A stretch of 64,000 bases of DNA from an uncultured Dehalococcoidia bacterium (GTDB lineage Bacteria; Chloroflexota; Dehalococcoidia; Lucifugimonadales; GCA-2712585). Below are positions 1 to 64,000 of the stretch, piece after piece; the stretch's first letter is position 1, and every line of letters starts with the position of its first letter. Under the pieces are notes generated by a model. The model worked only from the letters and a program-made list of their open reading frames with translations, was not told the origin of the DNA and did not search any database. Both the position numbers and the translations under genes were made by a program. Location of the stretch: the NCBI GenBank assembly GCA_951812825.1, contig OX638324.1, forward strand, positions 1,115,141-1,179,140, given 5' to 3'.

Positions 1-1035
1 CTGGAAGATACGGTCTATGACCTCCTTGGAGTGGGGGAAAGTGCCCTCGTCGTGGGGGTAGTCGCTGCCCCAGAGAAGGGCGTGGTCGCCCACGTAGTCC
101 AGGGTGCTGAGGGCCACGGGATCGTCGCCGAAGGTGACGTGGCCCTGGCGTCGGAAGTAATCGCTGGGCTTCATGTCCAGCTTCGGCTCTATCCACATGT
201 GCTTGCGCTCGTACTGCTCGTCCAGAGCATAGAGGTTCCAGGCCAGCCAACCGGCGCCGCACTCTACGATGACGAAGTGGAGGTTGGGGTGACGCATGGG
301 CACGCCGGAGCTCAGGAGCAGGGTAGTGGGGCGGATGCCCTCGGCCATTGCGATTATCATGTAGGAGAGGAAGCCGCCGTTGCTCTCTTCGCCGGCGTTC
401 TCAGGGAGATGGTCCTCGGTGCCGGTGATGAAGTGGAGGCTGAAGATGAGGCCGGTGTCCTCCAAGGCGTTCCAGAGTGGCTCATAGACAGGCAGGTTGT
501 AGGGCTGGTCCTTGATGCCTATGGGTGCGCTGACCAGTCGGAAGCCCATCTTGGCCAGGCGGTAGACCTCATCCACGGCCCTGGGGACGTTTATGGTGGG
601 CAGGATGGCGGCGGGGGCAAAGCGGTCTGGACGGGAACTGAAAAGCTCGTGAATCCAGTCGTTGTACGCCTGGGCGGCGGCCATCTGGAAATCGCCGTCG
701 GGGGAGGCCATGAGGCCGAGGAGAGAGTTACAGTAGATGACCTCCGCCGATACGTTGTCGCGCTGCTGGTCCTGAAGTCGGCGGGAAATGTCCCTGCCAC
801 CGCTGGGGTCGTCTCGAAACTGACGATTCTTGTCGTCGTCGGAGATGCGGGACTCGGCGATGTCGATACGACGGGGCTTGCGGCCTTCGATGATGGAGTA
901 GACGCCGCCGTCCCTCTCTTCGCGGTGAGGGAGACGGTGACGGTACTGCTCGGGAACACGTTGCAGAAAGTCGTCATCCTCGTCCACGTGGGAGTCGGCG
1001 GAGATGTACTTCAGTCCATTGGCGTAGGCGTTCAT
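1..1035 (-). CDS. Amidohydrolase family (amidohydrolase_2) metal-dependent hydrolase, partial
   Basis: An open minus-strand frame starts at the ATG at 1035-1033 (MNAYANGLKYISADSHVDE) and runs off the left edge without a stop, giving about 345 visible residues. The N-terminal ISADSHVDE and the late GSDYPHDEGTFPHS motif match the metal-binding ends of the amidohydrolase_2 (TIM-barrel, COG2159) family, which hydrolyses or decarboxylates small cyclic or carboxylated substrates. The substrate cannot be inferred. The 160 bp before the divergent exonuclease gene contains a TATAAT on the minus strand at 1070-1065 without a clear -35. A long plus-strand frame over the same region is its shadow. A second member of the family lies at 8673-9752. 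Confidence 0.85.
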   Translation of the reverse strand, partial: MNAYANGLKYISADSHVDEDDDFLQRVPEQYRHRLPHREERDGGVYSIIEGRKPRRIDIAESRISDDDKNRQFRDDPSGGRDISRRLQDQQRDNVSAEVIYCNSLLGLMASPDGDFQMAAAQAYNDWIHELFSSRPDRFAPAAILPTINVPRAVDEVYRLAKMGFRLVSAPIGIKDQPYNLPVYEPLWNALEDTGLIFSLHFITGTEDHLPENAGEESNGGFLSYMIIAMAEGIRPTTLLLSSGVPMRHPNLHFVIVECGAGWLAWNLYALDEQYERKHMWIEPKLDMKPSDYFRRQGHVTFGDDPVALSTLDYVGDHALLWGSDYPHDEGTFPHSKEVIDRIFQ

Positions 1036-1194
1036 TTCAGTCTCTCCTTGGAGGGGTACAGGAGATTATACAGGATTTGGCAATGGACGGATGCATGGGA
1101 GGCCCAGGTTTGCCAGGTGCAGTCCACTCTGAGCCCTTTACCGGGGAAGGGGACTTCGATAAGGTAGCGGCAACTTGTTTCGGAGGAGGACGGG

Positions 1195-2073
1195 ATGAAG
1201 GTGCATCTGATTGACGGCACGTACGAGCTTTTTCGCAGCCACTTCGCGATGCCTTCCATGGAGGGGGCGGACGGTCAGGAGGTGGGAGCAGTTCGGGGTT
1301 TCATCCAATCCATGCTGGCCTTGATTCGCACGCAGGACGTGACCCACGTGGGCTGCGCCTTCGACCACGAAATCCTGTCCTTTCGGAACGAGATGTTTGC
1401 AGGGTACAAGACAGGCGAAGGGGTTGCGGAGGAACTTTTACAGCAGTTTCCCCTGGCTGAGGAGGCGTCGGCGGCGCTGGGGATAACGGTGTGGCCGATG
1501 GTTGAGTTTGAGGCGGACGATGCGATAGCAACGGCAGCGGCGAGGGCGCTGAGTCATTCAAAGGTTGAGCAGGTGGTTATCTGCACGCCGGACAAGGACC
1601 TGGCGCAGATGGTGCAGGGGGAAAGGGTGGTGTGCCTGGACCGACGGAAGGACGCTATTATCGACGAGGACGCGGTGGTGGAGAAGTTTGGGGTTGGGCC
1701 GCAGTCGATACCCGATTATCTGGCGCTGGTAGGGGACGCAGCAGACGGGATCCCGGGGATTGCTCGTTGGGGAGCGAAGTCGACATCGCAGGCACTTCAG
1801 CGGTACGAGCGGATTGAGGATATACCTTTGGACGCTGCCGACTGGGACGTGAAAATTCGGGGGCTGGCTACGATGGTGAAGAACCTCTCAGAGGGTTACG
1901 AGGATGCCCTTCTATATAAGAGGTTGGCGACGCTGAGGACGGACGTGCCGCTGAAAGAAGGTGTGGAGGACTTGGAGTGGAAAGGGGTCAGACGGGATGA
2001 GTTTGAGGAGTTGTGCGAGCGGCTGGACGCGTCAAGGCTGATGAGTTTGCCGCACGTGTGGGAGGGGGAGTAG
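1195..2073 (+). CDS. 5'-3' exonuclease / flap endonuclease (PolI N-terminal domain-like)
   Basis: A 292-residue stand-alone member of the 5'-3' exonuclease family, which in PolI removes RNA primers and 5' flaps. Visible motifs: MKVHLIDGTYELFRSHF with the first metal-binding Asp, EADDAIAT around residues 103-110, CTPDKDLAQMV near 130, and the helix-hairpin-helix region LVGDAADGIPGIARWG near 180. No polymerase domain follows, so it is either a separate flap nuclease or a non-PolI paralog. The start is supported by GGAGGAGG just upstream of ATG. It converges on the NHL-repeat gene and diverges from the amidohydrolase. Confidence 0.88.
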   Translation: MKVHLIDGTYELFRSHFAMPSMEGADGQEVGAVRGFIQSMLALIRTQDVTHVGCAFDHEILSFRNEMFAGYKTGEGVAEELLQQFPLAEEASAALGITVWPMVEFEADDAIATAAARALSHSKVEQVVICTPDKDLAQMVQGERVVCLDRRKDAIIDEDAVVEKFGVGPQSIPDYLALVGDAADGIPGIARWGAKSTSQALQRYERIEDIPLDAADWDVKIRGLATMVKNLSEGYEDALLYKRLATLRTDVPLKEGVEDLEWKGVRRDEFEELCERLDASRLMSLPHVWEGE

Positions 2074-2152
2074 GGGCAGGTGGGGGTGGGTTGAGGGGAA
2101 AGAGGAGGGGAGTATGGGATGCTACGGTTGGGATGGTATGTGGGAAGAGGGG

Positions 2153-2190
2153 TGAAGAGTGGGCCCCCACATCCGCGAGGGCACGGAGGG
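2153..2190. repeat. Dispersed intergenic repeat, copy A
   Basis: This sits in the gap between the convergent exonuclease and NHL genes. It carries the signature GAAGAGTGGG followed by CATCCGCGAGGGCACGG. Related copies lie near 5970, 12011 and 12995, always between host genes and never seen inside the island. Confidence 0.5.
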
Positions 2191-2191
2191 G

Positions 2192-3172
2192 TTAGGAAGC
2201 TTTGCGGTAGATTTGGATGCGGTCGCGGCGGCCGTCGAGGACCATGATGCGGTTTTCGGCATCGACCTGGACGGAGATAGGCTCCCGGAACTTCTTTTCC
2301 TTTTCGGCCATGTCGGGAACGCTGGCGCGCTGCTCCCAGAAGGCGGTGTTGCCGCCAAGCTGGAGTTTGCCCCAGGTGGAGAGGCTGGCGTTGCCGGTCC
2401 ACAGGTCGACGAAGCTGCCTTCGCTGTCGAAGACCTGCACGCGGTCGTTGCCCCAATCGGTGACGTAGATGTCGCCATCGCTGTCGACGGCTACGTGGGT
2501 GGGGCGGTTGAACTGTCCTTCGCCGTTGCCGGAGGAACCGAACTTCATCAGGAAGTCGCCGTTGGGGGAGAACTTCTGGATGCGGTCGTTGCGCCAGTCG
2601 GCTACGTGGACGTTGCCGGCGTCGTCCACGTTGATGCCCCAGGGGTAGTTGAACTGGCCGTCGCCCTTGCCGAAGCTGCCCCAGGTTGAGACGAATTCGC
2701 CGCCGGCGGTAAATCGCTGGATGCGGTGATTCTGGCCGTCGGCGATGAGGAGATTACCGTCGGACTCGAAGACCATGCCGGCGGGACCGTTCAGTTCGCC
2801 TGGACTGCTGCCCTTGCTGCCCCACTTGCCGAGGAACTGGCCCTCCCGGCTGAAGATGGATATGCGGTTGAGCCACTCGTCGGAGACGAAGACGCGTCCG
2901 TCGGGGTGGCAGGCGACGGAGAAGGCCCAGATGAACTGGCCGTCTTCCTCGCCGCGCTGGCCGAAATCGCCGAGGAACTCTTCGGCCAGGTTGAGGCGGC
3001 AGACCCGGTGGCCGAGGACCTGACGCTCGGTGGTGCGGTTGAGGACGTAGATTTCGTTGTCCCGGCCCAGGGAGAGGGCCATGGGAGTGCGGAAGGACTC
3101 CCCCGTGACGGAACTGCGTCCGATGGTTATTTCGTAGTTGTAGGTTCGCCCTGTCTTAGCCTGTGTCGTCAT
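2192..3172 (-). CDS. NHL-repeat beta-propeller protein
   Basis: A 326-residue protein built of about six NHL-type blades. The repeated pattern is a W-G-x-x-G-x-x-x-G-x-F stretch (for example GTWGSFGKGDGQF-like segments) followed by VADWRNDRIQ or VTDWGNDRVQ strands. NHL propellers bind protein, RNA or ligands, and in such stand-alone forms often act as lyases or scaffolds; no catalytic function can be assigned. There is no obvious signal peptide (MTTQAKTGRTYNYEITIG). It is the last gene of a minus-strand run DUF1800 - DUF1501 - NHL, 75 bp after DUF1501, so co-transcription is likely. The 3173-3247 gap has a GAGGC/GCCTC hairpin. Confidence 0.85.
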   Translation of the reverse strand: MTTQAKTGRTYNYEITIGRSSVTGESFRTPMALSLGRDNEIYVLNRTTERQVLGHRVCRLNLAEEFLGDFGQRGEEDGQFIWAFSVACHPDGRVFVSDEWLNRISIFSREGQFLGKWGSKGSSPGELNGPAGMVFESDGNLLIADGQNHRIQRFTAGGEFVSTWGSFGKGDGQFNYPWGINVDDAGNVHVADWRNDRIQKFSPNGDFLMKFGSSGNGEGQFNRPTHVAVDSDGDIYVTDWGNDRVQVFDSEGSFVDLWTGNASLSTWGKLQLGGNTAFWEQRASVPDMAEKEKKFREPISVQVDAENRIMVLDGRRDRIQIYRKAS

Positions 3173-3247
3173 CTAACCCCCAGAAATTGTGTTGTATACC
3201 CTTGAGAGGCGAAGGATAAGGAGCCTCGCCCCGTCTTATACTGCCGC

Positions 3248-4381
3248 CTAAATGAAGTCCAACTTTTCGAAAGTACCGCCCACGCAGGGCTTGGCGTCCA
3301 GGCCCATCCAGCTCTCGAGGACGGTGGAGTAGAGGCCACGGAAATCGTAGTTGAACTGGAGGTCGCCGTCGAGGAGCTTTTCTTCCTCGATGGAGGGGTA
3401 TTCGCTGTAGAAGCCACCCTTGACGGGATCGCCAATGACGATGGCACCGCCGCCGGTGCCGTGGTCGGTGCCGGTGCCGTTGTCGCGGCAGCGGCGTCCG
3501 AACTCGGTGAAGAGAAGCATGACCACGTTGTCGCTGGCGTTGTGCTCCCGGAGATCATCGTAGAAGTCCACGAGGGACGCGGAGAGGTCCTGCCAGAGGG
3601 GTTCGTGCATGGCGAGTTCGTTGGCGTGGGTGTCGAAGTTGCCGACCTCCGTATAGATGACGCGGGCGCCCATGTCGGCGAGATGCACCTGGGCAGCGCC
3701 GCGGAGGCTCTGGCCGATGGGGGAGTTGGAGTATTCAATGGTAGAGGAGTATTTGGCGGGGGCGGTCTTGAGGACGTCAGCGCCCTTCAGGATGTCGGAG
3801 CCGGTCTGGCTCAGGTAGTCCATGACGTAGCCGGTGCCGACGGTGGGGCCGTACATGCGGGCGAAGATTTCCAGGGCCTGGTCGCGCTCCTGCTGAGGGG
3901 TTATGCCCGTCAGAACGCCGTAGCGCTCGAGCTCCATGACGGAGGCGACGGGGACGCCGGGAAGGGCCATGGCGCGGGGGAGGCCGGGGCCGAAGCTGAC
4001 GCCGGTGAGGACGTTTTCGGCTTGGGGATCGATTTCGCGGATGGCGCGGCCAAGCCAGCCTTCGGTGCCCATCTTGTCGGGCTCGGCGGTGTGCCAGACG
4101 TCCATGGAGCGGAAGTGTGAGCGGTTGCACCCTTCGAAGCCGACGCCGTGGACGAGGGCCATCTTGCCCGTGTCCCAGAATTTTTCCTTCAAGGGAGCGA
4201 GATTGGGGTTGAAGCCCAAATCATCGTCAATGGGAATGACGTCCTCCTGGGGGATGCCGATGTTGGGCCGGTAGTCCTGGTAGAGGCCGTTGTTGTAGGG
4301 GATTATGGTGTTGAGGTAGTCGTTGCCGCCGGAAAGCTGAACTACTACCAGAACGGGGTCTTTAGTCTTAGGGTCGGCCAT
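3248..4381 (-). CDS. DUF1501 family protein
   Basis: A 377-residue DUF1501 protein (sulfatase/phosphatase-like alkaline-phosphatase fold). The N-terminus VLVVVQLSGGNDYLNTIIPY has the typical LxGGNDxLN motif, and internal motifs include GCNRSHFRSMDVWHT and VGNFDTHANE. The start is the ATG at 4381, preceded by AGGAGGAA; the frame is open further upstream but that segment has shadow composition. No Tat or Sec signal is visible, although many family members are exported. It is encoded 19 bp after the DUF1800 gene, a pairing widespread in environmental bacteria whose biochemical role is unknown. Confidence 0.9.
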   Translation of the reverse strand: MADPKTKDPVLVVVQLSGGNDYLNTIIPYNNGLYQDYRPNIGIPQEDVIPIDDDLGFNPNLAPLKEKFWDTGKMALVHGVGFEGCNRSHFRSMDVWHTAEPDKMGTEGWLGRAIREIDPQAENVLTGVSFGPGLPRAMALPGVPVASVMELERYGVLTGITPQQERDQALEIFARMYGPTVGTGYVMDYLSQTGSDILKGADVLKTAPAKYSSTIEYSNSPIGQSLRGAAQVHLADMGARVIYTEVGNFDTHANELAMHEPLWQDLSASLVDFYDDLREHNASDNVVMLLFTEFGRRCRDNGTGTDHGTGGGAIVIGDPVKGGFYSEYPSIEEEKLLDGDLQFNYDFRGLYSTVLESWMGLDAKPCVGGTFEKLDFI

Positions 4382-4400
4382 AGTCTTCCTCCTAAAGGTG

Positions 4401-5807
4401 TTAAGCGAACTGGTACTCCCTGGTAGCTGCGATGAGCTGGAGCACCCTGCCTGTGCGGCGGGCGAAGTCACTGCGCTGTTCTTCTGTGTCACGGGATAGG
4501 GGGCCGCCCTGCTCCACGTGGGCGATGAGGGCGGCGCGGGCCTGCTCGCCGATGGTGAGGGGGCCCACGAGCTCCAGGCACCCATCGACGAAGTCGGGGG
4601 CGGACATCCGGGACTCGGTGGCGAGGCGGTTGATGATGTTCTGCACGCCGGGCATGGTGGTGTCGCCGACGCGCTCGGCGACGAAGTTGACGCGGCTGGA
4701 GAGGGAACCACTGTTGATCCACTCCTTGCCGGCGTGCCAGCCTTCGACGCTGGGCGGGTTCAAGATCATCTGGCCCATGTAGCCTGCCTGGGTCACGAGA
4801 GCGTCGATGCCGGGCTTGGGAGTGATATAGTCCTCGACGAGGCGGAGGGTGCCGACGACGACCTCCACGGGACTCTTTACCTTGGCGTAGTGGACGCTCT
4901 CGTCTTTGAAGAAGTCGGAGTTGAAGAGGGCGCGCATGACGGAGCGCATGTCGTAGCCCGACTGGAGATAGGCGTCGGCGAGGATGTTGACGGCGGCGCC
5001 GTCCCTGGGGGGAGTGTGGGGCCAGGCGGGGACGTGGGGCTCGTCGGCAACGAAGAAGTTGTAGAGGTGACGGGCGATGAAGCGAGCGGTGGCGGGCTGT
5101 CTGACGACGATGTCGAGAATATCGTCGCCGTTGAAGCGGCCACGCTGGCCGAGGAAGGTCTTTTCGCCATCGTCGTGGTCGTCCGGCTTGTACTCGAACT
5201 CGAGGAAGTAGCGCTGGAAGGGGTAGAGGGGCGGGAAGGGCTTGTGGGTCCAGCCGGTGAAGGCCCTGGAGGCTTCCTTGACGTCGTCTTCAGTGTAGTT
5301 GCCGACGCCCATGGTGAAGAGCTCGAGAAGCTCGCGGCCCCAGTTTTCGTTGATTGCTCCCTTGTGGTTGTCGCGGTTGTCCAGATAGATGATCATGGCG
5401 GGGTCTCTCGACAGGTCGCCGAGGAGTTCCCGGTAGTTGCCCAGGCAGTGACGTCGGAGCATTTCAATCTGGACCTGAACGGTCTGGGGGTGGTCCACCT
5501 TGGCGTTGCCGGTGCAGAGGATGGAGTGCCAGAAAAGGGTCATTTTCTCTTCCAGGGGGCGCTTGGTGGAGACCATGCGCTGGAGCCACCAGCCCTGAGT
5601 TTCAGGGAGGCCGTTGCCGTAGCGGGCGCCGATGTGGTGGCGACGGGCAAGATCTTCTTCCCACGGGGGCTGTTGCTCCGGGTTAAGCAGTTCCTCGACG
5701 GTGGCTTCGTACCCGTTGGCGACGCGGCGTTCCAGTTCTTCACGGCTTGCGCCGAAACCGGCGCGGCGCATGAGGTGTGCCATGAGGGCAATATCTTTTT
5801 CGGACAT
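4401..5807 (-). CDS. DUF1800 family protein
   Basis: A 468-residue DUF1800 protein. Characteristic features are the N-terminal ALMAHLMRRAGFGAS segment, MTLFWHSILCT near residue 90, ENWGRELLELFTMGVGNYTEDDV near 180 and the FTGW segment soon after. The function of the family is unknown, but it is nearly always encoded directly before DUF1501, as here (19 bp gap). It is probably the first gene of the three-gene minus-strand unit ending with the NHL propeller. Confidence 0.9.
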   Translation of the reverse strand: MSEKDIALMAHLMRRAGFGASREELERRVANGYEATVEELLNPEQQPPWEEDLARRHHIGARYGNGLPETQGWWLQRMVSTKRPLEEKMTLFWHSILCTGNAKVDHPQTVQVQIEMLRRHCLGNYRELLGDLSRDPAMIIYLDNRDNHKGAINENWGRELLELFTMGVGNYTEDDVKEASRAFTGWTHKPFPPLYPFQRYFLEFEYKPDDHDDGEKTFLGQRGRFNGDDILDIVVRQPATARFIARHLYNFFVADEPHVPAWPHTPPRDGAAVNILADAYLQSGYDMRSVMRALFNSDFFKDESVHYAKVKSPVEVVVGTLRLVEDYITPKPGIDALVTQAGYMGQMILNPPSVEGWHAGKEWINSGSLSSRVNFVAERVGDTTMPGVQNIINRLATESRMSAPDFVDGCLELVGPLTIGEQARAALIAHVEQGGPLSRDTEEQRSDFARRTGRVLQLIAATREYQFA

Positions 5808-5969
5808 TCCACCAACCCCCTGTTGCTTGAATTTGACGTTTTCAGTTAGCGAACGGTTAGTTTAGGAATTTACCACATCTCAATTTGGGATTCAATGAAG
5901 GTTGAACCGTCATAACACAGAGGCGGGGCGTCGAAAGGGGAATGGGATTCGCAATTTTGGGATGCGGCG

Positions 5970-6075
5970 GGGGAGTAAGAGCGGGTCTCCGCATTTGCGA
6001 GGACACTAGTGGGGGGGCTGAGTTGGGCGTGGATGGGAGCGAGATTCTTCGTCGCGGAGCCGCCTTAGAATGACA
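5970..6075. repeat. Dispersed intergenic repeat, copy B (composite)
   Basis: The gap between the divergent DUF1800 and ketopantoate-reductase-like genes holds two linked motifs: GCGGGTCTCCGCATTTGCGAGGA, an imperfect inverted repeat of the family seen at 2153, and further on GAGATTCTTCG...CTTAGAATGACA. The same second motif recurs at 7117-7158, and a shorter form follows the first motif at 12057-12073. The remainder of 5808-6185 has no gene I can support. Confidence 0.5.
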
Positions 6076-6185
6076 TGTGGGTATGGGGGAAGGAGGGACG
6101 GGTGACCACGAGGGTCTCCCCTACGGGAGTTGTGATGGCGGAGTGGGTTGGGGTACGCTCACGGCAAAATTGGTGGAGGCGGGAA

Positions 6186-7106
6186 ATGAAGATTGCGGTA
6201 ATGGGATCCGGCGGCGTGGGGGGATATTTCGGCGGGATGCTGGCGAAGGCGGGAAATGAGGTAACTTTCATTGCGAGGGGGGAGCATCTTGGAGCCATGC
6301 AGAGCAAGGGGCTGCGGGTGGTGCACAACGCCGGGGAGTTCGTCATTGACGCAGCGGCTACCGACAGGCCGGAAGAGGTTGGGCCGGCGGACCTGGTGTT
6401 GTTTACGGTGAAGGCGTATGACACGGATTCCGCTCTCACGCTTATTTCGCCTCTGATAGGGCCACAGACGACGGTGTTGACGCTTCAGAATGGGGTAAGC
6501 TGCCACGAAGCGGTGGGGCGGGCGTTCGGGGAGGGGTCCGCGCTGCCGGGGGCGGCCTACGTGGAGAGCCGCATCGACTCGCCTGGGGTGGTGGTGCAGA
6601 CCGGCGGAGTGGCGCGGCTGGTTTTCGGGGAGGCGTCGGGGGAGCATTCGATGCGGGTCAGGCAAGTGCGGGACGTTATGGTTGCGGCGGGGGTAAACGC
6701 GGAGGTCTCGCCGGACGTGCTGGCGACGCTGTGGACGAAGTTTCTGTTCATTGCCGCGGTGGCCGGGCTTACGAGCGCGTGTCGTCGGAGGATTGGGGAT
6801 CTGCTGGGGGAGCCGGGGTATAGGGAAGTGCTGGTGAAGGCGATGGAGGAGATTGAATCAGTGGGGAGGGCGAAGGGGATAAACCTGGACGACGAAGTGG
6901 TTGGGCAGACGATGGAGTACGTGGAGGGGGCGGTGAAGGATATCACGGCGTCGATGCACCTGGACCTCGAGCGGGGTCGGCGGCTGGAGTTGGAGATTTT
7001 CAACGGGGCCGTGGTCAGGATGGGCAGGGAGGTTGGGGTGGCGACGCCAGTCAACGATTTGCTGTATTTGGTGTTGAAGCCGCACGTGGATGGGGTGGGG
7101 GGCTAG
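6186..7106 (+). CDS. 2-dehydropantoate 2-reductase family (ApbA/PanE-like)
   Basis: A 306-residue NAD(P)-dependent ketopantoate reductase homolog. The Rossmann motif MKIAVMGSGGVGGYFGG opens the protein, FTVKAYDT and TLQNGVS follow as in PanE, and the C-terminal helical domain has a KFLFIAAVAGLTSACRRRIG segment. PanE reduces 2-dehydropantoate to pantoate in coenzyme A synthesis, but many environmental paralogs act on other 2-oxo acids. ATG at 6186 is chosen because GGAGGCGGG precedes it and the Rossmann motif starts immediately after; the open frame upstream lacks homologous features. Confidence 0.85.
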   Translation: MKIAVMGSGGVGGYFGGMLAKAGNEVTFIARGEHLGAMQSKGLRVVHNAGEFVIDAAATDRPEEVGPADLVLFTVKAYDTDSALTLISPLIGPQTTVLTLQNGVSCHEAVGRAFGEGSALPGAAYVESRIDSPGVVVQTGGVARLVFGEASGEHSMRVRQVRDVMVAAGVNAEVSPDVLATLWTKFLFIAAVAGLTSACRRRIGDLLGEPGYREVLVKAMEEIESVGRAKGINLDDEVVGQTMEYVEGAVKDITASMHLDLERGRRLELEIFNGAVVRMGREVGVATPVNDLLYLVLKPHVDGVGG

Positions 7107-7116
7107 GTCTCAAACG

Positions 7117-7158
7117 ACGAGATTCTTCACTCCGCTTCGCTGCGTTCAGAATGACAGA
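7117..7158. repeat. Dispersed intergenic repeat, second motif copy
   Basis: The convergent gap between the reductase and creatininase genes contains GAGATTCTTCACTCCGC followed by TTCAGAATGACAG, the same motif as in 6039-6075. Confidence 0.45.
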
Positions 7159-7186
7159 GTGAAGAGTAGGAACTAACCGGAGTTGG

Positions 7187-7975
7187 CTAGCTCTGTGATC
7201 GCCTGAGGAAGTGCAGCTTGTCCGCATCGATCAGGTCTTTGGCTTCAGGGCCATTGGCGATTGAACTCAGCGTGGCGGCCACTTCATCAACGACAGCCTC
7301 CCACAACCTGGCCCCAAGCTCAGCGCTGGCATGGGTAGGATCGCCGATTACCCCTGTTGATGAATAGTCCGCAAAGTCGAGACCTGGATCATCCCAATCC
7401 ACGGCCTTGTGTTTGGGGTCGACGATCCTTTCTCTGCGGACGGCCTTCGGACGTAGATGGAGCATGATGGAGGTGGTAAAGCTGTCCGCGTGACCACCCG
7501 GGATGGAGGGATCTGAGATGCGGCACCAGACTTCGTGGTAGGGGTGGCCGGGCAGGTATGCTTGAGAGCGTCCATGGAAAACCTTGTTGAAACGCTGCAC
7601 GGTCTCCCTGAGGTCGTGTCCGCCGCAGCCGCGCCACACAACGATCTTTCGAAAGCCCTGTTCGGCCAGCGACGTCAGGGCCGACAGGACGAGAGCGCAA
7701 TGAAGCTCAGTCGGGACGTCGATGTAGCCAGCGCCGTAGTTTCTGTGCTCAGGCGTAGGCCCGAAAGGAATAGTTGGCAGAACCAGGGACCGAACATCGT
7801 GGTTCGCGGCTGCTTCTTCGGAAGCGGCGTTGCACAGCTGCTCTACGAACCAGGTATCAGTGTCGACGGGGAGATGAAGGCCCTGCTGCTCTGTGCAGCC
7901 CGTTGGAAGGATAGCGAGCCAGCCCCGACGAGCCCTGTCGCGAATTTCTTCGTATGTGAGATCACCAAATTTCAT
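7187..7975 (-). CDS. Creatininase family protein
   Basis: A 262-residue creatininase-fold metal amidohydrolase (family includes creatinine amidohydrolase and MftE-type peptidases). Motifs visible: ILPTGCTEQQGLHLPVDTD with the EQ(x)nHLP-D metal ligands near residues 25-40, the VVWRGCGGHD segment near 114 and GGHADSFTTSIML near 160 with the late His/Glu-type ligands. The substrate cannot be deduced. No clear operon partner; the neighbours on both sides are convergent or separated by more than 150 bp. Confidence 0.85.
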   Translation of the reverse strand: MKFGDLTYEEIRDRARRGWLAILPTGCTEQQGLHLPVDTDTWFVEQLCNAASEEAAANHDVRSLVLPTIPFGPTPEHRNYGAGYIDVPTELHCALVLSALTSLAEQGFRKIVVWRGCGGHDLRETVQRFNKVFHGRSQAYLPGHPYHEVWCRISDPSIPGGHADSFTTSIMLHLRPKAVRRERIVDPKHKAVDWDDPGLDFADYSSTGVIGDPTHASAELGARLWEAVVDEVAATLSSIANGPEAKDLIDADKLHFLRRSQS

Positions 7976-8134
7976 GGATCGGCTTTGTCCCTGGTCTCCT
8001 ATAGGAACTCAGCACCCCCAATGTGGCAGCGAGTTGAGCACTTTGGGTTGAGCTGAGAACGCTCCCAAGTATATCTGAATGAAAAATGGAATGTTGGCGT
8101 TATCGAATGTAACAGACGACCACAAGGGCCGCCC

Positions 8135-8608
8135 CTAGAAGGAAAGGGATAATGGACGCGGCTGCTCTAGATATGGAGGGGCGTTCAGAGAGGTGAAGGC
8201 GCGGGCGATTGCGTTGCGGAGGGGGTTGGCGGTTGGGGAGTGGAAGAGGTGGGAGGGGCAGCGGCAGTCGCTGGCGCCGAAGCGTGGAATCGACTGAAAG
8301 CCTTGACGTAGGAGGGTGCGGGCGATGGAGCATTCCAGCTTTTCTTGGGAGAGCGCCCAGACGACTTCGGAGGGTTGAGCCTTTTGCAGTAGATAGTCGA
8401 CGTGCCAGTGCAGCTTTTTGCGCCGTCGCAGGTGGCGGCCCACCCTGGCCGAGAGACCGCGCAGGGCGGAGCCCACATAGGCGTAGCATCCGGCGGGGAA
8501 GTCGATGGCGCCCAAGCGACCGACTACGATGGCTTCCGGGTTTTCGAGGTAGATTAGCAGGACGTAGACGCCTGGGTCGGCGGGCAATAGAGGGTTGGGC
8601 TTCTTCAT
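8135..8608 (-). CDS. GIY-YIG domain protein of the DUF123 family
   Basis: A 157-residue protein starting PGVYVLLIYLENPEAIVVGRLGAIDFPAGCYAYVGSA. The spaced VYVLL and YAYVGSA strands and the downstream RRRKKLHWHVDYLL are the pattern of DUF123, a GIY-YIG-like domain often fused to or next to endonuclease III. The nuclease role is inferred from the family. The last ~20 residues look degenerate and proline-rich. It follows the amidohydrolase gene after a terminator. Confidence 0.85.
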   Translation of the reverse strand: MKKPNPLLPADPGVYVLLIYLENPEAIVVGRLGAIDFPAGCYAYVGSALRGLSARVGRHLRRRKKLHWHVDYLLQKAQPSEVVWALSQEKLECSIARTLLRQGFQSIPRFGASDCRCPSHLFHSPTANPLRNAIARAFTSLNAPPYLEQPRPLSLSF

Positions 8609-8619
8609 AGCATGATTAA

Positions 8620-8650
8620 AAAGAAAGGGCCGCGTGGGTACGCGGCCCTT
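8620..8650 (-). terminator. Rho-independent terminator of the amidohydrolase gene
   Basis: AAGGGCCGCG (8625-8634), a 6-nt loop and CGCGGCCCTT (8641-8650) form a perfect 10-bp stem. Read on the minus strand the stem is followed by TTTCTTTTT, placing it 22 bp after the amidohydrolase stop codon. Confidence 0.9.
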
Positions 8651-8672
8651 AGATTTGCAGGTTTAGAGAGAG

Positions 8673-9752
8673 TTAGGCGTCGGCGGGGAGACCGTAGAAC
8701 TCAAGGGCGTTGTCGCGGAGGATGCCCTTCTTCTGCTCTTCGGTAAGGTCGTCGCGCTCCCAGATGCCGAAGACGCTTTCCGGGTATTCGTGGTCCCAGT
8801 GGGGCCAGTCGGAGGCGTACATGAGGCGGTTCTGGCCCATCTCGCGGATGACCTCGGGGATCAGCTTTTCGCCAGGCTCCACGTGGACGTAGACCTTGCC
8901 GCTCTTGATGTAGTCGCTGGGCTTTTTCTTGCAGTTGGGGGTCTCGAACCAGCCGCGCTTCTCCCACTCCTCGTCCATGCGGTCAAGCATGTAGGGGACC
9001 CAGGTGCAACCGGCTTCCAGGTAGCCGACTTTGAGGTTGGGGAACTTCTCATACACTCCCTCGTAGGTCATGTGCATCATCTGCATCATATTGGAGACGG
9101 GGAAGCCGATGGTGTGACGCTGAATGAACTTGGTGTAGCGCTGGTACTCGGCGGTGGCGTGGCCGCCGTGGACGGCGACGGCGGTGCCCAGCTTCTCAGC
9201 TTCTTCCCAGAAAGCGTCGTACTTCTTCTCGCCGAGGAGTCCGAAGCCTACGGCGGCGATGAAGACACCGGAAAAGCCCAGCTCGGTGACGCAGCGTCGC
9301 ATTTCCTTGATGGACTCTTCCACTTCGGGGAAGGGCATGAGGGCAACGGCCTTGAAGCGGGGGCTGTGCTTGAGCCATTTTTCCGAGAGGTAGTTGTTGT
9401 ATGCCTTGGTGAGGGCGACGAGGTAGTCGTTGTCGGTGATGACGGAGTAGGCCAGGAGGGTGGTGGGGAAAAGGCATATGGTGGACATGCTGCCTTCGTC
9501 TGCCTTGGCTAGCCACTCGTCGGGGGTGGGGAATCCTTCGGGGCCGTTGGCGCCGAGCCTGCCGCCGAGGGTGGTGTCGAAGGAGCTGTGGGTTACGAGG
9601 ATCCCGCCGCCAATGGAGCCACTGTCGTTGGGCAGGTAGCGATGAATCCTGTTCTTGATCTCTCCGTAGGGACCTTCGATATAGGTCCTTAGCTCGTCTT
9701 CAGGTTCGTTGATATGACCGTCGGAGTCGATTACGCCAAAAGGCATCTTCAT
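8673..9752 (-). CDS. Amidohydrolase family (amidohydrolase_2) metal-dependent hydrolase
   Basis: A 359-residue amidohydrolase_2 protein. It begins MKMPFGVIDSDGHINEPEDEL, has AVHGGHATAEY near residue 200 and ends with MYASDWPHWDHEYPES, the late Asp/His metal motif. The family covers decarboxylases and hydrolases of aromatic or acyclic carboxylates; the exact reaction is unknown. ATG at 9752 is chosen because GAGGGGG lies 8 nt upstream; the longer open frame before it has no homology. It ends at a strong terminator and is a paralog of the partial gene at the left edge. Confidence 0.88.
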   Translation of the reverse strand: MKMPFGVIDSDGHINEPEDELRTYIEGPYGEIKNRIHRYLPNDSGSIGGGILVTHSSFDTTLGGRLGANGPEGFPTPDEWLAKADEGSMSTICLFPTTLLAYSVITDNDYLVALTKAYNNYLSEKWLKHSPRFKAVALMPFPEVEESIKEMRRCVTELGFSGVFIAAVGFGLLGEKKYDAFWEEAEKLGTAVAVHGGHATAEYQRYTKFIQRHTIGFPVSNMMQMMHMTYEGVYEKFPNLKVGYLEAGCTWVPYMLDRMDEEWEKRGWFETPNCKKKPSDYIKSGKVYVHVEPGEKLIPEVIREMGQNRLMYASDWPHWDHEYPESVFGIWERDDLTEEQKKGILRDNALEFYGLPADA

Positions 9753-9878
9753 GGAGCGTTCCCCCTCGTGGATTAAGTTTGGCAAAGTGTACTGAATTGT
9801 TGGTTGGTTGACAACTGTGGGGAGGGTGAAGGGCAAATGGAGCGGGCAACCACAAGGGTTGCCGCTACTCATAGCGGC

Positions 9879-10085
9879 CTAGTTTTTCTGCGTATGTCTG
9901 CTGCCTTCCAAGCGCGCTTCGTAGATGTTTCGTATCAGTTCATCCGGGTTGTGGCTGCCCTTCCATCCACCCGCGGCGGCTCTTAGCGCTTTCAGGCCGC
10001 GCTCGGCGCGAGAAGCCCGCGACTCAACCTCAACGCTTACCAGCAGACTTGCCCTTTCTTCTATATCGAGCGGTTCCTGGGGCAT
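9879..10085 (-). CDS. Small hypothetical protein, possible orphan antitoxin
   Basis: A 68-residue charged protein (MPQEPLDIEERASLL...), with ATG at 10085 preceded by AGAAGAGG. Its C-terminal PDELIRNIYEARLEGSR segment resembles the tails of small antitoxin-type proteins, but no PIN or RelE-like toxin follows. I do not recognise the family; the antitoxin idea is weak. Confidence 0.5.
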   Translation of the reverse strand: MPQEPLDIEERASLLVSVEVESRASRAERGLKALRAAAGGWKGSHNPDELIRNIYEARLEGSRHTQKN

Positions 10086-10220
10086 AATGGCGCCTCTTCT
10101 ATATCTGGCTCTCACGACGGAATTCATCCTAAGTCCCTCTTAGTTTGAGTTGTGGTTGATGCCGGACAATTGCATCACGCCGACTTAGGAAGAAGGGGGA
10201 GGGACCTGTGGCTATGGGGG

Positions 10221-11300
10221 TTAGTCGAGGAGGGAGATGGAGCTGGACTTGATTATGAGGTAGACGCGTTCGCCTTCCCGGAGGTTGAGGTTGGCCAGGG
10301 CGTCGGGGGTGATTTCGGAGATCCACGGCTGTTCCAGGTGAGCGTGGATGAGGATGCTGCGTCCGGCTGCGTCGACCCTGTCTATGCGGGCCTCCAGGAT
10401 GTTGCGGGCGCTGATGCTGTTGGGTTTTTCGGAGGCGAGGATGACGTCGGAAGCCCTGATAGAGATGGAGACGGGTTGGCCAGTGGGGACGTCCACTTGG
10501 GGGAGCGCGAGGGTGGTCTCGCCGAGGGCAGCCAGGGTAATTCCGCTTTCCGGGAGATGCTCGATGACCGACACATCGAAGATATTTTCGACGGAGTCTC
10601 GGGAGGTAAGAGGCCCGGCGTCGGACCGGCCAAGGAGGGTGCGGGGTTCGTCCAACGCCACTTGCCTTCCCCTGTCCAGGACGAGGGCGGAATCGGCGAG
10701 GGCGATGACCTCTGAGATGGAGTGGGACACGTACAGCATGGGGATGGAAAGCTCCCGATGGATGGCCTTGAGATAGCGGAGGATGCGACCGCGGATGCTG
10801 AGGTGGAGAGAGGCGAGGGGTTCGTCGAGGAGCAGCAGGTCGGGGGAAGCGGCGAGGGCGCGGGCGAGGGCCACGCGTTGCTGCTCGCCGCCGGAGAGTC
10901 CTGACGTACGGCGCTGCATGAGAGGGCCGAGTTCGAGGAGGTCGACAAGCTGTCCGGGAGCTACCCTGCGACGAGACTCCGACGTCAGCTTGTAGCCGTA
11001 GTGGATGTTTTTCTGGACGCTCAGGTGGGGAAAGAGGAGGTTGTCCTGGAACACGTAGCCGACGCGCCGGCGCTCCGGCGCCAGGTTGATCCCTGCGGAA
11101 TTTGAATAGAGGGTTTGGCCCTGAAGCCGGATTTCCCCTTCGTCGGGCCGGTCGAGGCCGGCGATGCAGTTGAGCAGGGTGGTCTTGCCGCTGCCGGATG
11201 GGCCGAAGACGGCGGCGATTCCGGCGGGCAGGTCGGCATTGACCGACAGTTGGAAGCCGGGGAAGGACTTGCGTAGATTCAGGCTTATGACGGAGTCCAC
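10221..11300 (-). CDS. modC: Molybdate ABC transporter ATP-binding protein
   Basis: A 359-residue ATPase: Walker A GPSGSGKTTLLN near residue 35, signature LSGGEQQRVALARAL near 130 and Walker B LLLLDEPLASL near 150, followed by a C-terminal TOBE-like molybdate-sensing region (QPVSISIRASDVILA). It powers uptake of molybdate through ModB. GTG at 11300 is the likely start, with GAGG upstream; the gene then overlaps the 3' end of modB by 16 bp, indicating translational coupling. A longer frame upstream is the modB shadow. Confidence 0.9.
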   Translation of the reverse strand: MDSVISLNLRKSFPGFQLSVNADLPAGIAAVFGPSGSGKTTLLNCIAGLDRPDEGEIRLQGQTLYSNSAGINLAPERRRVGYVFQDNLLFPHLSVQKNIHYGYKLTSESRRRVAPGQLVDLLELGPLMQRRTSGLSGGEQQRVALARALAASPDLLLLDEPLASLHLSIRGRILRYLKAIHRELSIPMLYVSHSISEVIALADSALVLDRGRQVALDEPRTLLGRSDAGPLTSRDSVENIFDVSVIEHLPESGITLAALGETTLALPQVDVPTGQPVSISIRASDVILASEKPNSISARNILEARIDRVDAAGRSILIHAHLEQPWISEITPDALANLNLREGERVYLIIKSSSISLLD

Positions 11301-11980
11301 TGCCGCCTCAGCGATCCTCTGCGATGGATAAGGACGTGATGAATGGTGAGGGATATTGCCGCCAGAATTACGGAGATGGCAACCAGTCGGAGGGCGGCGC
11401 TGTCGTCGCCCGCCTGAAGGTCGGTGAAGATGGCCAGGGGAAGGGTCTGGGTGAGGCCGGGGACGTTTCCGGCCACGACTATGGTGGCGCCGAACTCTCC
11501 CAGGCCTCGGGCGAAGCCGAGCAGGGCCGCCGCCGCCATGCCCCGGTATGCCAGCGGAAGGGTGACGGTGAGAAGTGAGCGGATGGGACCAGCGCCGAGG
11601 CTGCGCGCCGCCTTTTCCAGGCGGGGGTCCACACCGGCAAGGGCGACCTCCATGGCGCGGACCATGAGGGGGAGGGAGACGAGTCCCGCGGCCAGGGCTG
11701 CGGCTATCCAGGTGAAGAGAAGGTCTATGCCGAAGGCCCAATTGAGGAAGCGTCCGACGACACCCTCTCTGGATAGCAACAGGAGCAGGGCGTAGCCGGT
11801 GATGACGGGGGGCAGGGCTAGGGGGAAGGAGACGAGGATTTCCAGGGCCAGCTTGCCTCGCATTTCGGTCTTGACCAGTGCCCAGGCGATGGCGAATGCC
11901 ACGGGAAATCCGAGCAGGACGCCGAGGGACGCCGCTTGAAGGGAGAGCCTGAGGGCGTGGAGTTCAGCTGAGGAGAGCAA
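11285..11980 (-). CDS. modB: Molybdate ABC transporter permease
   Basis: A 231-residue inner-membrane permease with about five to six hydrophobic helices and the EAA-type cytoplasmic loop KAARSLGAGPIRSLLTVTLPLAYRG near residues 122-147. GFARGLGEFGATIVVAGNVPG is typical of ModB/CysT-type permeases. The start is TTG at 11980; no ATG is available close by, so the true start could differ slightly. It overlaps modC and follows modA by about 160 bp. Confidence 0.88.
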   Translation of the reverse strand: MLSSAELHALRLSLQAASLGVLLGFPVAFAIAWALVKTEMRGKLALEILVSFPLALPPVITGYALLLLLSREGVVGRFLNWAFGIDLLFTWIAAALAAGLVSLPLMVRAMEVALAGVDPRLEKAARSLGAGPIRSLLTVTLPLAYRGMAAAALLGFARGLGEFGATIVVAGNVPGLTQTLPLAIFTDLQAGDDSAALRLVAISVILAAISLTIHHVLIHRRGSLRRQWTPS

Positions 11981-12008
11981 TGGGGGTTCTCAAGGAGTGG
12001 TGATTGGG

Positions 12009-12073
12009 GGAATGAAGAGTGGGTGTCCGCATGCGCGGGAATGACGGAGGGGGAGCGTGGCGCTCAGAATGAT
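12009..12073. repeat. Dispersed intergenic repeat, copy C (composite)
   Basis: Between modA and modB: GAAGAGTGGGTGTCCGCATG and, 30 bp on, GGCGCTCAGAATGATATG. The order of the two motifs matches copy B at 5970-6075. Confidence 0.5.
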
Positions 12074-12138
12074 ATGTTGGGTAAAGGGGAAAGGGCAGAA
12101 CGCCTGGTGGGTCAGGGTGACTATGAGAGACTTCAGGG

Positions 12139-12942
12139 TCATGGTTGGGTTCCTGGATCGAAGCCGTAGGTCTGGAAGCGGGATTGGGCGTGTTCTCTCG
12201 TCAGGAATGTTAAGAATGCGGAGGCGGCTTGGTAATGCCCGGAGTCCTCCAGTATAGCCGCCGGGTAGAGGATGGGGGAATGGGACTCCGCCGGTATCTC
12301 GTGGGCTATGCGGACGCCATCGTTGTTGAGGGCGTCGGTGCGGTAGACGATGCCTACTTCTACGGCCCCGGACTCCACGTGAGCCAGCGCGGTCCTCACG
12401 TTTGCGCCCAGGACGATCCGTTCCTGAAGTTCGCGCCATAGTCCAATGCTTTCGAGGGACTCCTGGGCATAACGGCCTGCAGGAGAAAGTTTGGGATCGG
12501 CCAAGGAAATCAGACTTGCTCCGCGAAGGGTTTGTTCAGTGGAAGCAGGTTTAATCTCCCGGCTATTGGAAACCACCACAAGGCTATTGGAAGCCAAGGC
12601 AGTCCGCGTCTCGGACTTGAGGAGGCGGGCTTGTTCGAGGTCATTCATGGGGCCGGCGCCGGCGGAAATGAAGACATCGCCGGGGGCGTGGCGCTTCAAC
12701 TGGTTGGCCAGGGCAACGGAGCCGCCCCAGTTGAAGGCGACGTGAACGTTGTTGGAGCTTTCGTATTCCTGTCCCAACTCCGTGAGGACGTCTCGGAGGC
12801 TGGCGGCGGCGTAAACGAGGACTCGCCGCTCTTCAGTTTGACCGCAGGCGGTGACGGCAGACAGCAGGAGGGCCGCAGACAGCAGGAGAAGAACGGCCAG
12901 CCTGATGGGATGGGTGTTTCTTTCAAATTTCCAGAAACGCAC
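12139..12942 (-). CDS. modA: Molybdate ABC transporter substrate-binding lipoprotein
   Basis: A 267-residue periplasmic or surface binding protein. A hydrophobic leader ends in a lipobox-like LLSAVTAC near residue 33, so it is probably a lipoprotein. VYAAASLRDVLTELG and FNWGGSVALANQLKRHAPGDVFISAG are the standard ModA N-terminal motifs that line the oxyanion site. The start is GTG at 12942. It is the first gene of the modABC unit; TATAAT on the minus strand at 12957-12952 lies only about 10 bp from the start codon, so any promoter there would leave a very short leader. Confidence 0.88.
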   Translation of the reverse strand: MRFWKFERNTHPIRLAVLLLLSAALLLSAVTACGQTEERRVLVYAAASLRDVLTELGQEYESSNNVHVAFNWGGSVALANQLKRHAPGDVFISAGAGPMNDLEQARLLKSETRTALASNSLVVVSNSREIKPASTEQTLRGASLISLADPKLSPAGRYAQESLESIGLWRELQERIVLGANVRTALAHVESGAVEVGIVYRTDALNNDGVRIAHEIPAESHSPILYPAAILEDSGHYQAASAFLTFLTREHAQSRFQTYGFDPGTQP

Positions 12943-12994
12943 CTGACGATTATAGACGGTGGAATGGTTGACACACTACCGGCCTGGGTTTAGG

Positions 12995-13031
12995 GATAAA
13001 GAGTGTGTCCCGGCATCCGCGAGGACACGGG
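12995..13031. repeat. Dispersed intergenic repeat, copy D
   Basis: AAAGAGTGTGTCCCGGCATC followed by CGCGAGGACACGG, in the gap between the divergent modA and M20 genes. GTGTCC and GGACAC can pair. A TTGACA at 12968-12973 just upstream may be the -35 of the M20 gene. Confidence 0.5.
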
Positions 13032-13087
13032 ACGCCGCGCAAAGTGGTATTATCCAGTCAAAGTCAGGGCGAGGAGCATACCAAATC

Positions 13088-14263
13088 ATGGACAGAGCGG
13101 AGCAGTTGAAACAGGAGGCGCAAGAGCAGATAGCGTCTCATCGAGGGGAGTTGGAAGAGCTGTCGCTGCGCATCCACGGCAACCCGGAGCTATCGCTGGA
13201 GGAGGAGAATTCGTCGCGCTGGCTGGCGGAGTACCTGGCCGGGAAGGGGTTCGCCGTGACGAAGCCCGCTTACGGATTACCCACTGCCTTCGAGGCAGTG
13301 TACTGGGCGGGGAATCCGTCCATCGGGATCATCGCGGAGTACGACGCATTGCCGGGGATCGGCCACGCCTGCGGGCACAACGTGATTGCGACCGCGGCGG
13401 TGGGGGCGGGGCTGGCCGCGAAGAAGGCAGCGGAAGAGTTTGGGGCGACGATTCGCGTCATAGGGACGCCGGGGGAAGAGGGGCGCGGGGGGAAGATTCG
13501 GATGGCGCGCAACGGGGCCTTCACCAACGTGGACGCGGCGATGATGGTGCATCCCGGAGACTACAACACATCGGGGTGCGAGGCGATGGCGGTGGCTATT
13601 TTGTCGGTGGAGTTTCACGGCAAGGCGTCCCACGCCGCGGGCGCGCCGCAGCAGGGCGTAAACGCGCTGGAGGCGATGATAATTTCGTACAACGCAATCA
13701 ACTCCCTGCGGCAGCACGTGGTGGACGGCAGCCGGGTGCACGGGATAATCACGGACGGCGGTCAGGCGGCGAACGTGGTGCCGGCCCACAGCGCGGGGCT
13801 TTTCTACATTCGAGCCAAGGACGACGAGTACGTGGAAACGTTGAAGGAACGGGTGGTGGGATGCTTCGAGGCGGGAGCGCGGGCTACCGGCGCCAAGCTG
13901 GAGCATCGGTGGAGCGAGCCCCAGTACAGCACTATGAAGAACAACGGGGTTATCTCGGGTCTATACGCTCGCAACCTGGAGGGCCTGGGTCGGAAGGTGG
14001 AGCCGTACGCGGGGAGGAACTTCGGCAGCACGGACATGGGCAATGTTAGCTACATGGTGCCGGGGATTCATCCCATCATTGCGGTGGCTCCGCGGGGAGT
14101 GCCGATACATACGGAGGAGTTCGAGACTCACGCGGGGTCGGAGGCGGGGCACAGGGCGATGGTAGACGGAGCGACGGCGATGGCGTGGACGGTTATCGAC
14201 CTGCTTGCGGAGCCTTCGAAGCTGGCGCAGGCGAAGGAAGAATTTTCAGGGGGTGGCGGCTGA
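13088..14263 (+). CDS. M20 family metallopeptidase / amidohydrolase
   Basis: A 391-residue M20D-type aminoacylase/amidohydrolase homolog. Visible motifs: RIHGNPELSLEE near residue 30, AEYDALPGIGHACGHNVIA near 85-103 with the metal-binding HACGHN, TPGEEGRGGK near 128 with the catalytic Glu pair, MMVHPGDYN near 155, and GKASHAAGAPQQGVNAL near 180. The family hydrolyses N-acyl amino acids or related amides. ATG at 13088 is chosen because GAGGAG lies 11 nt upstream. Its stop overlaps the start of the SDR gene (TGATG), so the two are translationally coupled. Confidence 0.9.
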   Translation: MDRAEQLKQEAQEQIASHRGELEELSLRIHGNPELSLEEENSSRWLAEYLAGKGFAVTKPAYGLPTAFEAVYWAGNPSIGIIAEYDALPGIGHACGHNVIATAAVGAGLAAKKAAEEFGATIRVIGTPGEEGRGGKIRMARNGAFTNVDAAMMVHPGDYNTSGCEAMAVAILSVEFHGKASHAAGAPQQGVNALEAMIISYNAINSLRQHVVDGSRVHGIITDGGQAANVVPAHSAGLFYIRAKDDEYVETLKERVVGCFEAGARATGAKLEHRWSEPQYSTMKNNGVISGLYARNLEGLGRKVEPYAGRNFGSTDMGNVSYMVPGIHPIIAVAPRGVPIHTEEFETHAGSEAGHRAMVDGATAMAWTVIDLLAEPSKLAQAKEEFSGGGG

Positions 14264-15057
14264 TGGACCTACAGCTTGAAGGCAAAGTTGCCCTGGTTAC
14301 CGGCGGTACGCGGGGCATAGGGCTGGCGACGGCGCGTCTATTTGCTCAGGAGGGGTGTCATCTGGGAATCTGCGGTCGGGACGAGGAGCAGTTGCGCGGG
14401 GTGGAGGAGGAGCTTCGGGGCATAGGGACGCGGGTTTGCGCCGTCGTCGCGGACGTGACGAAAGCCGAAGACGCGGAGCGGTTCGTGGATGCTTGCGTTG
14501 CGGAGCTTGGGGAAGTCGATGTGCTCGTGAACAACGTGGGCGGTTCCGCCGGAGGCCCGACAATCTTCGATACGACGGACGAGGACTGGCATCGGACCTT
14601 CGACATATCGTTTCTGCACGGGGTGCGGATGACTCGGCTGGTCGCGGCGCACATGAAGAATCGCGGTGGCGGGGCCATCGTTAACGTATCTTCGATTTCC
14701 GGTTGGTCGCAACAGCTGATGGGGACGGCGCAGTACGGGGCGGCGAAGGCGGCGGTCATCTTCGTCACGGAGCGGCTGGCGCTGGAGATGGTGAAGTTCA
14801 ACGTGCGAGTCAACACGGTCTCGCCGGGGTCGATTCAGCACACAAGAGGTTGGGAGTCGTACAGAGCGTCGAATCCGGCGGGCTACGACTTGTACGTGCG
14901 GGACGGGTTTCCGATGGGGCGCCTGGGGAACCCGGAGGAGGTGGCAGACGTGATCGTGTTCATGTCGTCACCGAGGTCGAACTGGATCAACGGCAGGAAC
15001 ATCCCAGTGGACGGGCTGGAGCAGCCGACGGGGGTGGCGGAGCGTCGTCCCTGGTAG
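14263..15057 (+). CDS. SDR family oxidoreductase
   Basis: A 264-residue classical short-chain dehydrogenase. It has the cofactor motif TGGTRGIG near residue 14, NNVGG near 90, catalytic Ser in NVSSISG near 145, YGAAK near 157-161 and a PGSIQHT segment near 190. It oxidises or reduces an alcohol/ketone with NAD(P). Start ATG at 14263 overlaps the stop of the M20 gene by one base, implying a joint catabolic step, though the substrate is unknown. Confidence 0.9.
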   Translation: MDLQLEGKVALVTGGTRGIGLATARLFAQEGCHLGICGRDEEQLRGVEEELRGIGTRVCAVVADVTKAEDAERFVDACVAELGEVDVLVNNVGGSAGGPTIFDTTDEDWHRTFDISFLHGVRMTRLVAAHMKNRGGGAIVNVSSISGWSQQLMGTAQYGAAKAAVIFVTERLALEMVKFNVRVNTVSPGSIQHTRGWESYRASNPAGYDLYVRDGFPMGRLGNPEEVADVIVFMSSPRSNWINGRNIPVDGLEQPTGVAERRPW

Positions 15058-15136
15058 GTCGGGAGCAATTCGGTTGCCAAGAATGCAAGGGCGGACGTAG
15101 AATTTAAGCGCATTTTCAGCGAAACAGGAGGGCGAG

Positions 15137-15718
15137 ATGGCGAACGGCAGCGTTGCAACGGATAACAGGTTTACGAAGGAGTTCGGGACGCCGAGCCCCA
15201 GGGCGACAGGGAAGGTTGTCAATGTTATGACGGACGTGGTGATGGAGTTCATTGCCAAGTCGCCCTTCCTTGTGATGGCCACGAGCAGCGGCGACGGGGG
15301 ATGCGACGCGTCGCCGAAGGGAGGCAAGCCGGGGTTCGTGCACGTGATGGACGACCGGCACATCATCATCCCGGACGTGGCGGGGAACCGGCTGTTTCAG
15401 AGCTATCTGAACATGTCGGAGAATCCGCAGGTGGGGCTGCTGTTTCTGATTCCGGGGTCCAACGATACGGTGAGGGTGAACGGGAGTGTGACGATATTGT
15501 CGAAGGAAGAGTTGGACCGGATGAATGTGGAGCTATCGCTGAACAATCCGGACGACAATTCGCGGAAGCTGCAGGGGATTCTGGTGGAGGTGGACGAGGC
15601 GTACACGCACTGTCCGCGGGCGCTGAAGTTTGCGAACCTGTGGGAAGGGGAGTCGACGAACGGGACGGTTTTCCACAACCGGGACCTGGTGGGGAGGGCG
15701 GCGAAGAGGGGACGCTAA
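15137..15718 (+). CDS. PPOX-class FMN-dependent protein (pyridoxamine 5'-phosphate oxidase-like)
   Basis: A 193-residue split-barrel flavoprotein homolog. FLVMATSSGDGGCDASPKGGKPGFVHV and IIIPDVAGNRLFQSYLNMSENPQVGLLF are the FMN-binding strands typical of the MSMEG_1061-like PPOX branch; CPRALKF near residue 165 is also characteristic. It probably reduces a cofactor-like or xenobiotic substrate, not necessarily PNP. ATG at 15137 follows GGAGGGCGAG. It is the last host gene before tRNA-Ala. Confidence 0.85.
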   Translation: MANGSVATDNRFTKEFGTPSPRATGKVVNVMTDVVMEFIAKSPFLVMATSSGDGGCDASPKGGKPGFVHVMDDRHIIIPDVAGNRLFQSYLNMSENPQVGLLFLIPGSNDTVRVNGSVTILSKEELDRMNVELSLNNPDDNSRKLQGILVEVDEAYTHCPRALKFANLWEGESTNGTVFHNRDLVGRAAKRGR

Positions 15719-15854
15719 GTCGGAGGGCTGTCACATCGCGTTCGCGTTGGGGCGAGGTGTTGGGAGGAGGCGAGGTTTGTTGCGCTAAGACCCCATTGTG
15801 GGGTTCATCGGGATGGTTGGACTAGGGAGGCGGAGATGAGGGGATAGACATCGT

Positions 15855-15927
15855 GGGGCTGTAGCTCAGTAGGGAGAGCACCTGCTTTGCAAGCAGGGGG
15901 TCAGGGGTTCGAATCCCCTCAGCTCCA
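15855..15927 (+). tRNA. tRNA-Ala (anticodon UGC)
   Basis: Cloverleaf visible: acceptor GGGGCTG (15855-15861) pairs with CAGCTCC (15920-15926), discriminator A at 15927; D arm GCTC/GAGC; anticodon arm CCTGC-TTTGCAA-GCAGG with anticodon TGC at 15888-15890; T arm AGGGG-TTCGAAT-CCCCT. CCA is not encoded: the sequence continues TTTTTTT. The 3' end is the integration site of the island. Confidence 0.97.
15911..15927 (+). repeat. attL core (tRNA-Ala 3' end)
   Basis: GAATCCCCTCAGCTCCA is repeated exactly at 59051-59067. The copies differ on both sides of the 17 bp, as expected for a crossover core in a tRNA 3' end. Confidence 0.85.
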
Positions 15928-16033
15928 TTTTTTTGCGTTCCTCAACAGTCCCTTTTTGTTCCAAAATACCTTGCTTTTGTAGCTAAATTGCGTTAGACTT
16001 TGTTCTAATATGGCTAAAGCGTTCCACTGGTAT

Positions 16034-16065
16034 CCCAATTTAATTGTGGGAATAAATGTGGGAAC
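16034..16065. repeat. Left integrase arm-like repeat
   Basis: CCCAATTTAATTGTGGGAAT followed by AAATGTGGGAAC: two spaced copies of ATTGTGGGAA-like boxes. A closely similar block in the same orientation lies at 58981-59015 just inside attR. Position on both inner flanks of the cores suggests integrase or excisionase arm sites. The block overlaps the region immediately upstream of the integrase start. Confidence 0.55.
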
Positions 16066-16088
16066 AAAACGGCATTTGGAGGTCTGCC

Positions 16089-17237
16089 TTGGTCTTATCG
16101 GCAACCAGAGTCAGGGCTTTGAAGCAACCTGGAAGGCATCCTGATGGAGGAGGTTTGTATCTTTACATTGGGAAGACGGGTCGCAAGTCATGGGTCCAAC
16201 GGATTACCATCGCCGGACGGAGACGCGACATTGGATTGGGTGCATTTCCGTCGGTAAGCCTTGCCAAAGCCCGGCAGAAGGCCTACGAGAACCGGGCAAT
16301 CGTTGCGGAGGGTCGCGATCCCCTGGCCGAGAAGCATGCTTCCCCAATGCCGACTTTCAAAGAAGCCGCCCACGTAGTCCACGAGGCGAACAAGCCTCGG
16401 TGGCGCAACCCCAGTCACATCACTGCCTGGATACAGACTCTGGAGCGTCACGCCGTTCCGAAACTCGGTCGGAAGCCCCTAGACGAAATTGACCAAAGGA
16501 ACGTGTTGGAAGTCCTCACTCCAATCTGGACTACGCGCCCGGAAACGGCCCGCCGGGTACGCCAACGGATGAGGACCATTTTTAGATGGGGTATGGCACA
16601 CGGTTTCATGGAATCCAATCCGGCGGGTGAAGCCATCGATGGAGCCTTGCCGCCGATGCCAAAGGTAAAGGCACACTTCAGGGCATTGCCTTACCAGGAT
16701 GTTGCGTCGGCGCTTGAAACCGTTGAAGCGTCCCAGGCCTCGATTGCATCCAAACTGTGCTTTCGATTTCTGGTACTGACTGCCGCACGCTCCGGCGAGG
16801 CGAGAGGAGCGACTTGGGACGAAATAGATCTTCAGGACCGAGTGTGGCGGATCCCCGGTGGGCGGATGAAGGGAGGCTCGGAGCACCGAGTGCCTCTGAG
16901 CAGACAGGCGGTTGATCTTCTCGGTGAGGCCACTGAGTTACGGGAGGAATCCGAGTTGGTCTTCCCATCGCCCCTGAAGAAGGGAGAGCCTTTGTCCAAC
17001 ATGTCGTTGATGAAGGTTCTCCGCTCTGTCGGGCTCGCGGAACGCACGACGGTCCACGGGTTCCGCAGCAGCTTCAAGAACTGGACGCTGGAGCAGACGG
17101 ACACACCATGGGCTGTTTCGGAAGCAGCCCTGGCCCACATCCTGGGAAACTCAACCGAGCAAGCCTATGCTAGGTCCGACCTATTTGAGCGCCGCCGGGA
17201 CCTAATGCAACAGTGGGCAAACTACCTGCTCGGCTGA
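16089..17237 (+). CDS. int: Tyrosine integrase (P4-type, DUF4102 N-terminal domain)
   Basis: A 382-residue site-specific recombinase. The N-terminal arm-binding domain (TRVRALKQPGRHPDGGGLYL...KSWVQR) is the DUF4102 type; a core-binding domain follows near residues 95-175. Catalytic residues are seen in TAARSGEARGATW (Arg), HGFRSSFKNW (His-x-x-Arg), AHILGN (His/Trp position) and QAYARSD (Tyr) near the C-terminus. TTG at 16089 is chosen because GGAGG sits 6 nt upstream; an ATG at 16056 in frame lies within the arm repeat. It is transcribed inward from tRNA-Ala, the usual arrangement for tRNA-targeting islands. Confidence 0.93.
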   Translation: MVLSATRVRALKQPGRHPDGGGLYLYIGKTGRKSWVQRITIAGRRRDIGLGAFPSVSLAKARQKAYENRAIVAEGRDPLAEKHASPMPTFKEAAHVVHEANKPRWRNPSHITAWIQTLERHAVPKLGRKPLDEIDQRNVLEVLTPIWTTRPETARRVRQRMRTIFRWGMAHGFMESNPAGEAIDGALPPMPKVKAHFRALPYQDVASALETVEASQASIASKLCFRFLVLTAARSGEARGATWDEIDLQDRVWRIPGGRMKGGSEHRVPLSRQAVDLLGEATELREESELVFPSPLKKGEPLSNMSLMKVLRSVGLAERTTVHGFRSSFKNWTLEQTDTPWAVSEAALAHILGNSTEQAYARSDLFERRRDLMQQWANYLLG

Positions 17238-17271
17238 ACAGTCTGTTAATCCAGACCTAGGAAACTCTGGA

Positions 17272-17466
17272 CTAACTGAATTGACTCCTCGCCACTGGTC
17301 TCGATTCGATCCAGGCCATGATATCACTAGCCTTCCACCTGACGGCGGCGGGACCGACCCTTACTGGCCTAGGAAAACCGCCCTCCTGCATTAACCGGTA
17401 AATGGACGAGCGACTCATGCCAGTGATTTTTTCAACCTCCCGACGCCGTAGAAGTCTGTCTTGCAT
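17272..17466 (-). CDS. AlpA family regulator / excisionase-like HTH, copy 1
   Basis: A 64-residue winged-HTH protein of the AlpA/excisionase (HTH_17/MerR-like) type: LLRRREVEKITGMSRSSIYR then FPRPVRVGPAAVRWKASDI. Such proteins activate or direct excision of P4-type islands. ATG at 17466 is preceded by GGAGG; earlier in-frame codons are not needed. It converges on the integrase. A second copy, nearly identical over the first 57 residues, is at 31304-31513. Confidence 0.88.
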   Translation of the reverse strand: MQDRLLRRREVEKITGMSRSSIYRLMQEGGFPRPVRVGPAAVRWKASDIMAWIESRPVARSQFS

Positions 17467-17631
17467 AGCGTTTACCTCCTTGTTGGTTTTGGGCCTCTCC
17501 ACATTGTGGATTATGCCCCTGTTTTCATGGGTGAATTCTGAGAATCCTGGGTGTGAATTGTCATGGTTGGTGAGGGGGCCTCATGCATGTGGTCCCCTCA
17601 CAAGACCGGCGAATCTCGACGCCGGATTTGA

Positions 17632-17652
17632 TGTCATACCCGTGTACAGGAA
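17632..17652. promoter_or_regulatory. Conserved motif upstream of AlpA copy 1
   Basis: A 21-bp block, TGTCATAC followed by CCGTGTACAGGAA, matches 31995-32015 at 20 of 21 positions. Each copy is about 155-165 bp upstream of the first start codon of the minus-strand unit that carries an AlpA gene. Probably a shared operator or promoter part. Confidence 0.45.
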
Positions 17653-17661
17653 TTACGAAAG

Positions 17662-17794
17662 TTGTAGAAATACAAGTCGGGGGGCGTTTCAGGCGTGAAT
17701 TGAGCTGAAAAAGTGCAACTGAGAGGACTTTTTGTAAGCACTTTGTGGTAAGGGCCCGTTCCCCCGTTTGGGGGTGAAAATTGTATTAATACAA
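17662..17794. promoter_or_regulatory. Pair of TTGTA-N4-TACAA palindromes
   Basis: TTGTAGAAATACAA at 17662-17675 and TTGTATTAATACAA at 17781-17794 are two perfect 5-bp-half-site palindromes 119 bp apart. They look like operator sites for a dimeric regulator. A CCCCC-GTTT-GGGGG hairpin lies just before the second site. No gene is visible in 17503-18196. Confidence 0.5.
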
Positions 17795-18086
17795 GTGCCG
17801 ATTCTGGGGGTGATGGGAATGACTTCTGTCACTTAGAAGTTAGCGATTCGTGGAACGGTGCGTTTCGCAGAGGCCGAGGTTCCCCCTGCAGGATTTTGAT
17901 GGGTCGGGGCGTGAGGACAACTAGTGAGCAACAATCAGATGAGGGGCTGAATGGAACTGTGCCTACTAATCCTGTGGCAGAAGTTGCAGAATCTGAGAAA
18001 CGGGGAAGTGCACAGGATGTGGAGAAAATGGTGAGTGCAGCTGCCGTACCCAGGGAAGGATTGGCGAAGACAGAAAGGCTCTCTCA

Positions 18087-18834
18087 TCAGCCAGACTCTG
18101 GAGAAGTTGCAGGGCGATGCGGTAGACTGGGTTTGCGATTGGGATTGAGCGTTTTGAGGTGTCGGGGTTTGGAACCTGGTCTGATTGGGGGAGAGTATGG
18201 CTGGCAGTAGCGGAGTAGTTGAAGCGGTTGGTAGGAGTCCGACGCACTCGATTTCGAAACCAACCCTGGGAAGCATCCGGCTGATTGCGGGCCTGGGAGT
18301 TGCTGATGATGCTCACCAGGGGGAGACCGCCGAACATCTTTCACATGCTGCTGGTGATCCCTGTGGGCCAAACCTCAGACAGGTACACCTGATTCACGCA
18401 GAATTGCACGACGAGTTGCGGCAGGGTGGATTTAGCATTTCCGCCGGGGAGATGGGCGAGAACATTACTACTCGTGGGATAGATCTGATTGGCCTTCCAC
18501 TTGGCGCCAGGCTGATTCTGGGGGGTTACGCAGTGGTAGAGATTACGGGGCTGCGCAATCCCTGCGCTAGTCTTGAAGAGCTTCAGAAGGGACTGATGCG
18601 GGCTGTGCTTGGGCGTGACGACGAAGGCAGACTTATCCGTAAGGCTGGTGTGATGTCGATTGTAGTTTCTGGGGGAGAAGTCGGAGTCGGTGATCCCATC
18701 GCGGTCGAGTTACCACCCTTCCCGCATCGCCGCCTCGAAGTCGTTTAGACTTGGGGTGTCCAATACACCCGGCAGGGCCGGAGGTAGCATCGAGGGTGTT
18801 GTCATTGGCTAGCGACTGAGCTTGTCCCCTTATG
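18087..18834. repeat. MOSC-containing direct repeat, island copy
   Basis: About 750 bp, including the MOSC gene plus roughly 110 bp upstream and 85 bp downstream, matches 61141-61885 with scattered substitutions and small indels. The other copy lies outside attR. Confidence 0.8.
18197..18748 (+). CDS. MOSC domain protein, island copy
   Basis: A 183-residue MOSC-type protein (family linked to molybdenum-cofactor sulfuration and sulfur carriage). GEMGENITTRGIDLIGLPLGARLILG near residues 84-110 and the TGLRNPCASLEELQKGLM segment with the conserved Cys near 122 are typical MOSC motifs. ATG at 18197 follows GGGGGAGA. It differs from the copy at 61247-61798 at about 19 positions by eye (about 90% identity). 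Whether it serves Moco chemistry or the sulfur-using modification cluster is not known. Confidence 0.85.
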   Translation: MAGSSGVVEAVGRSPTHSISKPTLGSIRLIAGLGVADDAHQGETAEHLSHAAGDPCGPNLRQVHLIHAELHDELRQGGFSISAGEMGENITTRGIDLIGLPLGARLILGGYAVVEITGLRNPCASLEELQKGLMRAVLGRDDEGRLIRKAGVMSIVVSGGEVGVGDPIAVELPPFPHRRLEVV

Positions 18835-18914
18835 CTTGTTCCCCCACACGTAGAATGGCCCCTTTGATTGACTGCCTGGCCTTACCAATCTATCATAAAC
18901 GTAAGGAGGAAGTC

Positions 18915-19160
18915 ATGCTTGTGAAGATTACCTCTAAGCGTCAGGTCACCTTTCCCAAACGCGTCCTAGATGAGATGGGCGTCGGTCCAGGCGACCGGCT
19001 GGAACTGCTGGAGGCGCCTGACGGGTACATCCTGCGCCCCAAGCGCATCGACCGCTCCAAGCTGGGTACCCTCAGAGACAAGATAAAGCCTGGAACTCCA
19101 CCTTTCGACATCCGCACGTTCAGGGATGAGGGATATGATCCGTACAAGTATCGGGATTGA
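18915..19160 (+). CDS. AbrB/MazE-type antitoxin
   Basis: An 81-residue protein with an N-terminal SpoVT/AbrB swapped-hairpin: ITSKRQVTFPKRVLDEMGVGPGDRLELLE. The C-terminal segment would wrap the toxin. ATG at 18915 is preceded by AAGGAGGA. It overlaps the PIN toxin gene, as in vapBC-type pairs, and would repress its own promoter. Confidence 0.88.
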   Translation: MLVKITSKRQVTFPKRVLDEMGVGPGDRLELLEAPDGYILRPKRIDRSKLGTLRDKIKPGTPPFDIRTFRDEGYDPYKYRD

Positions 19161-19533
19161 TACCTCTTTACTCGTCGGGCTAGTCACTGGGGACCCCCCG
19201 GATTTTCATTCCCACTGCGTCGAGGCTTTGAGCGAACTGGTTGCTGACGGCGTCGAGGTCTTCGCATCCAACCAGGTGATTGGGGAAGCCTACATAGCCG
19301 TCCAGCACCATTACGGCGTCAATAGAGGCGAAGCCCGCGCCGGTCTGCTGAGTGCATTGACGAGTGGTTTCGTCGCTCCGCTGAACAGCAGGGCCGTACT
19401 AGATGCCCTGGAAGGAACCGGTGAGCCGGGCCTTCTCGATCGCCTTATCGCGAATGACTATGCCAGATCCGGGATCGAATCGCTGACACTGGACCGCCGA
19501 ATGGCTTCGTTGCCCGGCGTTCGCCTTCTCTAG
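19126..19533 (+). CDS. PIN domain toxin (VapC-like)
   Basis: A 135-residue PIN ribonuclease: acidic residues at IGIDTS near the start, IGEAY near 53 and LTLDRRM near the C-terminus, with LLDRLIANDYA preceding. Start ATG at 19126 overlaps the antitoxin; ATG at 19135 (MIRTSIGIDTS) is an equally possible start. It cleaves RNA when freed from the AbrB antitoxin. Probably stabilises the island. Confidence 0.85.
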   Translation: MRDMIRTSIGIDTSLLVGLVTGDPPDFHSHCVEALSELVADGVEVFASNQVIGEAYIAVQHHYGVNRGEARAGLLSALTSGFVAPLNSRAVLDALEGTGEPGLLDRLIANDYARSGIESLTLDRRMASLPGVRLL

Positions 19534-20178
19534 GTAGCGCCTGATAACAGTCACCATTGAGGGCTGCGGCCCCATCTGCAGGCTTTTGACTTTCCGCGGC
19601 TGTTTGTTGAGGGACTGGGATGGGGCTGCTTCCAAGGCAAACCACTGCCCATTCCCGTGGACGGCCACGAATGATTGGCGTCAACTATTCTTGCCTTTTG
19701 CCTCATCGGGACATGCGCAACACGGTGTGAATGAGGGATATCCATCAGAGTCTGCTTATAGGGGCGCGCACTGATGTAGCCCCCTATGGGCTCCTCTACA
19801 AACATCTTCTCCTGTGCTGTCAGAGGGCTGTACAAGGAAAGCGACTTCCAGAAAAAGATTCGCAACTACCCTTTCGTGCCTATTTCGGGTGTGAATCGGC
19901 GTCTACAGGAGGTCAACACGGACTAGGTGAAGTTTAGGGCTGGTTCCAGCCTAGGGTTACACCGCCATGCCTGGATCGGTACATCTCCGGCGGCGGCAAG
20001 GGAGAGCTGGTGCTGCAAAGCCCATGCCTGAGGGGGACATTTTGTCACGCAAGGCACCTACAGACGGAATGTCAGCTAAACAGCGATGAGTTCGTCGGAT
20101 TCGGTGACGGCGGGGACAGGGCAAATCTTGTATTCCGACAGCGACGACATTAGGAAAAGATCGACTTGGGGATGTGGG
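19534..20178. other. Gene-free stretch between the toxin and hsdR
   Basis: No frame here has convincing codon structure, start and ribosome site, and I see no RNA gene. It holds the 3' side of hsdR, convergent with the toxin gene. Confidence 0.5.
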
Positions 20179-23100
20179 TTAAATTCGCGGTGTAGCCCCA
20201 CTCGAGACTGTTGTTGCGACATAAGTCGCGGCGAAGATCATCTCTGATAGCCATCGACGGAACGACTCGTCGTCGCTGAAGCGTTTGAACAGTTCGGTGT
20301 GGTCGGCGAGGAGGTCGGTCATGGCCCGACCCAGGGCTTTGTCGTGCTCTATGCGGGCATTCTGCCGGTCAGAGTTGGCCATGGCGTTCTGGTACGCCTT
20401 ATCCGCAGCAACTTTCTTTGGCAGTTCTTCGGCAATCACTCTCTGAATCTTGTCCTGGTCTCTCCACTCGATGTTGCCGAAGCGGTCGTTGAACTCCCGG
20501 ATGATGTTGGACAGTCGTTCCATCTCCGGCTCAGGTTTCTGACCGCCTCCACCGTCAGGAACGGGGTCAATCTCAGAGTCTTCGTCGGCAAGCCGGATTT
20601 CCTGCATCGCCTGTTTTTCAACGCGATAACTGTCCATGTCGATGGCTTCAAGGATTCCCTTGGACAGGTCGTCTTCAATGGGGGCGGGCAGCTTGGGCAC
20701 CAAAAAGTTCAAGAATATGGAGAGCTTCTCCCATTCTGCGTACGTGTATGGCAAGATTGCGGCTAGGAATCCGTAGGTGCGTAGGAATGCTTTGGCCTTC
20801 CCCTTGAAGTCCACCTGACCGTCCTCGTCCAAATGCTCGCGGTAGACGGCGACACAGGCATCAAGGATGGGATCAAGCAATTCGCGGTTGTCTGTTGAGA
20901 GGAAGTTCCCCACCAACTGCTCGACCTGCTCCGGGCTGTAGACCTGAAAGCCGTCCAGGTCTGCCTTGAGGTCGTGAAGCTTGTTGGGGTCGGTCTCGTC
21001 CGACAGGATGGTGGTGCAGTAGTAGTCGGTGAAGGCGTTCTGGATCGTGTCAGTGTCGTTGGCGAAGTCGAGCACGAAGGCGTCGTGCTTCTTGGGGTTG
21101 GCCCGGTTGAGTCGCGACAGCGTCTGCACTGCCCTCACCCCGGACAGTGGCTTGTCCACGTACATTGTGTGCAGCAGCGGCTCGTCGTAGCCCGTCTGGA
21201 ACTTTTCGGCGCAGACCAGGAAGCGGTACGGGTCTTCCTGAATCATCTTCTCAATCTGACTCGCCGGAAACCCGTTCAGCGATGCTTCAGTGACCTTTGC
21301 GCCGTCGTGGTCGTGCTCGCCGGAGAAGGCCGCGATGGCCTTGTACGGACTCTTCCGCTCGACCAGGTAATCTCGGATGGCGTCGAAGTACCTGAGCGCC
21401 CGCCTCACGCTGCTCGTCACCACCATCGCCCTCGCCTTGCCGCCAATCTTGCGCAGCCCGGCCACCTGCTCGTGGAAGTGGTCCACCATAATTTCCGCCT
21501 TCTGGCGTATGGCGTGCTGGTTGTCCTCCACGTAGCGACGCAGCTTCTTGCCTGCCCGCTTGCTGTCGAATTCAGGGTCCCCCTCCAACGTCTTGATGAG
21601 CCGATAGTAGCTGTCGACCGGTGTATAGTGCTTCAGCACGTCGATGATGAACCCTTCCTGGATGGCCTGCTTCATGGTGTAGGAGTGGAAGGGTACGTGC
21701 CTTGTGTTCCCGCCTTCGGGAACGGGGTCGCCGAATATCTCCAACGTCTTGTTCTTCGGCGTGGCGGTGAAGGCGAAGTAGCTGGCGTTGGGCAGCATCT
21801 TCCTCGACTCCATCAGCTGGTTGATCTTGTCCTCGGTGGTCTCGATGTCATCCGATGCGCCGGCCTCCCCAAGGGCCGCCGACATCGCGCCTGAGGTGCG
21901 CCCACCCTGGCTGGAGTGGGCCTCGTCGATGATGATGGCGAATTTGCGCCCCCGGTGGTCATTGCCAATGGCATCCAGGATGAAGGGGAATTTCTGCACA
22001 GTGGAGATGACGATGCGCTTGCCTTCTTGAAGCAGAGATCGCAGATGGCCGGAGCTTTCGGCGTGGCCGACGATGGATCCAACCTGGGCGAACTGCCTGA
22101 TGGTGTCGCGAATCTGCTTGTCCAGCACTCGCCTGTCCGTTACGACGATGACAGTGTCGAATAGGGTCTCGCTGTCCCGCTCCAGCCCTATCAGTTGATG
22201 GGCCAGCCAGGCGATGGAGTTGGACTTGCCGCTGCCCGCCGAGTGCTGGATCAGATATCGGCGGCCTACTCCACTCTTCTTGGCGTCGGCCAGCAGCTTG
22301 CGCACCACGTCCAGCTGGTGGTATCGAGGCCATATCTGCGTCCGCCTCTTGCGCCCCGTCTTGTCGTCCTTCGACTCCACAACCTGGGCGTAGTTCTCGA
22401 TGATGTTTGTCAGTCCGGGACGGGTGAGGAGCTGCTTCCACAGATAGTCTGCCTTGAGGCCGTTGGGATTGGGCGGGTTGCCCGCGCCGTCGTTCCAACC
22501 CTTGTTGAAGGGAAGAAACCAGGACGTTTTTCCCGTAAGGTTGGTGCAGAACTTCACCTCGTGTTCATCGACGGCGAAGTGGGCGAGGCAGCGACCAAGC
22601 TGGAACAGCTTCTCCCGCGGGTTGCGGTCCCGCTTGTACTGCTCCACGGCGTCTTCCACCGTCTGCTTGGTCAGGCTGTTCTTCAGCTCGAAGGTGGCCA
22701 CGGGCAAGCCGTTGATGAACAATCCCAAGTCGAGCGCTAGCCCGGCCTGGTCGCTGCTGTAGCGGAGCTGCCTCGTCACGCTGAAGCGGTTCTTGCCGTA
22801 CAGTACGTTGGCCCCCTTGTTCCCCGCCGAAGGCGTGCCATACATCAGGTCAATGCGATGGGGCCCGTGGCTGATGCCGTTGCGGAGCACCTCGATGGTG
22901 CCGCGCTTGGCGACCTCGCTCTGGAGGCGGGCGAGGAATTTTCGCCGCGTGGGGCTGTCGTTACCCAGGTCTAACGATCCGGCGGCCTCCGGCTGGGTGT
23001 CGTGCAGAAAATCCGACAGCTTGGCGAGGTCGACGCAGTATTCCCTATCATAGTCCTGCGAGTCGCCCAATACCCAACCAACAGAGTAGGCGGGAGGCCG

Positions 23101-23211
23101 CTCCCGCACCCCGTCAACGGCGTGGCCGTCGTCCCTCACCCCCGTCAGCCAGTCGCAGATTAGGGTCTCCAGGCCGCGCTCGGTGGTGTCGGTGGTCACT
23201 TTATCGCGCAC
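20179..23211 (-). CDS. hsdR: Type I restriction enzyme R subunit
   Basis: A 1010-residue HsdR. The N-terminal nuclease has LALDLGLFINGLPVATFELKNSL near residues 158-180 (PD-(D/E)xK type). The motor has Walker A SAGSGKSNS near 325, DEAHSSQGG near 430, SYFAFTATP near 480 and a C-terminal helicase lobe with GYDEPLLHTMYVDKPLSG. It translocates and cuts unmethylated DNA together with HsdM/HsdS. The start overlaps the DUF5615 toxin stop by 11 bp. It is the last gene of the minus-strand operon. Confidence 0.93.
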   Translation of the reverse strand: MRDKVTTDTTERGLETLICDWLTGVRDDGHAVDGVRERPPAYSVGWVLGDSQDYDREYCVDLAKLSDFLHDTQPEAAGSLDLGNDSPTRRKFLARLQSEVAKRGTIEVLRNGISHGPHRIDLMYGTPSAGNKGANVLYGKNRFSVTRQLRYSSDQAGLALDLGLFINGLPVATFELKNSLTKQTVEDAVEQYKRDRNPREKLFQLGRCLAHFAVDEHEVKFCTNLTGKTSWFLPFNKGWNDGAGNPPNPNGLKADYLWKQLLTRPGLTNIIENYAQVVESKDDKTGRKRRTQIWPRYHQLDVVRKLLADAKKSGVGRRYLIQHSAGSGKSNSIAWLAHQLIGLERDSETLFDTVIVVTDRRVLDKQIRDTIRQFAQVGSIVGHAESSGHLRSLLQEGKRIVISTVQKFPFILDAIGNDHRGRKFAIIIDEAHSSQGGRTSGAMSAALGEAGASDDIETTEDKINQLMESRKMLPNASYFAFTATPKNKTLEIFGDPVPEGGNTRHVPFHSYTMKQAIQEGFIIDVLKHYTPVDSYYRLIKTLEGDPEFDSKRAGKKLRRYVEDNQHAIRQKAEIMVDHFHEQVAGLRKIGGKARAMVVTSSVRRALRYFDAIRDYLVERKSPYKAIAAFSGEHDHDGAKVTEASLNGFPASQIEKMIQEDPYRFLVCAEKFQTGYDEPLLHTMYVDKPLSGVRAVQTLSRLNRANPKKHDAFVLDFANDTDTIQNAFTDYYCTTILSDETDPNKLHDLKADLDGFQVYSPEQVEQLVGNFLSTDNRELLDPILDACVAVYREHLDEDGQVDFKGKAKAFLRTYGFLAAILPYTYAEWEKLSIFLNFLVPKLPAPIEDDLSKGILEAIDMDSYRVEKQAMQEIRLADEDSEIDPVPDGGGGQKPEPEMERLSNIIREFNDRFGNIEWRDQDKIQRVIAEELPKKVAADKAYQNAMANSDRQNARIEHDKALGRAMTDLLADHTELFKRFSDDESFRRWLSEMIFAATYVATTVSSGATPRI

Positions 23212-23536
23212 CTCTAATGGGGATGGGAACTTCCCGCACCTCTCCGGGGCGGATTTCTTGAATGGCGGACCGGATGACTTCCGTTCGCCGCGATATGCGG
23301 TCCCATGTGGTGTTCATCAGCACGACAACGGATATTTGTCTGTTCGACATGTTCTGTTGGTATCGAATGCCCTGATCAGTGGTTATCAGAATATCGAATC
23401 CTGCTTCTTCAGCCCGATCCAGCAAGTCTCCGTTGGACAAGGCATCCCAGTCACGCTCCCTGGCCTCTTCGACCACATGGCCAAAGAGCCGGCGCCGAAG
23501 CTGCCGAGGTGTCCCGTTATCGAACAGAATCTGCAT
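23201..23536 (-). CDS. DUF5615 PIN-like toxin
   Basis: A 111-residue PIN-like protein: MQILFDNGTPRQLRRRL, then AEEAGFDILITTDQGIRYQQN, the typical DUF5615 acidic motifs. It is usually the toxin partner of a DUF433 antitoxin, which overlaps it by 20 bp here. Start ATG at 23536. It is embedded between hsdS and hsdR. Confidence 0.85.
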   Translation of the reverse strand: MQILFDNGTPRQLRRRLFGHVVEEARERDWDALSNGDLLDRAEEAGFDILITTDQGIRYQQNMSNRQISVVVLMNTTWDRISRRTEVIRSAIQEIRPGEVREVPIPIRGAR

Positions 23537-23759
23537 GGGCGACCTTGGCCCGGAGTTCCTGGGCCACGTGCTCCAGCACCGCCCTAACCTCCGGTTCATC
23601 TACGCCGCCGAACCAGTCGATGAAATCGTAGATGGTTGCGCCCGCAGCAAGGTTCTCAAAGAGAACGTACAGCGGCAGCCGTGTGTCTTTGAACACCCAG
23701 GCTCCGCTCACTCTACCGGGTACGCTTTCCACCGCTGGGCATTTGCTCCAATCTGTCAT
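23517..23759 (-). CDS. DUF433 family antitoxin
   Basis: An 80-residue DUF433 protein: VPGRVSGAWVFKDTRLPLYVLFENLAAGATIYDFIDWFGGV is the HTH-like segment. It precedes and overlaps the DUF5615 toxin gene. The pair sits inside the type I RM operon, 52 bp after hsdS. Confidence 0.87.
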   Translation of the reverse strand: MTDWSKCPAVESVPGRVSGAWVFKDTRLPLYVLFENLAAGATIYDFIDWFGGVDEPEVRAVLEHVAQELRAKVAHADSVR

Positions 23760-23811
23760 GTGTTCACCTCGCTTCCGGTTGCCCGTTACTCATTGGACGC
23801 ACTACCGCCGT

Positions 23812-25215
23812 CTATGCAGGGGCAGGTTTCAAACCAGCCTTTTCATTGTCCGTCATCAGCCCATTGGTGTCTATAGGAACGTCATCGACGGGTTCCTCCG
23901 GCAGCTGTGACGTCGCCTCCCGCACGTCCAGCTTGCCGGTGACGACGTCGGCGATGAGGCGGGTGCGGTACTCCTGGAGGAGTTCGATTTGGAGTCGGGC
24001 GCGGGTGATGGCGGCGTTTATCGGCCCCGATGCTTCCTCGAGGTATTGCAGAATCGATTGGCGTTCTTCAATCGGAGGGAATGGTATCTTCATGTTGTAT
24101 AAGATTCCCAACGTAAGTTGGTTTATGGTGGAAGTAAAGAATGCAGCCGATTGATATTCGAATAGCTTTGAGTTGAATAATTGGTGCAAATAGTCGTTGT
24201 TGTGACTTCTAAACACCGTCATGAATGCGCCGAACGTTGTACCTGCTGACTGCGAATCTATTAGAGCATTTTTGCCTATCAATGCCCTGCTCCCGCTTCG
24301 AGAGCAGATAAGTATGTCTCCTTCTCGCGTAATCAGCTTGGGCGGAATAACGCTGCTTACATGGACGTTATCTCTGTAGACCAACCGCCCATCAAGAATG
24401 TTGGAAGCGCGCAATACAAGGATTCCTGCTCCTTCGTCAGTGAGATCTTGCGGACTATAAGTTAGGCCAATGACAGCCTCGCCCACAGTCTTCAACCGCC
24501 GTACCTCCCAATGCTCCGGCACGTCGCCGAGCCAGGGGACGCCGGAGGGCTTGAGGCGGACGTTGGGGTCGAGGCCGCGGGTGACGGCCCGGTTGACGAC
24601 GGCCTGCTTCTCTTCCTCCAACACCCCAACCAGCTTCTCCTTGGCGTCGACGTAGCGTTGGATGCGTTCGTCGACGTGGTCCAGGTAGCGGACGATGGCG
24701 CGCTGCTCCGGGAGGGGCGGGAGGGGGAGATACTGTTTGGAAAACTCCCCATACCTGAAGTCTGTGGAACGTTCGCGAATCCCCTTAGCAAGTGCCAAAA
24801 TCCACTGATTGCGTGCCATCTCTCTAACAATATGTGCATAGAACTGAGGTTGCGCGCCGTGGGTTGCTTGACATACCGAATAAACTGGAGTGCCTTTGCC
24901 GTCAGAATCCGAGACACCGACTGCCCCTGCGAAGGCATCCATTTGATGAATAACCAAGTCGCCTGCCCGAATGCCTTGATAGCCGATTTCCTTCAGTGAT
25001 TCAGTGAACCCTTCGGTTCGTCGATTCTTCCTGAGTGTGACAGTACCGTCGCGAAAACAAGTGACTACATCGTCGAACTCTCGAACCGGCCTATCCATCT
25101 TGCGGAAGAGCCAACCACCTCGCCGCATCTCCCAATGCTGCGGCACGTCGCCAAGCCAGGGGACGCCGGAGGGCTTGTAGGCGGGGTAGGGGTGGGGGGT
25201 GGGAATGTTCTCCAT
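23812..25215 (-). CDS. hsdS: Type I restriction specificity subunit S
   Basis: A 467-residue HsdS with two target-recognition domains. Each is introduced by a PSGVPWLGDVP-HWE repeat (near residues 14 and 216), and coiled-coil spacers with LPPLPEQRAIVRYLDHVDERIQRYV and IEERQSILQYLEEASGPI follow. It sets the bipartite recognition sequence for both modification and cutting. The start is only 3 bp beyond the stop of the upstream gene. Confidence 0.92.
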   Translation of the reverse strand: MENIPTPHPYPAYKPSGVPWLGDVPQHWEMRRGGWLFRKMDRPVREFDDVVTCFRDGTVTLRKNRRTEGFTESLKEIGYQGIRAGDLVIHQMDAFAGAVGVSDSDGKGTPVYSVCQATHGAQPQFYAHIVREMARNQWILALAKGIRERSTDFRYGEFSKQYLPLPPLPEQRAIVRYLDHVDERIQRYVDAKEKLVGVLEEEKQAVVNRAVTRGLDPNVRLKPSGVPWLGDVPEHWEVRRLKTVGEAVIGLTYSPQDLTDEGAGILVLRASNILDGRLVYRDNVHVSSVIPPKLITREGDILICSRSGSRALIGKNALIDSQSAGTTFGAFMTVFRSHNNDYLHQLFNSKLFEYQSAAFFTSTINQLTLGILYNMKIPFPPIEERQSILQYLEEASGPINAAITRARLQIELLQEYRTRLIADVVTGKLDVREATSQLPEEPVDDVPIDTNGLMTDNEKAGLKPAPA

Positions 25216-25218
25216 TAA

Positions 25219-26157
25219 CTAGGTACCCGCGCTCTTAGGCTTCCTGTTTGTGATTTGCTCTAACCGATTCATGAGTTTCCTCTTTAGGTCTGTGACGTTC
25301 GTGTATTCCGGGCAATTATATGACGCCAAATCAAAATGCAATCTAACATCCTTCTTGCGATACATGATTACTCTTCTATTCAATGCATGCGCATATCCGA
25401 TTTCGTAGTAGACACTGGGCCGTTCGCCAGTCAAATCTGCAATAAGAAACTCAGATACGCGTATCCTTTCAATTATTTTCTTTGTAATTAGGTCCTCGTG
25501 TTCAATCTCATCTGCTCGAACTGCATTTACGCCAAACTGAACAAAACACTCCTTAATCGCGTTATAGCGATCCTCTATTTCTGGGCGTTCCGGATCAATC
25601 TGCATCATGACGAATGCGGTGCCTGGTTCATACTCAGCAGTTGCTTGGGGGTTCGCACGCCACTCCTCCGTTGACAGCACCGAAGGGATGTCCAGAAGGT
25701 CTACCAATCTGAGCAAATTTATGATATCTCGTTCGAAAATGCTAGAGGCTTTCTCGGGATGAACGGGGGTGGTGTCGGATTGACCTGCCCGACGAAGGCC
25801 TAGAACTTCACCTTCGTCGTGCAACACTTCAGCGTCCCAATAATAGTATCTCCTTAATCGTAGTGATGCGCGCACAGACTTTGTCCATGCCCCGAGATCT
25901 CTGCTATCGGCTTCGGTCAGTAGAGTCGAATACTTCATTGAGTTTGCAATTGCTGTTGTGGACTGTATCAGATTGGATTGTAGCTCAATGGAAGTCTTTT
26001 GACTCGCCTCTTCCAATCTTAACCAATAGTGATCGGCATCGTAAATGTCCCAGTAATCGGTGTCTTCTTCCATATGCAATAGGTCAGTAAAGAACTTGAT
26101 TCCCTCTGTCTTTATGGCTTCCATTTGGTCGCGAATTGCAGCAGTATCTAGAGTCAT
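25219..26157 (-). CDS. Protein with C-terminal nucleoside-2-deoxyribosyltransferase-like domain
   Basis: A 312-residue protein. The C-terminal ~130 residues, FVMMQIDPERPEIEDRYNAIKECF...FLIADLTGERPSVYYEIGYAHALNRRVIM, have the fold pattern of nucleoside 2-deoxyribosyltransferase-like/SLOG-type nucleotide domains common in defence loci. The N-terminal half is mainly helical and not recognised. ATG at 26157 follows GGGAGG. It lies between the TIR cassette and hsdS, so it may sense or process a nucleotide signal. That role is inferred. Confidence 0.7.
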   Translation of the reverse strand: MTLDTAAIRDQMEAIKTEGIKFFTDLLHMEEDTDYWDIYDADHYWLRLEEASQKTSIELQSNLIQSTTAIANSMKYSTLLTEADSRDLGAWTKSVRASLRLRRYYYWDAEVLHDEGEVLGLRRAGQSDTTPVHPEKASSIFERDIINLLRLVDLLDIPSVLSTEEWRANPQATAEYEPGTAFVMMQIDPERPEIEDRYNAIKECFVQFGVNAVRADEIEHEDLITKKIIERIRVSEFLIADLTGERPSVYYEIGYAHALNRRVIMYRKKDVRLHFDLASYNCPEYTNVTDLKRKLMNRLEQITNRKPKSAGT

Positions 26158-26272
26158 GATTAGTCAGGTTCCCTCCCCTTCTTTTTTCCTCCAGCAGACC
26201 TTCCGCTACCTCTTTGTGGCCAGGATAGTAGCTCTCATCTCGCCCAACGGTCGCAGGATTTGAGGCTCGATC

Positions 26273-26836
26273 CTAGTTTTGCCATCCCTTCCGGTAATCC
26301 CTAGTTCTATTGCGTCCGAAAGGCTTCCGTGAGTTGGTCGGTTGTGTACCATCCCTACGGACGAACGCACGGTGAATCCATCTGGCCACCCTTGCGGGCG
26401 CCCACCGCTTCGGCCAATCGTAGATCAGTGCGTATGGATCTTCTCCCTTGCAGTTGTCCGCCAGTCTTGGAGGCATCAGGCGGGGATTGTGCTTTTTTCC
26501 GTAATTGGGATGATTCGGCAGAAGTATTCCCACCAGTCCGCACCTGGAATTCTTCTTGGTCCTTCTAATGCTGGAACCGAGTTCCCAGTCCACATGCTTT
26601 CGCTGCCAAGTCTGTGGGCCTATCAGGACAATGGTAACGCTAGCGTCTCGAATGTAGTCATCCCGAATCTTCTGACGCACCGTTGCCGTCTTGAGACCGG
26701 TATCATCTATGTTCCCGGTGTCAACGGACCTATCCACGATGCGCTTCCCCATCATGCGGACGAATTTATCCTTGTATTTGATGTCCTTCTCGTGAAAGCT
26801 GATGAACACTCTGTGTCTGGGCGTCTTTTTTCCCAT
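26273..26836 (-). CDS. TIR-like domain protein (ThsB/DUF1863-like)
   Basis: A 187-residue protein: RHRVFISFHEKDIKYKDKFV at the start, then VTIVLIGPQTWQRKHVDWELGSSIRR, the pattern of the ThsB-type TIR-like (DUF1863/MTH538) family used in Thoeris-type defence. The C-terminus is basic. ATG at 26836 (MGKKTPRHRVF) is chosen over an earlier in-frame codon. It is encoded 14 bp after the small membrane protein. Confidence 0.8.
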   Translation of the reverse strand: MGKKTPRHRVFISFHEKDIKYKDKFVRMMGKRIVDRSVDTGNIDDTGLKTATVRQKIRDDYIRDASVTIVLIGPQTWQRKHVDWELGSSIRRTKKNSRCGLVGILLPNHPNYGKKHNPRLMPPRLADNCKGEDPYALIYDWPKRWAPARVARWIHRAFVRRDGTQPTNSRKPFGRNRTRDYRKGWQN

Positions 26837-26850
26837 AGTTCTTACCCTTA

Positions 26851-27282
26851 CTACAAAATCCAGAACCAAGCTACGAAGATAGTAGCGGCTACCGGGACGT
26901 AGAACGGCAAAATTGATTTCGATCCCAACAGACAACGCATCACAAGTCGCCGGTTCATGCCCCTTGGGACTACTTTGTACACGTCAGCGTCCTTCAGTTC
27001 ACCGTTATGCAGCGTGGTTACGAATGCTTTCTGGGATTTGATGAATGCCCTTTCCAAAGCCAGATAGTAAGAGTCTAGAAACAGGAACAACAGGGCAGGA
27101 ACCAAGGCTAACAGAACATGCCGGGGTTCGCCGGTGCGTGCCACCAATACCAGGATTGCAGCGACGAGGGTTACGCACCACAGCTTGCAGGAGCGGCTGT
27201 TTTCCGCCATTCGATTGATGATGCCCTGCATCATCTCTATGTGGGCTCGCACGGCGAGAGATTCGTGGTCTAGGTTTGGCAT
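26851..27282 (-). CDS. Small membrane protein between two TIR-like genes (SLATT-like candidate)
   Basis: A 143-residue protein. An N-terminal helix (HESLAVRAHIEMMQGIINRMAENS) precedes two close TM segments (LWCVTLVAAILVLVA and VLLALVPALLFLFLDSYY), a linker with ERAFIKSQKAF, and a third hydrophobic segment at the C-terminus. This resembles the 2TM SLATT-type effectors or other pore-forming effectors in nucleotide-signalling defence, but the assignment is by topology only. GGAGGAGG precedes ATG at 27282. Confidence 0.7.
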   Translation of the reverse strand: MPNLDHESLAVRAHIEMMQGIINRMAENSRSCKLWCVTLVAAILVLVARTGEPRHVLLALVPALLFLFLDSYYLALERAFIKSQKAFVTTLHNGELKDADVYKVVPRGMNRRLVMRCLLGSKSILPFYVPVAATIFVAWFWIL

Positions 27283-27321
27283 TTGTATCCTCCTCCCCTA
27301 TTCAGCAGTCTACGGGGATCT

Positions 27322-27711
27322 TCATCGCGCTCTGTTGGCAATGGCATCCAGCTTGGCTTTAATCCTTTTCCACTTCAACGTCATCGGTTCTCCAAGGCGG
27401 GCTAACCCCTTGTAGGGCCTACGCTGTGGCCTGATTTGGATGATGGGCTTATTCAGGCTGCGGGCCATGTCTGTCTCCACTATGACTCCTTGAGCATTGT
27501 GGGTGTCCTGACCGATCAGCACCACGACAACGTCGCACTCCCCGATGGCTTTCCTCGCCTTCTTCTTCCAGCTTTCGTCCGGGTAAGCTTCATTGAGCGA
27601 GCAGTTACGAATGCGGTGTTGCGTATGTTCTTTGGCCTGCTCAATGAAGTTGTTCTTGAGATCATTGTCCTTGTCGAATTCGAAGCTCACGAATATGTTC
27701 AGATTAGCCAC
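27322..27711 (-). CDS. TIR-like domain protein (MTH538-type)
   Basis: A 129-residue protein: NIFVSFEFDKDNDLKNNFIEQ then ECDVVVVLIGQDTHNAQGVIVETDMARSLNKPIIQI, the flavodoxin-like TIR/MTH538 pattern. The start is GTG at 27711, with GGAGG 10 nt upstream. It is the first gene of the TIR - membrane - TIR cassette. Confidence 0.82.
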   Translation of the reverse strand: MANLNIFVSFEFDKDNDLKNNFIEQAKEHTQHRIRNCSLNEAYPDESWKKKARKAIGECDVVVVLIGQDTHNAQGVIVETDMARSLNKPIIQIRPQRRPYKGLARLGEPMTLKWKRIKAKLDAIANRAR

Positions 27712-27787
27712 GTTTACCTAGCCTCCCACAATCTCCGCCAACAGCCGCTCCATCTCCCTAACGGGTGCCAGCATATCACCCCGCCCC

Positions 27788-28174
27788 TCAGGGCCCTAAC
27801 GCAGCCTCCTCCAGGCCCTTGTCGAAGGTCATAATCTCGGTGACGCCGCGCCGCCTGCAGCTTGCCAGATGGCAAAGGTCTCTCGCCCCCAAAGCGGGAT
27901 GCTCGTCATGAAGCTCCCGCGCAAGGGTCACGTCCGCCTCCTCAAGCGGCCACACCTCCACCCCCGCTTGGCTGATCAATTCCAACGCGTCTTCAAGTTC
28001 GTCATACCGGCGCACAGACAGGTACGCGTGCAGCAACTCTTGCAGAACCTCGACTGAGGCGCAAAGCGGTTTCCCGCCGGCCTTAGAGTTATCGAAAAAC
28101 TCGCGTGCGCCGGCTTTCAGCGGATGCGATTTGCCAACCGCATACATAAAGACGTTTGAGTCGACGAATATCAT
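27788..28174 (-). CDS. PIN domain toxin
   Basis: A 128-residue PIN protein: MIFVDSNVFMYAVG, VEVLQELLHAYL near residue 45, GARDLCHLASCRRRGVTEIMTFDKG at the C-terminal acidic site. It overlaps the antitoxin stop by ATGA (28171-28174). Typical VapC-like ribonuclease. Confidence 0.88.
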   Translation of the reverse strand: MIFVDSNVFMYAVGKSHPLKAGAREFFDNSKAGGKPLCASVEVLQELLHAYLSVRRYDELEDALELISQAGVEVWPLEEADVTLARELHDEHPALGARDLCHLASCRRRGVTEIMTFDKGLEEAALGP

Positions 28175-28446
28175 ACGTCGGGCAGACCGTCGGTTTTGGA
28201 TTCGTGAATCGTCTGGAGGTGCTCTTCCCAGTCGGGTTCTCTCCCGGGGCCCCGCCGCTCATCGCATTTCCTGAAGAACTCCCATAGGTCCTCCGAGGAT
28301 TGAAACCGTTTCACGCGCTGTTGAGCCTCCAGCCGGGATTGGGCGGCGGCCCTCAGCCACGCGCTGAAGGTCAACCCCTCGTGCTTCGCCTGTCGGACGT
28401 ACCGGTCCCTGTCTTCGTCAGGAATTATCAGTTGCACCCTCGCCAT
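28171..28446 (-). CDS. Ribbon-helix-helix-type antitoxin
   Basis: A 91-residue protein: MARVQLIIPDEDRDRYVRQAKHEGLTFSAWLRAAAQSRLEAQ is an RHH-like N-terminus; the acidic C-terminus would neutralise the PIN toxin encoded next. Start ATG at 28446. It follows hsdM by 78 bp, so it is inside the RM operon. Confidence 0.8.
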   Translation of the reverse strand: MARVQLIIPDEDRDRYVRQAKHEGLTFSAWLRAAAQSRLEAQQRVKRFQSSEDLWEFFRKCDERRGPGREPDWEEHLQTIHESKTDGLPDV

Positions 28447-28524
28447 GATGCACCCGCCTCTCATTTCATGTGTGTATGAACTTTACACATCATGGACGAT
28501 TCCGTCAACGGACACGAACCAAAC

Positions 28525-30540
28525 CTATCCTCCCACTATCTCCGCCAGCAGGCCCTCCGTCTCCCGCTCCAGAGCGAGAATGTCAGCGCGAATCTCCTCA
28601 AGTGGACGCAACGGTTCGGGCTTGTAGAAGTGGCGAGTGAAGCTGATTTCGTAACCAATCTTCACTTTGGTAGGGACGTACCAGGCGTCGGGAGCGTAGG
28701 GAAGTACCTCTCGATGTAGGAAAGCCTCGATGCCGCCCTCTTCCAGTAGGGGGACTTGTTCCGTGTCGCGAAGGTCGGTGTCGGCTTCGTATTCGACCAC
28801 GGCAGGCTTTCCGTCTATCGTGGCCGGGAACAGGCCCAGAAGCGGGTCCGGCTCACTGACTCGCCTGTGGGCTTTCTTGATGACGGGCGGCGCGGTCTCG
28901 GAGCGTTTGCCTTCTTGCTTGAGTTCCCTGATTTCCTTGGCGGTGTACGCGCACTCCGGGTCGACCCCTTCCATCCTGAGAGGGCGCTCCACGGTGACCT
29001 TCCAGTAGCCGAAAGCCTTGTTGGGAAATATCTTGGACTGCTCGGTCTCCTTGAAGTCAAGGAAGGTGTCACAGATGCGGTGGATATCCACGTCGGCGAG
29101 CTGGCAGTTCTTGCTGCCCAGGTTCTTGCGGAGGGGCTTGAACCACTGGGCGGCGTCGATGAGCTGCACCTTGCCCCGGCGGTGGGGCGCCTTGCGGTTG
29201 GTGAGGACCCAGATGTAGGTGGCGATGCCGGTGTTGTAGAACATGTTGAGGGGGAGGGCGACGATGGCCTCCAGCCAGTCGTTCTCGATGATCCAGCGTC
29301 GGATGTTGCTTTCGCCCTGGCCAGCGTCGCCGGTGAAGAGGGAGCTGCCGTTGTGCACCTCGGCGATTCTGCTGCCCAAGGGGGCGTCGGGGTTGTCCTT
29401 CATCTTGCTAAGCATGTTGGCAAGGAACATCATCTGACCGTCGCTGGAGCGGGTGACGAGGGAGTGTTCCGGGTCGCCGTCGTGCTCCACGACAAAGCGA
29501 GGGTCCATCATGCCGGACTTGCCGCCCATGCGCTCCAGGTCCGTCTTCCAGCTCTTGCCGTAGGGCGGATTGGAGAGCATGAAGTCGAACTCGCGGGAGG
29601 GGAAGGCGTCGGCGGCGAGGGTGGAGCCGTAGCGGATGTTGTCGGCCTCGCTGCCCTCCCCCTTCAGAATGAGGTCGGCCTTGCTGATGGCGTAGGTCTC
29701 GGAGTTTACCTCCTGGCCAAACAGGTGCACGGAGACTTCCTTGCCGCGTTCGCTCGCCAACTGCGTCAGCGAAGCCTCGGCGACGGTGAGCATGCCGCCT
29801 GTGCCGCACGCACCGTCGTAGACCAGATACGTGCCGGACCTGACCTGGTCGGCGACGGGGAGGAAGATGAGGCGGGCCATGAGCTGGACCACGTCGCGGG
29901 GGGTGAAATGCTCGCCGGCCTCCTCGTTGTTCTCCTCGTTGAAGCGCCGGATGAGCTCTTCGAAGACGGTGCCCATGCTGTGGTTGTCGAGGCCCTCCAG
30001 TCGGACGGAGCCGTCGGCGTTGAGGACGGGCCTGGGGCTGAGGTTGATGGACCTGTCGAGGAATTTTTCGAGAAGGAAGCCCAGCTTGTCCGACTCGATC
30101 AACCGCGGAATCTGGTTGCGGAATTCGAACTTGTCCAGCACCTCCTGGACGTTAGGGGAGAAGCCGTCAAGATAGGCTTCAAAGTCGGCCTTCAATTGTT
30201 GCTGCTTTCCGATGGAAGCCAGGTCACGAAGCCGGAAGGGAGAAGTGTTGTAGAAAGCCTCATTCGATGCCTGGCGCAGGGCGGCGTCCTGGTTGGTGAT
30301 GCCAGCGTCGTCGAGCCGTTCCTTCATTGCGAGCACGTCTGACTTCGTCGGTTCCAGAACGGCGTCCAGGCGGCGGATGACGGTCATGGGGAGAATAACG
30401 TCGCGGTACTTGCCGCGCACGTAGACGTCTCGCAGAACGTCGTCCGCGATACCCCAGATGAAGCTGCTGATGTTGAGAACGCTCAAGTGTTGATGCTCCT
30501 TAGGCTGGCTTGCTTTTCGGTAGGGACGCTTGCTGTCCAT
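28525..30540 (-). CDS. hsdM: Type I restriction modification methyltransferase subunit M
   Basis: A 671-residue N6-adenine methyltransferase. It has the N-terminal HsdM helical domain (FIWGIADDVLRDVYVRGKYRDVILPM), EHFTPRDVVQLM near 210, the SAM motif DGACGTGGM near 243-250 and the catalytic NPPYGKS near 324-330. C-terminal ~150 residues extend beyond the core. It is first in the minus-strand operon; an inverted repeat GGGGCA/TGCCCC lies about 35-60 bp upstream. Confidence 0.93.
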   Translation of the reverse strand: MDSKRPYRKASQPKEHQHLSVLNISSFIWGIADDVLRDVYVRGKYRDVILPMTVIRRLDAVLEPTKSDVLAMKERLDDAGITNQDAALRQASNEAFYNTSPFRLRDLASIGKQQQLKADFEAYLDGFSPNVQEVLDKFEFRNQIPRLIESDKLGFLLEKFLDRSINLSPRPVLNADGSVRLEGLDNHSMGTVFEELIRRFNEENNEEAGEHFTPRDVVQLMARLIFLPVADQVRSGTYLVYDGACGTGGMLTVAEASLTQLASERGKEVSVHLFGQEVNSETYAISKADLILKGEGSEADNIRYGSTLAADAFPSREFDFMLSNPPYGKSWKTDLERMGGKSGMMDPRFVVEHDGDPEHSLVTRSSDGQMMFLANMLSKMKDNPDAPLGSRIAEVHNGSSLFTGDAGQGESNIRRWIIENDWLEAIVALPLNMFYNTGIATYIWVLTNRKAPHRRGKVQLIDAAQWFKPLRKNLGSKNCQLADVDIHRICDTFLDFKETEQSKIFPNKAFGYWKVTVERPLRMEGVDPECAYTAKEIRELKQEGKRSETAPPVIKKAHRRVSEPDPLLGLFPATIDGKPAVVEYEADTDLRDTEQVPLLEEGGIEAFLHREVLPYAPDAWYVPTKVKIGYEISFTRHFYKPEPLRPLEEIRADILALERETEGLLAEIVGG

Positions 30541-30575
30541 TCGGTCCCACTTGAATGCTGGGGCGCGGCTCGTGC

Positions 30576-30602
30576 GGGGCAGACATTCTTTATCTGTGCC
30601 CC
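30576..30602. promoter_or_regulatory. Inverted repeat upstream of hsdM
   Basis: GGGGCA (30576-30581) and TGCCCC (30597-30602) flank a 15-nt AT-richer centre. It may be an operator for a repressor of the RM/TIR operon. The rest of 30603-31303 has no gene I can support. Confidence 0.4.
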
Positions 30603-31303
30603 GGGAAGCTGCTTCTGGTGCTCGGCCTCTCGTTGCTGAAGTCTGTAGGTGCTGCCGCGATGTATGACTTTGCGAGCTTCCCTGAGGAGACGCTTATCCG
30701 TGTCTTGAGATTTCGCCCTGTCACGTGCATCTGCGTGACAAGAATTGGACCCCCGTCAATCGTATCTGAGAACGATTTGAAAAACAATCAATGAGGCAGT
30801 GCGGAGAATTCAGATCAATGGGCAGGTGAAATGCCACCAGCCATTTGAGTTCGATGGGAACAAGAACTGCCCTCTACAAGCAGGCATTTCGGGCGGTTGG
30901 TGGATTGAACATCTGGGGGCCTCCGCGGAAGTCGGGACGAGATTGACCACATCCCGTGAGACCAAACCAGTAAGGTGAAATACAGTTCTTGGGAATCGAT
31001 TTGGCCGTCAGCGGCTGTACAGGAAAGCTGGCGTCTACAACATGTTGCTATTTCTGCAATTTCAAGGCTGAATCGGGCAAGTACAGGCTGCGAGGGAAGA
31101 AGCAAATTCATTGCCCTTCTCCACAGGTCTGGTGTCACCTTTGTTGCAGTTGTTGTATTGCAGAAATTGCACTCTTCAGGACTGTGAAGGCGGGTTTGTC
31201 GACATTCGAAAGCCGTCCGTGACATTGGAGACTGTTCCCGTAAACACGTAAGAAGCTCAATTGATGGAATTATTGGGGCGGCTAACCCGATTGCTCCCCG
31301 CAT

Positions 31304-31513
31304 CTAGCGCACGCTGGGCTGGCTGAGTTCACTCGTCGCCAGTGGTCTCGACTCGATCCAAGCCACAATGTCGCTTGCCTTCCATCTGACTGCAGCGGGA
31401 CCTACCCTAACGGGCCTAGGGAAATCGCCCTCCTGCATTAGCCGGTAGATGGACGAGCGGCTCATGCCGGATATTTTTTCAACCTCTCGTCGTCGTAGCA
31501 GTCTGTCTTGCAT
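31304..31513 (-). CDS. AlpA family regulator / excisionase-like HTH, copy 2
   Basis: A 69-residue AlpA-type protein almost identical to copy 1 for the first 57 residues, differing at ITGM/ISGM, GGFP/GDFP and IMAW/IVAW; the C-terminal tail differs. ATG at 31513 is preceded by GGAGG. It follows a 101-codon gene with a strong ribosome site. It probably controls the right half of the composite island. Confidence 0.85.
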   Translation of the reverse strand: MQDRLLRRREVEKISGMSRSSIYRLMQEGDFPRPVRVGPAAVRWKASDIVAWIESRPLATSELSQPSVR

Positions 31514-31533
31514 AGCGTTTACCTCCTCATGAA

Positions 31534-31839
31534 TCACAATTCGTTACCCTGAATAGCCGGTTTTCTTGAAAGCAGAAACAACACGGAATCCACCATCATG
31601 CACAGGGCGCCGTGGGTTCCCTCCTTCACTAGGTTGACCGCAGCTTTGGCCCACCGGGCGGGGTTTAGGACCAATACTACCCGTCCTATATGCTGGTGGG
31701 CCGATGGACGGCAATGGTCCCGTAGAAGGCCTGGGTGTAGCCCCACCATCACTTCGGCAAGTATCGCCGGCAGTTCGGCGATTGCGGACAACATAGGTTG
31801 TCCAACCATTTTGACTCTCAAGCCGGGAGTGCTTCTCAT
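31534..31839 (-). CDS. Hypothetical protein upstream of AlpA copy 2
   Basis: A 101-residue protein not recognised. It has a basic, His-rich middle (LLRDHCRPSAHQHIGRVVLVL) and ends LLSRKPAIQGNEL. GAGGAGG lies 5 nt before ATG at 31839, and the stop is 20 bp from the AlpA start, so the two are probably co-transcribed. Confidence 0.6.
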   Translation of the reverse strand: MRSTPGLRVKMVGQPMLSAIAELPAILAEVMVGLHPGLLRDHCRPSAHQHIGRVVLVLNPARWAKAAVNLVKEGTHGALCMMVDSVLFLLSRKPAIQGNEL

Positions 31840-31994
31840 TCGCGCCTCCTCAAGGGAAAGAACCCCCCTGTGTCTTAAGTGAGTTTGGCGGCGCCAAGGG
31901 TGTTATCCAAGGCCTCATTGCGGGGGGTGTGTATGCCCCCGGGGGCGAGCACGCCCCCCTTTTGGGGACATGGGAATCGGGGGACCTGCCGTGG

Positions 31995-32015
31995 TGTCAT
32001 AGCCGTGTACAGGAA
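31995..32015. promoter_or_regulatory. Conserved motif upstream of AlpA copy 2 unit
   Basis: Matches 17632-17652 at 20 of 21 positions (TGTCATAG then CCGTGTACAGGAA). It is 156 bp upstream of the 31839 start codon. The rest of 31840-32326 shows GC-rich palindromic pieces (CCCCCGGGGGC near 31937) but no gene. Confidence 0.45.
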
Positions 32016-32326
32016 AAGACAAGTGTGAACCGGAAGGGAAGTGAGTCGACATCGTGCCTGAATCTGCCCTATTGGATCTCTACAGGCCCACTAGAGGAAT
32101 CAATTGCATTCCACAGCAGGTTCCGGGAATCGGTTCCATCGCTCAGGCGTGAGAGTTCCTTTTTCGGAAGTGGGCAATCGAGGGCAGGACTTCCAATCGC
32201 CCATCCCAAAGGTTCCATGTTCGGAAGTGCAAAGAGGATTCGTATGAATGAACAGTTGTTGGCAGGGGCGAGACCCCCGGACTGGAGAGTCTGCATGAAC
32301 TCCGCCTGACGGTCCTGCTCCGGGAT

Positions 32327-32692
32327 GTGGTGAAGCGGAAGGGAAGGATGGAAGCCGCCAGGACTCTGAGGATCAACTACAAGACCCTGGCGGCTGCTCT
32401 GCAATCCGGCAAACTAACGCCCAGGCTGTGCGATGCCTTGGAGCGTCTGCTCATGATCAGAGAGTTGGCGGCCCTGGAGGAGGAGATACACCTCAGAAAG
32501 CTGGAGATAGTCCTCATCGGAGAGCACGGACTCACCCTTCCTCCCGAAACGTATCCGTGGGACAGCCAGGGGAGGAAGACCCAGGTGGAGTGGTGCAGGC
32601 GGACCCTAGCGAGACTCGGGAAGGAGCGCTTCAGGGCCGGAATCAAACGGAGGATTCGACGGCTGTTCACTCTGAATCGTTGGAGGGAGTAG
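32327..32692 (+). CDS. Hypothetical HTH-like protein
   Basis: A 121-residue basic protein. RMEAARTLRINYKTLAAALQSGKLTPRLCDALERLL looks like a helix-turn-helix; the C-terminus is RFRAGIKRRIRRLFTLNRW. The annotated GTG start is uncertain: the same frame is open about 75 bp upstream without an ATG, so the gene may be a truncated or frameshifted version of a longer regulator. Confidence 0.5.
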   Translation: MVKRKGRMEAARTLRINYKTLAAALQSGKLTPRLCDALERLLMIRELAALEEEIHLRKLEIVLIGEHGLTLPPETYPWDSQGRKTQVEWCRRTLARLGKERFRAGIKRRIRRLFTLNRWRE

Positions 32693-32968
32693 TTGTCCCT
32701 GGCATCACCGGGGACCCGATCACGCCAACTTTGGCGTAGGGGTCAATGCTCCGTCGTCCGCAGTGTCGCTGAGCACGGCGGAGGTCTGGCCTAAGCCCCG
32801 TCTTCCGTTGTAGTTCAGACTCTCCGACCCGGTGTGACGGTTCCGATCGTCGCTCGTTCTCCAGTCTGGTGTTGCGGAGGGCTTGCTGCCCTACAAATGC
32901 GTGTTTGAGCAATACTTGGCCCAGTTAAGGCCTATTGCAGGAATTGATTTCTGTGTTTCGCGCTCAAA

Positions 32969-33183
32969 TCGTTGACAAGGGTCGGATTCCAGTGATATCA
33001 ATAATTCCTGTTTCTGGCTTTTCCAGCGTTTCCCGCCTAGAAACCTGGAGGATTCCAGTCCCCAGAATCCGGGACAGGCTGAAGAGGATCGAGCGCTGCT
33101 CTCCGAACAGCCGCCCGCGAGGTGATGTCCAGGGGATCGAGCCTTGCTCTCCCGACATCAGCCTCAGAGGGACCAAACGCAAA
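32969..33183 (+). repeat. Structured direct repeat, unit 1
   Basis: Begins with TTGACA (32972-32977) and contains the stems CTGG-CTTTT-CCAG, GTTTC (33028-33032)/GAAAC (33040-33044) and GGATTC (33050-33055)/GAATCC (33065-33070). Matches unit 2 at 33456-33620 over most of its length, with an extra ~50 nt in the second half. The strand assignment follows the TTGACA. Confidence 0.6.
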
Positions 33184-33455
33184 CTCGCCTAAGCAGACCG
33201 GACATGGAGTCTAAGATTGCTCCACAAGTAGTCGGTTCGCAGGCGGAGGTTCCCGGGTTGGAGTGTGCTCAAACGCCGCGTCCAACAGGCCCCAGGTGAA
33301 AGTTCGCCTGCCGTTCTGACGATGTCTCCCCGGCGGTAACGCCCGTGGCGGGGGTAGCCCTTCCATCCGGCGTAAAATCCCCATTTGAGGGTAGCCCAAC
33401 GTTGTTCCATGGTAGTTCTATGCGAGTAAGTGAATTGGCCCGAAATGCCCTGAAT

Positions 33456-33620
33456 TCGTTGACAGGGCTGAAATTCGGTGATAACACTGAATTCTGTTTC
33501 TGGCTTTTTCCAGCGTTTCCTGCCGAGAAACCTGGAGGATTTCCGTCCCCCGAATCCGGGACCGGTTGAAGAGGATCGAGCCTCGCCCTCCCGAAGGCGG
33601 CCCTAGGAGGGACAAACGCA
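33456..33620 (+). repeat. Structured direct repeat, unit 2
   Basis: Begins with TTGACA (33459-33464). The same stems recur: GTTTC (33514-33518)/GAAAC (33527-33531) and GGATTT (33537-33542)/GAATCC (33552-33557), where a C-G pair of unit 1 is replaced by T-G. Confidence 0.6.
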
Positions 33621-34013
33621 CAACCGCTGCGTAAAGATGGTTGAGGGGTTGAGCCGAGCTCCCCCGAGGCCGTTTCTAAAGCGGCGACCACCGGGCGTGG
33701 ACCTTTCAATTCATCGCTCACGACAACCCTGGAGACTATGCGCCTCTTGCACAGCGGCCTCCGAAGCACCCTGCTGGGAGTGCGCCCAATCGCCCCGGCG
33801 GGTTCATTGCGGCTGTGGCATCGGCATCAGCTGCGGAACTGACAACGCTGTGGTTGGACCGTAGACCCACGACGTGCACGCCTGCCGCCTAAGCTTGAGG
33901 GCGTCCCCGGCGGGTCGCTGCAGTGGTGTGCGCCGCTTCCCCAACGATGCTTCTTCCCCTGGGCGCAGCGCGTTCTCTTCACCCCTCTCCCTTTCACCGT
34001 ACGGCATCCGACC

Positions 34014-34241
34014 ATGGAGGGAGTGCGTCTTCGGGCAGGGGTCCCATCCCATGCAGTTAAGCGCCCCGGAGTTCGGCCATTCACGACAGTCGTCATCATG
34101 GCCGCGGCGCTGCTAGCGTTCGGTCCAACCCTGGCGGGTACCGTTCGCGGCGCAGTTCTGATCCCCCTGAGCCTCTGCATTCCAGTTCTCCTGATCAGGA
34201 AGTTCATGGTGTGGCGTGAAGGTCATAGATTCGGGTGCTGA
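34014..34241 (+). CDS. Possible small membrane protein
   Basis: A 75-residue frame with two hydrophobic segments (TVVIMAAALLAFGPTLAG and GAVLIPLSLCIPVLLI) and a basic tail. It is followed 44 bp later by a terminator-like hairpin, which supports a real transcript. No clear ribosome site and no family is recognised. Confidence 0.35.
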   Translation: MEGVRLRAGVPSHAVKRPGVRPFTTVVIMAAALLAFGPTLAGTVRGAVLIPLSLCIPVLLIRKFMVWREGHRFGC

Positions 34242-34284
34242 ACCTCGGCTTACCCAACCAAACAACCCAACGTCAACCATCAGG

Positions 34285-34318
34285 GGTCGCCTCTCGCGGG
34301 CGGCCCCTCTTTCTTTGC
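34285..34318 (+). terminator. Rho-independent-like terminator
   Basis: GGGGTCGCC and GGCGGCCCC form a 9-bp stem with one T-G pair, followed by TCTTTCTTT. Confidence 0.6.
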
Positions 34319-34370
34319 CCATGGTGGGCGCGGACCCGATGCAAGAACACACAAACTCAGGAGGTACACG

Positions 34371-34868
34371 ATGACTACGACAAGAATGGCAACTGGAACC
34401 AGGACCAGGGAGACCACCGCCAAGACCCGGTGCAGCCTTGAGGAACTTGTTGACCGGCTCATGGCTATGCTGACCTTCAGGGTGGACCCCGAACCGGAGC
34501 CGGCCGCCGCATCAACAGACTTGGTTCGGGAAATTCACCAAGCCCGGCGATACCGTCAGGAGGGCGACCTGGACGGGGCGCTTGAGACCTTGTCTGGCGC
34601 GATCCCGGCGCCCGCTGCTCCGCGCTTTGCGCGGTGGGCCTTCACCGAGTGGAAGCACTTGGTGAAAAGGAGATTTGGCCAACTGGCACCCTTGGTCTAC
34701 AGCCAGGAAACGGGCCGGGCCGCTGCCCTGGTGCCCGGGGGTCCCGCCGGGATCCTTGAGGTGGTCGCCGTGCTGGGCCTGTCCTGGCAGCCCGGCAAGC
34801 TTGTGTCCCGACGAAGCCTGAGGGGCCTCAGACCCTTGGGGGAGTCACTGGGGAGAGCCCGTCCTTGA
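34371..34868 (+). CDS. Hypothetical protein
   Basis: A 165-residue protein not recognised. A Thr/Arg-rich N-terminus precedes ELVDRLMAMLTFRVDPEPEPAAAS and a helical EIHQARRYRQEGDLDGALETL segment that looks like one TPR-like helix pair. AGGAGG lies just before ATG at 34371. Confidence 0.65.
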   Translation: MTTTRMATGTRTRETTAKTRCSLEELVDRLMAMLTFRVDPEPEPAAASTDLVREIHQARRYRQEGDLDGALETLSGAIPAPAAPRFARWAFTEWKHLVKRRFGQLAPLVYSQETGRAAALVPGGPAGILEVVAVLGLSWQPGKLVSRRSLRGLRPLGESLGRARP

Positions 34869-35250
34869 CTGCGGCTCGTCGCCCTCTCAGGTGACGCCGG
34901 CGGCGTGAATGACCTTGCGGTCCCTGGAGAGGGCTACGCCTTCCTCTGCCCCTTTGCACAGGTGGGACGCCCCACCGCGTAGAGGTCCCACACTCCTCGG
35001 CTCTCCACACCTTTCACCACGGCGGAGCCTTAACTCCCCGCTACTAGCTAACGGGACATGTTCCCTACTAACCCAACCCAATCTCGTCCCACACGGTAGC
35101 CCCTACAACTCCCTTCGCAGGAGCCGCCGTGCCCGGTTCACGACGGAGCGCCAATCTCTGCTTGATACGGAGGCTTGTTCCGCACCACGGCTTCCCCTTG
35201 TAGGGGACGCCGCATCAGAAACTCGACGCGACAACATCAACATCACCCAT

Positions 35251-35314
35251 GGAGACGGCCCCACCTTTCGGGGCACGGCATCAGGCGGGGCTGTCTCCCA
35301 TAAGGGGGGCCGTC
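35251..35314 (+). promoter_or_regulatory. Alternative-hairpin leader of the three-HTH gene
   Basis: GGAGACGGCCCC (35251-35262) can pair with GGGGCTGTCTCC (35287-35298; 12 bp, one G-T) or, through GACGGCCCC, with GGGGCCGTC (35306-35314; 9 bp perfect). The two cannot form together. The second structure ends about 17 nt before the ribosome site GGAGGAAG of the gene at 35343. The 34869-35250 region upstream has no supported gene. Confidence 0.5.
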
Positions 35315-35342
35315 CCGCTTCTTCATTACAGGAGGAAGTGAC

Positions 35343-36212
35343 ATGACGGCTATAAGCACTACAACGAGAGGTACGGAGACCAGGCTCAGAGCGGTGGCAA
35401 GGCGTCGTGGGCTTACCATGACCGAGCTTGCAGGTAAAATGGGCGTGACCGCGGGATACTTGTCCAGGATTGCCATGGGAGGCAGACCCTGGACTCCCAC
35501 CATGAGGGAGAAGGCGATGGCCGTGCTGGGAGAGGTTCCCGCACAGGGAGTCGTCTACAGACAGGGAGGTGTGGTGAACGGGCAGAGCAGCTACATCAGG
35601 GAGCGGGCCAGGGAGCTGGGCATGAGCATGCAGAACCTAGCCGACCGGGTTGGAGTTTCCTACGGCTATATGGTACGGGCGTCCCGGGGCCGCAGGAACA
35701 TGAGCGTGAAGGTTCAGGCCCGGGTGGAATCGGCCCTGAAGGCTCCGGTCAGGGTCTCTCCCGAACAGTGCGCAGGCATCGACAGGGAGGCCGTGCGGGA
35801 GCGGATGAGAGCCCATGGCATCAGCCAGAATGAGGTGGCCCGGCGAGGTGGCATCAGCACCGGCCACCTCTCCCAGATCATGAACGGCAATCGCATCCCC
35901 TCGCCGGGGGTGCTGAAGCGACTACACGGGGTGCTCTTCCGCCGGACGCAGGCGGAGCGAGTCATGCCCGTCGAGCTCAAGGTGCTGGGTTGGCGCAAGG
36001 GTGAACGGAGCGGGATGGTCGTGCGCGGCGCCGGCGGCCCTGGGAACCGGGAAAGAGAAGACACCGTGCGGACCGGTGGAAGGGTGCCTGAGGGGGCGAA
36101 AGTGGAGTACGCATTCCGCACCGGTTACGACGGCATGGGCCGAGTCTCGGTGACCCACCTTGTCCAGCGGGGCTGTTCCACCATGCTGACGGAGCAAATA
36201 GACGCGACTTGA
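35343..36212 (+). CDS. Protein with three tandem HTH (XRE/Cro-like) domains
   Basis: A 289-residue protein. Three HTH units are visible: RGLTMTELAGKMGVTAGYLSRIAMGGR near residue 25, LGMSMQNLADRVGVSYGYMVRASRGRR near 92 and HGISQNEVARRGGISTGHLSQIMNGNR near 160. The C-terminal ~70 residues are not recognised. GGAGGAAG precedes ATG at 35343. It is likely a DNA-binding regulator of the neighbouring cassettes; targets unknown. Confidence 0.8.
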   Translation: MTAISTTTRGTETRLRAVARRRGLTMTELAGKMGVTAGYLSRIAMGGRPWTPTMREKAMAVLGEVPAQGVVYRQGGVVNGQSSYIRERARELGMSMQNLADRVGVSYGYMVRASRGRRNMSVKVQARVESALKAPVRVSPEQCAGIDREAVRERMRAHGISQNEVARRGGISTGHLSQIMNGNRIPSPGVLKRLHGVLFRRTQAERVMPVELKVLGWRKGERSGMVVRGAGGPGNREREDTVRTGGRVPEGAKVEYAFRTGYDGMGRVSVTHLVQRGCSTMLTEQIDAT

Positions 36213-36719
36213 CACCGGATACTGAGGTTGCGGACCAGACAGGTTCCTCCTATCGGCTATGCAGGCACCGGGGCATCTGACCGGGGACGGAGTTTGCCCC
36301 GGTGTGGCTGCCCCTTTGCCAGATTCATTAGACACCGCTCCCTAGCCTCACGCGAACGTTCTCTTGGACGGTGCCAATAGCAGCCCAGACACCATGGGCG
36401 TGAGTCTCAGCCTAGAAGCCTTTCAATGTGCGAGTTGTCGCTTAGCCTGGAGCAGGAGGCAGAGCTAGACGGAGTTGTGGGTTGATGCGGATTGCATGGT
36501 GGGAGGATACCATGATTCGGTGTCCTCCCACTTCGCTTCCATATATACGGCCTCTTCTGCGTTCTCAACAATCACTCAGCTTAGGCTACCGATCTCTCAC
36601 CCGTGCACGAAAAATTCTCAGCACCGGATCAGGACGATTCCAAATGCTTCGATAGTACTTCCCAGTGAAGATTGGGTGCCCGATTCCTTCCTCCTGTCAT
36701 CAAGTGGGGTAGGTCTGAT
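36213..36719. other. Gene-free stretch
   Basis: No frame with supportable start, ribosome site and composition. It lies between the convergent three-HTH and cysteine desulfurase genes. Base composition becomes more AT-rich toward the right. Confidence 0.5.
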
Positions 36720-37892
36720 TCAGGGATGATTAATCGACTGCCAACTCCTAGCAGCTAACGTTACCAGACGCGCCGCCTCATCGATTTCCTCATCGGTATT
36801 GAAGCGGCCAAAACTGAATCTTATGGATGATTCGGCCTCTACCTCACTTAACCCAAGAGATCTGAGAACGTGAGATGGTTCTGGCACACCAGTTGTGCAC
36901 GCGGAACCTGTGGCAGCGGCAAGGTGGGGCTGAAGGGACCCTAAAATATCTTGGGCCACTAGGCCGCTAAAGCGGAGGTTGGCATTTCCGGGATGCCTTG
37001 AGTCACCGGTGGGTCCATTCAGCAATACAGTTGGGACTTGCTCCTTGAGCAGTTTCACGAAGGAGTCCCGCTGTCTCGCCACTCGGCTTCGCTCCTTTCG
37101 ACCTTCAATCGAACGAAGAATGTCGATGGCGGAAGCCATTCCCATGCACAATGGAACGGGAACTGTGCCTGACCTCAGCCCGTTCTGTTGTCCGCCTCCG
37201 TAAATGATTGGCTCCACCAAATGCTGGACATCACGCCTTATGAAAAGGGCGCCGATTCCCTTAGGACCGTATATCTTATGCCCTGAAAGGCTTATCAGAT
37301 CGGCTTGGGATGCCAATTGCTCCATGTCCATAGCACATGGAGCCTGTGCAGCATCACAGTGGAACAGAATGCCATAGGATTGAAGCATTCTTGAGATGGT
37401 TCCAATGTCCTGAATGGTTCCAATTTCGTTGTTCACGGCCATAATGGAAACCATAAGCACCGATTCATCCAGCATCTCCTGGAGAGCGCCCAAATCTACA
37501 AAGCCTTCTTCGTCTACTGGAATGATCTCAACCGCAAGTCCTTCCCGCTCAGCTAGAGATCTTGCTGCTTCAAGCACACACTTGTGCTCTATCGCACTCA
37601 CCAAGATACGCTGTCTCCCTGAGTTGGCACGACGGGCTAGACCTAGCAATGCAAGGTTATTGGATTCTGTGGCACCTGACGTAAAGATCAACTCGTCAGG
37701 ATCCGCACCGATAAGGTTAGCGACAGATATGGCAGACTTTTCTACTGCGTCTGAGGCATGCCATCCAACCACATGATCATTAGAGTGAGGATTCCCATAC
37801 ATTTCTCTCCAATAGGGTTCCATCCCCTCAACAACGCGAGGATCTACCGGAGTGGTGGCCTGATAGTCTGCGTAGATTGTTCTAGAAGGCAT
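36720..37892 (-). CDS. Cysteine desulfurase (IscS/NifS/DndA-like)
   Basis: A 390-residue PLP enzyme that takes sulfur from cysteine and passes it on as persulfide. Motifs: YADYQATTPVDPRV at the start, TSGATESNNLAL near 70, IEHKCVLE near 100, the PLP-lysine SLSGHKIYGPKG near 202 and the sulfur-carrying Cys in ATGSACTTG near 325. ATG at 37892 is chosen over an upstream TTG. It is divergent from the DUF4007-led operon, 136 bp away, and probably supplies sulfur to the DndC-like protein. Confidence 0.9.
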   Translation of the reverse strand: MPSRTIYADYQATTPVDPRVVEGMEPYWREMYGNPHSNDHVVGWHASDAVEKSAISVANLIGADPDELIFTSGATESNNLALLGLARRANSGRQRILVSAIEHKCVLEAARSLAEREGLAVEIIPVDEEGFVDLGALQEMLDESVLMVSIMAVNNEIGTIQDIGTISRMLQSYGILFHCDAAQAPCAMDMEQLASQADLISLSGHKIYGPKGIGALFIRRDVQHLVEPIIYGGGQQNGLRSGTVPVPLCMGMASAIDILRSIEGRKERSRVARQRDSFVKLLKEQVPTVLLNGPTGDSRHPGNANLRFSGLVAQDILGSLQPHLAAATGSACTTGVPEPSHVLRSLGLSEVEAESSIRFSFGRFNTDEEIDEAARLVTLAARSWQSINHP

Positions 37893-38028
37893 AGTCCTCA
37901 ACTCCGCATCAGAGGGTGGGAAGTCCCGTGAATTCCTTCAAACCGATGATTCTGAGATTAGAGTCTAACTACAAAGTACACTAGGAGTATGATATCATCC
38001 AACTGGACGAATCATCCAGGAGCAAACT
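37893..38028. promoter_or_regulatory. Divergent promoter region with ATCATCCA repeat
   Basis: ATCATCCA occurs at 37994-38001 and 38011-38018 (17-bp period), just before the DUF4007 ribosome site. TATGAT at 37988-37993 is a -10-like element for the rightward operon; no good -35 is visible. The repeat could be an operator controlling modification and restriction together. Confidence 0.4.
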
Positions 38029-38994
38029 ATGTCGCGAGGTTTCATCTTTCGGGAAGGTTACCGTCCTCAGCTCTCAGGACATGAAACGTTTCCTCTTCGA
38101 TATGGCTGGCTAAAGAAGGCTTTCGATGCAGTACAGTCAACCACAGGCAATGGCGACAATAGATCCGTCTTCAACGGCGACGACGCCATTGCCCGTTTCG
38201 GTGTTGGCAAAAACATGGTTGCGTCCATACGTCATTGGGCACATGTGACCGGAATTATAGATGATCGACGTAGCGAGCATCAAATTTGCAGTACGGATTT
38301 AGGCAGACTACTTTTTGCGGACGATGGCATTGATCCATACATGGAGAACCCTGCTACATCGTGGCTTGTTCATTGGAACCTCGCGGGACAACCTGACAAG
38401 ACCACTTGGTTCTGGGCCTTCAACAACTATCCTGCCCTCTTCTTTGAGCGCGAAATGCTCGTATATGGAATCGTCAGGCTCGCTGAGGATCAGGCATGGC
38501 CGAGATGGTCCGTAGCCACGATCAAAAGGGATGTTGCCTGCTTTGTGCGGACCTACGTGCCGCAGCCCACAACTAAGAAAGCGAGCTACGAAGATTCTCT
38601 GGAGTCTCCCCTTACAGAGCTGGGATTAATAAGACCCACCGGTCGTCGTGATGGATTTCGATTCGTCCGGGGCCCCAAGCCTTCCTTGGGCGTCGGCGTC
38701 TTGTGTTACGCTATAACGGAATTTTGGGGGCAAAATTTCGATTCGGCCAACTCCTTGTCCTTTGAGGCCTTAGCCCACTCACCAGGCTCCCCTGGCAGGG
38801 TCTTTCTATTGGATGAGAACAGTCTTGTGGACCAGCTTGGTGGATTGGAAGAACTTACTAATGGCGAATATCGGTGGTCTGAGACGGCCGGCTTGAAGCA
38901 GTTGATCAGAGAGCGACCACTGACCCATAAAGACGCTCTAAGGGTTTTGGCGAAAGATTACGGCGTGCATCACGATGAGGACGAAGCGTCGTGA
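38029..38994 (+). CDS. DUF4007 family protein
   Basis: A 321-residue DUF4007 protein: LSGHETFPLRYGWLKKAFDAV is the family's N-terminal signature, followed by GVGKNMVASIRHWAHVTGII. DUF4007 genes occur beside phosphorothioation-type and sulfur-using PAPS-reductase-like genes; its own activity is unknown, with a helical DNA-binding role suspected. AGGAG lies before ATG at 38029. GTGA overlap with the next gene indicates coupling. First gene of the rightward eight-gene operon. Confidence 0.85.
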   Translation: MSRGFIFREGYRPQLSGHETFPLRYGWLKKAFDAVQSTTGNGDNRSVFNGDDAIARFGVGKNMVASIRHWAHVTGIIDDRRSEHQICSTDLGRLLFADDGIDPYMENPATSWLVHWNLAGQPDKTTWFWAFNNYPALFFEREMLVYGIVRLAEDQAWPRWSVATIKRDVACFVRTYVPQPTTKKASYEDSLESPLTELGLIRPTGRRDGFRFVRGPKPSLGVGVLCYAITEFWGQNFDSANSLSFEALAHSPGSPGRVFLLDENSLVDQLGGLEELTNGEYRWSETAGLKQLIRERPLTHKDALRVLAKDYGVHHDEDEAS

Positions 38995-41900
38995 CCACTT
39001 TGTCGGAACATGTTCGCGTCTCCCGGCGGTTTCGCAGATCTATTCGAATCGATACGGACCTCTCAGACCCTGCGGCTCTTGAGGGGTTCGTGTGTCCGCC
39101 ATCGTCTGCCGCCGTGCTTGAGACGATGGCTAGGCACGTCTCGGAATCTGGTCAAGCTGCTTTCACCTGGACAGGTCCCTATGGTACGGGGAAGTCCAGC
39201 CTAGCCGTAGCCCTCAGCTCTCTGATGAACGGCAACGCTGAAGTAAGGAATGCCACATTTGGCGTTCTCGGTGCTGGGACTTCCAATATCCTCTTGGATG
39301 CCTTACCGCCCAAGCCAAGGGGTTGGCGTATTCTTCCAGTGGTAGGAAGAAGAGATCAACCCGCACGGGTCATTGGAGAAGCCCTTCAAAGATTACGGAT
39401 GGTTCGTAAAAGTAGACTTGCCAATTGGAATGACGAAGACGTCCTTGAGTCCCTCATGCGCATCTCTAGGCGCACCCCAAAGCAATACGGCGGGCTAATG
39501 GTCTTTATAGATGAAATGGGGAAGTTCCTCGAGGGTGCTGCCTATGATGGCACCGATATCTACTTCTTCCAGCAGCTGGCGGAAATCGCCTCACGCAGCA
39601 ATGGCAGACTGATAGTCGTTGGCATTCTGCACCAGGCCTTTGAGGAATACGCATTCCGACTATCCCGCGAGATGCGCGATGAGTGGGCGAAGATCCAGGG
39701 AAGATTTCTTGATCTCTCGGTCACCATCGGGCCTGACGAACAACTTGAGCTTTTGGGGCGTGCCATCGAAATCGACGTGGACAATGAAATGCGGACCCCA
39801 ATTGCGAAGGAAGTGTCTCGGTTACTGCACCGCGACACTCCGTCGCGATTGTTGGAAGACTGTTGGCCTCTGCATCCTGTCACAGCATGCTTGCTTGGAC
39901 CCATTTCTCGTAGGCGATTCGGGCAGAACCAGCGCAGCCTATTCAGTTTCCTGAATTCAATGGAACCCCAAGGATTCCAAGATTTTCTTCGGGTGGCCAC
40001 AGACGGGGATCTATTTGCCCCAGAGCAGGTCTGGGACTATCTGAGGGCAAACCTGGAGCCATCAATTATTGCCTCCCCCGACGGCCATCGCTGGGCAATG
40101 GCAGTGGATGCCTTGGAGCGGTGTCGCGCCTTAGGAGGCGATGACACTGAAGAGCGTCTCTTGAAGGTCATCGGATTGGTAGACATGTTCAAGGAACGCT
40201 CTGGACTTGTTGCAAGCCGCGAACTGCTTTGCCTGGCAATTCATGATTGCACGGAGCGACAGATTCTAGAGGGCCTTGAGCGCCTACAAGAGGCCTCATT
40301 GGTGGTCTTTCGCAAGTTCAGCAACAGTTACAGCGTCTTCGAGGGTAGTGACTTCGACATTGAGCGCGCTGTCGACGAAGCATATGAGTCTGTGCAGGAA
40401 GTCGATTTCGATAGGCTCACCGCTCTCTCTGGTCTGCAGCCCGTAATCGCTAAGCGCCACTACCATGAAACAGGAGCCATTAGATGGTTTGAAACCGATG
40501 TGGTGCCTTTGCGGGATATCGAAAGCATCGCAGAGAACTACAAGCCTCGCGGTAGCTCTGTTGGCACGTTTCTGCTGGCCCTCCCTACCCGAGGTGACTC
40601 GCCCGCATTGGTAAGGAAGGTTGCCGACAACCTCGATAGTATATTGCCAGCAGGGGTTGTGGTAGGTATACCCGGCGGGAAGGCTTGGGATATAGAAAGC
40701 CTAGCTCGTGAACTGATTGCCTTAGAGCGGGTACAGGGTACGACCCCTGAGCTCCGAGGAGACAGGGTAGCACGCATAGAAGTCGAGACCCGCATTGGGG
40801 ATCTTCAAGACCGGATTGAGCAAGAGTTGAGACGAGCGTTGCGTAGCGCCGTGTGGCGTGGTAGAGGATTAGACCCAGGGCACCGCTCTCCGGCATCGCT
40901 GAATGCCCTCGCTTCCAACATGGCCGACGACAGGTTCCACGAATCGCCTCAACTTAAGAATGAGCTCTTGAATCGAATCAGGCCATCCAGTAACGCCATA
41001 GCCGCACAGAACGCACTGCTTAGACGAATGGTTCTCCACGAAGGCGAGGAGAGACTTGGGATTGAGGGATTCCCAGCCGAAGGCGGGCTGTTCGCCTCAC
41101 TACTTGAAACTACCGGCATATACCGGAACACGCTGGACGTATGGAGGTTTGTGGCTCCCAAGCCCGACCGTGACCCCCACAACCTTCTTCCCATTTGGGA
41201 AGCTGCTACGCAGTTGTTGGAAGAGAATTCACATCGCGCCGTATCCGTTGAGGAAATCTTCGATCTGTGGCGAAGGCCTCCTTTCGGTGTCAAGGACGGC
41301 CTGCTGGCTGTTCTCGTAGTCGCCTTCGCTCTGTCCAAGGCTCATACCCTCGCCTTCTATAGGCAGGGAGTATTTCAGGTGCGATTGACTGATCTGGACA
41401 CAGACTATCTCGCCAAAGACCCTTCAGATATTCAGCTGCGATGGATGGACATGTCCAACGTATCTCGTCAATTGCTGGCAAATATGGCCGACATCGTTCG
41501 AGACATGGATGATGGCAACGAGCTGCCTAACCTAGAGCCCATTGACGTGGCGAGAGGATTGGTTGCCATATACTATGGTCTTCCAGATTGGGCTGGGCGA
41601 ACGCAACGGCTGTCGAGTGTTGCAAGGCAAGTCCGGCATCTGTTCAAACAGGCCAAGGACCCTAACCAGTTGATCTTCGACGACATTCCGCAAGCCTTGA
41701 ATGGAAGAGGCAAGCCACAAGACATAAATGACATTACCCAAGTGTCAGCCATCCTTCGGGAGGCGCTGACAGAGTTGACACAGGCGTACCCCTCGATGTT
41801 GCATCGGCTCAGAGAGTTGCTCCTGTTGGAGTTGCAAGTTCCTAATGCTTCGCCTTCTATGTTGTCGGATCTTCGCGGTCGTGCAGAGAACATTTTGGGC

Positions 41901-42374
41901 GTCGGGGGGGACCACCGTTTGGAAGCATTCGTTATTCGGCTCTCTAGGTTTGATGGCTCGCACGAAGCCATGGAAAGCCTAGCTAGTATGGCAACCAACA
42001 AACCCCTTCACAATTGGGTGGACGCTGATGTCGACCGGGCAGCCCTTGAGCTAGCTGAACTGGCCCAGAGATTCCTCCGTGTGGAAGCCCTTGTTCGAGT
42101 GAAAGGTCGTGCCAGTAAGCGTCATGCTATGGCAGTGTTTATTGGATTGGACGGGAGACCTACGCCACTGCACGAGGAATTTGAAATAGGAGACATTGAG
42201 AAAGCAGAGGTGGACATCCTGGTTGAACAGCTAGATGAGTCGCTGAAGAAACACGGCGGAGATCGTCGAAATGTGATACTTGCCGCATTGGCTGAGGTAA
42301 GTGCTCGTCACCTTGGCGATACCGCCACGGAACTACGGTTGGATTCACTTGAGGTAGAACAGGACGCACTATGA
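38991..42374 (+). CDS. Large P-loop ATPase
   Basis: A 1127-residue ATPase. Walker A GPYGTGKSSLAVALSS is near residues 62-77 and Walker B LMVFIDEMGKFLEG near 170; the remaining ~900 residues are mainly helical and not recognised. The size and position suggest a motor or assembly platform comparable to the large ATPases of BREX or Dnd restriction modules, but I cannot assign it to BrxC, PglY or DptH. GTG start at 38991 overlaps the DUF4007 stop; its own stop overlaps the next start (ATGA). Confidence 0.8.
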   Translation: MTTLSEHVRVSRRFRRSIRIDTDLSDPAALEGFVCPPSSAAVLETMARHVSESGQAAFTWTGPYGTGKSSLAVALSSLMNGNAEVRNATFGVLGAGTSNILLDALPPKPRGWRILPVVGRRDQPARVIGEALQRLRMVRKSRLANWNDEDVLESLMRISRRTPKQYGGLMVFIDEMGKFLEGAAYDGTDIYFFQQLAEIASRSNGRLIVVGILHQAFEEYAFRLSREMRDEWAKIQGRFLDLSVTIGPDEQLELLGRAIEIDVDNEMRTPIAKEVSRLLHRDTPSRLLEDCWPLHPVTACLLGPISRRRFGQNQRSLFSFLNSMEPQGFQDFLRVATDGDLFAPEQVWDYLRANLEPSIIASPDGHRWAMAVDALERCRALGGDDTEERLLKVIGLVDMFKERSGLVASRELLCLAIHDCTERQILEGLERLQEASLVVFRKFSNSYSVFEGSDFDIERAVDEAYESVQEVDFDRLTALSGLQPVIAKRHYHETGAIRWFETDVVPLRDIESIAENYKPRGSSVGTFLLALPTRGDSPALVRKVADNLDSILPAGVVVGIPGGKAWDIESLARELIALERVQGTTPELRGDRVARIEVETRIGDLQDRIEQELRRALRSAVWRGRGLDPGHRSPASLNALASNMADDRFHESPQLKNELLNRIRPSSNAIAAQNALLRRMVLHEGEERLGIEGFPAEGGLFASLLETTGIYRNTLDVWRFVAPKPDRDPHNLLPIWEAATQLLEENSHRAVSVEEIFDLWRRPPFGVKDGLLAVLVVAFALSKAHTLAFYRQGVFQVRLTDLDTDYLAKDPSDIQLRWMDMSNVSRQLLANMADIVRDMDDGNELPNLEPIDVARGLVAIYYGLPDWAGRTQRLSSVARQVRHLFKQAKDPNQLIFDDIPQALNGRGKPQDINDITQVSAILREALTELTQAYPSMLHRLRELLLLELQVPNASPSMLSDLRGRAENILGVGGDHRLEAFVIRLSRFDGSHEAMESLASMATNKPLHNWVDADVDRAALELAELAQRFLRVEALVRVKGRASKRHAMAVFIGLDGRPTPLHEEFEIGDIEKAEVDILVEQLDESLKKHGGDRRNVILAALAEVSARHLGDTATELRLDSLEVEQDAL

Positions 42375-43213
42375 GCAACGTTCGAGCCGAGTATCATGTC
42401 TTGGGATTGTCTGGAGGTCGCGACAGTGCGGCATTGGCCATCTACATGCGACAGAATCATCCCGACCTGGAACTAGACTATTTCTTCACGGACACAGGAA
42501 AAGAACTTCCAGAAGTGTATGAATTTCTCGTAAAGCTTGAAGGGTTCCTGGGCCAGCCCATCTTGCGCCTGAACCCGGACAGGGATTTCGATTTCTGGCT
42601 AAAGCAGTATGGCAATTTCTTACCCTCCGCCCAGACCCGATGGTGCACTAGACAGTTGAAGTTGCGTCCATTTGAGCAGTGGATTCGTCCACTACTGGAT
42701 AAAGGTGACCTGGTGTTCAGCTATGTTGCAATTAGAGCTGATGAAGAATACCGAGAGGGATACGCCTCCAAGCATAAGAATCTAAGGGTGAGGTTGCCCT
42801 TTAAGGATGCCGGAATTGACAAAGGCGGTGTATTGGACATTCTTGATAGTGTCGGGGTAGGGTTGCCAACTTACTATGAGTGGAGGACCCGGAGTGGTTG
42901 TACTTTCTGTTTCTTTCAACAGAAGATAGAATGGGTTCGCTTGATGGAACGGCACCCGCATTATTTTGAGGAAGCCAAGCGCTACGAGAAGACTGCAATT
43001 GACCACGGTTCACCATTCAGTTGGAGTCAAGGCGAATCCTTGGAACAACTCGAGAAACCGGAGCGCGTGGCGCAAATCAAGGAGAGTCATAGAATTCGTT
43101 TGGAGCGAATTCGTGCAAAACAGCCGATAAACCCTCTGAGATCGGATGCAGAACCCATCGATATCGATGACATTTATGGGAAATCCAAGGTTTGTCTAGC
43201 ATGTCACAAATGA
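42371..43213 (+). CDS. DndC-like PP-loop ATP pyrophosphatase (PAPS reductase family)
   Basis: A 280-residue protein. The PP-loop LSGGRDSAAL is near residues 13-22, with Arg where Lys is usual. Cysteines are in RWCTRQLK near 90, GCTFCFF near 176-179 and KVCLACHK at the C-terminus, suggesting a 4Fe-4S cluster as in DndC. DndC-type enzymes activate the DNA backbone with ATP and insert sulfur. It lies next to the large ATPase and across from the cysteine desulfurase, so a sulfur-transfer role is likely. Confidence 0.85.
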   Translation: MSNVRAEYHVLGLSGGRDSAALAIYMRQNHPDLELDYFFTDTGKELPEVYEFLVKLEGFLGQPILRLNPDRDFDFWLKQYGNFLPSAQTRWCTRQLKLRPFEQWIRPLLDKGDLVFSYVAIRADEEYREGYASKHKNLRVRLPFKDAGIDKGGVLDILDSVGVGLPTYYEWRTRSGCTFCFFQQKIEWVRLMERHPHYFEEAKRYEKTAIDHGSPFSWSQGESLEQLEKPERVAQIKESHRIRLERIRAKQPINPLRSDAEPIDIDDIYGKSKVCLACHK

Positions 43214-43287
43214 TCCTTTTCCACCTAAGGCGCTGGGTGCTAGGCCATTTGCCCCGACTCTTGTTGGCCAAAGAGGATTCAGGGTAA

Positions 43288-45618
43288 ATGCAGTTTATCG
43301 GTAACAGTCTATCGTTGGATAACTGGTTGGCCCGTGGTGGAACTGCACACAATGGCATGGCTTACGGCCCACCCACCTCAGCATACCCCTATGGAACAAA
43401 TGGATGTCCGCTCGCCCCACTTCCTTATAGGTCGGAATTGGGTAATACGGAGCTGCCAAATGAGATTTGCGCTGCCCTCGGTGCCTCTAATCTGACTGTG
43501 GCAGATTTGAGTTTGGATGCGTGGAATCAGTTGAATCTTCATGTGCTTTCGCCTGAGACTCGTCAAGAGTTGAGCGCGTTCCTCTATAGGTTACCAATTC
43601 CGGGAAAGAAGGTGGCAATCCAGGGTGGCCTTCCTATCTCATGGCTACTCGCGTTACCTACCAGTCCCCGCCTAAGGAACGCATTAAACCGACATTTTCA
43701 ACACAGTAAACGCAATGATTTTCTTGAGGGTCCGATCGATTGCGAAGAATTCTTGAAAATTTGGGGTTGCGGTAAAACAGCCTTGATAGAATTCTTGTGC
43801 GTTGTTGAGAGTGTAGAACTTGGCTTCGTCCCTGAGCAACTGAACCCCCAGAAGTCTTCCCAGCCCATGTCAATAAGTGCCGCAAAATTTCAAGCAGCAA
43901 TTCAAGAGGCGACTGCAAGAGTTCTTCGCGCCTCTGATTTGCTGAAAGGGCACTTTCAAGATTTTGCCGCATGGGCCTTGTCGGAGACCGAGGCAAAGAC
44001 AGTGGGAGAAGCAATCACTTGGGCGAGGCAGGGTCGTAGTTCAGAGGCGTCTTGGCAAGCAGTAGCTGACATGGAATTGGCGGAGCTTGTCGAGATTCCA
44101 AGGCATCCATATGACATCATCGAATCCTGGATGACCGATCTTCCGGGGAGAGAGGGGTACATCTTCAGGAATCGTGTTGGGCTAATTCGCGGTAATTGCA
44201 CGTTGCAACAATTGGCGAATGAACTAGGAATTTCCCGTGAACGTGTCCGACAGCTTCAAAAGCGAACGTTATCGAAGTTCAGGTCCTTCACTCGAAAGAC
44301 TGCCGCATCTCCAATCAGGTGGCGAATTGAAACCATAAAGCAAATGGTTGGAACCGCTGCCCCGTTGGAACATGTTGAACAGGTGCTCAAGCCGGCCGAG
44401 GGGCAAACAGATTTTAGGTTCGTCTTGTTGAGGATTGCCGGTCCCTACGACATTACTGACGGATGGATTGTGTTGAGATCTGCTGTTGACAACGACCCAA
44501 CGGAGGAATTATGTAAGATGTCCGATGAGATCGGATTTATTGACCAAGCTTTAGCAGAACGCAAACTTACAGAATGGGGACTCCACCCTGGTTTTCACAA
44601 AGAGTGGCTTACACGTACTGGAAGAATCCGTGAGTTTGGAGGCCGGCTCGCTCGTTGGGAAGGTTCAATCGGGGACAAGTTAGTTATAGGCCTTGCTGAC
44701 CTTGATAGGCCCACCACTGTAGATGTATTGCTCGACTATGTGCAAGAGGATAGATCGAGGGGGTCAGCTCTCAATGCGTTGTCTAGTGACAATCGGGTAG
44801 TGCGAGTTAACCGTAAAGAATGGGCTCTCGCTTCCTGGGGGCTTACCGAATATAGCAGCATAGCGATGTCGATACGCAACTTGGTTTCCGCATCGGGAGG
44901 ACGCGTTCACATCGAAGACGTCATTGCCGGAATTCAAAACACCTTTGGGTCCGCCGAGGCTTCGGTACGGGCATATTGCTACGCTCCGATGTTCGTGTTA
45001 GAAGACAGCTGGGTCAGCCTACGTCATGATTTGGGCACGTTCAATTATCCAAACGCCTCACCACGTAACGCGCGGGGTGTATTCGCTTTAGGACCTTGTC
45101 GAGTATCGCTACTGTTAGAAGTCAATGATGCCCTTCTACGAGGAAGCGGACGGAGCCTACCCTCGGTAGTAGGAGCTATATTACGAGTTCCTATCAACCA
45201 AGAGTTGATTTTCCGCAATGAGTTCGGAGCCTCAATCTCGGTTACTTATCCAGAAACGTCCTTTCTTGGCCCTGCAATGGGTTCGGTAAGATCTTTAGCC
45301 GAGTCAGTTGGTGCTAGGCTTGGACAATTTCTTACTCTGACGCTTGACCGTTCCAACATGGTGGTAACGGGCGTCTCGACCGCCCATGGCGTGTTTCAAC
45401 CTAGTTGGCGTCTAGTGGCAAGATTGACTGGCATAACGGCTAGTTCTGGAATTGAGGGATTGGCCAGCGCCTTGGATTGCAAAGTAGGGGAAGTTCGGGC
45501 ATTGCTTAAGTCAAGAGGAGACGAGGCCGTATTGCAGGCGATTCCGACGGAGAATTCCACATCATTGAGGCTATATGACGCGTTGAGCCGACTCGAAGCA
45601 CAATTGCAGCAGAATTAA
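43288..45618 (+). CDS. Large protein with sigma-70 region 4-like HTH
   Basis: A 776-residue protein mostly not recognised. Around residues 305-335, CTLQQLANELGISRERVRQLQKRTLSKF is a sigma-70 region 4-type HTH. No sigma region 2 is visible, so it is not a normal sigma factor. The flanks contain several segments that may be winged-helix-like repeats. It is encoded inside the modification operon, 74 bp after the DndC-like gene; it may recognise the target sequence. That is inference. Confidence 0.75.
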   Translation: MQFIGNSLSLDNWLARGGTAHNGMAYGPPTSAYPYGTNGCPLAPLPYRSELGNTELPNEICAALGASNLTVADLSLDAWNQLNLHVLSPETRQELSAFLYRLPIPGKKVAIQGGLPISWLLALPTSPRLRNALNRHFQHSKRNDFLEGPIDCEEFLKIWGCGKTALIEFLCVVESVELGFVPEQLNPQKSSQPMSISAAKFQAAIQEATARVLRASDLLKGHFQDFAAWALSETEAKTVGEAITWARQGRSSEASWQAVADMELAELVEIPRHPYDIIESWMTDLPGREGYIFRNRVGLIRGNCTLQQLANELGISRERVRQLQKRTLSKFRSFTRKTAASPIRWRIETIKQMVGTAAPLEHVEQVLKPAEGQTDFRFVLLRIAGPYDITDGWIVLRSAVDNDPTEELCKMSDEIGFIDQALAERKLTEWGLHPGFHKEWLTRTGRIREFGGRLARWEGSIGDKLVIGLADLDRPTTVDVLLDYVQEDRSRGSALNALSSDNRVVRVNRKEWALASWGLTEYSSIAMSIRNLVSASGGRVHIEDVIAGIQNTFGSAEASVRAYCYAPMFVLEDSWVSLRHDLGTFNYPNASPRNARGVFALGPCRVSLLLEVNDALLRGSGRSLPSVVGAILRVPINQELIFRNEFGASISVTYPETSFLGPAMGSVRSLAESVGARLGQFLTLTLDRSNMVVTGVSTAHGVFQPSWRLVARLTGITASSGIEGLASALDCKVGEVRALLKSRGDEAVLQAIPTENSTSLRLYDALSRLEAQLQQN

Positions 45619-45630
45619 GGAAAAGTCGCG

Positions 45631-47793
45631 TTGGGATTCGACATTACATTCGAAAATATACGACCGGCTTACGAGATACCTGAAGACGACCTAGTAGGCG
45701 AAGTTCTGGTGCCAGCGATGCAAAACTGTGAGGAGTTGCGGGTCGGGGCCGGATTCTTTTCTTCGAGATGCCTTGCTCAAATTGCTCCAGGGTTGGCGTC
45801 ATTTGTCAACGACACCGTGTGCACACTAGATTTGATGGTTTCGCCCGAAATTAGCCAAGAGGACCAGGAGGCCATAATAACGGGAGTCCGGAAGCCCGCC
45901 GAAGTCTTAAGTTGTGCCTTGGTTAAGCTATTTGACGGTGCCCAAATGTCTACTTCGGCAATTGAACGTTACACTGTAGAAACCCTAGGATACCTTGTCG
46001 CAAGCCGGCGGCTGCGAATGCGGGTAATCTTCATGAAGCGCGGCATGTATCACAAGAAGATATGGTTGTTCCGGTCTGGCCAGCATTGGCTAGCCGTACA
46101 CGGCTCGGGCAACGCAACTGAGCGCGGACTTCTGGTCAATGGAGAACAAATGTCAATCGACCGTGCATGGGTTGATGGAAAACAATCCCGCACACGGGTG
46201 AATCTCTTTTTGGAACAATGGACGAGGCAATGGAAAAACCGAAATCCATCCTCGCTCACGGTAAAGGTGGACAGGGCACTGGATTTCTTACGTGGATTCG
46301 CCCGGACTAAACCGCCTACGGTCGCTGATTTCTGGGCTGCCTGGCAACAAGACTACGAAAATGGAATCGAATCAAGCTGTCCCTCGTTTCTTGACTCGGG
46401 GTCTATTGATCAACGCCTCAAAGTCCCGGAATCCCTTGTGTGGCGGGAAGGGCGTTTTGGGCATCAAGGCCGCGCAGTCGAGACGCTCCTAAGCCATGGC
46501 GGCGGTATCGTCGCAATTGCAACTGGCGGTGGGAAAACCAAGACCGCACTAATTGCAGCATCCGAAATGCAAAATGCAGAACAAGGACACGTTTGTGTAG
46601 TAATCTTGGCCCCGACTCGGCCCCTGATACGTCAATGGACTGATGAAGTCCGTAGTTTTGGTATTGAACCAGTCGTCCTCTCAGGCATGAACGTAGATCT
46701 CCGCACCCAAGAATTGGAGCGCACGGCGGTGGCATTCTCCTCACAAGGGAAAAGAACGGCGGTGCTCCTTCTTACCAACGCTCTGTTCACCCGACGGGAT
46801 TCATTTGAACGTCGTTGGCTTCAGCAACTGCCAGACTCGGTAACGCGCATTCTCATTGCCGATGAAGTTCACAACTTGGGTGCAAAGTCGTTCACCGCTA
46901 ATCTTCCAGAATTCTTCCGCCAACGAATTGGACTTTCGGCCACTCCTATTCGACAGTATGACCCGGATGGTACAGACCAACTATTTGACTTTTTCGGCGG
47001 TCCTCCACAGTTTGAGTTTTCCCTCGGAGAGGCAATAAAATCAGGTTGCCTCGTGCCTTACGAGTACTACATTCATCCGGTGGAATTTCAGCCTGATGAA
47101 ATGGAACTTTACCATGACCTTACCGAAAGGCTAACAAAGGCAGGCTTTCGAATCGATGATGATGGCAGAACAGTCGGCTTAACGCAAAGGGTGGCAAAAT
47201 TGTTGCGAGATCGTAGAGCTTTGGTCGAGCAAGCAGACGCAAAGATTCGCTCGTTAGAGACGGTGCTTGAGCGGACCGGCCCAAGCAATATCAAAAGGAC
47301 CTTAATTTACGCCTCCGCCAAAGCAACGGCCAGAGGCAAGGTGAAGCAAATAATTGAGGTTAATAGGGTTCTTGAGAAATTGAATGTCATTTCCCACCAA
47401 TACACCAGCGAAGAAACTAGTTCAAAGCGATCCCGGTCGTATCTTGACCGTTTCGGTGCAGGAGACTTCAAGGTCCTTACTGCTATGAAGGTGCTTGATG
47501 AGGGTGTTGATATTCCCCACACGGACACTGCGTTTCTACTAGCAAGCAGCACCGTGGAAAGGGAGTGGGTGCAGCGTAGAGGGAGAATACTACGTCATGC
47601 CCCAGGGAAAGATGTTGCGCGATTGCACGACTTCATCGTAGTTCCTCCAGACCTTGAATCTCCTGCGTCAAGGTCCCTGCTTCGGTCTGAGTTGAGGAGG
47701 GCGTCAGCTTTCGCGGATCTTGCACAAAATGAATTTGATCCCGACGGACCCAATACGGTAATACGTCAGCTGGAGGAGAATATATGGAGGTAA
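45631..47793 (+). CDS. PLD-like/DEAD-type helicase, phosphorothioation restriction candidate
   Basis: A 720-residue protein. The N-terminal domain has YHKKIWLFRSGQHWLAVHGSGNATERGLL near 138-166, a PLD-like nuclease pattern (HxK...GSGN). The SF2 motor follows: ATGGGKTKTALIAA near 297, IADEVHNLG near 409, GLSATPIRQYD near 436 and QRRGRILRHAPGK near 648. Architecture fits a DNA restriction enzyme that loads and cuts. The start is TTG at 45631; an alternative is not obvious. Gap to the previous gene 12 bp. Confidence 0.82.
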   Translation: MGFDITFENIRPAYEIPEDDLVGEVLVPAMQNCEELRVGAGFFSSRCLAQIAPGLASFVNDTVCTLDLMVSPEISQEDQEAIITGVRKPAEVLSCALVKLFDGAQMSTSAIERYTVETLGYLVASRRLRMRVIFMKRGMYHKKIWLFRSGQHWLAVHGSGNATERGLLVNGEQMSIDRAWVDGKQSRTRVNLFLEQWTRQWKNRNPSSLTVKVDRALDFLRGFARTKPPTVADFWAAWQQDYENGIESSCPSFLDSGSIDQRLKVPESLVWREGRFGHQGRAVETLLSHGGGIVAIATGGGKTKTALIAASEMQNAEQGHVCVVILAPTRPLIRQWTDEVRSFGIEPVVLSGMNVDLRTQELERTAVAFSSQGKRTAVLLLTNALFTRRDSFERRWLQQLPDSVTRILIADEVHNLGAKSFTANLPEFFRQRIGLSATPIRQYDPDGTDQLFDFFGGPPQFEFSLGEAIKSGCLVPYEYYIHPVEFQPDEMELYHDLTERLTKAGFRIDDDGRTVGLTQRVAKLLRDRRALVEQADAKIRSLETVLERTGPSNIKRTLIYASAKATARGKVKQIIEVNRVLEKLNVISHQYTSEETSSKRSRSYLDRFGAGDFKVLTAMKVLDEGVDIPHTDTAFLLASSTVEREWVQRRGRILRHAPGKDVARLHDFIVVPPDLESPASRSLLRSELRRASAFADLAQNEFDPDGPNTVIRQLEENIWR

Positions 47794-47797
47794 TAGC

Positions 47798-48016
47798 ATG
47801 GCAGAAGGCTCGGTAAAGCCCATCATTGACGCTGCTCAAGAAGCGGTCGGCTACATAAACGAACCCTATGACGGGTATCATGTAGACTTGGTTAACACAT
47901 TGACGAAGGCGCTTCAATTGCTGCATTCTGAACCTGGCAAGCGAGCTCAACGAAGGGCCACCGAGAGTTTAATTAAGGGATTCGCAGGGGAAGTCAGTGC
48001 AAGGGTTGGTGAATAA
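47798..48016 (+). CDS. Small hypothetical protein of the cluster
   Basis: A 72-residue helical protein: IIDAAQEAVGYINEPYDGYHVDLVNTLTKALQLL. Not recognised. It lies 4 bp after the helicase and 2 bp before the DndD-like gene, so it is surely part of the operon. Its size and slot recall the small DndE, but I see no sequence match. Confidence 0.7.
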   Translation: MAEGSVKPIIDAAQEAVGYINEPYDGYHVDLVNTLTKALQLLHSEPGKRAQRRATESLIKGFAGEVSARVGE

Positions 48017-48018
48017 CT

Positions 48019-50163
48019 ATGAGGCTGGAGAGTGCTCATATTACAAATTTCAAACTAGTTAGAGACGTATCACTTGAATTTTCCAGCGATTTATCTCGCC
48101 CACTTACAGTCGTTCGAGCAGAGAACGGTTCTGGGAAAACATCGATTCTTTACGCTCTGCGCTGGGCTATGTACGGCGACAATGGAATCCCGCCGAGAAT
48201 GCGGCTGACTTCGACGGCCCTGCCTCCGGGCAAGCCGGTACAAGTCCAGGTCCGCATCGAATTCACAACCTCCGACCCATATACAAGAGCCGAAGGGCGT
48301 TATCGCCTAATACGGACTTGTGAGGAATCCCCTGGTGAGGGTGACAAGTATTCACGAAGCCCTTCGCGGCTAAGACTGCTTAGACGAACCGATAGAGGGG
48401 AGGAAGACATCGAGGAAGGAGTGGAGGGTCTGATTGCTGGCGTATTGCCCAGGAATTTGGCTGATGTTTTTTTCACCAATGGGGATGACGTTCAGAGATT
48501 TATTGCAGGAGATCAGCATGGCGGAAGAAAGCGTCAGGAAGCGGTTCACCAAGCAATCCGCAAATTGCTCGGACTGGAGGATGTTGAGACAGTTGAAGAA
48601 AATTTCACAGCTGCCGCAAGAAGATTTAGGAAAGAATCTACTTCTACGGGCGGAGAGGAAGTACAAGCCGCCGGTGACGAACTAGAGAGCATCGAGGACG
48701 AACTCAAACGGCAAAGAAACAACCTATCAGTGATCAATCAGCGCAAGAGCGCTCTGGATGAACAGATTCGAACCGATGACAGGGCCCTTGACGAGATTAA
48801 GGGAATTGGGGACTTGGACTTAATCCAGGCAAGAATACGTGAGATCGAACAAGATATCCGCCACCTAGAAAGTCAAGAGACCGCAATCCGACAGCAAATG
48901 AAGGAACTCCTACGGTCCGAGGATTTGTCAACAGGACATCTCGGAGAACAACTCGACTGTGGAACTACAGCATTGGCAGAGCTTGTGGATAGAAAAGTTA
49001 TTCCTGGAAGCTCGATTGAGGTACTAATCGACCGCCTTCAACTAGGGACTTGCATCTGCGGTGAGGTGCTTATTTCCGGTACTCCTAGGCATAACCACCT
49101 GACTAGCCTTATAGAAGAACAAAGGCAGGTTGTGCCTAGACTACAGCGCCTCACTGCCTTGTGGCATGAAACCCGCAATCGTATGACTGTGACGTCGGAG
49201 GAAGGCGAAATTGGCAATTTGGCCTCAAAAAAGGCTGCTTCATTGAACCGACAGTATACTGAGTGTCTCGACAGGCAGCGGCGAAAAAACGCGGACCTAA
49301 AAGCAGAACAAGATAAGCGTAGTCGGATAAACCAAGAGAAAGTTCAATTCCTAACCCGCCGATTACACTCTAATCGCCAGAAACGCTCTCAATTTGATAG
49401 AGAAGAAGGCCTATTAACTGGCAACATTCAAGAGTTAGACGAAAAAATGAGTGTATGTCAAGACCGTTTTAAGGAAGCGATGCAACGGGCTACACTCAAC
49501 AAAAGAATAGAGCGACAGTCGACTGTAGCTAGAGACCTAATGGAACTTACTAAGGGAACCCTAGACCGTTTGAAGTCGAACTATGTGCATAGGGTCTCCG
49601 CGCGAATGAACAAACTGTTCTTAGAGATAGTTGGGGCAGATCCCTCAACTGACACAACGGTGTTTACTGGTGTACACATTAACGAAACTACGTATGACAT
49701 CGTGATCCGAACACTCACGGGCAGAACCTTGGACGCTGATACGGAACTGAATGGCGCTGCACAGAGAGCCCTGACCCTATCGTTCATCTGGGCCCTTATG
49801 GAAGTAGCTGAACGCGAGGCTCCCCGAATAATAGATAGCCCGCTTGGCATGACCTCTGGATCAGTCAAACAGCGGATGGTCGATTTGCTCACCAGACCTA
49901 TAATCTCGGAAGAGTTACCATATCAGGCGGTTCTATTCATGACGAGGTCCGAGATTCGTGATATTGAGGACCTAATCGCAGAGAGGGCTGGGCTAGTGAC
50001 GACTCTGACCTGTTCAAAGGACTATCCTGTGGATCTGATCAATGATTGGAGCGATGGCTTTCCCACAGTAAGAACCTGTCAATGTGACCACACGGAGATA
50101 TGTAGCATCTGCGGGAGACGTTCGGACTCGGGAAAGTTCAGATTTCGGGAGGCTTCCCTTTGA
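48019..50163 (+). CDS. DndD-like SMC/Rad50-type ATPase
   Basis: A 714-residue protein. Walker A RAENGSGKTSILYALRW is near residues 33-50, long coiled coils span about 190-330 and 360-530, with a CxC hook (TCICGE) near 343. The signature LNGAAQRALTLSFIWAL near 576 and Walker B RIIDSPLG near 602 close the head. The C-terminus adds a Cys-rich CQCDHTEICSICGRR, absent from typical DndD. DndD gives ATP-driven DNA handling for phosphorothioation. Its stop overlaps the next gene (TTGA). Confidence 0.85.
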   Translation: MRLESAHITNFKLVRDVSLEFSSDLSRPLTVVRAENGSGKTSILYALRWAMYGDNGIPPRMRLTSTALPPGKPVQVQVRIEFTTSDPYTRAEGRYRLIRTCEESPGEGDKYSRSPSRLRLLRRTDRGEEDIEEGVEGLIAGVLPRNLADVFFTNGDDVQRFIAGDQHGGRKRQEAVHQAIRKLLGLEDVETVEENFTAAARRFRKESTSTGGEEVQAAGDELESIEDELKRQRNNLSVINQRKSALDEQIRTDDRALDEIKGIGDLDLIQARIREIEQDIRHLESQETAIRQQMKELLRSEDLSTGHLGEQLDCGTTALAELVDRKVIPGSSIEVLIDRLQLGTCICGEVLISGTPRHNHLTSLIEEQRQVVPRLQRLTALWHETRNRMTVTSEEGEIGNLASKKAASLNRQYTECLDRQRRKNADLKAEQDKRSRINQEKVQFLTRRLHSNRQKRSQFDREEGLLTGNIQELDEKMSVCQDRFKEAMQRATLNKRIERQSTVARDLMELTKGTLDRLKSNYVHRVSARMNKLFLEIVGADPSTDTTVFTGVHINETTYDIVIRTLTGRTLDADTELNGAAQRALTLSFIWALMEVAEREAPRIIDSPLGMTSGSVKQRMVDLLTRPIISEELPYQAVLFMTRSEIRDIEDLIAERAGLVTTLTCSKDYPVDLINDWSDGFPTVRTCQCDHTEICSICGRRSDSGKFRFREASL

Positions 50164-50594
50164 CTGGCGATACAAGGTACCGTGACCAAGACTTATGGAT
50201 TCCAGCCTACTTTCACAAGGAGTTTGTCGCTAACAACAGACTTGTCAACAGAGGCGATCCGCGTACGCCCTTTGGCCGTCAGATCGACTTATGGTGGTAC
50301 GCCCTCGGTGTTGGTGTAGCTACAGGTCAAAGGTCCCCCCTGCCTCATCGCGACCAACTAGTGAGATTCAATGATGGAGGTATCCTCGGCTCCGACCCAT
50401 GGCGTATTACCCACCTTGAGTTATTAGTCTTAGGAGAGCAAGGTGACGCGGCGATTTCAAGCGTCTCAAATGTGATACAAACTGCTAATGAGTACGCCGC
50501 AACTGGATTCAGGATACTTGCTAAGCAACTTCGCGGTGTAGTTGACGCTCAAACTCATTTGATGGTGGAAATTGCTCGAAAAGCACAAAGATAA
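50160..50594 (+). CDS. Hypothetical protein, last gene of the cluster
   Basis: A 144-residue protein, TTG start overlapping the DndD-like stop. DPRTPFGRQIDLWWYALGVGVATGQR is a striking conserved-looking segment near residues 33-60; the rest is helical. Not recognised. Translational coupling suggests it binds the DndD-like ATPase. Confidence 0.7.
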   Translation: MTGDTRYRDQDLWIPAYFHKEFVANNRLVNRGDPRTPFGRQIDLWWYALGVGVATGQRSPLPHRDQLVRFNDGGILGSDPWRITHLELLVLGEQGDAAISSVSNVIQTANEYAATGFRILAKQLRGVVDAQTHLMVEIARKAQR

Positions 50595-50733
50595 TCCAAC
50601 ACTAGAGGACTGACGTGGGGCCGGAAAATCGGACAGGTAGCTAAGTGAGAGTCCTGCTCCTGGACTAGAGGAGTAGAAGCTGTACAGAACTGCTGGCAAC
50701 CAGCAAAAGTGGGACAGATAGGAAGCCGAGAAA

Positions 50734-51063
50734 TCAAATGTGAATTCGAGGCTCGGTCAACTCTCTCAGAGCCTGGTTGTATCTCCTCCTCCGTTGGATA
50801 GTTTCCGACTGAATCTCCTTTTGGCGTCGTAGGATTGTGTTTCGCCGGCCTCTGAGTACATCCGACGGTGTGACGTTGCCCAAGGCTTTGTGGTAGCGCC
50901 GATGGTTGTAGTAGCTGACGAAGGCGGCGATGGCTATCTCCAAATCCGAGGGCATATCGTAGAGAAACTGGTTCACGTCCTTCTTCAGGGTCTGATGGTA
51001 GCGCTGAGATTGGTGTCGCCGCTCAGGATAAATGTCAGAGAAAGTGACCAGCATAAATGTCAC
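50734..51063 (-). pseudogene. IS3-type transposase C-terminal fragment
   Basis: 109 residues. RYHQTLKKDVNQFL...AAFVSYYNHRRYHKALGNVTP is the C-terminal DDE-core end of an IS3-family OrfB (with YYNHRRYH). The N-terminal DDE part is missing, so this is a remnant. It lies 140 bp after the modification cluster. Confidence 0.8.
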
Positions 51064-51131
51064 CGACTTTGTCTCCGATCATAACAGGTCACGAATCCTT
51101 GGATCTGGGTTGATGGCCGGTTATGGGCGGG

Positions 51132-51808
51132 TGAGAAGGGCGGAGAGATAATGTACCTCTAGGGCGGGGGCGACGGCTCCAATAGGGCGGTTGCAAGATG
51201 GACCACCCGCCGCCATCCATAGTGTTTAAAGGAGCACGATGGAAGGTAAGAGAGGATGTACAGAGTGGAGATGTACGCGCGGGTGAGACGGGCATGCATG
51301 GTAGAGGGGATGGGGATCAGGGAGGCGGCGCGGGAGTTCGGATTGCACCGGGACACGGTGAGGAAGATGCTGAAGTACTCGATACCGCCTGGGTACCGGC
51401 GGAGCAAGCCGGTGAAGAGACCCAAGCTGGACCCGTACGTGGGGGTGATAGAGGGGATGCTGGAGGGGGACAGGGTAGCGCGCCGAAGAAGCAGCGGCAC
51501 ACGGTGAAGCGGATCTTCGAGAGGTTGAGGGAAGAGCACGGGTTCACAGGCGACTACACCATAGTTAAGGACTACGTGCGGGAGCGGAGGCGGAGGACAC
51601 GGGAGATGTTTGTGCCCCTGAGCCATCCGCCGTGCCATGCCCAGTGTGACTTTGGCCAAGCTAAGGTGATGATAGGAGGGGTGGAGCGGAGGGCCCACTA
51701 CTTCGTGCTGGATCTGCCCCACAGCGACGGATGCTTTGTGAAGGCGTTCCCGGCGGAGACCACGGAGGCCTTCTGCGACGGCTGAGAAGGGCGGAGAGAA
51801 AATGTACC
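51132..51808. mobile_element. Truncated IS21-like remnant between 26-bp direct repeats
   Basis: TGAGAAGGGCGGAGAGATAA plus TGTACC at 51132-51157 recurs with one change at 51783-51808. Between them lies a broken istA. The direct, not inverted, repeats suggest loss of one end by recombination. Confidence 0.55.
51256..51783 (+). pseudogene. istA: Frameshifted IS21-type istA fragment
   Basis: Begins MYRVEMYARVRRACMVEGMGIREAAREFGLHRDTVRKMLKY (HTH of IstA), then shifts frame near 51480 into KQRHTVKRIFERLREEHGFTGDYTIVKDYVRE and CQCDFGQA-like DDE start (AQCDFGQAKVMIGG), and stops at 51783 within the catalytic core. Not functional. Confidence 0.8.
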
Positions 51809-51899
51809 ACGGGGGCGGCTTTGTCGATCGCCAGGAACTATATACCAGTCATCGCCACATACATTAGTCCACCCCGGGCGTGACTGGTGAAGACTATAA

Positions 51900-52685
51900 T
51901 CAGGTCTTGGTTTTGAGGTCAACCACCTCCTTAGGGGCCGCAAGCCTTTGATGGGGAGAGAGCCTTTCGCGATAGCTGGTTCCCTCGATGACGATCTGGT
52001 AGCTGGCGTTGGCCAGCCGGTCGAGGGCGCTGTTGCCGAGGATGGGGTCGTCGAAGAGACTGAGCCATTCCTCTACGGCCCTATTGGATGTGATGACAAA
52101 GCTGGAGACCCGGTGACGGCTGATAATGAGTTGGTACAGATCAGCCGACTGCTGGGATGTAAGGCGGTGGAGGCCCAGGTCATCCAGGATGAGCAGGTCC
52201 GGGGAGAGGAATGAACGGAAGGTGCGGTCCACGGAGTTGTCCACTCTGGCTTGGGCCATGACCCTGAAGAAGTTGTCGGCATGGAGGAAACGGGCGGTGT
52301 ATCCGGCCATGATGGCGGCGTATCCGAGGGCTTGAGTCAGGAAGCTCTTGCCCACCCCCGCGGGACCCACCAGCATTACGTGTTCACGCTTGTGCAGGAA
52401 CTCGAGGGAGAACACGGCATCCAGCAGCCGGCGGTCCAGAGTGATGGAGGCAGACCAATCGAAGTCCTCCAGTCGACAGGTCTCCTCGAAGCCGGCGGCT
52501 CTTAGACGCAGCTCTATGCGCCGGTTCTCCCTACGGCTGACCTCGTCTGTGAGGATGATCTCCAGGAATGAGGAGTAGTCCAGCTGCTCCCTACGGGCGA
52601 GGGCGATGCGCTGGGGCAGGGTGTCCATCACGGGGCTGAGCTTGAGTCGCTTGAGCAGCGGGACGAGTTCAGAATTGCGGGTCAT
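51900..52685 (-). CDS. istB: IS21 family helper ATPase IstB
   Basis: A 261-residue AAA+ protein: GPAGVGKSFLTQALGYAAI near 110, LLILDDLGLHRL near 168 and FVITSNRAVEEW near 198. IstB activates and directs IstA transposition. It overlaps istA by 4 bp (ATGA-type), as usual. Confidence 0.92.
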   Translation of the reverse strand: MTRNSELVPLLKRLKLSPVMDTLPQRIALARREQLDYSSFLEIILTDEVSRRENRRIELRLRAAGFEETCRLEDFDWSASITLDRRLLDAVFSLEFLHKREHVMLVGPAGVGKSFLTQALGYAAIMAGYTARFLHADNFFRVMAQARVDNSVDRTFRSFLSPDLLILDDLGLHRLTSQQSADLYQLIISRHRVSSFVITSNRAVEEWLSLFDDPILGNSALDRLANASYQIVIEGTSYRERLSPHQRLAAPKEVVDLKTKT

Positions 52686-54267
52686 AGCAGACCTCCTCGT
52701 GTTGATTGGTGGCCGTTGCCTGTAGCGAGAGCGAAGACGGCGCCCGGCCTGGCAAAGCGTCCTGCTGGCAATGGCTGGAGATGTTCCGGAGTCTCCTGCT
52801 GCTCCAGAGCTTGGAGTAGGATGCGTTCCACCCTCCTCACATCTATGAGGTCCACGGCGAGGGCCTTCCTACAGGCGGCTTGTAGCCGTTCAGGCGTATA
52901 GCGCAGTCCCAATCGTAGGAGCTTGTGGCCCTGGCGAATCTTGGCCCAGGGAAGGGGACCGTCGAAGAGATGGTCGGCGAACTCAGCTACCGCCGGTCCC
53001 TGCTCGGCGGCGCGGCGTTTGATCCCCTCCGGTGTTCTCCTGGCGTAGGCGCTCAGCTCCTGTGGGTAGTCTGAGATGTCCGTGGAGCGCCCTCCCCTGG
53101 GCTGACGGGGATGGACCTTGATCAGCTGACCCCTGTGGAAGATGCGGACAAGCTTGCTTCCCAACCCGATCTCCACCTTCTGGCCAGGAGCGCACAGAGA
53201 CGACGGCACGGAGTAGAGAGCGTACTGGCAGGCCACGTGGTGATCCGGGTGGACCTTGGCCATGCGCCAGTGGGTGACCTCGTAGGGCTCGCCGTCCCAG
53301 GGGGCGAGAGTCTCACGCTCTTCATCCAAGAACACCTGCAGGGGCTTCCGCCTGGTGGTGCCATGGGTCCGCTGTCCCGCCACATCGCGACACCATCGGG
53401 CCGATTCTTCCCTGAGGTGGGCCAGGTTCCTGAACTCCGCTCCTTTGAAGAAGCGCTCCCTCACGTATAGGATGCCTCTCTCCACGTGGGGCTTGTCCCT
53501 GGGATGACGCACCCGTGCTGGATCGGTGATGAAACCCCGATGTTGGGAGTACTCCAGGAATCCCCGGGTGAGCCTGGGATGCAGGGAGTCGGCGCCCGCC
53601 ACCGCGGCAGGGAAGTTGTCCACTACCAGGTATTTCGGAATGCCGCCGAAGAACTCCCAGGCCCCTTCCAGACCGGCTATCACCTCCTCCAACTTCTGAC
53701 TGTGGGGGGCCAGAGGAAGCTGTGCCTGGAGTAGGTCAGAACCACCATCAACGCCCACACCGTGCGGCGGCGGCCACTCGCCGGGTCGCGGATGTAGCCC
53801 ATCCGCCCAAAGTCCATCTCGGCTACTTCACCCGGCGGACTCTCTCCCATCCGTATCGTCCGAGGGTTGCGTCTCAGCCAGTTGCGCCTCAGGATGAACC
53901 GGCGCAGTGAGGTGTATGACACCCGGCATTCCCGCTCAGCCAGCAACTCCTGTATGCGGGTCATCTGCAGACGATCCACGCTGAGCCAGTGGTAGATCTG
54001 GTCTCCCCATGGGGCCAACAGGTTCTCAGTTGGCGTATCTATCTGTCGCGGGCCGCCGCGGCTCACCGGCGCCAACACGCTCAACTGCTCCTCACTCGGT
54101 GCCGGTCCATCCCGGGCTACTCCCGCCTTCTGTGCCGCCGACAGATACTTGCGTACGGTGTCTCTCGACAGTCCCGTCCCCGCCGCTATGTGTCGCTGAC
54201 TGTTCCCTCTCTGCCAGCGACGGATCACTTCTGCTATGTCCACTCTGGACACCTCCTTGTAGGCCAT
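52682..54267 (-). pseudogene. istA: IS21 family transposase IstA, two frames
   Basis: The 5' part (54267 to about 53710) encodes the HTH (NSQRHIAAGTGLSRDTVRKYL) and the first catalytic Asp (VAEMDFGRMGYI). The 3' part continues in another frame from HSQKLEEVIAGLEGAWEFFGG, with VVDNFPAAV and HVERGILYVRE. The frames meet at a G6 run (53704-53709; C6 on the coding strand) where a -1 slip joins them seamlessly (WPP-HSQK). It could be a lost base or a slippery site. Confidence 0.8.
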
Positions 54268-54394
54268 CGCCGCTCCTCCATGTGAAGTGCGACTATGGTC
54301 TTTGATTTCGGTGCCCAGGGTGGACTAATGCCCCTGGCGAAGTGGCCTAATGTTCCTGGCGATCTCGCGATTTACCGGTATATAGTTCTTGGCG

Positions 54395-54890
54395 TTTTAC
54401 ATAATTCAGTTTAGCGGCAGGGATCCCCTTTTTCCAACAGGGCTATCGCATTTGAAAATACGACGGCGTAACTCCGGCTTCTATCCCGTTCTTCAACGGA
54501 AGGAGTCAAGAGCACGCGAATGGTTTAGTATTCGACGGGGAACAATTGGCTTCGGCCACTGGATACCGGCATTCGCCAGTTTGACGTCACTAAAACCTTT
54601 CATATTCGATTGCCCTGCTCTTTCCGATGTGACGTGGACTTTCTGCCCTCTGCGGAGGTTATAATAGGAAGAAGTGCCTTTGCAGGGTGCGCCCGTGTCC
54701 CAGCTGTGATTCCGTATTGAAACGGATGCGCCCCGCCAAGGGTAACCACCTTGCGAGTGGTAAGAACTCGCAAGGACTTTCGGTTAAGGTGCTTTTTTAC
54801 AGAGCTGACTGCGAGTGGCCCGTTGGTGGATAGGCACGACGCAATGGCATGGACTCTCAAACTGGAACAAGCCGAAAGAGGTAGTGACAC
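54395..54890. other. Stretch upstream of the TrlF gene
   Basis: No supported gene. TATAAT at 54659-54664 (in AGGTTATAATAGG) may be the -10 of the TrlF operon, about 230 bp before the start; a TGGACT 19 bp upstream is a weak -35. Confidence 0.4.
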
Positions 54891-57620
54891 GTGACCGACA
54901 CTTGGGAATATCCGGGATCTCGGTGGTGGCGAGTGGATCTCCACGCCCATACCCCCAAATCGTACGATTTCAAGGGCCAACTGGAGAAAAATGCCGACGC
55001 CATGCGTCGGTGGCTTGAAGCTGTCCGCGACGGTGGGATCGAAGCCATTGCAGTCACAGACCACAACACCGCAGAGGCAATCGAGCCGATTAAGAGCGCT
55101 GTCTCGGAAGTAGTTGGTGCTCCGGTCGTCTTTCCTGGAGTCGAGCTAACCGCCAACGACGGCTGCCATCTGCTTCTCCTGATGGACCCTTCGTTTAATC
55201 AACAGCACGTCAATGACCTACTTTCTCGTGTCGAAATTCCGGTAAATGACCGTGGGAAGCAAACGGCGCGTTCCCCTCTGAGTGTAGAGAAGATTTTGGA
55301 GGAATGCGGAGACGACGCCCTAGTGATCGGCGCCCATGCAAATGGAGTAGACGGGCTTCTACAGTTTGGCGGGGAGCAGAGAATCGCAGTGCTTCGTAAT
55401 ACCAAACTCGCCGGGGTGGAAGTCCAACCGGACATGGATTGCGACAGCACTTGGCTCGATGGGACCAAACCGGAGGTTGGGCGTAAGTTGTCTCAGGTGT
55501 GGGGGTCGGACAGTCACTCCTTCGAAACCATCGGACAGCGCTTTACTTGGGTAAAGATGAAGAAGCCGAATCTGGAAGGGCTACGCTTGGCGCTGTTGGA
55601 CGGCGAAGCCTCTCTAAAGCCCGCTTACCGAGGAGATGTTGCAAACCCCAATTCCTACGCGAACCTGCTTATCGAGAGCATCACTGTTCACGAAGGGAAA
55701 TTGATAGGCCGCAATACGCCAACGACAGTGTGTTTCAACCCTTGGCTGAACGCGATCATCGGTGGCCGCGGAACGGGCAAATCCACGCTGATTGATTTCT
55801 GTCGTATTGCACTGAGGCGAGACGGGGAGCTTGACGGCACCGCTAGTAGTCTAGACGAGTCGTTGCGCCAGGTGTTCGACCGCCGTATGCGTGTTGCCAT
55901 TTCACGCACTGACGATGGGCTGTTGAGAGAAAACTCTCGCATTGAGGTTGTGTATCGTAAGGACGGAGAAAGGTTTATTCTTTCTTGGAGTCCCGACGGC
56001 GGCACCCAATCCATTGTCAGGGTCAGTGACAACGAACACATTCCTGAAGATGGCAACATCATAGAGAGATTCCCGGTAAGAATCTACAGCCAAAAACAAC
56101 TGTTTGCTTTGGCACAGGACACGAACGCACTTCTTTCGGTTATCGACGATGTCCAGGCAGTCCAGGCAGCAGGATCTGAACGACGGATGAACCAGTTAGA
56201 GAACGAATATCTTTCGCTGCGCCTCGAGGCGCGCACTGCAGCGGCTCAAGCAAGTGAACTACCTAACGTTCAAGCATCACTGAATGACGTCCGCCGCAAA
56301 CTGGAAGTCCTTCAGCAGGGAGGTCACGCACAGATTCTGAGCACGTTTCGAACTCGGCGTCAAATCAACGACACTTGGAATGCCATTCTGGAATCTACTG
56401 GAAAAGGGCTGGATTCAATAAGCTCCGCCGTTGACGAACTATCCGTCGCTGAATTAGACATCGGTGTGGAGAGTGAGGACGACGCCCCGCGCGCATCCAT
56501 CAGACGGGCGCACCAATCCCTCAACCGGCTGATAGCTGAGTTCCGCGAGAGCGTGACAGGTAGTATCGCCGAGGTGAACAGGCAACTTACGGAAGTCCGC
56601 GCCGGGGCAGACGCCAACGAATGGAGCGTGGCGGTGCGGGAAAGCGAAGCCGAGTTCGAAACCACGGCGGCTCGACTCGCGGAAGAAGGGATATCCGACC
56701 CAATGGAGTACGGGGCTCTAGTTGACCAAGCAACCAGGCTGGAAGCCGAAATCGGGAGGCTAACCGGCGAGCAGCAGAGAGTGGCAATTCTGGAGACTCA
56801 AGCTGAGGAAGTGCTTGTCCGTTATCGGGGAGCACGCGCCCAACTGAACGGTAGGCGGAGGGAATTTGCCCAGTCGGCATCCAGCAACGCATTGCGCGTC
56901 GAGGTGAATCCCTATGCCGCTCATTCTAACCTGGCTGAGGACCTGGAGGGCATTTTAGGCATCCATCGGTTCCAAGATGACCGTAGGGTTATCGCCGGTA
57001 GAATCCGGCCCCAAGATAACGGTCAGTGGGACTGGAACCGTTTGGACGTCTTAGTCGCGGAGATGCGCCGATTCCATTCGGGGAATACCGATATTTGGAG
57101 TGCCCAAGACGCACGTTTCAAGGTCGCATTGCGAGGAATACCGCCTGAACGGATAGACCGGCTGGCCCTCTATTTGCCGGAAGACACGGTGAGCGTCAAA
57201 TTCAGGGACGCCGGGTCCAGTAACGACTGGCGGTCGCTGTCACAAGGCTCGCCCGGTCAGCAGACTGCCGCCCTCTTGGCCTTCGTGCTAGGTTTTGGCA
57301 ACGAACCCATCATACTAGACCAGCCCGAGGACGACTTGGACAGCACGCTCATTTACGAGTTATTGGTCAATCGCTTTCGTGAAATGAAATCCACGCGCCA
57401 GATGATCGTTGTAACGCACAACCCTAATATCGTAGTGCATGGCGATGCCGAGTATGTTGTCTCCTTGGATGTCCCAAATGGCCAGACGACCGTGAGATGC
57501 AGTGGAGGTCTTCAGGAGATTAGCGTTCGAGACGAGATATGCAGGGTGATGGAGGGCGGACGAGAGGCGTTCCAGTCCCGGTATCATCGCATAATCCCGC
57601 TGACTGGGGCGACAAAATGA
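54891..57620 (+). CDS. TrlF-like PHP-domain AAA ATPase
   Basis: A 909-residue protein. The N-terminal PHP phosphoesterase has WRVDLHAHTPKSYDFKG near 12-28, AVTDHNT near 55, GAHANGVDG near 147 and WGSDSHSFETIG near 203. The ABC/SMC-like ATPase has Walker A GGRGTGKSTLID near 291 and ILDQPEDDLDST near 807, separated by coiled coils. TrlF-type proteins are defence-island proteins thought to degrade or modify nucleic acid when activated. GTG at 54891 is preceded by GAGG. ATGA overlap with the next gene. Confidence 0.88.
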   Translation: MTDTWEYPGSRWWRVDLHAHTPKSYDFKGQLEKNADAMRRWLEAVRDGGIEAIAVTDHNTAEAIEPIKSAVSEVVGAPVVFPGVELTANDGCHLLLLMDPSFNQQHVNDLLSRVEIPVNDRGKQTARSPLSVEKILEECGDDALVIGAHANGVDGLLQFGGEQRIAVLRNTKLAGVEVQPDMDCDSTWLDGTKPEVGRKLSQVWGSDSHSFETIGQRFTWVKMKKPNLEGLRLALLDGEASLKPAYRGDVANPNSYANLLIESITVHEGKLIGRNTPTTVCFNPWLNAIIGGRGTGKSTLIDFCRIALRRDGELDGTASSLDESLRQVFDRRMRVAISRTDDGLLRENSRIEVVYRKDGERFILSWSPDGGTQSIVRVSDNEHIPEDGNIIERFPVRIYSQKQLFALAQDTNALLSVIDDVQAVQAAGSERRMNQLENEYLSLRLEARTAAAQASELPNVQASLNDVRRKLEVLQQGGHAQILSTFRTRRQINDTWNAILESTGKGLDSISSAVDELSVAELDIGVESEDDAPRASIRRAHQSLNRLIAEFRESVTGSIAEVNRQLTEVRAGADANEWSVAVRESEAEFETTAARLAEEGISDPMEYGALVDQATRLEAEIGRLTGEQQRVAILETQAEEVLVRYRGARAQLNGRRREFAQSASSNALRVEVNPYAAHSNLAEDLEGILGIHRFQDDRRVIAGRIRPQDNGQWDWNRLDVLVAEMRRFHSGNTDIWSAQDARFKVALRGIPPERIDRLALYLPEDTVSVKFRDAGSSNDWRSLSQGSPGQQTAALLAFVLGFGNEPIILDQPEDDLDSTLIYELLVNRFREMKSTRQMIVVTHNPNIVVHGDAEYVVSLDVPNGQTTVRCSGGLQEISVRDEICRVMEGGREAFQSRYHRIIPLTGATK

Positions 57621-58864
57621 CTCCCACCGATGACCTGGCCCGGCGTATACGGCTTGGAGAGGACTCCACGCTTGAGTTCAAGCGCGTCTTGCTGTCCGGC
57701 TCACGGGTTACGCGTCCAGAACGAAGGGACTTTGCCGACGAAGTGGCGAGCATGGCCAATGGGTGGGGAGGAATCGTAATGCTGGGAATTGATGACGCGA
57801 CTCGGGACGTGTTGGGAATCCCCATTAACCGACTGGATGCTGTGGAAACTTGGGCGCACGAAATCTGTAATGATTCTCTCCACCCTCCCGTCGACGTGAC
57901 AATCAGAAAGATAGAACTTCCCGATACTAGCGGGACCCTCGTTGCGGTGATTCGCATAGACGTCCCTCGCAGCCTGTTCGTCCATAGAAGTCCAGGAGGA
58001 TACTTCAGAAGGATTGGAAGCTCCAAGCGCGAGATGCCGCCTGAATTGCTTGCCCGGCTCTTCCAAGAACGAAGCCAAAGTAGGGTTATTCGGTTCGATG
58101 AATCGGTTGTTCCCGGAACTTCAGCCGACGACCTGGAAGAAGAATTGTCCAGCCGGTTTCTACCCACTGGTAGTGCATTGGACCAGGATCACTTGCGAAA
58201 GCTGAGAGTGGTAGCAACGGACGAAAATGGATTTTCGCGTTTGACTGTTGCAGGTGTGCTGATGTGTACCCGCAGACCGGAAAACTGGTTACCACATGCG
58301 CAGATTCAAGCGGTCAGTTACGCTGGAGAACGGTACGACGTCAATTATCAAACCGACGCACGGGATTTGGGTGGGCCGTTGGACTCTCAGGTCATGGAGG
58401 CACTCCACTTCGTGGACCGAAATGTACTTGTGAGTGCAGCCAAGAAAGTTGCTCGCAGAGAGCGGCCGCAGTTTAGCGAACGGGTCTTGTTTGAAGCTTT
58501 GGTGAACGCTGTAGCGCACAGGGACTACTCAATGGCAGGAGCGCGGGTCCGGCTCCACATGTTCAGAAATCGAATCGAGCTCTATGTGCCAGGTTCCTTG
58601 GCAAATACACTTACACCAGACAGTATGCATCTGCGTCAATACAGCCGCAATGAGTTGGTAGTCTCGCTTCTAGCACGCTGCCGAGCACCTACCTCCGCTA
58701 CGTTGGACCGGACACACATGATGGAACGTCGTGGAGATGGGGTACCAATTATCCTGGAGGAAAGCTACAAGCTTTCGGGAACCTACCCAGAGTACACGCT
58801 GTTAGACGATAGCGAACTCCGTCTCGTTATCTGGGCCGCAGACTCTGACCGATCCAATTCTTGA
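57617..58864 (+). CDS. AlbA_2/Schlafen-like DNA-binding, RecG-associated protein
   Basis: A 415-residue protein. RRIRLGEDSTLEFKRVLLSG near the start and MANGWGGIVMLGIDDATRDVLGI are the AlbA_2 (divergent AAA/Schlafen-like) domain; LFEALVNAVAHRDYSMAGARVRLHMF near 290 is the HATPase_c_4 module typical of these proteins. ATG at 57617 overlaps the TrlF stop, so the two act as a pair; a regulatory or effector partner role is inferred. Confidence 0.85.
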   Translation: MTPTDDLARRIRLGEDSTLEFKRVLLSGSRVTRPERRDFADEVASMANGWGGIVMLGIDDATRDVLGIPINRLDAVETWAHEICNDSLHPPVDVTIRKIELPDTSGTLVAVIRIDVPRSLFVHRSPGGYFRRIGSSKREMPPELLARLFQERSQSRVIRFDESVVPGTSADDLEEELSSRFLPTGSALDQDHLRKLRVVATDENGFSRLTVAGVLMCTRRPENWLPHAQIQAVSYAGERYDVNYQTDARDLGGPLDSQVMEALHFVDRNVLVSAAKKVARRERPQFSERVLFEALVNAVAHRDYSMAGARVRLHMFRNRIELYVPGSLANTLTPDSMHLRQYSRNELVVSLLARCRAPTSATLDRTHMMERRGDGVPIILEESYKLSGTYPEYTLLDDSELRLVIWAADSDRSNS

Positions 58865-58980
58865 GAGGAACCGAAGCGACCACTAATTCAAACGTGGTAC
58901 TGCGTACAGTCCCCATGATCCCACTTCAGGGGACTCGAACTCGAAAACATTGGCACTGATGCCAGCGAAACGTCCTTAAT

Positions 58981-59015
58981 GTTCCAATCGCAATTGTGGG
59001 AACGATTGTGGGAAT
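58981..59015. repeat. Right integrase arm-like repeat
   Basis: GTTCCAATCGCAATTGTGGG then AACGATTGTGGGAA: two ATTGTGGGAA boxes, parallel to 16034-16065 and 36 bp inside attR. Confidence 0.55.
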
Positions 59016-59050
59016 GGGTGGGGAAATGGGGTGTTTTTATAGCTAAGTCT

Positions 59051-59067
59051 GAATCCCCTCAGCTCCA
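59051..59067 (+). repeat. attR core (old tRNA-Ala 3' end)
   Basis: GAATCCCCTCAGCTCCA identical to attL, followed by CCA, so the pre-integration tRNA probably encoded CCA. A further TCAGCTCCACCAGA at 59124-59137 repeats 59059-59072. Confidence 0.85.
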
Positions 59068-59215
59068 CCAGACTGGACAAAATCTAGAACCCTCACCTGT
59101 ATAATCAGGCTGAATTTCTAGGATCAGCTCCACCAGATCCCTGGCATCTTCTTACATCGACGCGCAATTTCGACTTGTAACCAGGCGATGGCCCTATCCC
59201 TAATCTAGGAATGCC

Positions 59216-59237
59216 GTGGCAGCACCGGTGCTGCCAC
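59216..59237. promoter_or_regulatory. Perfect 22-bp palindrome
   Basis: GTGGCAGCACC (59216-59226) is followed immediately by its reverse complement. No loop and only a weak T-run follows (TTACCTTTT), so it may be a protein-binding site or a terminator of the TrlF/AlbA unit. Confidence 0.45.
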
Positions 59238-59329
59238 TTACCTTTTGAGGAGACGCTTTACCTTTGAGATGGGTCAACTCCAAGTAGGCGACTGCCTGTT
59301 GTTGACGAGTCGAAGATGACGCTGGTGCC

Positions 59330-60835
59330 CTAGGGGCGATAGTATTCCATTCCCAAGTGAGTAATCTGATCCTCGCCCATCAGCCAACGCAGTGTATTCT
59401 TCAGCTTAGTCTGCTGAATAAAGAGGTCATGTTCGGGATAGACGGAGGGTGCATGTTGCGGACTCTTGAAATAGAAGGACAACCACTCCTGGATGCCTGA
59501 CATGCCTGCACGTTGCGCCAAGTCCATGAACAAGACAAGGTCAAGCACGAGTGGAGCTGCAAGTATGGAGTCTGAGCAGAGAAAATTCACCTTTAGTTGC
59601 ATTGTGTGGCCCAACCAACCAATGAGATCGATGTTGTCCCAGCCCTCTTTGTTGTCACCACGTGGAGGGTAGTAGTTGATCCTCACTTTGTGGTAGGCAT
59701 CCGCATAAAGGTCAGGGTACAAATCCGGCTGGAGTATATATTCCAATACTCCCAGCTTTGACTCCTCTTTCGTCTTAAAGTTCTCCGGTTCATCGAGTAC
59801 TTCGCCATCCCGGTTCCCGAGTATATTTGTGGAGAACCAGCCCTTCATGCCCAGCATCCTTGCCTTCAACATTGGACCGATTACTGTCTTGACCAGGGTT
59901 TGGCCCGTCTTGAAATCCTTGCCACAAATCGGAACTCCATTGGTCCTGGCCAACCCCTCTAACGCTGGGATATCCACCGTCAGATTGGGAGCTCCGTTTA
60001 CGAAGGGGACTCCCTCCATCAGCGCGGCATAGGCGTAGACCATTGAAGGCGCGATGCTACTATCGTTTTCTTGAAGCCCGCCGATGAATGATTCGATGTC
60101 TTGGTGGACATCTTCCTCGGTAATGTACTTTTCGGTGGACGCACACCACACCATTACCAGCCGGTCACAGCCATTAGTCTCTTTGAAGCGCCGTATGTCT
60201 TCCCTGATGGCTTCTGCTGCGGCCAGCAGGGATGAGCTTTTTCTGGTGTTCGCGCCGCTGATTCGTTTTACATACTCCCCGCTGAAGACTGCCGACATTG
60301 GGTGTATTGACTTCAGGAAGCCGGCAATGGGTTCTATCTCTTCGTATCGATTTAGAGTACCCGCTTTGACAGCCGCCTGATAGGCGTCGTCTGGAATCGG
60401 GTCCCACGCTCCAAAGACCAACTGGTTCGGATCTGCCATAGGAACGAAGTCTCTTATGAATGGCGTCCTTCCCTCAGAACGCTTACCGAGCCTAATGGTG
60501 GCAAGCTGGGAGATCGATCCAATGGGCAGTCTCGTGCCGCGTCGAATGTGCTCCACGCCGGCTATGAACGTTGAAGATACGGCTCCCAGTCCTACCAGCA
60601 AGACACCCAGCTTCCCTTCGGCCGGCTCAATGCACAGCGTCTCGGAAATCACAAAGTCTTTTGGTTCGAGAACTACGCCGTGACGGATTGCCAACTTCAT
60701 CAGAGGCTTGTGCCATTGGGACGGGATTCTCCCAGTCTTGGCCCAGTGCTGGATCGTACTTTGGCGTTTTCCCAACAAGGCCGCCAATGCGGACTGTCCG
60801 CCGAATCGGTCTATAATCCGTTTTGCATTATTCAT
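59330..60835 (-). CDS. Inositol-3-phosphate synthase with N-terminal HTH
   Basis: A 501-residue protein. The first ~55 residues (AKRIIDRFGGQSALAALLGKRQSTIQHWAKTGRIPSQWHKPLMKLA) form a Cro-like HTH. From about residue 75 the sequence is myo-inositol-1-phosphate synthase: GVLLVGLGAVSSTFIAGVEHIRRG (NAD-binding), NGAPNLTVDIPAL near 280, GKDFKTGQTLVKTVIGP near 295-312 and NILGNRDGEVLDEPENFKTKEESK near 340-363. It converts glucose-6-phosphate to inositol-3-phosphate. ATG at 60835 is chosen (MNNAKRI); a ribosome site is weak. A strong promoter lies 97 nt upstream. Confidence 0.87.
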   Translation of the reverse strand: MNNAKRIIDRFGGQSALAALLGKRQSTIQHWAKTGRIPSQWHKPLMKLAIRHGVVLEPKDFVISETLCIEPAEGKLGVLLVGLGAVSSTFIAGVEHIRRGTRLPIGSISQLATIRLGKRSEGRTPFIRDFVPMADPNQLVFGAWDPIPDDAYQAAVKAGTLNRYEEIEPIAGFLKSIHPMSAVFSGEYVKRISGANTRKSSSLLAAAEAIREDIRRFKETNGCDRLVMVWCASTEKYITEEDVHQDIESFIGGLQENDSSIAPSMVYAYAALMEGVPFVNGAPNLTVDIPALEGLARTNGVPICGKDFKTGQTLVKTVIGPMLKARMLGMKGWFSTNILGNRDGEVLDEPENFKTKEESKLGVLEYILQPDLYPDLYADAYHKVRINYYPPRGDNKEGWDNIDLIGWLGHTMQLKVNFLCSDSILAAPLVLDLVLFMDLAQRAGMSGIQEWLSFYFKSPQHAPSVYPEHDLFIQQTKLKNTLRWLMGEDQITHLGMEYYRP

Positions 60836-60928
60836 TTCGCAGATACCAAACAATATATTCGTTTAACTTGGAGCTTTTCGCAACCGATACGGGGTGTTTA
60901 CCGTACCTTAATGAAATATTGTAGTGGG

Positions 60929-60967
60929 CGTTATTGCTATTATAACGAAAATATCGTTGCTCTTCAA
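60929..60967 (-). promoter_or_regulatory. Strong sigma-70-type promoter with inverted repeats
   Basis: On the minus strand: -35 TTGAAG (60967-60962), 17-bp spacer, -10 TATAAT (60944-60939). CGTTAT/ATAACG (60929-60947) overlaps the -10, and AACGA/TCGTT (60944-60958) lies in the spacer. They are placed where a repressor would block transcription. Confidence 0.65.
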
Positions 60968-61246
60968 TATCCCTCCGAAGCTTTTGGCTCTCACCGGTCC
61001 TGCCCTTCTCCGTAATTGGCAAAAACCCCAAGAGTACCGTAGCCATCCCGAACAAGGTGCCTCCTTCGGGATGGATCGATCCTAACATTGGGTTACTGCG
61101 TACCTTAAACTTGACGAAAACCAAACAGACAATGCTTCAAGATGACTCTGGAGGAGTTGCAGAGCAATGCGTTAGACTAGGCCTTCCATTGGGATTGAGC
61201 ATTTTGAGATGTCCGAATTTGGACTCTGGTCTGATTGGGGGAGAGC

Positions 61247-61798
61247 ATGGCTAGCAGTAACGGAGTAGTTGAAGCGGTGGGTAGGAGTTCGACGCACTCG
61301 ATTTCGAAACCAAACCTGGGAAGCATCCGGCTGATTGCGGGCCTAGGAGTTGCTGATGATGCTCACCAGGGGGAGACCGCCCAACATCTTTCACACGCTG
61401 CTGGTGGTCCCGATGGGCCGAACCTCAGACAGGTACACCTGATTCACGCAGAATTGCACGACGAATTGCGGAAGAGTGGATTTAGCATTGCCGCCGGGGA
61501 GATGGGCGAGAACATTACTGCTCGAGGGATAGACCTCATTAGCCTTCCACTTGGCGCCAGGCTGATTCTGGGGAGTTCCGCGGTGGTAGAGATTACGGGG
61601 CTTCGCAATCCCTGCGCCAAACTTGACGAACTCCAGAAGGGACTGATGCGGGCTGTGCTTGGGCGTGACGACGAAGGCAGACTTGTCCGTAAGGCTGGTG
61701 TGATGTCGATTGTTGTTTCTGGAGGAGAAGTCGGAATCGGTGACCCTATCGCGGTCGAGTTACCACCCCACCCACATCGCCGCCTCGAAGTCGTTTAG
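61247..61798 (+). CDS. MOSC domain protein, second copy
   Basis: A 183-residue MOSC protein with GEMGENITARGIDLISLPLGARL and the Cys in GLRNPCAKL. ATG at 61247 follows GGGGGAGA as in the island copy. Differences from that copy are spread along the chain and mostly conservative, so both are probably functional. Confidence 0.85.
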   Translation: MASSNGVVEAVGRSSTHSISKPNLGSIRLIAGLGVADDAHQGETAQHLSHAAGGPDGPNLRQVHLIHAELHDELRKSGFSIAAGEMGENITARGIDLISLPLGARLILGSSAVVEITGLRNPCAKLDELQKGLMRAVLGRDDEGRLVRKAGVMSIVVSGGEVGIGDPIAVELPPHPHRRLEVV

Positions 61799-61874
61799 GC
61801 TTGGGGTGTCCGTTACGCTCGGCAGGGCCAGGATAGCATTGAGGATGTTCTCGCAAGCGAGCGACTCAGCTTGT

Positions 61875-61885
61875 CCTCAGCTCCA
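61875..61885 (+). repeat. Third tRNA-Ala 3'-end fragment (possible att scar)
   Basis: CCTCAGCTCCA, an 11-bp match to 15917-15927, followed by TAAACA. It may mark the outer end of an older element between 59068 and 61885. Confidence 0.4.
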
Positions 61886-61920
61886 TAAACAAGTTAATGC
61901 CGTTCTGTTAAGCGGGTTGG

Positions 61921-62346
61921 CTATATCAGACCGTCGCGGTCCAGCAGGGTGCGGGCGGTGTCGTCGTCGTCGGTCGTAACAGCGACGATGGCGTGGCCTT
62001 TGATGCGATGCATGATGTGGATGGTGCGCACGTTGATCTGATTTTCGTGGAAGATTCTGCTGACGCCGGCGAGGGCTCCGGGTTTATCGGGAAGGTGGAA
62101 GACGATGGCATCCGAGGTTACGGCGCGCAAACCTTCCTCGAGCATGGCGTGAAGGGCCGCGTCGTCGTCGTCGGTCCTGAGGGATATCACGCCCAGCTCT
62201 CCTATGGAACGTCCATCGATGTATTCGATGTTGATATTCGCCTCACCGAGCACCTGGGTAACGCGACCTAAAGACCCCGGCTCATGGGGAACCAGCACAA
62301 TAATACGGCGGGGCCTTGCCGCGCTTTCGGCGAGATCAGCGCTCAT
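61921..62346 (-). CDS. ACT domain protein (two ACT repeats)
   Basis: A 141-residue protein with two ACT-like units: RIIVLVPHEPGSLGRVTQVLGEANINIEYIDG and DAIVFHLPDKPGALAGVSRIFHENQINVRTIHIM. ACT domains bind amino acids and regulate enzymes. ATG at 62346 (MSADLAES) overlaps the decarboxylase stop by 11 bp, so it likely senses the amino acid that the decarboxylase uses. Confidence 0.88.
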   Translation of the reverse strand: MSADLAESAARPRRIIVLVPHEPGSLGRVTQVLGEANINIEYIDGRSIGELGVISLRTDDDDAALHAMLEEGLRAVTSDAIVFHLPDKPGALAGVSRIFHENQINVRTIHIMHRIKGHAIVAVTTDDDDTARTLLDRDGLI

Positions 62347-63469
62347 TGGTCCCGGGCGGCCATTCAAGGCAATCAGCGATGATGTTATCCACCATTTCAC
62401 GAGTGACGTGAGGCATGGTTATCAGGTGGGCAATGTCGCCAAAGGGAGCGAGTTGCCACTGGAACAGGACGTATGGAGATGGGCGCGGAAACACGATGGT
62501 TGCGCTGTTCTTCCCCCGCCAGGCGGGAATGCCGTTAGCGTTGAATTGCCGGACTGCGTATTCCGCGGTATCGAGCATCTTCGCCACAATTCGGCGAAAG
62601 CCGTCCCGTCCATTCTTGGTCAGGGAATACCAGATTATCACCGGGGTAAAGGCGTTGCGAGAGCCAAGGAGCGTGGTATCCAGGGCGCCCACGTATTCGA
62701 TTGCGCGTCCAATCTGGGCCGTGTAATCTCGCTTGGTGACGACAACGCCGCAGGGTAGAGGCGAACCGATCAGTTTATGGCCCGATATGGCTATGCTGTC
62801 GATGCCGCTGTCGAATCCGAAGGGCTGCGGATCATCGACGAAGGGAAGGATCATGCCGCTAAGCGCAGCATCGGCATGGATGTACGAGCGGGGGAGCGCC
62901 AACTCGCTGAGAATGCCCCGAATCTTGTCTAGGTCATCAACGGCTCCCTTCATGGTGGTGCCGATATTGGCCACTATCAACGGCGGCTTATCCCGGTTGA
63001 TGAATATGGACTCGCGGAGGTCGTCATAGTCCATCTCGCCGTTTTCCTGACTGCGGATCATGATGTTTCGCACATTCAGTACGTGCAGGATTTTGAGCAC
63101 CGAATAATGGGTGTCCTGTGAGAAGTAGGCTATGGGATCGCGCAACATCTCGCGGCCCACATAGATGCCGTACATGTTGCCCTCGGTGCCGCCCGTCGTG
63201 ACGTAGCCCCAGGCCTCATCCGCCGGCAGCCTCACCATCTCAGCGATGGCCCGCACAACCTCGCGTTCCGTTTCGTGGGTGTTTGACTGATAGCGAGAGT
63301 GGGCGAAAGGGTCGCCCACGTTGTTCCCGCAGTACCCCAGCAGCGGGTAGAGATCTGAGTAGTCGAATTCCTGATTGACTGGATAACCCGCAGAGAACGG
63401 GCTCAGTAGTTCGAATTCGGAGCGTATCTGGTGGATTCTACGGTCTAGTTCGGTTTGCTTCTCGAGCAT
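62336..63469 (-). CDS. PLP-dependent decarboxylase (histidine decarboxylase-like)
   Basis: A 377-residue group II decarboxylase. YVTTGGTEGNMYGIYVGRE near 88-106, SQDTHYSVLKI near 117, HADAALSGMILPF near 198 and the PLP-lysine in AISGHKLIGSPLPCGVV near 228 match pyridoxal-dependent histidine decarboxylases. It would release CO2 from histidine or a related amino acid. It is first in a two-gene unit with the ACT protein. Confidence 0.88.
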   Translation of the reverse strand: MLEKQTELDRRIHQIRSEFELLSPFSAGYPVNQEFDYSDLYPLLGYCGNNVGDPFAHSRYQSNTHETEREVVRAIAEMVRLPADEAWGYVTTGGTEGNMYGIYVGREMLRDPIAYFSQDTHYSVLKILHVLNVRNIMIRSQENGEMDYDDLRESIFINRDKPPLIVANIGTTMKGAVDDLDKIRGILSELALPRSYIHADAALSGMILPFVDDPQPFGFDSGIDSIAISGHKLIGSPLPCGVVVTKRDYTAQIGRAIEYVGALDTTLLGSRNAFTPVIIWYSLTKNGRDGFRRIVAKMLDTAEYAVRQFNANGIPAWRGKNSATIVFPRPSPYVLFQWQLAPFGDIAHLITMPHVTREMVDNIIADCLEWPPGTNER

Positions 63470-63775
63470 TCTCAGCAGCGTCCTGACATCTATTTGTATG
63501 CGCTTTGTGAGTCAAGACATTATATCATGCGCCAGTAGAGACGATGCCCGGCGCACACATTCACGTACAAAGCATATTGCCCGCCGACATGCGTCGGCGC
63601 TGTCGATGAGGGGGAAACCAGTGAACCTCCAGGTCAAGTCATAATGGCGATGCGAGAAGGGGCCGGCATCCCTACCGTGGAATTCCACATCGGTTCTCAA
63701 GCGACGCCATTCAGGTAAAATAGATGCGCGGCGGGTAGGTGGCGACGCCCGTTATTTGGACAGTTGGGGCAAGAG

Positions 63776-64000
63776 ATGAAGAGTTTGGCGCGGATCTTTC
63801 GGCTGCGGTTGGCGCGGGGGCTGACGACGCTGGTGTTCCTGGTGGTTGGGGGCGGGGCGGGGTATGTGGTGATCGAAGGGTGGTCGATTCTCGACGCGTC
63901 GTATATGGTGGTGGTTACGTTCACCACCGTCGGGTATGAAGAGGTGAATCCGCTTTCGCAAGAGGGCCGGCTTTTTACGATGGCATTGATGGTGGCGGGG
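63776..64000 (+). CDS. Potassium channel protein, partial
   Basis: Runs off the right edge. 75 residues: a basic start, one TM segment (LTTLVFLVVGGGAGYVVIEG), then the pore loop ASYMVVVTFTTVGYEEV with the TVGYxE K+ selectivity filter, and the start of a second TM segment. It resembles 2TM K+ channels, which often carry a C-terminal TrkA-N/RCK domain (beyond the edge). Confidence 0.88.
   Translation, partial: MKSLARIFRLRLARGLTTLVFLVVGGGAGYVVIEGWSILDASYMVVVTFTTVGYEEVNPLSQEGRLFTMALMVAG

Follow-up and report, generated by a model that had tools for sequence, protein, structure and literature searches.

The Ssp-Pbe gene block

The gene under study encodes a protein of 776 aa, referred to here as the region-4 protein, and is part of a block of ssp and pbe genes in the window, i.e., the whole 64,000 nt stretch of DNA that was analysed. 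The gene order is sspB-sspC-sspD-region-4 gene-pbeA-pbeB-pbeC-pbeD, with sspA divergent, and the coordinates are in Table 1. A preliminary description of this DNA had placed the gene between a DndC-like gene and a helicase gene; these neighbours can now be named sspD (PADLOC E 6e-135) and pbeA (E 3e-170). The SspABCD phosphorothioation (PT) set is complete, with PADLOC matches to sspA, sspB, sspC and sspD. Hallmarks of PbeABCD are displayed by pbeA, with a PLD/SF2 helicase, and by pbeC, an ABC ATPase with a CxC motif. The pbeA gene starts with TTG, 12 bp past the stop codon of the region-4 gene.

Table 1. Features of the Ssp-Pbe block and of the region-4 protein.
Feature	Position	Strand	Basis
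sspA / iscS-type cysteine desulfurase, divergent	36720..37901	-	PADLOC SspA E 2.4e-130
sspB (DUF4007)	38029..38994	+	Pfam DUF4007 E 1.3e-87; PADLOC SspB E 8e-106
sspC, ATPase, Walker A at residue 62	38991..42374	+	PADLOC SspC 1260 bits; motif
sspD, PAPS-reductase-like, DndC-like	42371..43213	+	PADLOC SspD E 6e-135
Gene under study, 776 aa	43288..45618	+	ORF, ATG start
Putative degenerate RNAP alpha-CTD-like region	residues ~115-175 of the 776-aa protein		alignment and low-confidence secondary structure only
Sigma-70 region 4	residues 276-336, 44113..44295	+	Pfam PF04545 E 1.1e-8; PDB sigma factors
HTH within region 4	residues 305-331, 44200-44280	+	TLQQLANELGISRERVRQLQKRTLSKF
Putative winged-HTH array	residues ~342-580 of the 776-aa protein		alignment and low-confidence secondary structure only
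Conserved C-terminal block with LRGSG	residues ~605-745		alignment and low-confidence secondary structure only
pbeA, PLD-like region and SF2 helicase	45631..47793	+	PADLOC PbeA E 3e-170; TIGR04095 below cut-off
pbeB-type small protein, 72 aa	47798..48016	+	position between pbeA and pbeC; no family match
pbeC, ABC ATPase, CxC motif at residue 345	48019..50163	+	PADLOC PbeC E 2e-46; motif
pbeD / DndE-type	50160..50594	+	TIGR04062 dnd_assoc_4 E 3.7e-6, below cut-off; position

The region-4 protein gene is found in a single copy in its own genome, and the strand opposite to its frame has stops all along it. The gene evolves under purifying selection (pN 0.20 and pS 0.65 against a 67%-identical homolog from a Chloroflexota MAG, locus L022); for the ssp genes, pN against L022 is 0.11-0.29 with pS saturated. 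The G+C content of the ssp-pbe block (36720-50594) is 49-54% vs. 57% across the window, consistent with foreign acquisition. Adjoining sspA but not part of the operon is a gene (35343-36212, + strand) for a 289-aa protein that has three HTH_3-type matches.

Domains of the region-4 protein

The 776-residue protein had been described as having a sigma region 4 helix-turn-helix (HTH) but no region 2, and the domain search bears this out. Pfam Sigma70_r4 matches residues 284-332 (E 1.1e-8, 34.9 bits vs. a cut-off of 24.1), with the HTH at residues 305-331, and no Pfam match to Sigma70_r2 is found in the protein. Full-length and NCBIfam sigma models match essentially region 4 alone, all under their own cut-offs. 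Region 4 by itself retrieves PDB sigma factors with E values down to 6e-7, and a six-homolog family profile retrieves them at E 1.5e-12. A chance HTH, considered as an explanation, is ruled out by these Pfam and PDB matches, and the protein belongs to no known helicase or regulator family in the domain search. The recognition helix is SRERVRQ vs. TRERIRQ in the host RpoD. Since there are five region-4 genes in the whole genome, accidental adjacency of one of them to pbeA is unlikely.

Beyond what had been described, alignment places a putative alpha-CTD-like region and a putative winged-HTH array in the same protein, together with a C-terminal block that is conserved. The alpha-CTD and HARE-HTH are below Pfam detection in the window protein, and both are placed by alignment only. 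The aligned position of the alpha-CTD is clear in relatives, where it is over the Pfam cut-off in L040, L026 and L151, all of which are Pbe-linked, and in L045. The order in relatives is an alpha-CTD-like domain, region 4, winged-HTH-like units and the conserved block with LRGSG. Pfam detects no enzymatic domain in the 776-aa protein, and a toxin-like part is likewise not seen. Structure prediction of the whole protein from a 2-sequence alignment gave no confident fold (pLDDT 33), thus the domain claims rest on sequence; prediction of the C-terminal 120-residue block also gave no confident fold (pLDDT 37). A profile of the protein part downstream of region 4 has no match among PDB sequences. 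By eye, the C-terminal block may resemble the B3/EcoRII-N pseudobarrel. Taken as a whole, the gene product is probably a DNA-binding protein of large size, put together from RNA polymerase parts that read promoters.

Distribution among Ssp and Pbe loci

In a survey of 400 Chloroflexota genomes, sspD is found in 33, and about 30 of these loci were compared. A homolog of the region-4 protein is confined to loci that also have Pbe, namely those of the window, L022 and L040, and the ~27 Chloroflexota Ssp loci without Pbe have none. With further Pbe loci gathered by PbeA searches, 12 of 28 (window and L022 counted) carry a region-4 ORF and represent four bacterial phyla; this proportion is not a population frequency, since the loci are a convenience sample, drawn from Chloroflexota genomes and from public plasmids, and include some near-duplicates. 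Two of the 12, L145 and L160, have an identical allele. In all 12 loci the ORF immediately adjoins pbeA or pbeD and is the sole region-4 ORF of the fetched stretch. No region-4 ORF is found in the other 16 Pbe loci, 5 haloarchaeal and 11 bacterial.

The modification partner of the region-4/Pbe loci is Ssp in some and Dnd or a methyltransferase in others, and further loci have no modification gene that was found nearby. In L022 the homolog follows sspBCD, and the DNA match extends into the pbeA start. On an Arthrobacter plasmid the region-4 gene precedes pbeA and is accompanied by dndBCDE-like genes and a nearby dndA, and plasmids from Pontibrevibacter and Ruegeria encode members of 1017-1026 aa between the dnd genes and pbeA. 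In Aurantiacibacter, where a methyltransferase precedes pbeA, a 437-aa alpha-CTD/region-4 protein is encoded immediately downstream of pbeD. In four Lactiplantibacillus plantarum plasmids (L144, L145, L158 and L160) a region-4 protein of 1080-1147 aa precedes pbeA, and no phosphorothioation genes are found within the fetched stretches; the PbeA of these plasmids is ~457 aa and without the N-terminal PLD-like part. Several of the region-4 genes overlap pbeA by 1-4 bp, with stop and start codons overlapping as TGATG in L026, L147 and L153, and an overlap of ~4 bp in the L. plantarum plasmids.

RER(V/I)RQ forms the recognition helix in 11 of the 12 Pbe-linked loci, from several phyla, the exception being L158 with REAVRQ, and the helix is essentially unchanged across modification types. 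It is decayed in several relatives that are not Pbe-linked (L024, L025a, L042 and L043). A near-invariant, RpoD-like helix across phyla fits recognition of a general -35 element and not of a private operator. The member in L040, which is on the strand opposite to its neighbours, has 31% identity to the window protein, compared with 52% for PbeA, 43% for PbeC and 55-72% for SspA-D. Between these two loci the region-4 protein has thus diverged more than the other components, as expected of a target-facing subunit.

In L106, from the same class as the window genome, a complete sigma-70-type factor of 460 aa with regions 2 and 4 (4535-5917, - strand) ends an SspBCD-Pbe operon, overlaps the preceding gene by 22 bp and occupies a place equivalent to that of the region-4 protein. 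Two haloarchaeal Pbe loci, L157 (13037-13960) and L155 (3871-4431), have an extra gene for transcription factor B or TATA-binding protein a few genes away; since haloarchaeal plasmids often carry genes of this kind, the proximity to Pbe may be chance.

Distant relatives

Distant relatives with ~23-31% identity align across much of the length of the window protein. Members from Lactiplantibacillus (Bacillota) and Rhodobacterales share region 4 with the window family, and the alpha-CTD weakly, with no homology detected outside of these two parts. Thus only a shared core is indicated for them, and common ancestry of the whole protein is not supported by the comparison.

Relatives are also found in other settings. 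Short relatives in L042 and L043 have BREX-like surroundings, each being followed by a BrxC/D-type ATPase with a helicase. Another relative, in L041, is beside a HATPase and an Mrr-type helicase, on the strand opposite to its neighbours; one in L025 is beside a UvrD-type helicase, and one in L024 is solitary on a mycobacterial plasmid with no defence context. No relatives were found in viral contigs with four query sequences, and none in phage records.

Positions 130-203 of the family profile find a HARE-HTH-like protein that L032 and L044 have in common. Its HARE-HTH match (E 2e-5) is just below the Pfam cut-off, and part of the winged-HTH array aligns with this protein. Some bacterial HARE-HTH domains are reportedly fused to the alpha-CTD helix-hairpin-helix and to sigma region 3/4 HTHs, and such fusions are said to be predicted to block RNA polymerase at promoters (both as described by Aravind and Iyer in 2012 and in the Pfam HARE-HTH entry). 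To our knowledge, a link to Pbe is absent from the 2012 description. The likeness to these fusions consists of region 4 in the window protein, the alpha-CTD in L040, L026 and L151, and the alpha-CTD plus a sub-threshold HARE-HTH match in L045; the window protein itself, however, has no Pfam-detectable alpha-CTD or HARE-HTH.

Comparison with known systems

SspABCD and PbeABCD are established systems, and defence proteins with sigma-like pieces have been described before, but in the open-access papers searched we found no account of a region-4 protein that recurs as a component of Pbe. A known type of defence thus seems to carry a promoter-reading partner that is missing from the literature searched. 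The window locus shares with published PbeABCD (PMC6459918, PMC10853773) pbeA and the CxC pbeC and, in the usual order with them, has candidates for the small pbeB and the DndE-type pbeD. It differs in having the 776-aa region-4 protein before pbeA and in its modification partner, SspABCD instead of DndCDEA. A term search of these two papers found no such component. The sspA-sspD modification genes are also those of SspABCD-SspE and SspABCD-SspFGH (PMC8092258), whereas the effector here is Pbe; neither sspE nor sspFGH was recognised at the window locus.

Other defence proteins contain similar pieces. MzaA of the MZA system (NCBIfam NF041931) also has a sigma-70-type region inside a defence-system protein, but the match of the window protein to its model is confined to region 4, with 28 bits vs. 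a cut-off of 800. PglW of type 2 BREX has an alpha-CTD-like domain and a triple winged HTH, and some DndH members have a sigma-type HTH insert in a restriction protein (PMC12839542, PMC10853773). In PglW and DndH, however, these parts are joined to a kinase or REase/HerA-FtsK, whereas the window protein has no enzymatic domain. Compared with sigma-70 family factors, it has region 4, the HTH that reads the -35 element, but is devoid of region 2, which is responsible for -10 reading and core binding.

Possible roles of the region-4 protein

The reading that we tentatively favour is that of a Pbe-linked accessory, a DNA-binding and promoter-reading partner of the PbeABCD effector. The region-4 protein is an accessory in some Pbe systems and not a core Pbe part, since PbeABCD of Haloterrigena jeotgali protects with four genes and without a region-4 protein (PMC6459918), and 16 of the 28 loci have no such ORF. 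Nor would it serve as a sigma factor, given that it has no region 2. The alpha-CTD-like region and region 4 would read sigma-70-type promoter DNA, on the UP-element side and at -35 respectively, and the winged-HTH array would add contacts to DNA or to partners. Gene order and the overlapping junctions suggest production together with PbeA. The protein could then help to place the PbeA helicase and the PbeC-PbeD complex on promoter-type DNA, while phosphorothioation of own DNA by SspABCD would spare the host. Both the protein contact and the DNA target are predicted steps. Rather more doubtful is a general form of this proposal, whereby bacterial PbeABCD would have a recurrent fifth component (alpha-CTD-like plus sigma region 4) to recognise promoters and direct the restriction helicase to them, the defence being aimed at the promoter DNA of unmodified invaders whatever mark denotes self.

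A close rival, which ranks just behind the promoter-reading Pbe partner and is itself quite possible, is a transcription regulator of the operon. Like the controller protein of a restriction-modification system, it would bind the promoter region via region 4 and the winged HTHs and set ssp/pbe expression, e.g., by delaying the restriction genes. Every recognisable part of the region-4 protein derives from transcription proteins, the HARE-HTH fusions mentioned above are reportedly predicted to block RNA polymerase, and co-translation with PbeA is also compatible with regulation. The solitary relative on the mycobacterial plasmid, the members in L040 and L041 with strands opposite to their neighbours, and the full sigma-70-type factor at the end of the L106 operon also point this way. 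However most members are larger than would be expected of an autoregulator, reaching 1147 aa, and the near-invariant RpoD-like helix argues for a general -35 element over lineage-specific operators. In addition, the sole conserved operator-like repeat, upstream of sspB, is also present in two loci without the region-4 protein. If it is a regulator, Pbe modules would nonetheless have in it a recurrent control protein for which no description was found.

Region 4 and the alpha-CTD are both contact modules of RNA polymerase, and a direct action on the polymerase should also be considered, with region 4 binding the beta flap and the protein slowing phage or host transcription in infection. None of the five haloarchaeal Pbe loci, whose hosts are without sigma-70, has the region-4 protein, a weak trend in its favour. 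Nevertheless this is unlikely, as no toxin-like or enzymatic part is seen and a DNA-binding role better accounts for the conserved recognition helix. The preliminary description had proposed that a borrowed promoter-reading HTH could read the phosphorothioate motif for the modification machinery, and the position of the gene inside a modification/restriction operon, directly after sspD, agrees with this. A sigma-70-type HTH in a phosphorothioation operon is indeed what is found, but reading of the PT motif is very improbable. Against it, the protein follows the Pbe effector and not the modification enzymes: it is absent from the ~27 Ssp loci without Pbe, and occurs beside Pbe with Dnd, a methyltransferase or no modification gene found nearby. 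Moreover, the recognition helix of a PT-motif reader should vary with the motif, but it is constant across modification types.

The means by which unmodified DNA is found and stopped by Pbe-type systems, with no visible cutting, are a question raised in PMC6459918. A promoter-reading partner, if real, would give Pbe a testable target rule. It could also unite the RNA-polymerase-derived pieces of MzaA, some DndH, the BrxL N-terminus and the PglW alpha-CTD, in that defence systems would borrow promoter recognition.

An inverted repeat upstream of sspB

A 17-bp inverted repeat similar to CTGGACG-N3-CGTCCAG (CTGGACGAATCATCCAG in the window, 38003-38019, + strand) is found at the 5′ end of sspB. 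With L022, L040, L148 and L154 it is present in five loci from two phyla, whether or not the region-4 gene is there, and these include all three Ssp loci that carry that gene. About 25 more distant Ssp loci have no such repeat, and it is not enriched genome-wide (5 sites vs. 3 for the reversed control). The possibility that it is the operator of the region-4 protein was dropped, as two Ssp-Pbe plasmids without a region-4 ORF carry it too. The phosphorothioation characteristic of SspABCD systems is single-stranded and placed at 5′-CpsCA-3′, CCA being the published motif. Both arms of the repeat contain CCA, thus it may be a PT-sensitive control site, a candidate role suggested by the motif.
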